This document shows, one piece after another, positions 1 through 37,987 of a stretch of 37,987 bases of DNA. The stretch is from Armatimonadota bacterium (GTDB lineage: Bacteria > Armatimonadota > Fimbriimonadia > Fimbriimonadales > GBS-DC), in contig JAUQOS010000013.1 in the NCBI GenBank assembly GCA_030550775.1, positions 1-37,987 on the forward strand, written 5' to 3'. The notes under the pieces are model-generated. The model saw only the letters and a program-made list of their open reading frames with translations. It searched no databases and was not told the origin of the DNA. The number at the start of each line of letters is the position of its first letter. The stretch's first letter is position 1. Position numbers and translations under genes: made by a program.

Positions 1-2
1 GC

Positions 3-731
3 GCCGCCTTCCCCAACAAAATCCTACAGGCACGCACGGCAAACGGCTATCTGGGGCAACACCCGTGGATGGGCTACCATGACGACATGTTTCCCGAAGA
101 CACCGACGGGGGCGAAGAGTGGCATTTTCTACCTACCCTGCGCCGCGCAGGGCGCGACCAGAACTGGAAAGTCGCCTGCATCGGCGGTGAGATGGTGCCC
201 AACGAAGCTCTGCGCCTACTCACGACCGACTGGAACCTCACCCGCACGATGTTGGAACGCGGACACTTCACCTACCTCGGTCCTTACTGTCCCGCGCTGG
301 AAAACCATAACAGCAACAGCGCGTACCTCAACCACAGCCGTTGGATGGTGCGTCGCATGGGCTACGAGTATCGGCTTGACAGGTTGCAGTGGACCCCCAA
401 AGTGCGCCGGGGGCAACGAGTGGAGCTGACACTTTCTGGCGAAAATCAAGGCGTTGCACCATTCTACTACCCTTGGGAAGTGAAAGTGGCGCTGCTCAAT
501 GGTTCAAACCAGCCCGTACTTCAGTGGAGGGTGCCCGTCGATATTCGGCGATGGCTGCCCGGGGCGTTTAGCTTTACCACTGTATCGCCCGCTATCACCC
601 TGCCGCGAGGGCAGTATCGCTTAGCGATTGGTATCATTGACCCGTGGCGCAACCGCCCGCGTGTCAAATTCGCCAACGATCTCCCTGTCGTAAGTGGCTG
701 GACCGTGTTGGAACAAGTGCATATCACCTAA
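3..731 (+). CDS. DUF4832-like protein, 3' part (5' end outside window)
   Basis: The reading frame is open from the first bases of the window (codon at 3-5) to the TAA at 729-731, so the gene begins upstream and 242 C-terminal residues are seen. The visible part has an aromatic- and histidine-rich catalytic-looking segment (GYHDDMF, GGEMVPNE, a Tyr/Leu-rich stretch around ALENHNSNSAYLNHS) followed by a beta-sandwich-like tail of about 110 residues. This order resembles DUF4832 proteins, which are often secreted and linked to polysaccharide metabolism; the assignment is from remembered family appearance, not a search. A terminator-like hairpin follows at 762-795. An internal ATG at 69 is in frame but is not a likely start because the similarity continues upstream of it. 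Confidence 0.6.
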   Translation, partial: AAFPNKILQARTANGYLGQHPWMGYHDDMFPEDTDGGEEWHFLPTLRRAGRDQNWKVACIGGEMVPNEALRLLTTDWNLTRTMLERGHFTYLGPYCPALENHNSNSAYLNHSRWMVRRMGYEYRLDRLQWTPKVRRGQRVELTLSGENQGVAPFYYPWEVKVALLNGSNQPVLQWRVPVDIRRWLPGAFSFTTVSPAITLPRGQYRLAIGIIDPWRNRPRVKFANDLPVVSGWTVLEQVHIT

Positions 732-761
732 TGTCGCTTTTCGGTGGAACGCCTTCGCACG

Positions 762-795
762 AAGGGGCTGGCTTTGAGCCTGCCCCTTTAGTTTT
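762..795 (+). terminator. Intrinsic terminator of the DUF4832 gene
   Basis: AAGGGGC-T-GGCT, a three-base loop, then AGCC-T-GCCCCTT form an 11-bp stem with one T/T mismatch (762-788). It is followed by TTAGTTTT. Placed 30 bases after the stop codon at 731. Confidence 0.6.
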
Positions 796-817
796 GGCAA
801 CGCTTGCGGTTAAAGGA

Positions 818-840
818 AGGGCGCGGGATGTCCGCGCCCT
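818..840 (-). terminator. Intrinsic terminator of the dockerin protein gene
   Basis: A perfect 9-bp stem (AGGGCGCGG at 818-826 and CCGCGCCCT at 832-840) with a five-base loop. Read on the minus strand it is followed by TTCCTTTAA, and it lies about 50 bases past the stop codon of the minus-strand gene that ends at 889. Confidence 0.55.
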
Positions 841-888
841 GCAAGTGGGTAGGCGATTTCGCTCGCCTTGGGTCAGCCCAGTGTAAGC

Positions 889-3321
889 CTACGAGCCGCA
901 GCCGAAGTTGAACAGCACGATCAGCAGGTCAGCGTCGTTGACCGTGCCATCGTTGTTCACATCGCCCTGCAGCCCGAAGCCCGACTGCCCAAACTGGAAC
1001 AGCACGATTAGCAGGTCGGCGTCGTTCACCACGCCATCGCGGTTAGCATCGCCATCGCAACTAGGTGTCTGCTGGCACCCGCCTTGGCTCACGAAGTAGG
1101 CTCCGCGCAGGGTGATGGTATACGGACCCCCTGCTGAGGTGGTGCCAGTCCAGCCCGCAACAGGGTTTGCTGCGCCGGGACCATCGGGACAACGCACGCC
1201 CGTGAACGGCGTGTTGTTCCACAGCAGCTGCCCGTTTGCATCCACGGCGTCGCGGTTGTAGCGACTGATGCCGAGAATGTAGATGCCCGGCTCAGTAATA
1301 CAACCGGGCGTATTGTCAATACGTGATTGCGAGCCATCCGTGTCATCGTTGTGTACAACGCCCGTACCATCGCAGCGGAACAGCCACAACTGCGTGTCCC
1401 AAGTAGCCCCACCAATGGTGGACGCTACGAAATTCGCAGGGTCGGTAATACAAATGACGAACAAGTCCACATCATCAGCATCGTTATAGCCCGTGATGGG
1501 GTTCACACGCGTCTCGCAGGCGGTGGCCGTAGGCGAGTAAACGATTTGAGCAGTGCTTACGAGGTCGCCCGCGTCACCGCCGCCGTTGGCGTTCTCATCC
1601 CACGGTTGGGTGGGGGGTCCCGAAGGACAATCGTCAGGGTCGCCGCGCGTGGCTCCACGCGCTCCTGTCAGGAAGATGCGATACTGACCCGCAGCGGGTG
1701 TGCTACCAGTCCACCCATTCACGCGCGAGGTCGACTCCGGGCCGTCAGGACAGCGGATGGTACTGAACGGTGAGTTATTCCAAATCAGACCGCTATCACA
1801 GCCCACGGCGTCGCGGTTATACCGCGAGATTGCCAGATAGTACACGCCCGGCTGGGTGATACAACCCGTGGAGTTATCAATGCGCGATTGGAGACCACCA
1901 GAGTCGTCGTTGAATACAACCCCTTTGCCGTTGGAATCAAATAGCCACAGCTGCGTGTCAAAATCTGCACCGCCGACTGTGGTCGCGGAAAAGGCTGCCG
2001 GGTCATCAATCTGGATGGCAAACATGTCCACATCATCTACATCCAGCTGCCCTATTATCACCTGCAGCACCTGGTTCCCCGTGCTCTGGGCGGTTTCGGG
2101 TAAATCCCCTGCGTCTCCCCCGCCATCCGCGAACTCGTCCCAGCCTTGCAATGGCGGACAATCGTCAGGGTCGCCTGGTGTGGCACCTACGGCACCTGTG
2201 AGCTCAATAATATAGGTACCTGTCGCCGCTGTGCTACCCGTCCAGCCGCTCACGCGCGAGGCTGCTTCGTCACCATCAGGGCAACGAATCGCGTTAAACG
2301 GCGTGTCCGCCCATATTTGTGCTCCTATGCAGCCTACGGCGTCGCGGTTGTACACCGAAATGGCTAAGTAGTACAGCCCAGGGCCAGGGATACAGCCCGC
2401 CGCATTGTCAATCAGCGACTGGGGCGCTCCACCATTGTCATCGTTGAACACGATACCTCGGCCGTTGGCGTCAAACAGCCACAGTTGTGTGTCCAACGCG
2501 GTGTTGCAGGTGCCAACGGTGCGCGCGGAGAACTGCTGAGGATCGGTAATGAAAATAGCATACATGTCTACATCGTTGGGCCCAATGCGCCCGCGAATGG
2601 CACGCAGCGGACCTGCAGGGGTTGCCTGGGCAGTTTCAGGCAGGTCGCCTGCATCCCCTACTTCCGTATGTCCGTCAAAAGGCGCCGCATTGGTAAACGC
2701 AAAAGTGAGCGTCCCACTGTCCCAGTTACCATCTTGACCACAGCCGGTCGCGTCATCGAATGTCTCGAAGAACTCCAGATAGAGATTGCCGTCAGGCAGG
2801 TCAATCGGGGGCACACGATAGAAAGAGCAAAGTTCGCGGATCCCGCCGCTGGAGTACGCACCACTGCCAGCGCGCCCATCGCCTGCGCCAGGACGAATCA
2901 CATATCCCTCGCCGTTCACATTCGTAACAGCCACAGCAATCTCAGACAGGTAGCTGGGCGAGAACGCACTGAGGCGCACCCGCCACCCCACGCCCGACCA
3001 CTGATTTTTTCCGCCAGGCACAGGCACTACCACGCGCACATTGCAGGCAGCGCCGAAACCGTCATAGCTGGGCGTGTTCGAAACATCAATCGTGGCGGTG
3101 CTATCCGAAGCGGGGAAAAACCCAGAATACGGGGTGTACTGGCTCGGATCGCGAGGACCCAAGTACACGGGGCTGACATATAGCTCAGGCTCAGCGCCCT
3201 TCAACGAAATAGGGGGCTTTGCCGAGGGGTCAGGTTTGTCGGTTGCCTGCCCTTTCTGCGCGAAACCAACAGAACCAAGTGCCAGTACGCTTGCAAGCAC
3301 TACAACTGTGATACACCTCAT
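889..3321 (-). CDS. Secreted repeat protein with C-terminal dockerin
   Basis: 810 residues. The start at 3321 was chosen because GGAAGGAGG lies 6-7 bases upstream; an in-frame codon at 3363 lies upstream of the Shine-Dalgarno site. Residues 1-22 form a signal peptide (hydrophobic core VVVLASVLALGSVGFA). A unique beta-rich part covers about 25-215. Three repeats of about 180 residues follow (about 220-400, 400-580, 580-750), each with GDAGDL, DVD(M/L)F, DTQLWLF, and a YNRDAV segment; they resemble bacterial pre-peptidase C-terminal/DVUA0089-like beta-domains. The end (about 755-810) has two dockerin calcium loops, GDANRDGVVNDADLL and GDVNNDGTVNDADLL. Dockerins bind cohesins; none is seen in this window. 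Likely exported and surface- or complex-bound; the ligand is unknown. It diverges from the gene at 3446. Confidence 0.8.
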   Translation of the reverse strand: MRCITVVVLASVLALGSVGFAQKGQATDKPDPSAKPPISLKGAEPELYVSPVYLGPRDPSQYTPYSGFFPASDSTATIDVSNTPSYDGFGAACNVRVVVPVPGGKNQWSGVGWRVRLSAFSPSYLSEIAVAVTNVNGEGYVIRPGAGDGRAGSGAYSSGGIRELCSFYRVPPIDLPDGNLYLEFFETFDDATGCGQDGNWDSGTLTFAFTNAAPFDGHTEVGDAGDLPETAQATPAGPLRAIRGRIGPNDVDMYAIFITDPQQFSARTVGTCNTALDTQLWLFDANGRGIVFNDDNGGAPQSLIDNAAGCIPGPGLYYLAISVYNRDAVGCIGAQIWADTPFNAIRCPDGDEAASRVSGWTGSTAATGTYIIELTGAVGATPGDPDDCPPLQGWDEFADGGGDAGDLPETAQSTGNQVLQVIIGQLDVDDVDMFAIQIDDPAAFSATTVGGADFDTQLWLFDSNGKGVVFNDDSGGLQSRIDNSTGCITQPGVYYLAISRYNRDAVGCDSGLIWNNSPFSTIRCPDGPESTSRVNGWTGSTPAAGQYRIFLTGARGATRGDPDDCPSGPPTQPWDENANGGGDAGDLVSTAQIVYSPTATACETRVNPITGYNDADDVDLFVICITDPANFVASTIGGATWDTQLWLFRCDGTGVVHNDDTDGSQSRIDNTPGCITEPGIYILGISRYNRDAVDANGQLLWNNTPFTGVRCPDGPGAANPVAGWTGTTSAGGPYTITLRGAYFVSQGGCQQTPSCDGDANRDGVVNDADLLIVLFQFGQSGFGLQGDVNNDGTVNDADLLIVLFNFGCGS

Positions 3322-3371
3322 CGTATGCCTCCTTCCTGTCGCCCCAAAAACTCTCGGGGTCAATCTGTGCT

Positions 3372-3401
3372 ATTATAGCCCATTTTTGTCATCGACGCCA
3401 A
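3372..3401 (-). promoter_or_regulatory. Sigma-70-type promoter of dockerin protein gene
   Basis: On the minus strand, TTGGCG (3401-3396) and TATAAT (3377-3372) are separated by 18 bases. The start codon is about 50 bases downstream. It overlaps the divergent plus-strand promoter. Confidence 0.55.
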
Positions 3402-3420
3402 CATTCCTTTCGGATATAAT
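3392..3420 (+). promoter_or_regulatory. Sigma-70-type promoter of coiled-coil membrane protein gene
   Basis: A perfect TATAAT at 3415-3420, preceded at 17 bases by TCGACG (3392-3397), a weak -35. The start codon at 3446 lies 26 bases after the -10. The -35 element overlaps that of the divergent minus-strand promoter. Confidence 0.5.
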
Positions 3421-3445
3421 CAGGGAGCGTAGGAGCGAGCCGCCC

Positions 3446-5059
3446 ATGCACGGACCCATTAGCAGTAGCGGGACAAATGGTTCGTGGGACGGGCGCGAAC
3501 CCGTCTTTCGCGATGTACCCTTCGAGCAGAGCGAGTGGGCAACGCTCTACGAAGCGCTGCGCCGCGTGAGCCTCCCTAAGGCAGAACTGGTACGCGTGCA
3601 ATACGAGACGGTGCGCACCGCATATCAGAACTACGTCAGTGCCCGCGAGCAAGAACTGAGCCGCTATGCCCAGCAACGGGCTCAAGACGAGGAATACAAC
3701 GAGACAGTCCTTAAGCGGCGCGACCATCTGCTGGAAGCCATCGAGGCAATCCGCCAACAGTGGCAGCCCGAGCTCGAGCGGCTCCGCCAAGCAATGACTG
3801 AAGCGCAAGTTGAGGCGCACGAACAGGCAGCGCGCGCGGGGCTGCGGTTGCGCTCTAACGCTGAAGGCTACTTGGAGTTTGAACCAACCAATTCCACCCC
3901 CGCGCCCAGCGCTGGGAGTCTCACCCCCGAGCCGTCGCCTCAAAGCACACCCCCACCCCGACGCCACGCGCTATCACTACTATTCACTGCGCCCGAAACG
4001 CCTGAGCAGCCAACCAAACCGCTCGAGCCACTTACTCGTGCCGAAGCTGCCCAAGCCTTACGCCTGCCCCGCGACCAAACTCCTGTGCTGCCGTGGTGGC
4101 TCTATCGGGGCGCGCCCGTGATGTTGGGGCTGGCGCTTGGACAGATCCTGCTAACTGCGCTGGGCGAACCGCTGGGAGCATGGTACACCTTGCCGTTCTG
4201 GATTGCCAGTCTCGCAGGGATTATGCTCGGGCTAATATGGTTTCGCGCGGTGTGGAGCCTCAGCCGTGCCGTCAGCGAACTATATTATTTGTTCGACTGG
4301 GATGCGACAAAAGCAAAACGCGCCGCGTGGCTGGGCGGTAGCGTACTGATGGCAACCATCCTTGTACCTATCGCCTTGATATTAGTTGCGATTTGGCTAC
4401 TGCCCGCTGCGTGGGCAAAAGATGCCCAGCTCTTGGCACTGGCAACAATCCTTGTGAGCGTTCCACTTATCGCCGCAGCACTGGTTGGGGGCTACTTGCG
4501 CGGACGGCAGGTCGTTATCCAAGACGCCATTGAAAGCGGCGTGCTCAAAGCCCAGCGCGAGCAACACGCCGTACGCGAGAACATACCTTCCGCCCCGCAG
4601 GCGGCTCCCTGCCCCGAGCCAACGGACACCTATCCCAACGGCGAGAGCAACGGCACTACTGCCTTGCATCCCGATAGCACCGGTGGGCGTTCTGCCGCTG
4701 CGCCCACTGGGGTAAGTCGCGCTCCTATGGAGCCGCCCGACACAACAGAGTCGCTTCGTTCAGCAGTGCAAGCGGCGATTGCTCGCGCAAATGCACTCGT
4801 GCAAGCCTACCACTTGGCACGCGCCACAATGCAAGAAGCTCTGCTCTCCCGCGAACATGAGCTCCACGAACTACAACTGCGCCCTATCTATCCCTACCTA
4901 CCTCCCGAAGCAGAGCGCCGATTAGCCACGCTCTACCGCCAGTGGGCACACGCTTACGCCGCGTTCCTTGACTACGTGAGCGAGGTACTACGCGAAGTCA
5001 AAGGAGGACCACAATTGCAGCAGCACATTCAGGCGTTCAAGGAAACACTGCTACGCTAA
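3446..5059 (+). CDS. Coiled-coil protein with four membrane segments, unknown function
   Basis: 537 residues. The frame is open from 3074, but that part lies antisense inside the dockerin gene; ATG 3446 has AGGAG ten bases upstream and a promoter just ahead. Residues about 25-130 are a charged, Gln/Glu/Arg-rich helical segment likely to form a coiled coil. A Pro/Thr-rich linker follows (about 145-210), then two pairs of membrane helices (about 220-240, 250-270, 295-320, 329-351), a second low-complexity linker, and a helical C-terminal tail (about 430-537). I do not recognise the family. The stop codon abuts the stop of the convergent gene at 5060 with no spacer. The layout suggests a membrane scaffold or stress protein, but no function is claimed. 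Confidence 0.75.
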   Translation: MHGPISSSGTNGSWDGREPVFRDVPFEQSEWATLYEALRRVSLPKAELVRVQYETVRTAYQNYVSAREQELSRYAQQRAQDEEYNETVLKRRDHLLEAIEAIRQQWQPELERLRQAMTEAQVEAHEQAARAGLRLRSNAEGYLEFEPTNSTPAPSAGSLTPEPSPQSTPPPRRHALSLLFTAPETPEQPTKPLEPLTRAEAAQALRLPRDQTPVLPWWLYRGAPVMLGLALGQILLTALGEPLGAWYTLPFWIASLAGIMLGLIWFRAVWSLSRAVSELYYLFDWDATKAKRAAWLGGSVLMATILVPIALILVAIWLLPAAWAKDAQLLALATILVSVPLIAAALVGGYLRGRQVVIQDAIESGVLKAQREQHAVRENIPSAPQAAPCPEPTDTYPNGESNGTTALHPDSTGGRSAAAPTGVSRAPMEPPDTTESLRSAVQAAIARANALVQAYHLARATMQEALLSREHELHELQLRPIYPYLPPEAERRLATLYRQWAHAYAAFLDYVSEVLREVKGGPQLQQHIQAFKETLLR

Positions 5060-6289
5060 CTATCGCATCACTGCTTGCAGCGCTGCCCGCACCCCTTGCA
5101 TAATCACCTCGCCTGCATCGGGACCATTGAACGAAATCGTCGCCTCGTAGTTGCCCTTGAAGTACTCGTGTCGTGTCAGAATGTAGCCGATCCAGTCATT
5201 CACAAGGGCGACAGGTGTGGCATATCGTGTGCCAAACTCACGCCCGATTTCGCGCGTGCGCAGCCCCAGCGAGCTAATCGGTTCTCCCGGAAAGCCCACC
5301 AGCACCAGCTCACCAATGCGCACCGCACTCACAGGAGCAGTTTCGGGCATAAGTCGCTTAACTAACTGTTGCAGAAGCGATTTGGGCACTTTGTACTCCC
5401 GTCCTGTGGTTTCCAAAAACGCAGGATGCGGGCGCGCTTCGGGCAGTGGCACCTGCACTTGGTATGCGCGCAACACTGGAAGCATCGGCGTCCCGTTGCG
5501 CAACAGATGCAAAGCGTGGTCGGCTAACTTTGTGCCATAGCGTTGCACGCGCTCGTGAGCGTCGCGCCCTTCGTCAGCCACAGGCGACACATCGCCTAAG
5601 GCACCGTTGAGAAACAGCGCCACTGCTCCATGCCCTAATGCGCGCTCTATGCGCGTTTGCACCACGCCCGGAAACTCCGCCGACACCTCCATCATCGTAT
5701 GCGGGTAAATCGTCGGGTGTGCAGCATAAACAATCAACGCGGCAAAAGGCGTACCATCGGCACGCGCAACACGCAACGCAGTCATTGTGGGGTCAACCAG
5801 CGGTCGCCCGCGCCGATTGCGATTGAGATTCGGCAATCGAGCCGCGTTCAACGAAACTTGCGCGGGCTTGAGCCTTTCCAGAGCCTGCTGCACCGCACGC
5901 GCCACACGCTCCACTGTGAACTCCAAAAACTCTGGCGTAAAAGTGCCCACCCCTGGCAACGGAAAACGCATCCGCTCGTTCAGCCCCATCGAGTCGGGCG
6001 CACAGTGGGTGTGCGTGGCGCCCATAAATAGCTGCTCAGGAGCAAGTTCAGTCGCCTGCAGCACACTGCGCGTGAGGCTCCATGGCACCAACAAATGGTC
6101 CAGCGAGACAATCACCACACGACTGCCGCCCCACTCCAACGCGAGCACACGCGCAAAAATCGGATCATGCACGCCCCGTGGGGGCATGTTCAACCGCGCG
6201 TTATAACCACCTAACTGAATCCTAATCCGGTGAATGTCGGGCGTAATATCGATTTTCGCAATGCCTGCCCGCAGCCGATGCCTCCCCAT
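5060..6289 (-). CDS. Neutral/alkaline ceramidase-domain hydrolase
   Basis: 409 residues from ATG 6289; the frame extends to 6337, but that start would leave only eight bases to the divergent gene and neither start has a well-spaced Shine-Dalgarno site, so the start is uncertain. The N-terminus reads LRAGIAKIDITP, typical for the family. THTHCAPDS (about residue 90) and HPTIYPH supply likely zinc ligands, and GDVSP (about 233) matches the GD-S-P motif that holds the serine in neutral ceramidases. True neutral ceramidases are longer and have a C-terminal Ig-like domain, absent here. There is no signal peptide. The family hydrolyses amides of sphingoid lipids, but many short bacterial members have unknown substrates; I would call it a ceramidase-domain protein only. 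Confidence 0.75.
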   Translation of the reverse strand: MGRHRLRAGIAKIDITPDIHRIRIQLGGYNARLNMPPRGVHDPIFARVLALEWGGSRVVIVSLDHLLVPWSLTRSVLQATELAPEQLFMGATHTHCAPDSMGLNERMRFPLPGVGTFTPEFLEFTVERVARAVQQALERLKPAQVSLNAARLPNLNRNRRGRPLVDPTMTALRVARADGTPFAALIVYAAHPTIYPHTMMEVSAEFPGVVQTRIERALGHGAVALFLNGALGDVSPVADEGRDAHERVQRYGTKLADHALHLLRNGTPMLPVLRAYQVQVPLPEARPHPAFLETTGREYKVPKSLLQQLVKRLMPETAPVSAVRIGELVLVGFPGEPISSLGLRTREIGREFGTRYATPVALVNDWIGYILTRHEYFKGNYEATISFNGPDAGEVIMQGVRAALQAVMR

Positions 6290-6345
6290 CACTCCGATTT
6301 TACCATTTCTGGTACTTTTTATGGCAGGAACAATCATAGCAAACG

Positions 6346-7173
6346 ATGAATCTAATTCGCACTATGCGAAGGAGCGGGTTTACGCTGATTGAGCTGTTGG
6401 TCGTGATTGCGATTATCGCCATTTTGGCGGCGATTCTGTTCCCAGTGTTTGCGCAGGCGCGCGAAAAAGCGCGTCAGACCCAATGCCTCAACAACCTCAA
6501 GCAAATCGGCTTGGCAGTGATGCAATACATCAACGACTACGATGAGCGGTTCCCCATGAGCATTTACTTAGCTGCCGAGCCAAACGGGTCGCCTTGTCTG
6601 TACACGCTCTATCACGCGCTGTTCCCCTATATCAAAAACATTGACCTCGTCTTTTGCCCTTCAGATCGTCCGGGTTTAGACCTTCAAACGGGCTTTGCGC
6701 CACTGGGGCGACCGCTGTGCTCCCTGCAGGGCTTCCGCTACACGGGCTACATCTTCAACTGGTGCGTGTTGGAGAACGGCTCGATCCCAAGCGTGTTGGC
6801 ACCAAACCCTGTGGTGTCGCAGGCACAGCTGGAGTTCCCTGCAAACACTTCAATGGTATACGACGGCACATTGGGACCATTGCCTTCGCTGAACTCGTAC
6901 TTACAGGCACGCCATAACGACTTAGCGAATGCCAACTTCGCCGATGGGCATGCCCGCGCCGTAAAAGGACGCCCCGTGCCCCCGCCCAACAACACCGTCA
7001 CCACACTGGACAACAAGACCGTACGCACTTTCGAAGTGGGCGAGGTGGGCCCCTATCAAGGGCAGCGCAGCCTGTGGGGCGTGGCACGCCAACGCGCCAA
7101 CGGCACTTGGTGTTACGAATGCATCAATCGGCGCGATTCACAAGGACGCGCGCCCGGCAACTGCAGCCAGTAA
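6346..7173 (+). CDS. Prepilin-type protein with H-X9-DG region (DUF1559-like), copy 1
   Basis: 275 residues. The N-terminus has a short basic leader ending in SG before [18 protein letters not shown], the type IV prepilin peptidase site (cut between G and F) plus the hydrophobic N-methylated helix. It is followed by [19 protein letters not shown]. Near the C-terminus is [15 protein letters not shown], the H-X9-DG region found in large paralogous families of Planctomycetota and Armatimonadota. The soluble domain probably makes a pseudopilin-like shaft protein at the cell surface; partner and role are unknown. No clear Shine-Dalgarno site precedes ATG 6346; ATG 6364 is an alternative. The gene stands alone, with the ceramidase gene divergent and a repeat region downstream. 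Confidence 0.85.
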
Positions 7174-7198
7174 AGCCCAAACTCACGCTTAGTGTAGC

Positions 7199-7601
7199 GA
7201 TTCCTCGCCTCTGACTCGGAATAAATATCACGCTCAAACGCTATCCGTCATTCCGAGCGGGGCGGGGAATCTTTCCCAGCGACGCCCGCGTGGGTCAATT
7301 CGCGCTGCACTACATCGCCTGCGCATGCGAGCGAAACAACGCATAAGTTCGGGCGATCTCAAAGTACAGAAGTGGGATCAGGTAAACAGTACCCGCTCTC
7401 ACATGGCCACATACTCTTTCACCGTGCCGAACCTCAGATACGGGTACAGCACATCCCAGGTTTTGCGTACCCAGCTTGGTATTCCGAGCGGAGCGAGGAA
7501 TCTCTGACGCGGTACAGTCGAGCCCCCTCACTGCACTCGGGATGACCAAACAGAGCAGCACCGACAAACCCTAGTCATTCCGACCGCAGGCGAGGAATCT
7601 C
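7199..7601. repeat. Cluster of four dispersed imperfect palindromic repeats
   Basis: Four copies of a roughly 26-bp element whose clearest form is TCATTCCGAGCGGAGCGAGG followed by AATCT. Copies lie at 7247-7272, 7478-7503 and 7575-7601, with one inverted copy at 7199-7223. The outer ATTCC/GGAAT arms can pair. The same element recurs at 15606-15685, 16410-16480 and 36731-36980. Confidence 0.75.
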
Positions 7602-7709
7602 GTAGAGAGAACAACTGGTGTAAAGTGGTAAAACCTTGGGCAATCGCCTGCGTTTTAGCTAGGTCGCCCAGCTGCAAGCTGCTCGCAAACACGCGCTGCT
7701 GCTTGCAAG

Positions 7710-7718
7710 TGCTATAAT
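7710..7718 (+). promoter_or_regulatory. Extended -10 promoter of MATE gene
   Basis: TGCTATAAT: a perfect TATAAT (7713-7718) with the TG of an extended -10 one base upstream. No good -35 is seen. The predicted RNA start near 7725 makes ATG 7767 the better start for the next gene. Confidence 0.5.
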
Positions 7719-7766
7719 CTTACAGCGTTGCAAACTAACCCTCGCGGTTATAGGTTCGGTGTGCGT

Positions 7767-9134
7767 ATGAAAACAGCGTTGACATCTACGCGTGTGGAGC
7801 TACTTCGGGAAGACCGAGTAGCGCAGACCGTATGGCGCCTCGCTCTGCCGACGATGGCTGCCTCGGTAGTGCAAACCCTCAACAGCTTCTTGGATCGGAT
7901 TTTCGTGGGGCGGCTGGGACCTGAGGCGTTGGCGGCGGTAGGCGTGGGCAGCCAGATGTTGTTTCTCACGATGGCGCTAGCGATGGCGGTCTCGACGGGG
8001 GCAACCGCGATTGTGGCGCGCATGGCAGGTGCAAACGATCAAGCGAGCTTGCGCGCGGCTGCTCGCCAAGCGTTGGGGTTGGCGTTTGCGTTGGGGATAG
8101 GTTTCACGCTACTGGGCTATCTCCTGCTGCCACAGATTATCCGCTGGTATGGGTTGGAACCGGGCGCGGATGCACAGGCACGCCAGTTTCTGTGGCTGGC
8201 GCTGCTGGGCGCGCCTGGGAGTTTCCTGATGATGGGGCTGAGCGGCACCTTCCGCGGGCTGGGTGACACACGCTCTCCGATGTATGCCAGTATCGTGGCA
8301 ACTGCGGTGCATATTGTGGGCGACTACCTGTTGATTTTCGGCAACTTTGGCTTTCCCCGCTTGGGCATTCAAGGTGCGGGCATCGCGATGGCGCTCTCGC
8401 TATGGGCAGGTGCGTTCATGCTGTGGGCTCAGCAGTGGCTCGGCACCCGCCGCGAGTTAGCCCTCCCCGCCCTGCCGGATTGGCACTGGTGGCGCCGAAT
8501 CTTACGCATCGGGCTACCTGCTTCCGCGCGCACTTTCATCTACACCACCAGCTCAGTGATGTTCACAGGCATTTTGGCAGCCACTGCAGCAGGCACAGCT
8601 GCCGTCGCCGCGCTACCGATCGGGCTGACCGCTGAGTCGATCGCGTTTATGCCGGGCTTTGCGTTTGCAATCGCTGCCTCGGCGCTGGTTGGTCAAGCAT
8701 TAGGCGCAAAAAACGAACGGCTTGCCGAACGCTTCGGCTGGGCAGCTGCTTGGCAATCGTGCGCAGTAATGACCACGATGGCAATCGTGTTCTACCTCTT
8801 TGCCGAGCAGTTTGCAGGGCTATTTACCAGCGACCCACAGGTCAAGGCGCTGGCGGTTGCCTATCTGCGCATCAACGCGCTTACCGAACCGCTGCTGGCG
8901 TTTGGCATGACTTTGGCTGGCGCACTGCAAGGCGCGGGCGACTCGCTCAAGGCGATGATGGCAACCTTCATCACGCAGTGGGTGGTGCGCATCCCGCTGG
9001 CGTACCTGCTGGCGTTGGGCTTCGGGTGGGATGCTGTCGGCGCGTGGTGGGCGATGGCACTCAGCTCAGGCTTCAGCGGACTGCTGATGATTGCTCTGTT
9101 CAAACACGGCGGCTGGAAAAAGGTCAAAGTATAG
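7767..9134 (+). CDS. MATE family efflux transporter
   Basis: 455 residues. The frame is open from a TTG at 7728, but the likely RNA start is at about 7725, so ATG 7767 is preferred; the Shine-Dalgarno signal is weak in either case. About twelve membrane helices fall in two homologous halves of six. Typical MATE stretches are visible: LALPTMAASVVQTLNSFLDR in the first half, PGSFLMMGLSGTFRGLGDTR after helix 4 and FGMTLAGALQGAGDS in the second half. The family exports cationic drugs or metabolites in exchange for Na+ or H+. The gene is single; the next transcription unit starts at about 9202. The exported compound cannot be told from the sequence. Confidence 0.9.
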   Translation: MKTALTSTRVELLREDRVAQTVWRLALPTMAASVVQTLNSFLDRIFVGRLGPEALAAVGVGSQMLFLTMALAMAVSTGATAIVARMAGANDQASLRAAARQALGLAFALGIGFTLLGYLLLPQIIRWYGLEPGADAQARQFLWLALLGAPGSFLMMGLSGTFRGLGDTRSPMYASIVATAVHIVGDYLLIFGNFGFPRLGIQGAGIAMALSLWAGAFMLWAQQWLGTRRELALPALPDWHWWRRILRIGLPASARTFIYTTSSVMFTGILAATAAGTAAVAALPIGLTAESIAFMPGFAFAIAASALVGQALGAKNERLAERFGWAAAWQSCAVMTTMAIVFYLFAEQFAGLFTSDPQVKALAVAYLRINALTEPLLAFGMTLAGALQGAGDSLKAMMATFITQWVVRIPLAYLLALGFGWDAVGAWWAMALSSGFSGLLMIALFKHGGWKKVKV

Positions 9135-9165
9135 CCAGCGCTATGCTTAGCCCTGCCATCAACGC

Positions 9166-9195
9166 TTGCAATTCGCACACGCAATCGGTTATAAT
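9166..9195 (+). promoter_or_regulatory. Strong sigma-70-type promoter of the HNH leader RNA
   Basis: TTGCAA (9166-9171) and a perfect TATAAT (9190-9195) separated by 18 bases. This is among the best-matched promoters in the window. Transcription should start near 9202, about 180 bases before the HNH start codon. Confidence 0.65.
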
Positions 9196-9201
9196 ATACC
9201 A

Positions 9202-9359
9202 GCGATGCTCACGCACGGACTGAACGGCTTCGACGGGTCGCGATGGAGCACAGGCTCCTGGTTCGGCACGCGCGGGCGCTACCGGTACCGCGTGCTTTTC
9301 TTGCGTCACGAATCGGGGAGCCTGCGCCAGTCGGTGCGTGTGGCTCCCCTGTTTATTTT
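9202..9359 (+). ncRNA. Structured leader RNA or small RNA upstream of HNH gene
   Basis: About 158 bases from the predicted RNA start to a run of T. Two long-range stems are visible by eye. Stem 1 pairs 9210-9222 with 9328-9340 (12 of 13 positions; CACGCAC opposite GTGCGTG). Stem 2 pairs 9251-9265 with 9309-9324 (15 pairs, two of them G-U, one bulged G). A 7-bp hairpin (GCACGCG 9266-9272 with CGCGTGC 9289-9295) stacks on stem 2. Both 3' arms are also needed for the intrinsic terminator at 9315-9359, so the folds exclude each other, as in attenuators and riboswitches. It could instead be a free-standing rod-shaped RNA such as a 6S-like RNA. I do not recognise a known aptamer. A frame of 61 codons (9205-9390) runs through it without a Shine-Dalgarno site. 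Confidence 0.5.
9315..9359 (+). terminator. Intrinsic terminator just before HNH gene
   Basis: GGGGAGCC (9315-9322) pairs with GGCTCCCC (9342-9349); an inner stem GCGCC/GGTGC closes on AGTC. The hairpin is followed by TGTTTATTTT (9350-9359). It lies between the promoter at 9166-9195 and the HNH Shine-Dalgarno site at 9366-9372, so reading through it is needed to express the HNH gene from that promoter. Confidence 0.65.
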
Positions 9360-9382
9360 GGGGCTGAGGAGGCTGCGCCACT

Positions 9383-9916
9383 ATGGCTGAGGTATTGGTC
9401 TTGAACCAGAACTACGAGCCGTTGAACATCTGCACGATGCGCCGCGCTGTGAACATGGTTCTCACAGGCAAGGCGGAAGTGGTGCTGACCAACGGGCACT
9501 ACATTCGCACGGTCTCGGGCGGGTTCGAAGCACCGTCGGTGGTGCGCTTGCGCTACATGGTCAAGCGCCCCATGCCGAAGGTGCGCGTGAGCCGCCGTGC
9601 TATCCTGGCACGCGACAACTACACCTGCCAATACTGCGGGCATACTTCGCGCGACCTGACGATTGACCACGTAATCCCGCGCAGTATGGGCGGCGGCGAC
9701 ACCTGGGAAAACTTGGTCGCATGCTGCCGCCGTTGCAACCTGATGAAGGGCGACCGCACGCCGCAGCAAGCTGGGATGAAACTGCTGCGCAAGCCCCGTC
9801 GTCCACACTTCGTGCCATACCTCAGCCTCACGCAATACGCGAAGGCGATGTCCCGCGAAGCGTGGCGACAATTCCTACCCGTTTACGACGGGTACACCCC
9901 CGACAGCCACGAATAG
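9383..9916 (+). CDS. HNH endonuclease with PLMP-like N-terminus
   Basis: 177 residues; GAGGAGG lies ten bases before ATG 9383. The C-terminal half is a zinc-bound HNH fold: C82-x2-C85, D95-H96 in [10 protein letters not shown], then C115-x2-C118 followed by N119. The N-terminal 40 residues ([22 protein letters not shown]) belong to a widespread family of stand-alone HNH proteins, and also resemble the PLMP domain at the start of IscB-type proteins; there is no RuvC domain, so it is not IscB. HNH proteins nick or cut DNA or RNA; the substrate of this family is not known to me. The gene follows a structured leader RNA and is followed by an array of hairpins. Confidence 0.85.
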
Positions 9917-9919
9917 CCG

Positions 9920-9968
9920 AACCTTAAGCGGCTCCTGAAAGCGTATGGAGGAAGTGTCGCTTGAGGTT
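9920..9968 (+). terminator. Hairpin after HNH gene, possible terminator
   Basis: Positions 9920-9930 (AACCTTAAGCG) pair with 9958-9968 (CGCTTGAGGTT) over 11 positions with one G-T wobble. An inner CTCC/GGAG stem lies at 9932-9935 and 9947-9950. Only a short T stretch follows, so termination is plausible but not certain. Confidence 0.45.
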
Positions 9969-10085
9969 TGTGCAACTCGTGAGTCTGTTGTGTGAACCCT
10001 CTGACGGCTGAAGCCGTTCGTATGCAAGCCTTGCCCGCCAGTGCGGGCTACAGCATCGCGTCGGCATCCCTTCCAACAACCACGA

Positions 10086-10235
10086 TTGGTGCAACGGCAT
10101 TCGTGCCGTTGCACCAACGCACGACGCCACGAATGGCGTCGCACCAAACCTGTAGCGTCGGCGTCCCCACCAGCAACCACTGGTGCAACGGCTTTCCTGC
10201 CGTTGCACCAACGCACGACGCCACGAATGGCGTCG
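10086..10235. repeat. 94-bp tandem repeat made of two perfect hairpins per unit
   Basis: Unit 1: a 14-bp perfect stem with a TTCG loop (10086-10117), then an 8-bp stem with a CGAA loop (10122-10141). Unit 2 repeats both 94 bases later: a 12-bp stem (10181-10210) and the same 8-bp stem (10216-10235). The linker between them, TAGCGTCGGCGTCCCCACCA (10153-10172), recurs with one change (a C for the T in the middle) at 33618-33637 upstream of the DUF2339 gene, so it is a dispersed element. The units are too long and too few for a CRISPR array. Confidence 0.75.
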
Positions 10236-10266
10236 CACCAAAAAGGATAGAACGTTCTGCTAAACG

Positions 10267-10743
10267 CTACTGTGTCACAAACTGCGTGAAGTAAACTTCC
10301 AGTACGCTCTCTTTTTCGTGGGTTTTGCGTTCCAGCACCTCGTTGACACGCTCTCGAATCTCCTCTTTGACTTTGTACTTCCCTTCCAGTGAGTTGAGTT
10401 GAGAGGCGGTCTTGCCAGCGAACGCCATCAGCGCCGCATCGCGCAAGGCAGGAGTCTCCTCCTCCAGTTTTTTGGGGTCGATTCCCTCTTTGAGGCCAAG
10501 CGCGACGCCTGCCTTTAGGTACGCCTCATCGCCTATGTTCACAACAAACTCGCCAAGATCCAGCGTTTTGCCCACGGTGGGTGGTTTGGGGGGTGGCGGC
10601 GCTTTGGGCGCCATAAAGTTCTTGCCTGCAAACACACCGCCCGCTAACCCTGCCACCAACACAATAATCATCATCAGCATCGGGCTTTTGCCCTGCTTGC
10701 CATCTTCGCCACCTGCTTCTTGCTTTTTCGCTTTGCCAGCCAT
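10267..10743 (-). CDS. fliL: FliL-like flagellar basal body protein
   Basis: 158 residues from ATG 10743; a TTG at 10755 is in frame but the ATG has GGGGA about seven bases upstream. The order is a short basic, polar N-tail, one membrane helix (about residues 22-40), a Pro-rich linker (PKAPPPPKPP), then a C-terminal domain starting LDLGEFVVNIGDEAYLKAGV, which fits FliL, a single-pass inner membrane protein that surrounds the flagellar stator. The usual neighbours fliM and fliN are absent here; it follows a glycosyltransferase gene at a 36-base gap. The family also contains proteins of non-flagellated bacteria, so a flagellar role is probable, not certain. Confidence 0.75.
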   Translation of the reverse strand: MAGKAKKQEAGGEDGKQGKSPMLMMIIVLVAGLAGGVFAGKNFMAPKAPPPPKPPTVGKTLDLGEFVVNIGDEAYLKAGVALGLKEGIDPKKLEEETPALRDAALMAFAGKTASQLNSLEGKYKVKEEIRERVNEVLERKTHEKESVLEVYFTQFVTQ

Positions 10744-10779
10744 CGCTATCCCCAAGAGGGTTGTTCCATATTTCTCCTC

Positions 10780-13601
<2,822 letters not shown>

Positions 13602-13618
13602 AGCAACTGGGATTATAC

Positions 13619-14476
13619 CTATGGGATGGTTGCCCACACGACACGCAGGTGCCCGCTGTAGTCCTGCTCCAAGTGAGGGTTCGGATAGCCCCAGCGTTGC
13701 AATGCCTCAGCGAGCGTCGGTGCCAAGCGCGGGCTGGTCTCAACCGCCAGCAAGCCGGGCGGGCAAAGCACTTGCAACGCTGCCAGCGCGATGGTTCGGT
13801 ACGGCTGTAGTGGGTCTTCGGCGGGCACCAGCAACGCCCCACGCGGCTCATAGTGCCGAATTTCGGGCGCAAGGCTGTCCCATTCGTCAGGCAGCACATA
13901 GGGTGGGTTCGCCAATATTGCGTGCGCTGAATGCGGGCGAATGCCACGGAGCCAGTCGCCCTGCATTAGCAGCAGGCGCGGCTCCAGACCGAGCTGGCGT
14001 CGGTTGTGCGCAGCGATGCGCAGCGCAGCGTGGCTCCGATCAATGCCTACGCCCAGCCACTGTGGCGCGCGCGTGAGGCACGCTATCGCGATTGCTCCCG
14101 TGCCCGTGCCCGCGTCAATCAAAATAGGGGTTTCCTTGAAGGTCTGCTGGCGTGCCCAACTGAGAAAACGCTCCACCAGTAGCTCTGTTTCGGGACGTGG
14201 GATGAGCGCCCCGCGCCCCACACACAATTCTAAGCCGTAGAACCACACGCGGTGCGTGATGTACGGCAGCGGCTCGCGCGCTGCACGCCGACGCGCCCAA
14301 CCGCGCACACGCTGCAGTTGCTCGGTAGCCAGCGTTTGCTCGGCGTGGGCAATCAAATAGGCGCGTTCCACGCGCAACGCGGCTGCCACCAGCACCTCCG
14401 CCTCGCGCCGCGCCTCCGCAATGCCCGCCTCAGCAAGGGCTTCCGCCACCACTTGCACCGCTTGCGCGATGGTCAT
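13619..14476 (-). CDS. prmC: Release factor glutamine N5-methyltransferase
   Basis: 285 residues from ATG 14476; the frame is open to 14857 but that part is antisense to the cobalamin riboswitch and lacks family features. An N-terminal helical domain (about 1-75) is followed by a Rossmann-like methyltransferase: the SAM-binding motif IDAGTGTGAIAIA and the catalytic N190-P-P-Y193. RPETELLVE just before the SAM motif is characteristic of PrmC. It methylates the glutamine of the GGQ motif in RF1 and RF2 and so supports translation termination. prfA, the usual neighbour, is not present. Its start lies 9 bases from the -10 of the divergent riboswitch promoter. Confidence 0.95.
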   Translation of the reverse strand: MTIAQAVQVVAEALAEAGIAEARREAEVLVAAALRVERAYLIAHAEQTLATEQLQRVRGWARRRAAREPLPYITHRVWFYGLELCVGRGALIPRPETELLVERFLSWARQQTFKETPILIDAGTGTGAIAIACLTRAPQWLGVGIDRSHAALRIAAHNRRQLGLEPRLLLMQGDWLRGIRPHSAHAILANPPYVLPDEWDSLAPEIRHYEPRGALLVPAEDPLQPYRTIALAALQVLCPPGLLAVETSPRLAPTLAEALQRWGYPNPHLEQDYSGHLRVVWATIP

Positions 14477-14490
14477 CAGCACGGTATAAT
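14462..14490 (+). promoter_or_regulatory. Sigma-70-type promoter of cobalamin riboswitch transcript
   Basis: TTGCGC (14462-14467), 17 bases, then a perfect TATAAT (14485-14490). The predicted RNA start near 14497 lies just ahead of the aptamer. The promoter overlaps the start of prmC on the other strand. Confidence 0.6.
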
Positions 14491-14519
14491 ACCGCCACCT
14501 TTGGCTAACGAGTTCGCGG

Positions 14520-14663
14520 CGGCTGGATGCACGGGAAGTCGGTGCAAATCCGACGCTGACGCGCAGCGGTAACTGGGGACGAACGCGGCACAAATGCCAC
14601 TGGCGAACGCTGGGAAGGCGCCGCAAGTAGGACGATCCAGAAGCCCGAAGACCGATCCAGCCG
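14520..14663 (+). promoter_or_regulatory. Cobalamin (B12) riboswitch
   Basis: A complete class-I-type cobalamin aptamer is readable in order: P1 5' arm CGGCTGGAT (14520-14528), GGGAAGTCGGTGCAAATCCG, GCTG and GCGCAGCGGTAAC, the conserved GCCACTGG, TGGGAAGGC, then CCAGAAGCCCGAAGACC and the P1 3' arm ATCCAGCCG (14655-14663, nine pairs). Such elements bind adenosyl- or methylcobalamin and shut off expression. No poly-T terminator follows; a hairpin over the Shine-Dalgarno site at 14789-14812 suggests translational control. The only gene downstream on this strand is a prepilin-type protein at 14824. Confidence 0.92.
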
Positions 14664-14788
14664 TGTCTCGCTCGTTCGCCTCGCGGGTTGGGCGAAAGAG
14701 CGCGCGCAGGGCGTAGCAGTTCGCGGTAGGGGGCTTTCTCATTCCCCCCGCTTGCTCGCGACTGCCCCTGGGTGCAATTTCGTCCCGC

Positions 14789-14816
14789 CCACATAGTGCA
14801 ACACCTATGTGGAGGG
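14789..14816 (+). promoter_or_regulatory. Shine-Dalgarno-covering hairpin, probable riboswitch output
   Basis: CCACATAG (14789-14796), loop TGCAACAC, CTATGTGG (14805-14812): a perfect 8-bp stem. Its last two bases are the first two of the Shine-Dalgarno site GGAGGG (14811-14816) of the gene at 14824. The loop has the self-complementary TGCA also present in the aptamer's P5 loop, so a kissing contact like L5-L13 of B12 riboswitches is possible. Confidence 0.55.
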
Positions 14817-14823
14817 AATAACG

Positions 14824-15582
14824 ATGCTACAGCGAACCGATATTCGGCGCCGCACACGCGGCTTCACACTGATTGAGCTGTTGGTGGTCATCGCGATTAT
14901 CGCCATCTTGGCGGCGATTTTGTTCCCCGTGTTTGCCCAAGCGCGCGAAAAAGCGCGCCAAACCTCGTGCCTTAGCAACCTGCGCCAAATCGGCTTAGCT
15001 GGGCTGATGTATGTCCAAGACTACGACGGCTACCTGTTCCCCTTCGCCTATGACGATTGGACGCACTACTGGTGGGGCTATGTCGACTACGCAAACCAGC
15101 GTGTGGATACCACGCGCAGTTTCCTTTATCCTTACATGCGCAACGCGGAAATCAAGGCGTGCCCCTCATTCCGCGAGAACCGTTCGTTTCAATATTGGCT
15201 GCTCGGCTACGGCTATAACTATGCCTACCTCAGCCCGATGCAAGGACCGCCACGCTACACACCGATTGGCATCTCTACCGCGCGTATCAACGCCCCTGCC
15301 GAGACCGCGTGGATAGCTGATGTGGCGCAGTGGCGCACTTGGGGCGCAGGTGCCCCCGTGTTTGAAGGCACAGGCTACCTCGAACCGCCCTCCTATAACA
15401 ATCCCACCTTCCACGGCAGGCACAACGGGATGGGCAATGTGCTCTGGTGCGATGGGCACGCCAAAGCGTTCAAACCCGTGTTGCGCACTGAAGAACAGTT
15501 CGCTCCTCACCGCCAGCGCAACTTGGGCAACATCGACCGCGACGGCAACCCACAAACCGACGAGCTGATGGACTTAGACTGA
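14824..15582 (+). CDS. B12-riboswitch-controlled prepilin-type protein, copy 2
   Basis: 252 residues. ATG 14824 follows GGAGGG at seven bases; GTG 14809 lies upstream of that site. The leader ends [18 protein letters not shown], so the prepilin peptidase site and N-terminal helix are intact, followed by [19 protein letters not shown]. The C-terminal region has [18 protein letters not shown], the H-X9-DG pattern. The soluble domain is rich in Tyr and Trp. The protein is probably exported and held in the envelope or a pseudopilus. Control by a cobalamin riboswitch is unusual for this family and points to a role in corrinoid or cobalt acquisition, or in a process with a B12-independent alternative; this is inference. 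The gene is monocistronic: the next one is convergent. Confidence 0.88.
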
Positions 15583-15584
15583 CC

Positions 15585-15685
15585 TAACCCAAGTGGCTAC
15601 TTACGAGGTTCCTCGCCTTCGGCTCGGAATGACAAGTTCACTTGTACCAAGCCGACTTTATCATTCCAAGCGCGGCGAGGAATCT
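15585..15685. repeat. Dispersed repeats after the B12-controlled gene
   Basis: TAACCCAAG-type head at 15585, an inverted copy GGTTCCTCGCCTTCGGCTCG running to 15633, and a direct copy TCATTCCAAGCGCGGCGAGG running to 15685. They occupy the spacer between two convergent genes and could act as a bidirectional terminator. Confidence 0.65.
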
Positions 15686-15741
15686 CCCCCCCTTCCAAAC
15701 CCCGCGCCTGTTCTCCTGCGGCTCATCCACGCCGTCTAAGC

Positions 15742-16299
15742 TTACAGCTCAAACAACTCGCCCACGCGCAGTTGCAGGTTCGGAACCAGCGGCGTCGTGA
15801 GAATGTCCTCCTCGTGCAACACAACCGTATCAAACGGCGAGTTGTACACAATCACCCGCCGATCTTCTGGAAACACCAACCACACCTGCTGCGCCCCCGA
15901 CTCAAAGTACTCCCCGATTTTGCGCATCAGGTCGGGCATATCCTCGTGGGGCGAGACGATTTCAATCGCGATATCAGGGGCACGGTCGCCAAAGCCCTCA
16001 GGCAGTTTGCCTTCGGGCAGGCTCTGCTTGAAAATCACCGACACATCGGGCGAGCGAATGTTGCCCGACACCATCCGAAAACCCGCCTTAGAACCCGCCA
16101 CAGACGCGATATCCGCCACTAACGGTTTGAGCCGAGTGGCAATTTCCACCCCGATTACATCGTGTTTTACGCTGGCTGGCACTTCCTTTGCCTCCCCGTC
16201 TACCAGCTCGTATTTACGCCCGTCGTCAGGTAGGCGCATAAACTCCTCCTCCGTGAGCTTGCGCTTCCCTCGCTTGGGATGTGGCAACACTTTCGCCAT
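15742..16299 (-). CDS. Uma2 family protein (putative PD-(D/E)XK nuclease), intact
   Basis: 185 residues from ATG 16299, with GAGGTG about seven bases upstream. The N-terminus LTEEEFMRLPDDGRKYELVDGEAKEVP is the usual Uma2 opening, with the Glu and Asp of YELVDGE at the start of the core. RSPDVSVIFK and APDIAIEIVSPHED carry the acidic residues of the PD-(D/E)XK-like fold, and GAQQVWLVFPEDRRVIVY follows. Uma2 proteins occur in many paralogs in cyanobacteria, Chloroflexota and Armatimonadota; a nuclease role is predicted from the fold, and the biological function is unknown. It is monocistronic and flanked on both sides by dispersed repeats. Confidence 0.88.
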   Translation of the reverse strand: MAKVLPHPKRGKRKLTEEEFMRLPDDGRKYELVDGEAKEVPASVKHDVIGVEIATRLKPLVADIASVAGSKAGFRMVSGNIRSPDVSVIFKQSLPEGKLPEGFGDRAPDIAIEIVSPHEDMPDLMRKIGEYFESGAQQVWLVFPEDRRVIVYNSPFDTVVLHEEDILTTPLVPNLQLRVGELFEL

Positions 16300-16374
16300 T
16301 ACGAACACCTCACGCATTTAGGATGAACGAGTTTGTTTCCCGTCTGAAACTCTGCAACCTGAGAGAAGGATACC

Positions 16375-16480
16375 TTACCCAAGTTGCTGCCTATCCGTTT
16401 TGCGTGGGCGAGACTCCCTGCTGCGCTCAGAATGATGGGCGTCTCGTGCTTGCCATTCCGAGCCGAAGGCGAGGAGTCTC
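16375..16480. repeat. 62-bp composite repeat plus one 26-bp copy
   Basis: 16375-16435 begins TTACCCAAGTTGC and ends in a diverged ATTCC-type palindrome; it is about three-quarters identical, over the same length, to the inverse of 36954-37015. A second palindrome copy (CCATTCCGAGCCGAAGGCGA, then GGAGTCTC) lies at 16452-16480. Confidence 0.65.
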
Positions 16481-16535
16481 ACCCACGGAGCAACTGGAGT
16501 TATCTTGTCCTCTACTCTGCCCGCTCCAAGAGGAA

Positions 16536-16558
16536 GGGGCAGGTTCGGAACCTGCCCC
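16536..16558 (-). terminator. Intrinsic terminator of tricorn protease gene
   Basis: A perfect 10-bp stem (GGGGCAGGTT and AACCTGCCCC) with a three-base loop. On the minus strand it is followed by TTCCTCTT and lies about 30 bases past the stop at 16590. Confidence 0.55.
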
Positions 16559-16589
16559 AGCGATTGTGTCCACAGTCGAGAGTGCCGTC

Positions 16590-19500
16590 TCATTGAGTGG
16601 GCGGATGTGTCTCAGCGCGGATGGTGCGCCCCAGCACCTCCAACGCTTTTTCCAGCTGTGGATCGCGTCCGCTGAGCCAGTCTTCAGGCGAGAGCCACAC
16701 GGCGATGTCGGGTTTCTCGCCGTTGTTTTCCATGTTGGAACCGTCGATGCGATACGCGCCTTGCTGAGGCATCCGTGCCCCCGTGCCATCCACCAAGCTG
16801 AGGCTCCAAGTCCAAATCACATAGCCGGGCGTTTCCCAGCCAATCAGCGTAGCCAGTTTGCGTGCGCGCATCGCATACGGAAACATCTCGCCGTTAGAGA
16901 GACTGCGTTCGTTCATCAGCACCACCATCGGCATATCGATTGCCAGGGGCGGTCCAACATTCGGCAGCCCATCACGCGGCACATAGTAGGCGTAGGGCTT
17001 GCGTTCCAGCCAGTCCACCAGCGAGTCGGCAATATTGCCTCCGCCGTTGAAGCGCACATCTATAATCATCGCCTTTTTGCCTTGCGCGTACTCGTAGAAC
17101 TCGCGTTCGAAGCGTTCGCGGTCGCTGGCGCCCATCGCGCGGATATGCACATAGCCCACCTGCCCGTTCGTGCGCTCCTCGACCAGTTTACGGAGGCGGT
17201 TCACGCGGTTGCGATAATGCAGCTCACTCCACTCCGCTGAACTGAGGGGCTTGTAGCGCACCACGCGCGCTCCTTCCTCGCTGGGAATGCGGTTTACCAG
17301 AAACTCAAAAGTGCGGTCGCCCTTGTCGTTGATGAGTTGCCACAGCCGCTGGTTGGCTTGCACAGGTTCGCCGTTGATTTTGAGCACATACTCGCCTGGG
17401 TAGATGCGCGTGTCAGGGAACGACGCGGGCGAGCCTTCAGGCACATCGGCAACCTTCAAGCCGCGCCCCCGGTGGCTGTAGTCAATCGTAAAGCCCAGAT
17501 GCGGCGTGTTGGGACTACGCACGGTCGCGCTGGAGCGCGGCGAAACCTCCGTGTGCGAGCCTTCCAACTCGCCCACCATCATCGAAAGCACCATCCCAAA
17601 CTCCTCAGGCACGCCCACGCCCGAAAGCAGCGGACGATACCGCTCGCGTATCGCCACCCAGTCGCGCCCATGCATGCTGGGGTCGTAGAAACCGCGCTCG
17701 TAGGCACGCCAAAACTGCACAAACGCTGCCTCCCGCAATGCCATCGCATCAAACTCAAAGTCCGCCTTGAACTCCACCTTTTCGATGCGGTTATTCGCCG
17801 CAAGATTCATCACAAACAGCTCACCGTTGCGGATGAAATAGAGCTTTTTAGCATCTTCGGAGACGCGCAGCGCGCTGTGTCCGCCTCCCGAAGTGAGCCG
17901 CTTGCTTTCACTGCCGTCAAACGACACCTGCCAAATGTCGCCCTCCGAGATAAAGTAAATCTTGCCGTCACTGGCAACCGTTAGGTCAGCCTGCGGCGCT
18001 TGGTTGTTCCACCGTCGAATGCGCTGGTCAATATCTTCAAAGTCGATCTTCACCTCCAGCGGCTCACCCTCTTTCGGCTTCTCAAACTGGATATCTTTGT
18101 CGTCACGACGGGCGGTTTCGCGCGTGAGCGGCAGCGCGTACAATGCGCTCCCCGCGCGGTTGCTGAAAAAGAACAGGTACTTCCCGTCGGGCGACCACGC
18201 TGGTTGCCCGTGAAAGGCGTTCAAGCGCGTGATGTTCACAGGCGTCCCCGAACCGTCCGCGGGCAAAATCCACAGGTTCCACGCACCGTACGGCGCACGC
18301 CGCTGCACACACAACCAGCGCATATCGGGCGACCACGCAAAATCGCCCCCACCCAAGCCGTACCAGTGCGTGCCAGGCTCATGCAGCACCTTCTTCACTT
18401 CGCCAGTTTCAAGGCTAAGCGTAAACAGCCCACCGTCTGAACCAGAGACCCAAAAGCCCAACTGCTTGCCATCAGGTGAGAGCTTAAGGCGGGTAACATC
18501 CGCGGGGCGATCAAACAGGCGTTTGACCTCTAATGTGTCTAAGTTTAGTGCGTAAACCTGCTGATAGTAGTTGCGGTCGGAGGTGAAGTACAGTGTTTTG
18601 CCGTCTTTTGACCACACGAAGTCGGAGTCGTTACCTGCCCAGTCTGTGAGGCGTTTGGCAAACTCTGCATTGCGCTTGTCAGGCGTGGCTTTGGGCTTTT
18701 CCACATCAATCAACCAGATATCGCCGCGCAAGCGAAAGGCGTACTGCTTACCGTTTGGCGACGGCTCGGCTTCTTCCACTCCAGAAGTGAGCAGTTCGCG
18801 TTGGCGCATGGATTGTGCATCGTCTTGGCTGGCAAAAAAGCTCAACTTTTGGGGCTGTCGCTGTCCCGCTTTCAGCAGATACAGATGCCCCTCATATTCA
18901 AATGCGATATCGCCCGTGGTATACGCCACGCTTGGAAAACGCACTGCCCCGCCCACAAACTGCGTGAGCTGTCGCTTGCGCCCTGTGGCCACATCAATTA
19001 GCCACAGGTTCGGCGTGCGTCGTGCATTGTCTTGAAACACAGGCAACCGCTCGCCAAGACGCGGCGAGTCGGGTGTCTTCTCGGCGACAGTAACCGTCAA
19101 TAATGTTTTTCCGTCTGGCAGCCACTGTGTCCACAAATGTTGGAATTGATCGTTTGTGAGGCGTCGCCGTTCATTAGTTTGCAAGTTTATCGCCCAAACT
19201 TGCATTGCTGCAGAGCCAGTGTAGCGTGGACGCCACCACGGAAAACCATACCTGCCATAGATAAGCGTCTTGCCGTCAGGCGAAATCTGTGGGCTGTTTA
19301 TGGCATTGTAATCCTCTGCCACCCGCCGAAATTTGCCGGTAGCAACTTCCAGTTCCACAACGGCGGGGTTGTTCGAATCGTAGGACGCGCTGTAGTAGAT
19401 GAATCTCCCATCTCGGCTCCAACTACTGGGGATCTCGTTTTGGGCATGGAAAGTCAGTTGAATCGGGGCACCCCCTTGTACAGGTATCGCAAAAATATCC

Positions 19501-19790
19501 CAGTTGCCGTTGCGCACGCTTGCGAAGGCAATCCATTTGCCATCTGGCGACCATAACGGATAGGCATCATAGGCTACATGGCGTGTAAGAGGCACCGCGT
19601 GTCCACCTGTGCTAGGCGCAATCCAAATGTCGCCACGATATACAAAGGCGATCCGGCTACCGTCGGGGCTGAGGGCGGGCATACGCGCCCCCACAATCGG
19701 TTCTAAACGGGGTTCGGGCAACTGTGCACTCAGAGGAACGCCACTCAGAAACACGCAGAAAACCGAAGTGAGAAATACCTTCCCTCGCAT
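16590..19790 (-). CDS. Tricorn-type protease with signal peptide
   Basis: 1066 residues, about the length of archaeal tricorn. Residues 1-23 are a signal peptide, so the protein should act outside the cytoplasm. Two beta-propellers follow (about 30-330 and 330-640) with repeated SPDG and WSPDGK(W/Y) motifs. The helical C1 domain has GELEGSHTEV with S745-H746; a PDZ domain lies near 780-830 (GEYVLKINGEPVQANQ); the S41-like C2 domain has IIDVRFNGGGN and NERSLSNGEMF with the putative nucleophile S965. A catalytic glutamate is likely E1021 in NMENNGEKPD. By chance the first three match the numbering of Thermoplasma tricorn (S745, H746, S965). It degrades peptides, probably imported or released by other proteases. 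The gene lies 83 bases downstream of comEA; no clear Shine-Dalgarno site precedes ATG 19790. Confidence 0.93.
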   Translation of the reverse strand: MRGKVFLTSVFCVFLSGVPLSAQLPEPRLEPIVGARMPALSPDGSRIAFVYRGDIWIAPSTGGHAVPLTRHVAYDAYPLWSPDGKWIAFASVRNGNWDIFAIPVQGGAPIQLTFHAQNEIPSSWSRDGRFIYYSASYDSNNPAVVELEVATGKFRRVAEDYNAINSPQISPDGKTLIYGRYGFPWWRPRYTGSAAMQVWAINLQTNERRRLTNDQFQHLWTQWLPDGKTLLTVTVAEKTPDSPRLGERLPVFQDNARRTPNLWLIDVATGRKRQLTQFVGGAVRFPSVAYTTGDIAFEYEGHLYLLKAGQRQPQKLSFFASQDDAQSMRQRELLTSGVEEAEPSPNGKQYAFRLRGDIWLIDVEKPKATPDKRNAEFAKRLTDWAGNDSDFVWSKDGKTLYFTSDRNYYQQVYALNLDTLEVKRLFDRPADVTRLKLSPDGKQLGFWVSGSDGGLFTLSLETGEVKKVLHEPGTHWYGLGGGDFAWSPDMRWLCVQRRAPYGAWNLWILPADGSGTPVNITRLNAFHGQPAWSPDGKYLFFFSNRAGSALYALPLTRETARRDDKDIQFEKPKEGEPLEVKIDFEDIDQRIRRWNNQAPQADLTVASDGKIYFISEGDIWQVSFDGSESKRLTSGGGHSALRVSEDAKKLYFIRNGELFVMNLAANNRIEKVEFKADFEFDAMALREAAFVQFWRAYERGFYDPSMHGRDWVAIRERYRPLLSGVGVPEEFGMVLSMMVGELEGSHTEVSPRSSATVRSPNTPHLGFTIDYSHRGRGLKVADVPEGSPASFPDTRIYPGEYVLKINGEPVQANQRLWQLINDKGDRTFEFLVNRIPSEEGARVVRYKPLSSAEWSELHYRNRVNRLRKLVEERTNGQVGYVHIRAMGASDRERFEREFYEYAQGKKAMIIDVRFNGGGNIADSLVDWLERKPYAYYVPRDGLPNVGPPLAIDMPMVVLMNERSLSNGEMFPYAMRARKLATLIGWETPGYVIWTWSLSLVDGTGARMPQQGAYRIDGSNMENNGEKPDIAVWLSPEDWLSGRDPQLEKALEVLGRTIRAETHPPTQ

Positions 19791-19873
19791 GGCGAGCTGG
19801 TTCGACGCACCCTCACAAATTCCTACCTCAGCGCGGAGTTAGTACCAACCTGAGTCGCAACCTATTAGGTTAC

Positions 19874-20590
19874 TCAGCGCACGACCACGTAGGCGCGCAG
19901 TTGTTCCAACCGCTTCGGTCCGATGCCGCGCACCTCCAACAGCTCGTCCACCGAGTTGAACCGTCCATTGGCTTGACGATATTCAATAATCCGCTGCGCC
20001 AGCACGGGGCCAACCCCAGGAATTGCTTCCAGCTGTTCGGCAGTTGCTCGATTGAGATCAATGGGGAACTGTACCGACGCGCGGGCGGTTGCGCGCGGCG
20101 ATGTCTGCATTGTGCGTGGTGTGGGCGGTGCCATAGTTGCCGCAGCGGCAAGAGGGGGTGTTTCACCCTTGCGAGGGACATGCACCTTCTGCCCATCAGT
20201 AAGCGGTTCCGCCAAATTGAGGGACTCTAAGTCGGCGTTTGCCGTTGCTCCCCCTGCTTGCTCGATGGCGTCCGCTACGCGACTGCCTGCTGCCAAGCGA
20301 TACACTCCTGCCTGTTTCACCGCGCCCGACACATGCACCACTACCTCTTCTGCAGGGGGAGGGGTTGTGGGTTCGGTCGGTGTTGTCTGCACGGCTTCTG
20401 GCGCAGGCGAAGGCTGCGTCAAATCTACAACTTCCGTGGTTGAAGCTGCTGTTTGGTTGTCCTGCGGCACTGACACCGCGTGGCGTCCCCAGCCAAAGCC
20501 CAAGAGCCACGCCAGCGTAATTGAGGCGAGATAGAGTATCGCCAGTCGCAGTCGTTCACGAGGAGTGAGCTTTTCCCATGCCGTATACAT
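19874..20590 (-). CDS. comEA: ComEA family DNA-binding competence protein
   Basis: 238 residues from ATG 20590, with GGGAGG seven bases upstream; the frame runs on to 20752 but overlaps the prepilin gene. One membrane helix near the N-terminus (about 16-34) is followed by a Thr/Pro-rich linker, an SLBB domain (VVVHVSGAVKQAGVYRLAAG) and a C-terminal pair of helix-hairpin-helix motifs (IDLNRATAEQLEAIPGVGP and LLEVRGIGPKRLEQLR). ComEA is the membrane-bound receptor that pulls double-stranded DNA across the cell wall during natural transformation, working with type IV pilus proteins and ComEC. It lies just downstream of a prepilin operon, but comEC is not in the window. Its Shine-Dalgarno site lies within an inverted repeat. 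Confidence 0.92.
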   Translation of the reverse strand: MYTAWEKLTPRERLRLAILYLASITLAWLLGFGWGRHAVSVPQDNQTAASTTEVVDLTQPSPAPEAVQTTPTEPTTPPPAEEVVVHVSGAVKQAGVYRLAAGSRVADAIEQAGGATANADLESLNLAEPLTDGQKVHVPRKGETPPLAAAATMAPPTPRTMQTSPRATARASVQFPIDLNRATAEQLEAIPGVGPVLAQRIIEYRQANGRFNSVDELLEVRGIGPKRLEQLRAYVVVR

Positions 20591-20591
20591 C

Positions 20592-20638
20592 GGAACGCCT
20601 CCCACGAGGTGATAGTTCGCCAGCGCAGGAGGCGTTCC
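20592..20638 (-). promoter_or_regulatory. Inverted repeat covering comEA Shine-Dalgarno site
   Basis: GGAACGCCTCC (20592-20602) and GGAGGCGTTCC (20628-20638) are perfectly complementary over 11 bases with a 25-base loop. On the minus strand the 3' arm contains the comEA ribosome binding site GGGAGG (20603-20598) and ends one base before the ATG. No T-run follows, so a translational switch is more likely than a terminator. Confidence 0.6.
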
Positions 20639-20660
20639 TGCTTCTTGAAGGCACAGGTGC

Positions 20661-21623
20661 CTATGCGTTCGGGTCTTCTGCTTCTGGGTCTTGGTTGAGG
20701 CGCATACGGAAGCCAGCCCAGCCGCTTCCTGCTGCGCGCGGGTGCTGGTCAATGAACTGGCGGAAGTTCAGTGTCTTGGCATGCCCGTCCATAAACACCA
20801 CATTCACGGTGTAAGGGCGGTCTAAGTCATCGCGTCCGTGCCAGCCACCGTAGGACTCGAAGAACGCGATAATCTCAGCAGGACGGGCAATTGCGCCCAT
20901 CGTGCGCGGTTTCAGTGTCCACTGCATATAGTTGCCGCCACGCAACACATCAGTGTAGTTGTAGATAAGCCAAGTGTTGTACAGATACGAGGGTCCCAAG
21001 AATAGGTAGTGCGACGCAGAGGTCAACTCGCAGATGCTCCCAGCCGAATTGGCGTAGACGACGGTTTGGTCGGCAGGGCAACGCCAAACCCCGCGATAAT
21101 CCAGAGTGCGCCGCTGGGTTATTTCGGGTGGGAACTTGCTCTTGATGTAGGGATCGAAAGCGTCCACCGTCAGTGGCAAGGGAAAGCGCGCCTGCCCGAT
21201 TTGAATCCAAGAGTTGCTATTCTGCCCGCCTACCGCGTGCTGCCCAATCGGTACAAACAGCAGGCTTTGAACAGTTCCACTGGTGGCGCAAGCAATGGGT
21301 CGAGTGCAGTTAGGAATAGCCCGCGTCAGGAAGCACGCAGTCGTGCGCAGCCACGGATTTTGCTCGAAACCGCCTCCCAGCGCGTAGTTGGGATAGCTGA
21401 GACTACCTTGCACAGGGTTGATGGCGGCGGGCATCGTCTCGCTGTAGTCTTGGATGTACATTTGCACCGCATGCCCCAGCTGCTTCATGTTGCTGAGGCA
21501 CGAGGTACGCACCGCCGACTCGCGTGCCCGCGCAAACACCGGGAACAGGATCGCCGCCAAGATTGCGATAATAGCGATAACGACCAACAACTCAATCAGT
21601 GTGAATGCCTGCTTGTGTCGCAT
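20661..21623 (-). CDS. Prepilin-type protein, copy 3
   Basis: 320 residues from ATG 21623; AGGAGG lies nine bases upstream, and GTG 21632 directly after it is too close. The leader is very short (MRHKQA) before [18 protein letters not shown]; the residue before Phe is Ala instead of the usual Gly, which prepilin peptidases tolerate poorly or in some cases accept. [19 protein letters not shown] follows. The C-terminal [13 protein letters not shown] fits the DG part of the H-X9-DG region, but the His is displaced. It is the last of three co-oriented genes (22736 to 20661), upstream of comEA, and may add a minor pilin to the DNA-uptake or secretion pilus. Confidence 0.85.
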
Positions 21624-21636
21624 CTGGCTCACCCTC

Positions 21637-21834
21637 CTAAAGAATGGTTGTGGCTTCGCGGTCTTGGGATGGTGGTTCTACGGGCTGCGTGGGCTGGGGC
21701 GAGCTGACAGGAGCATCCTCAAACGGCGAGGCTGCGCGCCGCCCAAAGGTGAAGTACAAGCTTGCGCCCAGCACCAGCAGTGCCAACACGAGCAACGCCC
21801 AAGCAACCGCTGGTTTCTCTCGAAAGACCTGCAC
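21637..21834 (-). CDS. Small single-pass membrane protein between two prepilin genes
   Basis: 65 residues. The site GAGGAGG is nine bases before GTG 21834; GTG 21843 is in frame but touches that site. The layout is a short cytoplasmic tail (VFREKPAVA), one membrane helix ([19 protein letters not shown]) and a Pro/Ser-rich C-tail of about 30 residues. It fits exactly between the two prepilin genes, with 13- and 14-base gaps, in the same direction. I know of no named family. An accessory role in prepilin assembly or anchoring is inferred from context only. Confidence 0.65.
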
Positions 21835-21848
21835 GCCTTGCACCCTCC

Positions 21849-22736
21849 TCAGAAGCAGTCGTTGAACAGAACCCAGCGCAAACCAGCTGCGTTGGCATCG
21901 CGAATCAGGTTCGCGTCACCTGCGCACTGTTGGGGCAGCTGAGCAGGAGTTCGGTTCGGCACTACTGCCTTCACAGGGAACCATTTCGCGTGCCCATCCA
22001 CGAAGGCAATCGTCACCCCCTCAAACTTGGGGTGGCGCGGTCCCAGCGAAACGTAAGTAGCCCCCACAAGCCCCGCTTGCACCGCTGCAGGCGCACACGG
22101 TGGGTTCGGTCCCTGCCCCAAGCGCGGGTCTGTACCAGAGCACCCATGCACGCACAGGTTGTCCACCACATAGCCACGGCAGTTGTATGGAGCACCTGTG
22201 GGACCCGAATACGAGTCGGCAAGCAGCACCATCCGCGCTGGTTCTTTAATCATTGCGGTGTTGGGCACCATCCGAGCAATGGTCTCGCCGCCACGACGCC
22301 AGAACCAGTTGCCCGCAACACCCATGTTCATCCCATAGGGTAGCCAGCCACGCCCATAAATGCCCTGCGCAGGGTTGTCCGCCCACGCTTCCACATAACG
22401 CGCATCCGACTCGGTTACATTCGGGCAGAGGAAAACCTCCTTATTTTTCACATACGGCTGCACCACAACCGTCCAGATGCGCGTGTTGTCGTTGGTGAGC
22501 GGCGTCGTAAACGGATCCCACACGCTGGTCACAAATGAAGGCACAATGTAGTTGTCATAGTCGGTCATGTAGGCAAGGATGCCTTTAGAAAGCTGGTTCA
22601 GGTTCGAAAGGCACGAGGTTTGGCGAGCTTTCTCACGCGCCTGCGCAAACACCGGGAACAAAATCGCCGCTAAGATGGCGATTATTGCGATCACTACCAG
22701 CAACTCAATCAGCGTAAACCCTCTGCCGACGCGCAT
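21849..22736 (-). CDS. Prepilin-type protein with H-X9-DG region, copy 4
   Basis: 295 residues from ATG 22736, with AGGAGG eight bases upstream; the frame continues to 22850 through the promoter region and that part is not coding. The leader MRVGRG precedes [18 protein letters not shown], and [19 protein letters not shown] follows. [20 protein letters not shown] near the C-terminus is a regular H-X9-DG region. The middle part has several cysteines (CNGYVV-like and CVHGCSG stretches) that could form disulfides outside the cell. It is the first gene of the prepilin / small membrane protein / prepilin operon. Confidence 0.88.
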
Positions 22737-22808
22737 ATGGCTGACCTCCTCTGATCTCTGTGAGTAGCACAATAGGCACACCCACGCGAAAATAAGGTAG
22801 TACCCGCA

Positions 22809-22838
22809 ATTATAGCACAACTTTCTCGATTCCTGCAA
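22809..22838 (-). promoter_or_regulatory. Sigma-70-type promoter of the prepilin operon
   Basis: On the minus strand TTGCAG (22838-22833), 18 bases, then TATAAT (22814-22809). The start codon is at 22736, leaving a leader of about 65 bases. Confidence 0.6.
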
Positions 22839-22965
22839 GCAATCCCCCACAAGAAGCCAAGATTTTTCGGTGATTCTCTGTTCCAGCGTTTTCAGTTCTG
22901 GGATGTGCGCGCTTCGAATCTCTTACCAGCGTGAAGTCCTCTAACCGTAATGAGGAGGCATGACG

Positions 22966-23394
22966 ATGCGATACACGCGCTGGTTAGCTCTCGCGTTGTT
23001 GGCTGTTGTCGTCGGTGCACTGTGGTTAGGTGCGCAAACGCAGAAGCGTCCTGGCACCTTTTATGTGTATATCATCAGCGATGACCCGTGGCGCGTGGAA
23101 ACAGGTGTGAATATGGCTGCTCGCGCACGTGAGCGCGGGTATGAAGTGGTTATTCACCTGACTGCGCGTGGCGTCAAATTGGCGAGCAAGAAAACCCCTC
23201 AGGATGAGCTGGCAAACGCGCGAAAAACACTTCAGCAGCTCATCAAGGAGGGCGTGACTGTGTACGTATGCCCGCGTAACAGCGCGCGTGCAGGCATGAA
23301 GGTGCCTGACGACTGGATTGAAGGCGTGGTGCGCGGCGAGCCGCGCGTCATAGACATTCAAATGGCGCCAAACACAGAGGCGGTCTCTTTCTAA
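22966..23394 (+). CDS. Secreted or membrane-anchored DsrE/DsrF-like protein
   Basis: 142 residues. GAGGAGG is followed by two ATGs; 22966 is seven bases away and preferred over 22960, which is one base away. Residues about 6-24 form a hydrophobic signal or anchor. The rest is an alpha/beta domain (FYVYIISDDPWRVETGVNMA, GYEVVIHLTARGVKLA, LIKEGVTVYVCPRNSA) that resembles the DsrE-like fold of sulfur-handling proteins. One Cys is present in VYVCPRNSA at the position where DsrE proteins often carry the active cysteine. Export would be unusual for a sulfur relay protein. No neighbours in sulfur metabolism; the convergent gene overlaps its end by four bases. Confidence 0.65.
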   Translation: MRYTRWLALALLAVVVGALWLGAQTQKRPGTFYVYIISDDPWRVETGVNMAARARERGYEVVIHLTARGVKLASKKTPQDELANARKTLQQLIKEGVTVYVCPRNSARAGMKVPDDWIEGVVRGEPRVIDIQMAPNTEAVSF

Positions 23395-24695
23395 TCAGAT
23401 ACTCGCCAGTAGAGGTATGCCGCCTCCAGCAACGCTGCCAGTTGAAAGGCACTGACTGCCACCGCCAGCGAGCCGCTGGGTGCCTGCACGCTCGCCATCT
23501 GCGCCAGTTGCACGCCCAGCGCCAGCCCCAGTGCGTTCACGACGAGGTTGATTGCCATTCCGTAGTACACAGCAGGCGTGCGCTGCATCGCGATGAGCCG
23601 CCCGCGCAAGTAGGAGGCATAGGCGGTGAGCGCAGGCAGCAGCAGGCATAGCTGCAATCCCTGTTGCACAGGCACCGCCAACTCTGCGCGCAGCGCCAGC
23701 ACTTGCCTCGTGAACACCGTCGCAAGGGGGGTGAAAGCTAGTGCGCTCAGCGCCAGCGTCGTGCCCAGCGCTACCTTGTGTGCAAAGTTGACCAGCGCGC
23801 GGTGCTCCACTGACTGCTGGAGCGCCGCCACGCTGGCTTCCTGCAACGCCAAGCCCCAGCTGCGCAACGCCAGCAACGAACCAAACACCACCTGCCACGC
23901 CGCGATTGACAACTCAGGCTGTGGCAAACGGGCTAATGCGGCTGCCGTAAGCGGCTGCACCAACAGCGTCATCAAAGTCGTGCCCGCCAGCGGCAGATGG
24001 AACTTCCAAATCGCACGCTGCGTGAGAGGCGCCCCTTTCTCGTGATGAAGCAACACGCGCTCGCGCAGCACCGGCAGCGCAAACAGCGTGGCGGCGACTG
24101 CCTCCACGACCACTCCTGCCATCACCATACATGCACCAACTACGGCACCCGGCAACCTATGCCACCACAACAGCCCGATGCCTACTCCCAAAATGCTTGT
24201 CAAGCGGATTGCCGTGCCCCAACTGACAAACTTCGCGCCCCCGTAGCGCACCAATACCCCTTGTAAAAATCGTCGCCAGCCAATTGCCGCCGTCCACAGC
24301 AACATCACCTGCATCGCGGCGCGCCCCGCTGCTGCCACCCGCTCGGGCAGCCCCAGCAGGCGAAACGCGATCCAGTCATATACAGGCGTGAACGCCACCA
24401 GAGCGGTCAACAGCGTGAGGCTAACCATCAGCGTCAACACAAAGCGCAACACCGCAAAGAACGACTCGCGCCCGCTCACCAGCGCAATCGCCGTCGCTAA
24501 CAACATAATCACAGGACTTTCAATCAGCAGCGACAATCCCAACGCCACCCCAAACCCTGCAATCTGCACCGACGGCTCCTCAAACCGTGCCAAAATCGCG
24601 TTGGTAGTGGGCGCCTCCAGCATCATCAAGGTGAAACTCAACGCCAGCGGAAACCAGATCCAAAACAGTGTACGCTGGGCAACGCTCGTAGTCAT
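23391..24695 (-). CDS. MATE-like / MOP superfamily membrane exporter
   Basis: 434 residues from ATG 24695; a TTG at 24776 is in frame but gives a polar, unlike N-terminus, and no Shine-Dalgarno site marks either. About twelve membrane helices are visible. The first helix (LFWIWFPLALSFTLMMLEAP) and the repeat in the second half (KFHLPLAGTTLMTLLVQP) show the two-fold pattern of the MOP flippase superfamily. It lacks several residues seen in the drug-exporting MATE protein at 7767 and looks closer to the ANK/MATE-like side branch; substrate unknown. It lies 95 bases after the hydrolase gene on the same strand. Confidence 0.7.
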   Translation of the reverse strand: MTTSVAQRTLFWIWFPLALSFTLMMLEAPTTNAILARFEEPSVQIAGFGVALGLSLLIESPVIMLLATAIALVSGRESFFAVLRFVLTLMVSLTLLTALVAFTPVYDWIAFRLLGLPERVAAAGRAAMQVMLLWTAAIGWRRFLQGVLVRYGGAKFVSWGTAIRLTSILGVGIGLLWWHRLPGAVVGACMVMAGVVVEAVAATLFALPVLRERVLLHHEKGAPLTQRAIWKFHLPLAGTTLMTLLVQPLTAAALARLPQPELSIAAWQVVFGSLLALRSWGLALQEASVAALQQSVEHRALVNFAHKVALGTTLALSALAFTPLATVFTRQVLALRAELAVPVQQGLQLCLLLPALTAYASYLRGRLIAMQRTPAVYYGMAINLVVNALGLALGVQLAQMASVQAPSGSLAVAVSAFQLAALLEAAYLYWRVSD

Positions 24696-24790
24696 ACGCG
24701 ACAGTAGGATACCTTGCCCAAGGGCATGCCGTCCGTTCACCCCAAGCCGCAGGTGCGGAATCTCATCCAGCGACAACTCCGGTCATACAA

Positions 24791-26386
24791 TCAACTGCGA
24801 ATCACCAGCTGGAGACTGCTCCACCCACCAATGCGCTCGTAGCCGGGCAAATCCAGCGGCGTTGACTCCGCCACGCCTTGCCCCTCCAATGGAACCTGTG
24901 CCACACAACACGCCAACCCACACAAAGCGCCCCATTCCCCCTGTGCTGCCACAGCGAGGCGGCTCGCTTTCGTCTTGAGATGCAGCAACAACCCCACAAG
25001 GGCGCGGGCGCGTGCTGTATCAGGCGTCAGATTGTAGGTAGTTGCGTAGGCGTAGGTTGTGCGTGCCTCTGGGCGTGGCAGCTCCGGTAAGCGCAACACG
25101 CGATAGCCCTTGCGTTCGTAGCGCGAAGTGCTGGCGCTCCCAAACGCCACAACGCAGCGCGTTGCCTTCGGCATCTCTAGCGCACCGCGCCATACCTCTG
25201 GAATCGCATCGTTGAGGGCATCCTGCACCTGCTCCAACCCTAACATACTGAGAACTGCTTCACGCAACTCGGATTCATAGCGGCGGGAGCGCCTCCAGCG
25301 GGCAACCGCCTCGCGCGCGTGTTTCTGATAGAGACTAAACACCGCATCGTTAGTAGGAGCGTCAGCCGGCTGAGGTATTTCATCGCCCCAGACACGCAAC
25401 GCAGGCGAAAGCACCTCCAGCGATACAGACGGGTCTTTCGGCACACGCGGCAATCGCCATAGATGGGCAATCCACGCATAGTATGCTTGCCGTGCTGCCG
25501 TGCCCCACTCGTGCCCCTCGCTGTAATGAGCAAACTGAAACTGCGCCTCCGCCCCCAACAGGCGATAAACGCGCTGCAGATACGGAGCCACCACTTCAGG
25601 GTTATCGCGCGTCCAATCTTCCGAATCGGAAATGAGCAGCAACGGGCGCGGCGCAGTGAGTGCAACAATCTCTGGGTTGCCAGCAAACAAGCGTAGCAAC
25701 GGCGCGTTCTCACAGATACACCCCCCTTGCATTGTGCTGGAGACCATTTTTACGGGCACTGCGCAGCTCAGGCGTGGCTCCACCGCGCTTAGCAGAAAGG
25801 TCTGCGTCCCCCCGCCTGATATGCCGCTGCAACCAATACGCTCAGCGTCTATCTCGGGCTGGCAGCGCAACCACTGAAAGGCACAGAGACTGTTCCAAGT
25901 CTGTAGCCCTGCGCGGCTGAAGCTCCAGCGTCGCCATGCCAGTGGCTCTTCGCCCTGATGAGGAAGCTGAAATTGGTCGTTGTAGCCCACCATGTCGTAG
26001 CTGAGCACATAGACGCCCGCTTGGGCTAATGCGATTGCCCGCAAGAGGTCGGGCTTGTTGAGCCGACCACCCGACATGTGCCCGTGAGGCTGCAACATTG
26101 CCGGAGCACGCTTGCCCGCAGGGGTTTCTGGCACAAAGAGATTACCAGTGAGGTAGAAGCCGGGTAGAGTTTCCAGTGCGAATCGCTCAACCCGAAAACC
26201 CGCCCCCCGGTATGATTCGGCGCGAAGCGCGCGTAAGGGCGCAGGCGTGAGTTCAGGCATCAGCCCTAACGCAAAACGCAAGTGCGCCCGCAATCGCTGC
26301 GCAAACGCCTCCCAACGCGCCCGCGTAACAACACGCCCTTCCTGTGGCAGATACGGCGTATCATGCGTGCGTTCCTGTACCAACAT
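24791..26386 (-). CDS. Alpha/beta hydrolase, acetylxylan-esterase-like
   Basis: 531 residues. ATG 26386 is preferred to TTG 26389; no Shine-Dalgarno site is obvious. A helical N-terminal region (about 1-75) precedes the alpha/beta-hydrolase core: the oxyanion segment QPHGHMSGG, the nucleophile S190 in GCSGISGGGTQT, the acid D254 in LLLISDSEDWT and the base H292 in SEGHEWG. The C-terminal 200 residues form a second, poorly recognisable domain. This fits the acetylxylan esterase / dienelactone hydrolase-like families common in polysaccharide-degrading bacteria. No signal peptide is seen, so it probably works on short esters inside the cell. The ester substrate is not known. Confidence 0.8.
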   Translation of the reverse strand: MLVQERTHDTPYLPQEGRVVTRARWEAFAQRLRAHLRFALGLMPELTPAPLRALRAESYRGAGFRVERFALETLPGFYLTGNLFVPETPAGKRAPAMLQPHGHMSGGRLNKPDLLRAIALAQAGVYVLSYDMVGYNDQFQLPHQGEEPLAWRRWSFSRAGLQTWNSLCAFQWLRCQPEIDAERIGCSGISGGGTQTFLLSAVEPRLSCAVPVKMVSSTMQGGCICENAPLLRLFAGNPEIVALTAPRPLLLISDSEDWTRDNPEVVAPYLQRVYRLLGAEAQFQFAHYSEGHEWGTAARQAYYAWIAHLWRLPRVPKDPSVSLEVLSPALRVWGDEIPQPADAPTNDAVFSLYQKHAREAVARWRRSRRYESELREAVLSMLGLEQVQDALNDAIPEVWRGALEMPKATRCVVAFGSASTSRYERKGYRVLRLPELPRPEARTTYAYATTYNLTPDTARARALVGLLLHLKTKASRLAVAAQGEWGALCGLACCVAQVPLEGQGVAESTPLDLPGYERIGGWSSLQLVIRS

Positions 26387-26594
26387 CAATTAGGATTTTT
26401 TCTCTTCGCTTGCTCCATCCTGCCGAGCCTACTCTAATCACTTCTGAGCGCACAAGTTGACCCGTCTCTACGTGCACCGAGCCCAATCGCACACGCGGTA
26501 GCCAGTGCAGACTTGCTTTATGTGCCAAAAACTGGCGCGACGACATTCTCCGCCATCGTGCGGGTTTCGTGAGGTGTACGAGTTCCACAAGGGG

Positions 26595-26600
26595 TATAAT
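26595..26600 (+). promoter_or_regulatory. -10 element of the ABC transporter operon
   Basis: A perfect TATAAT preceded by GGGG. No good -35 at 16-18 bases. The start codon at 26635 and its AGGAGG site follow at a suitable distance. The rest of the 248-base spacer 26387-26634 shows nothing recognisable. Confidence 0.4.
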
Positions 26601-26634
26601 CTGTGCCACACTCGCGTCATCATAGGAGGTAGTA

Positions 26635-27567
26635 ATGAGCGATTTAGCCATCAAAACCGTGAATCTGACGAAACGCTACTCGGGGCTGTGGAGCAAACAC
26701 CCCGTAGAGGCGGTCAAAAACCTCAACTTGGAGGTCTATCGGGGCGAGATTTTCGGCTTTTTGGGTCCCAACGGAGCAGGCAAGACTACAACCATCAAAA
26801 TCTTGCTGGGCATTATCTACCCCACAGAAGGCGAAGCGTATGTGCTGGGGCAGCCTGCAGGCGACCCCAAAAACCACTACAAAATCAGCTACTTGCCCGA
26901 AAACCCCTACTTCTACGACTATATGACGGGGCGTGAAATCCTCACCTTCTACGCCAAGCTCTTCGGCATCACCGAGCCAGAACGCAGCAAACGCGTTGAC
27001 GAGTTGCTGGATCGCGTGGGGCTGTCGCGCGCGGCCGACCAACCACTGCGCACCTACTCCAAAGGTATGCTGCAGCGCATTGGGCTGGCGCAGTGCCTTA
27101 TCAACGACCCTGAGCTGCTCATCTTGGACGAGCCAACAGCTGGCTTAGACCCCATCGCCCACATCGATATCCGTGACTTGATTCTGGAGCTGCGCAATCA
27201 GGGCAAAACATTGTTCATTAGCTCGCACCAGCTCTCGGATGTGGAGCGCGTGTGCGACCGCGTGGCAATCCTGAACAAGGGCATGTTAGTGCGCTTGGGC
27301 AAAATTGAGGAGTTGCTCGCCGGCGGCTATGTGGAAATTATCGCCGACAAAGTTACCAACAATGTGTTGGAGCCAATTCGTCAATTAGGCGGCAAAGCCA
27401 GCCTGCACGACGGACGCCTGATTGTGGAACAGCCCGACGATGGCTCCGTGGATCGCGTAATTGATATTGTGCGCGCCGCGGGTGGGCACATTGTGAGCGT
27501 CAAACCCTATCGCCGCACGCTGGAAGACCTGTTTGTGGAGACCATCCAAGGAGGCAAAAGCGTATGA
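26635..27567 (+). CDS. ABC transporter ATP-binding protein
   Basis: 310 residues; AGGAGG lies six bases before the ATG. Walker A is GPNGAGKTTT (from residue 44), the Q-loop region follows near YLPENPYFYDYMTGREIL, the signature motif is YSKGMLQRIGLA (about 141) and Walker B is LLILDEPTAGLD. The H-loop is LFISSHQLSDVERV. The C-terminal 90 residues are the regulatory extension usual in ABC-2 exporters of the DrrA/CcmA/NatA type. It pairs with the permease that starts four bases before its stop codon. Substrates of such systems include drugs, lipids, sugars and Na+; nothing here decides among them. Confidence 0.95.
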   Translation: MSDLAIKTVNLTKRYSGLWSKHPVEAVKNLNLEVYRGEIFGFLGPNGAGKTTTIKILLGIIYPTEGEAYVLGQPAGDPKNHYKISYLPENPYFYDYMTGREILTFYAKLFGITEPERSKRVDELLDRVGLSRAADQPLRTYSKGMLQRIGLAQCLINDPELLILDEPTAGLDPIAHIDIRDLILELRNQGKTLFISSHQLSDVERVCDRVAILNKGMLVRLGKIEELLAGGYVEIIADKVTNNVLEPIRQLGGKASLHDGRLIVEQPDDGSVDRVIDIVRAAGGHIVSVKPYRRTLEDLFVETIQGGKSV

Positions 27568-28346
27568 ATGCAACATTGGCAATCGCGGGGGCAACTTTTG
27601 GCGAGGCAGTGCGCAAACGCATCCTCATCGTGATTTTGCTAATTGCGCTGCTGATTATCCTCATCAGCCCTGCATTCGGACCGTTCGCAGGTGGGCGTGG
27701 CGCCCGCACGCTGATTATTAGCTTCGGCTTTGGGGTGATTCAGCTGGCAGGTACTTTTATCGCCATCATTATGTGCACGGGGCTCATCCCCACCGAAATT
27801 GAGCGACGCACAATTTACACCATCCTCTCCAAGCCTGTGCAACGCTATCAGTTCGTGCTGGGCAAGTTTTTTGGGGCGGTTGGCACGCTCGGCTTTATGT
27901 ACCTGATGATGGGCATCGTGTTTCTAATCGCCACGCGCCTTGCTTTAGGCGAGTTTGATGGGCGCATCATTCCGGGGCTGTTGATGTTCTTTTTCCAAAG
28001 CTCGCTGCTGGCAGCAGTAGTAATCTTCTTCTCAACCTTCGTCTCGCCCCTGGTGAACTACTTCCTTTCGGGCGGGGTATTCCTGCTGGGCAACCTGCTC
28101 AGCAGCTTTTTGGAGACCATCCAACGCAATCCTGAAGTCACTCCAATAACGCGCATTCCCGTGCAACTTCTCACGATTATCCTGCCTAACTTCGCGAATT
28201 TCAATGTGCAAAACCCCATCATCAATCCTGAACAAGTCATCACTGACCCTGTGGCATACACAGTGCAAACTATTGCGTATGCGATTGTCTACATCGTGAT
28301 GCTGCTGGTGCTTAGTATGTTGATCTTTAACCAGCGCGAGATGTAG
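27564..28346 (+). CDS. ABC-2 type transporter permease
   Basis: 260 residues. The ATG overlaps the stop codon of the ATPase gene (ATGA), so the two are translationally coupled. Six or so membrane helices are seen; the pattern EAVRKRILIVILLIALLI at the start and the cytoplasmic EIERRTIYTILSKPVQR coupling segment are typical of ABC-2 permeases of the NatB/CopY-like group. It forms a dimer bound to two copies of the ATPase in the cytoplasmic membrane. The next gene starts 22 bases later in the same unit. Confidence 0.9.
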   Translation: MNATLAIAGATFGEAVRKRILIVILLIALLIILISPAFGPFAGGRGARTLIISFGFGVIQLAGTFIAIIMCTGLIPTEIERRTIYTILSKPVQRYQFVLGKFFGAVGTLGFMYLMMGIVFLIATRLALGEFDGRIIPGLLMFFFQSSLLAAVVIFFSTFVSPLVNYFLSGGVFLLGNLLSSFLETIQRNPEVTPITRIPVQLLTIILPNFANFNVQNPIINPEQVITDPVAYTVQTIAYAIVYIVMLLVLSMLIFNQREM

Positions 28347-28368
28347 GCATACAGCGAGGTGAGGAAGA

Positions 28369-29658
28369 ATGAAGCGCAATTATACGGCTCTCAAAGTCGC
28401 TGTACTGGCGCTGTTTATCGTTCAAGCACTTTTGCAGTTGCGGATTTATCCGCTATGGGCGCGCAACTACGCGCCTAAGCAAGCCGCGCCGATTGGGCTC
28501 TCGCCCGACCAACTGCTAGTGGCGGTGGCGGGTTTTCGTGAATTTTTGGCAGCCATCCTGTGGGTGCGTGCCGACGGCTTTTTCCACTCGGGCAACTACG
28601 ACGCGATTTTGCCCATGCTGCGCTTGGTGACTTGGTTAGATCCCCACAACTTGGATGTTTACTCCACGGGCGCGTGGCACATGGGCTACAACTTCACCGA
28701 CGAGTCGCAACGCTCCGACCGCCGCTACATCCCGCTTGCGCTCAAGTTCCTCGAAGAAGGCATCCAGAACAACCCCACCGTATGGGATCTTTACTTTGAG
28801 ATGGGCTGGATGTACTACCACAAAATCCAAGATCCCACCAACGCCGTGCCGTGGATGCGCCTTGCAAATGAGTATCCCGATATGATCCCTGCTCGTCGCC
28901 ACTTGCTGGCACACGCCTACTTCAAGTCTGGGCGCTTTGACGACGCTGTGGATTGGTGGGGGAAACTCTTCTTGGATGCCGAAAAGAATCGCCACAAAGA
29001 CTGGGAGTCGTCGCAACTCTACGATGTGCGCCAAAACAACCTTGAGGACACTATCTTAGACATTCTGCGTCGCTACGGCCCCAACCCCGAGACACAACCC
29101 CCAGTTGATTTGGACTTCGACGCGACAGTGAAAGTCATCCGCCCACGCGTGTTGTTGGTGGAAGGCAGGCTGGGCATTCCCACGATTGGCGCACGCGTAA
29201 CGGTCATCCTGCGCGACAAAGGGCGCACCATCGACTATACCCCTAAAGCCCTCAAGACCTTCACCTTTGAGGTAGACCCGAAATTCACCTACATGCAAGA
29301 CTCCTTGGCGGTGCGCGATGAGAAGTTCCGTCGCGAAATCGACATGAGCAAAGACCCCAAAATGTATCCGTTCAAGGCGCCAGAGTATGAGGTGGAGTTT
29401 ATCTTCGAGCCGCGCTATGCCTCGCCCAATGTGCAGGCACGCATCGGCTCAGACGGCGTGGGGATGTATGACGCTCGCTACCTAGAGGAAGTACGTGAGA
29501 AGCCTTCGCCGATTGAGGTGCCCAAGTACGCTAAAGTGTCGGATGAAGTGCGGCGTGAGGTGGAGAACCCAACGCGCGAGGTCTCTTATTGGCGCGTACG
29601 CAAGGTGATTACCCTCACGCGCGAAGAAATCTTGATGTTGGGGAAACGCGGCGAATGA
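28369..29658 (+). CDS. Membrane-anchored TPR-like protein, unknown function
   Basis: 429 residues; GAGGAAG precedes the ATG closely. One membrane helix (about residues 9-27) is followed by helical repeats of TPR type (about 70-215; for example ILPMLRLVTWLDPHNLDVYS and YFKSGRFDDAVDWWGKLF) facing outward. The C-terminal half (about 240-430) is mostly beta and charged, with no match I know. It sits between an ABC exporter and a carboxy-lyase gene in one operon and overlaps the next gene by four bases. A role in assembling or supporting the ABC exporter is inferred only from position. Confidence 0.75.
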   Translation: MKRNYTALKVAVLALFIVQALLQLRIYPLWARNYAPKQAAPIGLSPDQLLVAVAGFREFLAAILWVRADGFFHSGNYDAILPMLRLVTWLDPHNLDVYSTGAWHMGYNFTDESQRSDRRYIPLALKFLEEGIQNNPTVWDLYFEMGWMYYHKIQDPTNAVPWMRLANEYPDMIPARRHLLAHAYFKSGRFDDAVDWWGKLFLDAEKNRHKDWESSQLYDVRQNNLEDTILDILRRYGPNPETQPPVDLDFDATVKVIRPRVLLVEGRLGIPTIGARVTVILRDKGRTIDYTPKALKTFTFEVDPKFTYMQDSLAVRDEKFRREIDMSKDPKMYPFKAPEYEVEFIFEPRYASPNVQARIGSDGVGMYDARYLEEVREKPSPIEVPKYAKVSDEVRREVENPTREVSYWRVRKVITLTREEILMLGKRGE

Positions 29659-30554
29659 ACTTTCCACTGGTGGGCGAGGAGCGGTTAGAAGACCCTGGTG
29701 CACGGTTGCGCTTGTTGTGGGAGCAGCGCAATATCGTGGTAATGCCGGGCGTGTTCAACGCCGCCCTCGCCCGTCTGGTGCAATTTCACGGCTTCGATGC
29801 GCTTTACATCTCAGGGGCAGGCGTGACGAACAGCCTGTTGGGGCTGCCAGACCATGCCTTCATTAGCCTGCCTGAAATGGCGCAGGTGTGTAACTACATC
29901 ACTTCCGTTATCAGCATCCCTGCCGTCGCTGATGCCGATACAGGCTACGGCGAGCCACTCCAAGTGGCACGCGCGATTCAACAGCTGGAGCGTGCTGGAT
30001 TGGCAGGCGTGCATATTGAAGACCAAGTCAGTCCCAAGCGGTGCGGGCACTTGGAAGGCAAGGAGGTCATCCCCACCGAGGCAATGGTCGCTAAAATCAA
30101 AGCAGCGGTGCGCGCCCGCAGCAATCCTAACTTCGTGATTATCGCCCGCACAGATGCCCGCGCCCTTGAGGGGCTGGAAGGCGCGATTGAACGCGCCAAA
30201 CGGTATGTGGAGGCGGGCGCTGACGCTATCTTCCCTGAGGCGTTACAATCGCCGGATGAGTTCGACCGCTTCGCACGCGCGATCCCCGTGCCTCTGATGG
30301 CGAACATGACGGAGTTCGGCAAGACACCCTACCTCACCGTACAAGAGTTCGCCCAACTGGGCTATAAAATGGTGATTTTTCCAATGAGTTGCTTCCGCGC
30401 GATGATGAAAGCCGCCGAGCAGGTGTTGACCGCACTCAAACAGCTAGGCACCCAAACCCCCCTGCTGGAGGCGATGCAAACCCGCGCGGAGCTGTATGAG
30501 TTGCTGGAATACGATCGGTATTTGCAGTATGACCGCGAGTTGGCACAAGCATGA
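29655..30554 (+). CDS. Isocitrate lyase / PEP mutase superfamily enzyme
   Basis: 299 residues. ATG 29655 overlaps the previous stop codon; an in-frame ATG at 29589 lies inside the previous gene and is not needed. The TIM-barrel shows VVMPGVFNAALARL at strand 1, DALYISGAG at strand 2, ADADTGYGEP with the Mg2+-binding Asp pair, and the loop SPKRCGHLEGK with the catalytic C130. FVIIARTDAR and the MANMTEFGKTP segment fit 2-methylisocitrate lyase (PrpB). Members also include oxaloacetate decarboxylase and phosphonate enzymes. prpC and prpD are absent here, so the exact reaction is open. The end overlaps the next gene by four bases. Confidence 0.88.
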   Translation: MNFPLVGEERLEDPGARLRLLWEQRNIVVMPGVFNAALARLVQFHGFDALYISGAGVTNSLLGLPDHAFISLPEMAQVCNYITSVISIPAVADADTGYGEPLQVARAIQQLERAGLAGVHIEDQVSPKRCGHLEGKEVIPTEAMVAKIKAAVRARSNPNFVIIARTDARALEGLEGAIERAKRYVEAGADAIFPEALQSPDEFDRFARAIPVPLMANMTEFGKTPYLTVQEFAQLGYKMVIFPMSCFRAMMKAAEQVLTALKQLGTQTPLLEAMQTRAELYELLEYDRYLQYDRELAQA

Positions 30555-31720
30555 ACCAGAAAATCTTTGTGGCAGATAAGCTGCAGCGCGTACCCCCTGC
30601 CTACCCCGACGACAGCCTGCTGCGAGCGGCAGAGCTGATGACGCAGGGAGGTGCAAGCGCGGTGCCAATCATCGAGTTTGGCATGCCCGTGGGTGTGCTG
30701 ACTGAAACACGCTTGCGTGAGGCACTCCAGCGTGGCGCCAACTGGCTTGAACCCGTTGCCCCCTGGATGGAGACCGACTTTCTACGCATTCCGATTGACA
30801 CGCCTGTTGAAGAAGCTGCCGAAACACTCGCCTACACCGACCAACCCGCTATTGGTGTAGACCCGTGGGGGCGTTATGTGGGTGTGATCACTTTGGCAGG
30901 GCTAGTGGCGCGCCCTATCAGCCTGCCCCAGGTGGGCATGATCGGTGGTATGGCGACCCCGCTGGGCGTCTATCTGACTAACGGTGTGGTGAGCGCGGGC
31001 GCAGGCACACTGGGACTGATGCTCACAGGTGCCCTACTGTTTGCGCTGTTCCTTGCGGCGCATTGGCTGGTAATCGGCGGCATGTGGTGGGCGCAGCAGC
31101 AGTTTGGCATACCGTTGTATAGCTACTACAACTCGCCTTTCGCAGGTCAGTGGTTTCTTTTTTCGGATGTGATGGGGCTGGTGCTGCGCAGTTCGATTTT
31201 TGTGATTTTCCTGCTGCTGATGCGCATGCTGCCGATTTCAGGCACGCATGCGGCCGAGCACATGGTGGTGCACGCCATTGAGCGAGGTGAGCCGTTGACC
31301 CTAGAAGTCGTGCGGCGAATGCCCCGCGTGCATCCGCGCTGTGGCACGAACCTTGTGGCGGGCATCGCGCTGTTTTTGGGCTTGGCGAAGGTGTTTCAGT
31401 TTGGTGCACCCGAAGGCGACGCCCGCGACTTCGGGCTACTAATGGCGTTGCTGCTCACTCTGCTATTTTGGCGTTCGTTTGGCGGCTTTTTGCAATGGAT
31501 TGCCACCACCAAGCCCCCCACCGACAAGCAGCTGCTGAACGCCATTCGCGTGGGCGAGGAGTTGTTGCGGAAGGCGCGCCCCTACAGCGGAGCCACGCCT
31601 TCCTTCGGCTTGCGCTTACTCAACAGTGGCATTCTGCAGATCCTGATCGGGGCGTGGGGGCTGATGGCGTTGCTGTACCTGCTAGAGGCGTTGCTGGGCG
31701 TGACTTTGATTATAGAGTAG
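30551..31720 (+). CDS. CBS domain pair fused to DUF1385 membrane protein
   Basis: 389 residues. The ATG overlaps the previous stop codon (ATGA). Residues about 1-125 are a tandem CBS pair (DDSLLRAAELMTQGGASAVP and TPVEEAAETLAYTDQPAIGV), a module that senses adenine nucleotides. The remainder has four or five membrane helices and the DUF1385 signature: GTHAAEHMVVHAIERGEPLT then HPRCGTN, with conserved His, Glu and Cys that suggest a metal site. DUF1385 (YqhQ-like) proteins have no firm function and normally lack the CBS part, so the fusion hints at control by cellular energy state. It closes the five-gene unit; its end overlaps the convergent DUF2339 gene by 11 bases. Confidence 0.85.
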   Translation: MNQKIFVADKLQRVPPAYPDDSLLRAAELMTQGGASAVPIIEFGMPVGVLTETRLREALQRGANWLEPVAPWMETDFLRIPIDTPVEEAAETLAYTDQPAIGVDPWGRYVGVITLAGLVARPISLPQVGMIGGMATPLGVYLTNGVVSAGAGTLGLMLTGALLFALFLAAHWLVIGGMWWAQQQFGIPLYSYYNSPFAGQWFLFSDVMGLVLRSSIFVIFLLLMRMLPISGTHAAEHMVVHAIERGEPLTLEVVRRMPRVHPRCGTNLVAGIALFLGLAKVFQFGAPEGDARDFGLLMALLLTLLFWRSFGGFLQWIATTKPPTDKQLLNAIRVGEELLRKARPYSGATPSFGLRLLNSGILQILIGAWGLMALLYLLEALLGVTLIIE

Positions 31721-33536
31721 ACGTCTGGTCTGCCCTACCGAAGCGGCTGTAAAGCCACGCCACACCAATCAGCGTTAGCCCCAGTCCTGCAAAGCTGAAC
31801 ACTCGATACGGCATCTGCAGAAAGCTCAGATCATACAAGAACAACTTGAACACAGTAAAGCCAAGGATGGACAGCCCCATCAGGCGCAAGGCGCGGATGG
31901 CTTGGCGCACACCGCCCAACAATAGCCCCGCGCCGATAACCGTCCACTCCAGCGAGACCAGCATGTGCGCCTGTGGCGCGCCCCGCTGCCCCGCCAGCTC
32001 AAAAGCGTACAAGGTCTGCTCTGCACTGAGCCACAGCAGCCCCACCAAGATACCGAGCGCGGTCGTCGCGCCCAGCACCTCGCGTGGAAACACGCCATCC
32101 AGCGGCATCGTCGGCTCGACGCGGATGGAACGATGCAACGCCCATAGCGACACGCCCATCCCCACCAGCCACGCCAGCAGCGCAACGCCGTGCTCGTTCA
32201 GCAGCACAAGCGCGGTTCTAATCGGCTCCAGCAGCGTGACAAACACCACCACCGCTGTGATAAGCGCCAGCACCACGCCGTAGCCGTACACCAGTCGCAG
32301 CTGATAGCGCAGGCTAACAACCAACAATCCCGCTGTAAGCAGGCTGTAGACCACAGCCTGCACCGCGCGCTGGAGCTCCACTGCGATCGCCCCGAGCAAG
32401 CACACCACCCCCAGCGTAAGCAGCGTGGCAGCCGCATAGGCATCCTGCAGGCGGTATTTGAGCACGCTCAAGACCAAGTAAATCACGCCCGCCACCGCAA
32501 GCAACGCGCCTGGCGACGCCTGCCACAACTCGCGAGCAAGCAGATACGCATAGGGCAAATAGATCAGCGATGCGATGGTAAACTGCGCGAGGTCTATTTC
32601 CCCTGTGGGCTCGCGACGAATGGAGGCGGGTAGCAAGTACGCAATGCTAAACAACACATAGTACACAGTGAGAAAGCTCAAGGTCATCCGGTTGAACTCA
32701 GGTTTGTAGCTCTCCAGCGCCCAGCCGACCAACAACACAACCGTTGCTACCAGACAGGTGGCTTGCTGCACGCGCCATTCACGGGCAGTGGCGACTGCCA
32801 GCATACCTGCGTTTAGCACTGTCAGGTAGCCGAAGAAGTTCAGGGGGCTGTTGCTACTGCCGTCGCCGCGCAGCCAGACGGGGGCACTGAAGCCGCCCAG
32901 CGTTGCTACAATTGCCAGCGTCTCTGAGTTGCGCCACAGTGCCAGCCCCACCCCGACTCCAGTGGTTAGCGCGGCAACCCCAAACGCCTCCGCAAAGCCC
33001 AGCAAGGCGTAGCGCCCCCAGCCCGCCCATGTGCTGAGATAGAGCGTGGCTAAGCCCGCACCCATCAACCCGTCTATGAACCACTCATCCGAGCGATGGC
33101 GTGCGGCGACGCCCAAGCCAATCAGCGCAAACCCGCCCAAGTAGCCCATCGCCAAGCGTCCTTCGGGCGTCAGGCGTGTCCACGCCCAGCCTAAAAAGAA
33201 CGCCGTCGCGATAAACAACAATACGATGCCTGTGTACAGCGCGACCTTACTGCCTAGCACGTGCTCCAGCGCCCCCACCGCATTGGATGTCGCTGATTCG
33301 GTTATCTCAACAGAAGGTGTGGGCAGCACAGGGCGTGCCTCGCGGCGGGGCGTAGGAATGGGCTGAGCAGGCGTCGCAGGCGGTGGCGCGACACTTGGTG
33401 TTTTCAGGGATGCTGGTTGTGCAGATGCTGCTTGCGTCTTCGCCTCTATTCGCCGCTCTAAGCGCTGCAGGCGCTGTGTCAACTGCTCTAGCTGCTGCTT
33501 AATTTGCTGCAGCTCTTGGCGCATCTCGTCATTCAT
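31710..33536 (-). CDS. DUF2339 multi-pass membrane protein
   Basis: 608 residues from ATG 33536, with GGAGG eight bases upstream; the frame goes on to 33551 but passes through that site. The N-terminal 35 residues form a Gln/Leu-rich coiled coil (ELQQIKQQLEQLTQRLQRLE), then a Pro-rich linker (about 45-80), then many membrane helices, probably fourteen or more, with LGWAWTRLTPEGRLAMGYLG and LALWRNSETLAIVATLGGF typical of DUF2339. The family is found in many Gram-negative bacteria; its function is unknown. The convergent neighbour overlaps its 3' end. A palindrome lies upstream at 33586-33597. Confidence 0.88.
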   Translation of the reverse strand: MNDEMRQELQQIKQQLEQLTQRLQRLERRIEAKTQAASAQPASLKTPSVAPPPATPAQPIPTPRREARPVLPTPSVEITESATSNAVGALEHVLGSKVALYTGIVLLFIATAFFLGWAWTRLTPEGRLAMGYLGGFALIGLGVAARHRSDEWFIDGLMGAGLATLYLSTWAGWGRYALLGFAEAFGVAALTTGVGVGLALWRNSETLAIVATLGGFSAPVWLRGDGSSNSPLNFFGYLTVLNAGMLAVATAREWRVQQATCLVATVVLLVGWALESYKPEFNRMTLSFLTVYYVLFSIAYLLPASIRREPTGEIDLAQFTIASLIYLPYAYLLARELWQASPGALLAVAGVIYLVLSVLKYRLQDAYAAATLLTLGVVCLLGAIAVELQRAVQAVVYSLLTAGLLVVSLRYQLRLVYGYGVVLALITAVVVFVTLLEPIRTALVLLNEHGVALLAWLVGMGVSLWALHRSIRVEPTMPLDGVFPREVLGATTALGILVGLLWLSAEQTLYAFELAGQRGAPQAHMLVSLEWTVIGAGLLLGGVRQAIRALRLMGLSILGFTVFKLFLYDLSFLQMPYRVFSFAGLGLTLIGVAWLYSRFGRADQTSTL

Positions 33537-33585
33537 TTGCAGCACCTCCACCTATCTTTACGCAGCGCACATCCCCTCGCATATA

Positions 33586-33597
33586 GGACATATGTCC
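33586..33597. promoter_or_regulatory. 12-bp palindrome upstream of DUF2339 gene
   Basis: GGACATATGTCC is a perfect palindrome 50 bases upstream of the DUF2339 start codon, in the position of a promoter or operator. No -35/-10 pair is convincing around it. Further up, TAGCGTCGGCGCCCCCACCA (33618-33637) matches the linker of the repeat at 10153-10172 at 19 of 20 positions. Confidence 0.35.
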
Positions 33598-33692
33598 CAA
33601 ACTGCAGCCCGACCCCATAGCGTCGGCGCCCCCACCAACAGCTTGTTCGCAAGACACCGACCAACGAAAGTGGGTTGCTGCCGCCCCTTGCT

Positions 33693-34832
33693 TCAACCGT
33701 CGTTCCTAAGCAGCTGGACTGGCTCGCCATAATGGCGCACGCTGGCGTGCTTCGCTTGCACCACCCACGGCAGGAAGGCTGCATCACCCAAACTGGATAA
33801 CTGCAGCAGCTCAGAATCCCGAAAGCGCGCGGCATTGGCAGTCACCAACGGTACCAGACGATAGTCCAGGGTGGCTATGAGGTGCTCGAAGCCGACTTGT
33901 TGGAACACAGGCGGCTCGACAAGCAGTCGTGTAGCGCGCTCGTGGGGCACGGCAGCGAGCAGACTCCAGTAGTCGGTTTCTCCGCGTGCTATTCGTTGGA
34001 TAACAGCTAGCAACTGTTCCACTGCGGGCGAATCGGGCGGTTGAAGCATAATCTGCGCATCCGCGTGACGCAACAATTGGCGGAGCTGCTCGCGCGTTTG
34101 CACGCCTTCCAGTTGCTGTTCAAGGGGAGCGGCATCTGCTTTGACGAAGATTCCGTGCAGATGCGGATGAGCACGCAACTTCTGAAACAGCGGCAGGGCG
34201 CGTGGAGCCAGTGGCAGCGCCCCGCGCAACGCTGCCTCCACTTGCCTGCCCGTGTGGTCTAACAGCAATTCGCACGCGCGTAGGCGCGTCATGGGGCTTT
34301 TGCTATTGGCGAGCCGAATCAGCAACGGCACAGCATCGGCGCCCATCGCCCGCAGGCGCTCAATAGCTAGGTAAGCGGTGCCGCTGTGCGCCAGCGTCAG
34401 TTGCAACAGCAAGAGCGGCTCGCTGGGCTGCCACGCCGCCACGCGCGCGTGGAGAGTGGGGAGCACCTCTATCAGCGACCACTCACCCCGAAACAGCTTA
34501 CTGAACAACTGCTCATCACTTAGGCGGGGCGCAGCCACCTGACGCTTTGGCTCGGTAGCCAAGTCGGATGCGCGGTGGGGCAACGCGCGTGCGTGCAGAT
34601 GTGCTAAGCACTGCTCAGCCGCCAAGTAGAGGCTTGCCAACTCATTGAGTCGGGCGCGCGTGTCGGTATGGCTCAGCAGGCGTTGCAGGCTCTCAGCAAG
34701 CGGGGCAAGGGCATCATATGCCTGAATTGCGCTTAGAGCTTCGCGCAGCGGTTCCAAGCCGCCCGAACGCGCCAGCCCTAACGCCAGCGCGTGCTGGATT
34801 GCTTGCCGCAGCTGTTCCAAAGCCTGTTGCAT
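33693..34832 (-). CDS. Helical-repeat (HEAT-like) protein, unknown function
   Basis: 379 residues, Leu- and Ala-rich and almost all predicted helix. Segments such as AVPLLIRLANSKSPMTRLRA followed by CELLLDHTG look like HEAT-type repeats around residues 130-230; the C-terminal 150 residues have no evident repeat. There is no signal peptide or membrane helix, so it is probably cytoplasmic. A minus-strand TATAAT at 34859-34854 lies about 20 bases before the ATG. It is divergent from the sigma factor gene, with roughly 100 bases between them; this placement would allow shared control but no role is claimed. Confidence 0.7.
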   Translation of the reverse strand: MQQALEQLRQAIQHALALGLARSGGLEPLREALSAIQAYDALAPLAESLQRLLSHTDTRARLNELASLYLAAEQCLAHLHARALPHRASDLATEPKRQVAAPRLSDEQLFSKLFRGEWSLIEVLPTLHARVAAWQPSEPLLLLQLTLAHSGTAYLAIERLRAMGADAVPLLIRLANSKSPMTRLRACELLLDHTGRQVEAALRGALPLAPRALPLFQKLRAHPHLHGIFVKADAAPLEQQLEGVQTREQLRQLLRHADAQIMLQPPDSPAVEQLLAVIQRIARGETDYWSLLAAVPHERATRLLVEPPVFQQVGFEHLIATLDYRLVPLVTANAARFRDSELLQLSSLGDAAFLPWVVQAKHASVRHYGEPVQLLRNDG

Positions 34833-34884
34833 TATGGGCTCCGTGCGAAAGCGATTATACCGCGTTCATCACGCGGATACGTTT

Positions 34885-34900
34885 TGGCACAAAAGTTGCT
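34885..34900 (+). promoter_or_regulatory. Sigma-54-type promoter candidate of sigma factor gene
   Basis: TGGCAC, five bases, TTGCT: the GG and GC pairs are exactly 12 bases apart, as required for -24/-12 promoters. The predicted RNA start near 34911 leaves 24 bases to ATG 34935, with a GGAAGGGG site at 34920-34927. No sigma-70 -10 is seen in this position on the plus strand. Confidence 0.45.
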
Positions 34901-34934
34901 GCACTTGCCCATGCAATACGGAAGGGGTTCACAA

Positions 34935-35837
34935 ATGACGCCGACCTATCTTGAGTCCGCTGGCTATCCAGAAACGGAGTTGTGCGGAGGCGACCTTGGA
35001 GAGTTGGAAGCCGAGTGGGAGCAAGGCGCCAGCACGGCGCTGATTGACGCAATGTTCGGCGACATCCTGCGCCGTCCCCTGCTCAGCCCCGAAGAAGAGC
35101 TAGAACTGCTCAAGCGCGCGCAACAGGGCGACGAGAATGCCCAGACGCGCCTAATTGAGTCGAACCTGCGTTTGGTGATTAGCGTGGCGCGTCGCTATGT
35201 GCGCCCTGGCATGCCGTTAGAAGACTTGGTGCAGGAGGGGGCGATTGGGCTGATACGCGCCATCCGCAACTTCGATGTGACTCGTGGGTTGCGGTTCAGC
35301 ACTTATGCCATTCACTGGATTCGCCAAAGTGTAGGGCGGGCAGCCGATGCACAAACCAACATGATTCGGCTACCCAACCACGCTATTGACTCTCTGCGCA
35401 AGATAGAGCGTGCCCGCAACGAGCTGCGCGCGCTTATGGGCAAAGAGCCGACCGAAGAGCAGATTGCCGAGCACTTGGGCATGCCAGTAAGCAAAGTAAC
35501 ACGCCTATTGCGTTATACCCGCTCGAACTACTCGCTGGAGTACAAAGTGGGCGATGACCAGGGCTCGCCGTTGGGCGCACTGTTAGCCAGCCCCGAAGAG
35601 CAAGATCCCGAAACCGTTGCTATTGAGCGCGTGTGGCTGTCGGAGATTTTCGCGATTATTGACACCCGCCTCACCCCCAACGAACGCTGGGCAATCTACC
35701 GCCATCTGGGCTTGGATGTGAGCGACATTCCACCGGGGCACACGAAACGGCTCTCGCGGGAGCGCGTGCGCCAACTGGAAAAGCAAGCGCTAACAAAACT
35801 GCGCGCCTTAGCACGCGAGTATTTTGCAGAGAAATAA
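34935..35837 (+). CDS. Sigma-70 family RNA polymerase sigma factor with shortened region 4
   Basis: 300 residues. ATG 34935 is supported by GGAAGGGG upstream; the frame is open from 34791 but overlaps the divergent gene. Region 1.1 is absent. Region 1.2/2 runs from about 35: LLSPEEELELLKRAQQGDEN, LIESNLRLVISVARRY, MPLEDLVQEGAIGLIRAI and the -10-binding RFSTYAIHWIRQSVGRA. Region 3 follows. Region 4 reads LTPNERWAIYRHLGLDVSD, then GHTKRLSRERVRQLEKQAL: the recognition helix is kept, but the preceding helix, usually T-LEEIG--FGV, is missing. It is probably an alternative, RpoD-related factor, not the main one. The following SPOR gene is convergent. Confidence 0.88.
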   Translation: MTPTYLESAGYPETELCGGDLGELEAEWEQGASTALIDAMFGDILRRPLLSPEEELELLKRAQQGDENAQTRLIESNLRLVISVARRYVRPGMPLEDLVQEGAIGLIRAIRNFDVTRGLRFSTYAIHWIRQSVGRAADAQTNMIRLPNHAIDSLRKIERARNELRALMGKEPTEEQIAEHLGMPVSKVTRLLRYTRSNYSLEYKVGDDQGSPLGALLASPEEQDPETVAIERVWLSEIFAIIDTRLTPNERWAIYRHLGLDVSDIPPGHTKRLSRERVRQLEKQALTKLRALAREYFAEK

Positions 35838-35839
35838 CG

Positions 35840-36652
35840 CTACGGTTGCACCTCCACAATCACGGCGGGGAACCCTTTACTTTGCAGAGCTGACCTCTGG
35901 CTTTCGGCTTTGGCGCGGTCGCGAGTCACCAAAGTCTGCACGCGATAGAGCGTCGTGCCGTTGCGTTGGAACGGCACGATGCTTGCCTCGAAGCCGTTGG
36001 CGAGCAGCTCCTGAGCCACGCGGTTAGCGTTCTCGCGGCTGCCATAAACACCCACCTGCACGCGATAGAGTGCACCAGAGTTTGTTGCGTGCGTTGGCTC
36101 TGCGGGGGTCGGCTCGCTGGGCGCGGGAGGCGTTGGCCCAGCAGGTGCGGGTATGGCAGGCTCCGAGGGCAGCTCAGGCGTCTGTGCCGACTCTGGTGAG
36201 GCCGGCTCGCTTGTTATAGGCTCGTCAGGCACGAAGTAATCGTCCTCCAGCGCAGGCGGCGCCTCAGACGACTCCTGAGGTGTCGGCTCAGCTTGTTTTT
36301 CTTTACGCGCCTTGCGTTTCTGCTGATAGCGTTCATAGTCAAATGGGGCAACCTCGCGCGCACCAATAAACAGCCCTGTACCTGCTGTGATGTCAGGGGG
36401 CAGCTTCTCGTAAATCTCCACTTTGGGCATTGGCGCTTGCCGAGGCGGTGAAACCGCTACCTCCTGAGAGGCTGCGGGCGTGCCCAGCCGAAGGCGCGGT
36501 CTGCCCGACTCGTCCACCACCAGGCGCGGACCAATCACATACGCGCCAATCGCCATAAACACGAGGAAAACTGCGATCCCGGCTACGAAAGTCTTCAAGA
36601 ACTGCCGCAGCGAGAACCGCTCCTCATCACGCGTGCCAAAATCCAACCCCAT
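35840..36652 (-). CDS. SPOR domain membrane protein
   Basis: 270 residues from ATG 36652, with GGAGG five bases upstream. One membrane helix (about residues 20-43) follows a short basic tail. A long extracytoplasmic linker rich in Pro, Glu and Ser (about 100-185) leads to a C-terminal SPOR domain (about 190-270; ALYRVQVGVYGSRENANRVA and FPAVIVEVQP). SPOR domains bind peptidoglycan strands stripped of stem peptides and so mark division septa. The protein is likely a cell-division or envelope factor comparable in layout to FtsN or DamX, without clear sequence identity. A minus-strand TATAAT at 36674-36669 would give a very short leader. Confidence 0.85.
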   Translation of the reverse strand: MGLDFGTRDEERFSLRQFLKTFVAGIAVFLVFMAIGAYVIGPRLVVDESGRPRLRLGTPAASQEVAVSPPRQAPMPKVEIYEKLPPDITAGTGLFIGAREVAPFDYERYQQKRKARKEKQAEPTPQESSEAPPALEDDYFVPDEPITSEPASPESAQTPELPSEPAIPAPAGPTPPAPSEPTPAEPTHATNSGALYRVQVGVYGSRENANRVAQELLANGFEASIVPFQRNGTTLYRVQTLVTRDRAKAESQRSALQSKGFPAVIVEVQP

Positions 36653-36730
36653 GCCGACCTCCGTTTGAATTATACTCCGCGCCCCCTCGCCTTCGGCACG
36701 ACAGAACACAGTCATTTTCGGAACGAGTCT

Positions 36731-37015
36731 GTCATTCCAAGCGGAGCAAGGAATCCCGAAGGCTGCTATCCGAGCTACTATAACCCAAGTTGCTACCTAA
36801 ACTCCCCGACTGCGGCGCGGGCTGACGAAACTTTTGCTTGCAAAAATATCGTGTTGCCCCGAGCGCAGCGAGAGGGCTCGGCTGTAGCTTGCCTGAAATT
36901 CCTCGCCTACGGTTCGGAATGACAAGCTCGCTCTTGCAAAAATAAACAGCCCTGTCATTCCGAACAGCGCAAGGAATCTCGCCCGTTCGAAACGGATGGG
37001 TGGCAACTTGGGTTA
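36731..37015. repeat. Cluster of dispersed palindromes with inverted TAACCCAAGTTGC ends
   Basis: TAACCCAAGTTGCTACC (36781-36797) and the inverse of TAACCCAAGTTGCCACC (36999-37015) bracket about 235 bases that hold two palindrome copies, one in each orientation; another copy lies outside at 36731-36756. 36954-37015 as a whole is the inverse of the 62-bp element at 16375-16435. Confidence 0.7.
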
Positions 37016-37036
37016 TCGTAGCATGCGCTAAGCAGG

Positions 37037-37042
37037 TATAAT
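37037..37042 (+). promoter_or_regulatory. -10 element of aldolase gene
   Basis: A perfect TATAAT 21 bases before ATG 37064. TTATCG at 37014-37019 is a poor -35 at 17 bases. The Shine-Dalgarno site GAGGTGG lies at 37052-37058. Confidence 0.45.
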
Positions 37043-37063
37043 CCCCGCAGCGAGGTGGTACTT

Positions 37064-37987
37064 ATGGTGACGACGCCCACGAAACGATTGAGCTTGAGCG
37101 ACATGACACACCTGAACACGGGCAAGCGCACCCGCCTTTATCGGATGATGTACATGTACGGGCTGCGCAACGGCACGCTGATGGTGCTACCCTATGACCA
37201 AGGCTTAGAGCACGGACCCCGCGATTTCTTCCCCTACCCGCCTTCAGGTGACCCCGACTACATCTGCCGACTGGCGATTGACTTGGGCTTTTCGGCAGTG
37301 GCGTTCCAATATGGCATCGCGGAGAAGTACATCGCGAAGTTCGCAGGCAGAATCCCGCTGATTTTGAAGCTGAACGGCAAGACCGAGATTCCCTCGGATG
37401 CGCAGGCGTTGTCGCCGCTGAACTCGCGCGTGGAGGACGCCGTGCGCCTGGGCGCAGATGCGGTGGGCTACACACTGTATGTCGGCTCGCCGCGCCAAGA
37501 CGAAGACTTTCGGCAGTTTATGGAGGTGCGCGAAGCGGCGGAAGCCTACGGCATGCCGCTGATTGTATGGGCGTATCCGCGGGGTGAAGCGGTACAAGCC
37601 AAAGGTGGTCGCGACAGCCTATGGGCGGTAGATTACGCCGCGCGCGTGGCTGCCGAACTAGGCGCAGACATCGTGAAAATCAACTTCCCCAAACTCGCCC
37701 CGCCCGAAGAACGCGCCAAGCACCCTAAACCCTACAACGAACTGGAAGAAGACGACGAGCAGCGCATTCGGCGCGTGATCAACTCGGCGGTGAACACCTT
37801 CGTGCTCCTGTCAGGCGGCGAGAAGGGCAACGACGCTGATGTGCTCCATAAAGTGCGCCTCTCTATGGAAGCAGGCGCGATCGGCTTGATTTTCGGGCGC
37901 AACATCTGGCAACGCCCCTATGAGGAAGCCGCCCGTCTGGTGGAGCAAATCCAAAACATCATGCGCGAATATAGCCGCCCCGAGCCT
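37064..37987 (+). CDS. Class I fructose-bisphosphate aldolase (DhnA/FbaB type), 3' end cut
   Basis: 308 codons open to the window edge; the stop lies outside. GAGGTGG precedes ATG 37064. VLPYDQGLEHGP near residue 42 is the strand-1 motif of the archaeal-type class I aldolases, and the Schiff-base lysine is in ADIVKINFPK; VLLSGGEKGNDADV and AGAIGLIFGRNIWQRP make the phosphate-binding end of the TIM barrel. It interconverts fructose 1,6-bisphosphate with glyceraldehyde 3-phosphate and dihydroxyacetone phosphate in glycolysis and gluconeogenesis. It feeds the enzyme encoded by gap, elsewhere in the window. Most of the usual length appears to be present, so only the C-terminus is missing. Confidence 0.93.
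   Translation, partial: MVTTPTKRLSLSDMTHLNTGKRTRLYRMMYMYGLRNGTLMVLPYDQGLEHGPRDFFPYPPSGDPDYICRLAIDLGFSAVAFQYGIAEKYIAKFAGRIPLILKLNGKTEIPSDAQALSPLNSRVEDAVRLGADAVGYTLYVGSPRQDEDFRQFMEVREAAEAYGMPLIVWAYPRGEAVQAKGGRDSLWAVDYAARVAAELGADIVKINFPKLAPPEERAKHPKPYNELEEDDEQRIRRVINSAVNTFVLLSGGEKGNDADVLHKVRLSMEAGAIGLIFGRNIWQRPYEEAARLVEQIQNIMREYSRPEP

Follow-up and report, generated by a model that had tools for sequence, protein, structure and literature searches.

The HNH endonuclease gene of this Armatimonadota bacterium, a member of the order Fimbriimonadales, is preceded by a translated leader which, from the way it has changed among relatives, is very likely a cis-acting attenuator of one sign or the other. 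The form that we consider probable is an attenuator controlled by the translating ribosome: a pause at a conserved peptide motif would lead to termination, and translating on would lead to expression of the nuclease. Computation supports this through the peptide's coding signal and fixed spacing, an intrinsic terminator and, in the window's family, competing folds. These features suggest that the cell decides on nuclease synthesis via a moving or paused ribosome. By the window we mean the whole stretch of DNA analysed, 37,987 nucleotides of contig JAUQOS010000013.1; orthologous loci were compared in 109 other genomes, and family labels (the window's family is f1, its sister family f3) are those of the search tool.

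Layout of the locus

A MATE transporter gene ends at 9134, and the leader should therefore have its own promoter. The strong promoter that a sequence-only reading of this DNA had placed here is indeed present (Table 1): the consensus scan returned one match, against 0.4 expected in shuffles, and a TATAAT precedes the leader start codon in 17/17 loci of the window's family. Absent from that reading was the translated ORF that follows, which opens with an ATG 9 nt past TATAAT, encodes a peptide beginning MLTHGLNGFDGSRWSTGSWFGTRGRYRYR and closes with a TGA (9388-9390) 8 nt within the HNH gene; the 5' arm of stem 2 lies within its conserved codons. Because the ORF begins so soon after the -10 box, the mRNA is probably leaderless, with its start codon at or near the 5' end. 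Among 90 leaders, the commonest spacing from -10 box to start codon is 7-10 nt, and 43 have a -10 box of at least 5/6 matches ahead of the start codon, compared with 4.6% of control windows.

Table 1. Features of the HNH leader and gene, in window coordinates
Feature	Positions	Strand	Description
Leader promoter, TTGCAA-N18-TATAAT	9166..9195	+	Consensus scan, 10/12 matches
Upstream leader ORF	9205..9390	+	61 codons and stop; spans both stems and the terminator, overlaps the HNH start
Stem 1, 5' arm (antiterminator)	9210..9222	+	12 pairs with 9328-9340; covariation in f1
Peptide core RWSTGSWF	9241..9264	+	25 leaders, synonymous codon changes
Extended peptide motif WSTGSWFGTRGRYRYR	9244..9291	+	Proposed pause or arrest region (putative arrest); ends about 20 nt before the terminator
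Stem 2, 5' arm (antiterminator)	9251..9263	+	11 pairs with 9312-9324; within the TGSW codons, varies only at third codon positions
Stem 2, 3' arm	9312..9324	+	Overlaps the terminator 5' arm
Intrinsic terminator	9315..9359	+	Arms GGGGAGCC (9315-9322) and GGCTCCCC (9342-9349), then T-rich tail TGTTTATTTT
Stem 1, 3' arm	9328..9340	+	Sits within the terminator loop
Shine-Dalgarno site of the HNH gene, AGGAGG	9367..9372	+	Direct reading of the sequence
HNH endonuclease gene	9383..9916	+	177 aa, possible PLMP-like N-terminus; Pfam HNH_5 1.2e-17, HNH 4.5e-15

Two further features of the window were recorded. A cobalamin riboswitch (Rfam RF00174, 87.4 bits) occupies 14508-14674 on the forward strand, and the next ORF on that strand (14809-15582) encodes a DUF1559 pilin-like protein, an unusual partner for a B12 switch. 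A palindromic repeat, GGTGCAACGGC...CCGTTGCACC and GACGCCACGAATGGCGTC, is present in two copies at 10080-10245 and has some 20 further matches in the genome.

The leader encodes a conserved peptide

Start codon, peptide and -10 box are all present in 17/17 loci of the window's family. The core RWSTGSWF is kept in 25 leaders from three families of the order despite codon change, with five codons used for Arg, four for Thr and both TCN and AGY for Ser; the pattern used to find these leaders prescribed both Trp codons, positions one and two of the Thr codon and part of the Gly codon, and left the Arg codons, the Ser codons and the third positions free. Among same-genus sequences, 88% of the pairwise codon differences within the core are synonymous in frame, as against 0% and 33% in the other two frames; the counts are not independent of one another, and the contrast between frames does not depend on their being so. 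Since synonymous changes are concentrated in one frame only, we read the leader as a translated message, a judgement based on its pattern of change. Downstream of the motif the synonymous share is 6-9% whichever frame is taken, so that by the codon-difference test the C-terminal part of the peptide is without coding constraint. Conservation at the protein level comprises the N-terminal ~29 residues.

In f1 genomes the motif is essentially confined to the HNH leader. The same leader was sought at other genes of these genomes and the idea was dropped, the search giving just a few unrelated pattern matches; no phage DNA resembling the leader was found. The motif is unlike any arrest peptide known to us. 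In one same-genus genome the leader motif occurs where no HNH gene was detected (G002:C109:10191), probably because of a contig break.

Conservation of some 29 residues as protein would also suit a peptide that acts in trans, the terminator merely limiting read-through into the HNH gene. Such a role would leave unexplained why conservation ends at the motif though the frame goes on, why the spacing from motif to terminator is nearly fixed, and why the peptide types described below vary by family at the same place before the same gene; we consider it improbable.

Terminator and competing stems

A terminator directly before the Shine-Dalgarno site of the HNH gene and two long-range stems upstream of it had been read from the sequence, and all three are borne out. 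The terminator hairpin has a 19-nt loop and was missed by a simple terminator scan, which was limited to loops of 8 nt. It recurs in 17/17 same-family loci, where the HNH orthologs of close relatives thus keep the leader, and before the HNH gene in nearly all members of the order; two of its pairs have changed on both sides within the window's family.

Compensatory change, which the same reading had proposed to look for in both stems, was found in stem 1 as well as in the terminator, and not in stem 2. Five pairs of stem 1 have changed on both sides in f1, 0/500 shuffles reach its covariation score, and the score drops when the arms are slid against each other. Stem 2 pairs well, but shows zero two-sided changes in the window's family; the variable positions of its 5' arm are third codon positions, and the stem is evidently constrained by codons on one arm and by the terminator on the other. 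The minimum-free-energy fold of the naked leader (-73.3 kcal/mol, z -2.0; 4/200 shuffles equally stable) includes long-range pairing of this kind.

Other RNA elements were considered and set aside. An internal hairpin, GCACGCG/CGCGTGC, was rejected for lack of covariation. A tmRNA was considered because GGCTTCGACGGGT resembles the tmRNA 5' end; ARAGORN found none in the window, and the genome's strong tmRNA match is on another contig. The leader has no match in Rfam, where a lax threshold gave chance matches only.

A sister family keeps the peptide layout and spacing

In the sister family f3 (probably Fimbriimonadaceae), 65/75 leaders score above 10 bits for the motif [W/R/C]PPxWxDTIIR, whereas shuffled sequences reach 6.8 at most; the motif model was built iteratively from the same sequences and hence favours them. 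The f3 layout is a start codon, 12 codons and then the PPxWxDTIIR-type motif. Taking f3 together with the WSTG group, to which the window belongs, the motif follows the start codon at a distance of 36 or 39 nt in 78/90 leaders; the selection among in-frame starts favoured 39, and in the unselected list of starts most leaders have an ATG or GTG at one of these two distances. Between the motif end and the terminator arm lie 18-28 nt in f3 (mode 21-22, one outlier at 34) and 9-24 nt, mostly 17-24, in the WSTG group, whose motif is counted to W+16, an end point picked after inspection of the data.

Up to and including the terminator 5' arm, the f3 reading frame is free of stops (0/64 leaders with one), whereas each of the other frames is interrupted in 12-13/64. 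Openness is uninformative in the WSTG group, where every frame runs through the arm with no stops or nearly none. Codon 9 of the f3 motif, the second Ile of DTIIR, is AUA in 52/52 leaders (for example L061, L071 and L099), suggesting that, beyond the amino acid, slow decoding of the codon or a constraint at the RNA level plays a part.

The two groups differ in their predicted folds. Measured against shuffles, the terminator arm pairs better than expected with leader codons in the WSTG group (mean z -1.45) and hardly so in f3 (-0.31); the terminator is predicted in the naked leader with a probability of 0.34 and 0.86, respectively, which rises to 0.97 and 0.93 once a ribosome occupies the motif end. 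In f3 a general antiterminator is not above shuffles: the gap pairs strongly with the terminator arm in L061, L101, L075 and L088, and weakly on average (mean z -0.4). Covariation supports an antiterminator in the window's family only. The antiterminator looks like an addition of some lineages; on the evidence of these leaders, peptide, spacing and terminator are what f3 and the WSTG group all share.

These comparisons bear on what kind of element the leader is. The sequence-only reading had left the choice between an attenuator, a riboswitch and a separate structured small RNA. The first of these holds up, with promoter, competing stems and terminator in 17/17 loci and covariation in stem 1; the other two do not. 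If the ORF were incidental, a ligand-binding riboswitch, a protein-binding attenuator or a separate structured RNA could account for the strong fold and for the stem 1 covariation. Yet the conservation tracks codons, the internal hairpin finds no support, the sister family keeps the peptide layout and not the RNA fold, and Rfam, whose reach does not extend to riboswitch classes yet to be described, gives no match. We regard any of these RNA-based readings as very improbable.

Leaders elsewhere in the phylum and beyond

A terminator also stands ahead of the HNH gene in most of the remaining Armatimonadota loci. The sequence of the leader differs from family to family; its position before the HNH gene is constant. 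In other classes of the phylum, leaders of f8 encode QQDxHWRHHRFGHVMRxR followed by a stop (63% of differences synonymous versus 12% and 17% in the other frames), and those of f33-f35 and some f6 and f10 members encode SLRxLEDGxCxxQH (36% versus 10% and 4%), both motifs having been chosen by eye before the testing. Peptide-plus-terminator leaders thus appear to stand before the HNH gene in many Armatimonadota families, with at least four peptide types distributed by lineage.

Several leaders show additional features. In f8 (L135, L234, L235, L239), RWxxWGM lies upstream of the HWRHHRFGHVMR motif and resembles RWSTGSWFGM of the window's group; the two may be of common descent. Some f12 and f18 leaders (L180, L252, L264, L266) appear to contain His-rich short ORFs near the terminator, such as HLQHLHHVCPEAL and HALYHAHLHSHAHC.

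In Chloroflexi and related phyla, inspection by eye revealed no comparable terminator before the HNH gene. Leaders of Thermomicrobia-type HNH genes (L190, L202, L208, L213, L226) carry a GGTTGCGACCGGAACCTGGTGCGAAGGTCCCCCGCGGCAACCCTGACTCCGG-like sequence with apparent pairing in the last ~60 nt before the gene; this region has no Rfam match, and is possibly an unrelated structured leader of the same gene.

A model of ribosome-controlled attenuation

We envisage the attenuator working as follows. Transcription would start about 6-8 nt past TATAAT, a few nucleotides from the ATG at 9205, and the RNA would be translated as a leaderless mRNA. The nascent peptide RWSTGSWF...RYR would then pause or arrest the ribosome some 20 nt before the terminator. 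A ribosome held at the motif would leave the terminator free, so that transcription stops and no nuclease is made; in the window's family it would, in addition, keep the terminator from capture by the long-range antiterminator. A ribosome that has passed the motif would trail RNA polymerase through the terminator, as it can because the reading frame is open across it, and by blocking the hairpin would allow the nuclease to be made. An untranslated leader of the window's family would adopt the antiterminator fold and give read-through as well. We infer the direction of control, and the signal may be one of translation stress or translation speed, the likeliest class. By analogy, the best explanation is a pyrBI-like attenuator with an arrest-type peptide.

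Precedents bear on this model in both directions. The pyrL terminator is suppressed by ribosome coupling, and an upstream polyproline stall raises termination (PMC5021804), a precedent that the PP in the f3 motif fits. Ribosomes close to a terminator repress it in a distance-dependent manner (PMC4824070). Full terminator function in that system required a ribosome distance of more than 27 nt, so that at about 20 nt a ribosome could still interfere with hairpin formation, which counts against the model; the absence of a kept antiterminator in f3 counts against it too.

The same translated leader could instead operate with the opposite sign: a ribosome stalled for lack of a charged tRNA, or by a metabolite or antibiotic, would give antitermination, and smooth translation would give termination. 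The WSTG group does have an antiterminator, whose 5' arm in f1 lies upstream of the proposed stall site, and the RGRYR/RYR stretch shows the +x+ pattern known from macrolide-dependent stalling. Moreover, the known translation-stress uORFs whiB7 and toiL switch their genes on by stalling (PMC13236596, PMC12121999). In f3, however, there is no general antiterminator and the terminator is already predicted in the naked leader; a ribosome stalled ~20 nt short of it therefore has no obvious means against it. The f3 frame, moreover, stays open through the terminator arm. We judge the opposite sign unlikely, while treating it as the chief competitor of the pause-gives-termination model.

The HNH protein and its relation to IscB and IsrB

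The HNH gene is nearly universal in the phylum (263/291 genomes) and chromosomal, and the HNH domain of its product most closely resembles those of IscB and Cas9d. As the sequence-only reading had it, the 177-aa protein is without RuvC, Pfam matching HNH families only. The PLMP-like N-terminus of that reading is possible, with every test falling below threshold. The predicted structure has a beta-beta-alpha-beta-beta N-terminus (mean pLDDT 86.7, pTM 0.56); Pfam RRXRR aligns with residues 4-42 below cut-off (E 0.04), Foldseek matched the HNH-less IsrB (E 0.09, probability 0.99), and hhalign against one PLMP sequence was not significant. The modelled N-terminus is possibly comparable to the PLMP domain of IsrB, a domain with a likeness to the N-terminal part of IF3 (PMC9581776).

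The suggestion that the RNA acts as a guide with the HNH protein found no support. The likeness to the IscB/IsrB OMEGA systems (PMC9581776) lies in a similar HNH domain and a weakly PLMP-like N-terminus, and these are the grounds on which an omega RNA-like guide might be entertained; the differences are that here there is no RuvC match, the gene is near-universal and chromosomal, and the leader is protein-coding, differs in sequence by family and has no Rfam match. For these reasons the protein and its leader are not, by the tests run, members of OMEGA, and we put the chance of a guide RNA close to nil. Altogether, neither a riboswitch nor a guide RNA is a likely description of the leader.

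A far-reaching extension would have nascent-chain sensors, spread through much of the phylum and changing by lineage, place a core HNH nuclease under control of the translation state. In its strongest form, the PLMP/IF3-like N-terminal domain would act on the ribosome or on its own leader, and leader and nuclease would together be a cellular relative of the pair from which omega RNA and PLMP arose. We offer this as a distinctly speculative idea with little chance of being right.

Comparison with known attenuators

Most leader peptides known to work through ribosome position come from a few well-studied groups; in this case a single IscB/Cas9d-like HNH nuclease gene appears with such a leader in many Armatimonadota families. 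The motifs are new candidates for arrest peptides and make clear predictions (on the two Trp positions, PP, AUA-CGN and the terminal Arg), and they offer a testable link between the translation state and a nuclease of unassigned function. In the open-access literature searched we found no paper on the leader of an HNH gene, an absence that is no proof of novelty.

The analogy drawn above is with pyrL/pyrBI of E. coli, for which the original work is reportedly that of Roland (1988). There too a leader ORF runs into an intrinsic terminator (PMC5021804, PMC4824070), and the control proposed here is the same, a close-following ribosome suppressing the terminator and an upstream stall raising termination (PMC5021804). 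The present leader differs in being probably leaderless, in its conserved, lineage-specific peptide and in having an HNH nuclease as target. As far as they are described through PMC13236596, the cysteine-rich short ORF attenuators of mycobacteria (Canestrari 2020, cited therein) are likewise leaderless short ORFs with control by ribosome position, whereas here there is no run of a single amino acid, the terminator is intrinsic, and phylum and gene are others.

The whiB7 and ilvB1 leaders of M. tuberculosis (PMC13236596) combine a uORF, a terminator and an antiterminator, as the window's leader does. In those systems stalling turns the gene on, and the ilvB1 uORF is enriched in the amino acids that it senses; the present leader has no codon run, and an antiterminator is seen in only part of the order. 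Finally, toiL of the topAI-yjhQ toxin-antitoxin operon of E. coli (PMC12121999) is similar in placing a short translation-stress ORF before the gene of a DNA-metabolism effector, and differs in that it targets the ribosome-binding site and Rho rather than an intrinsic terminator.
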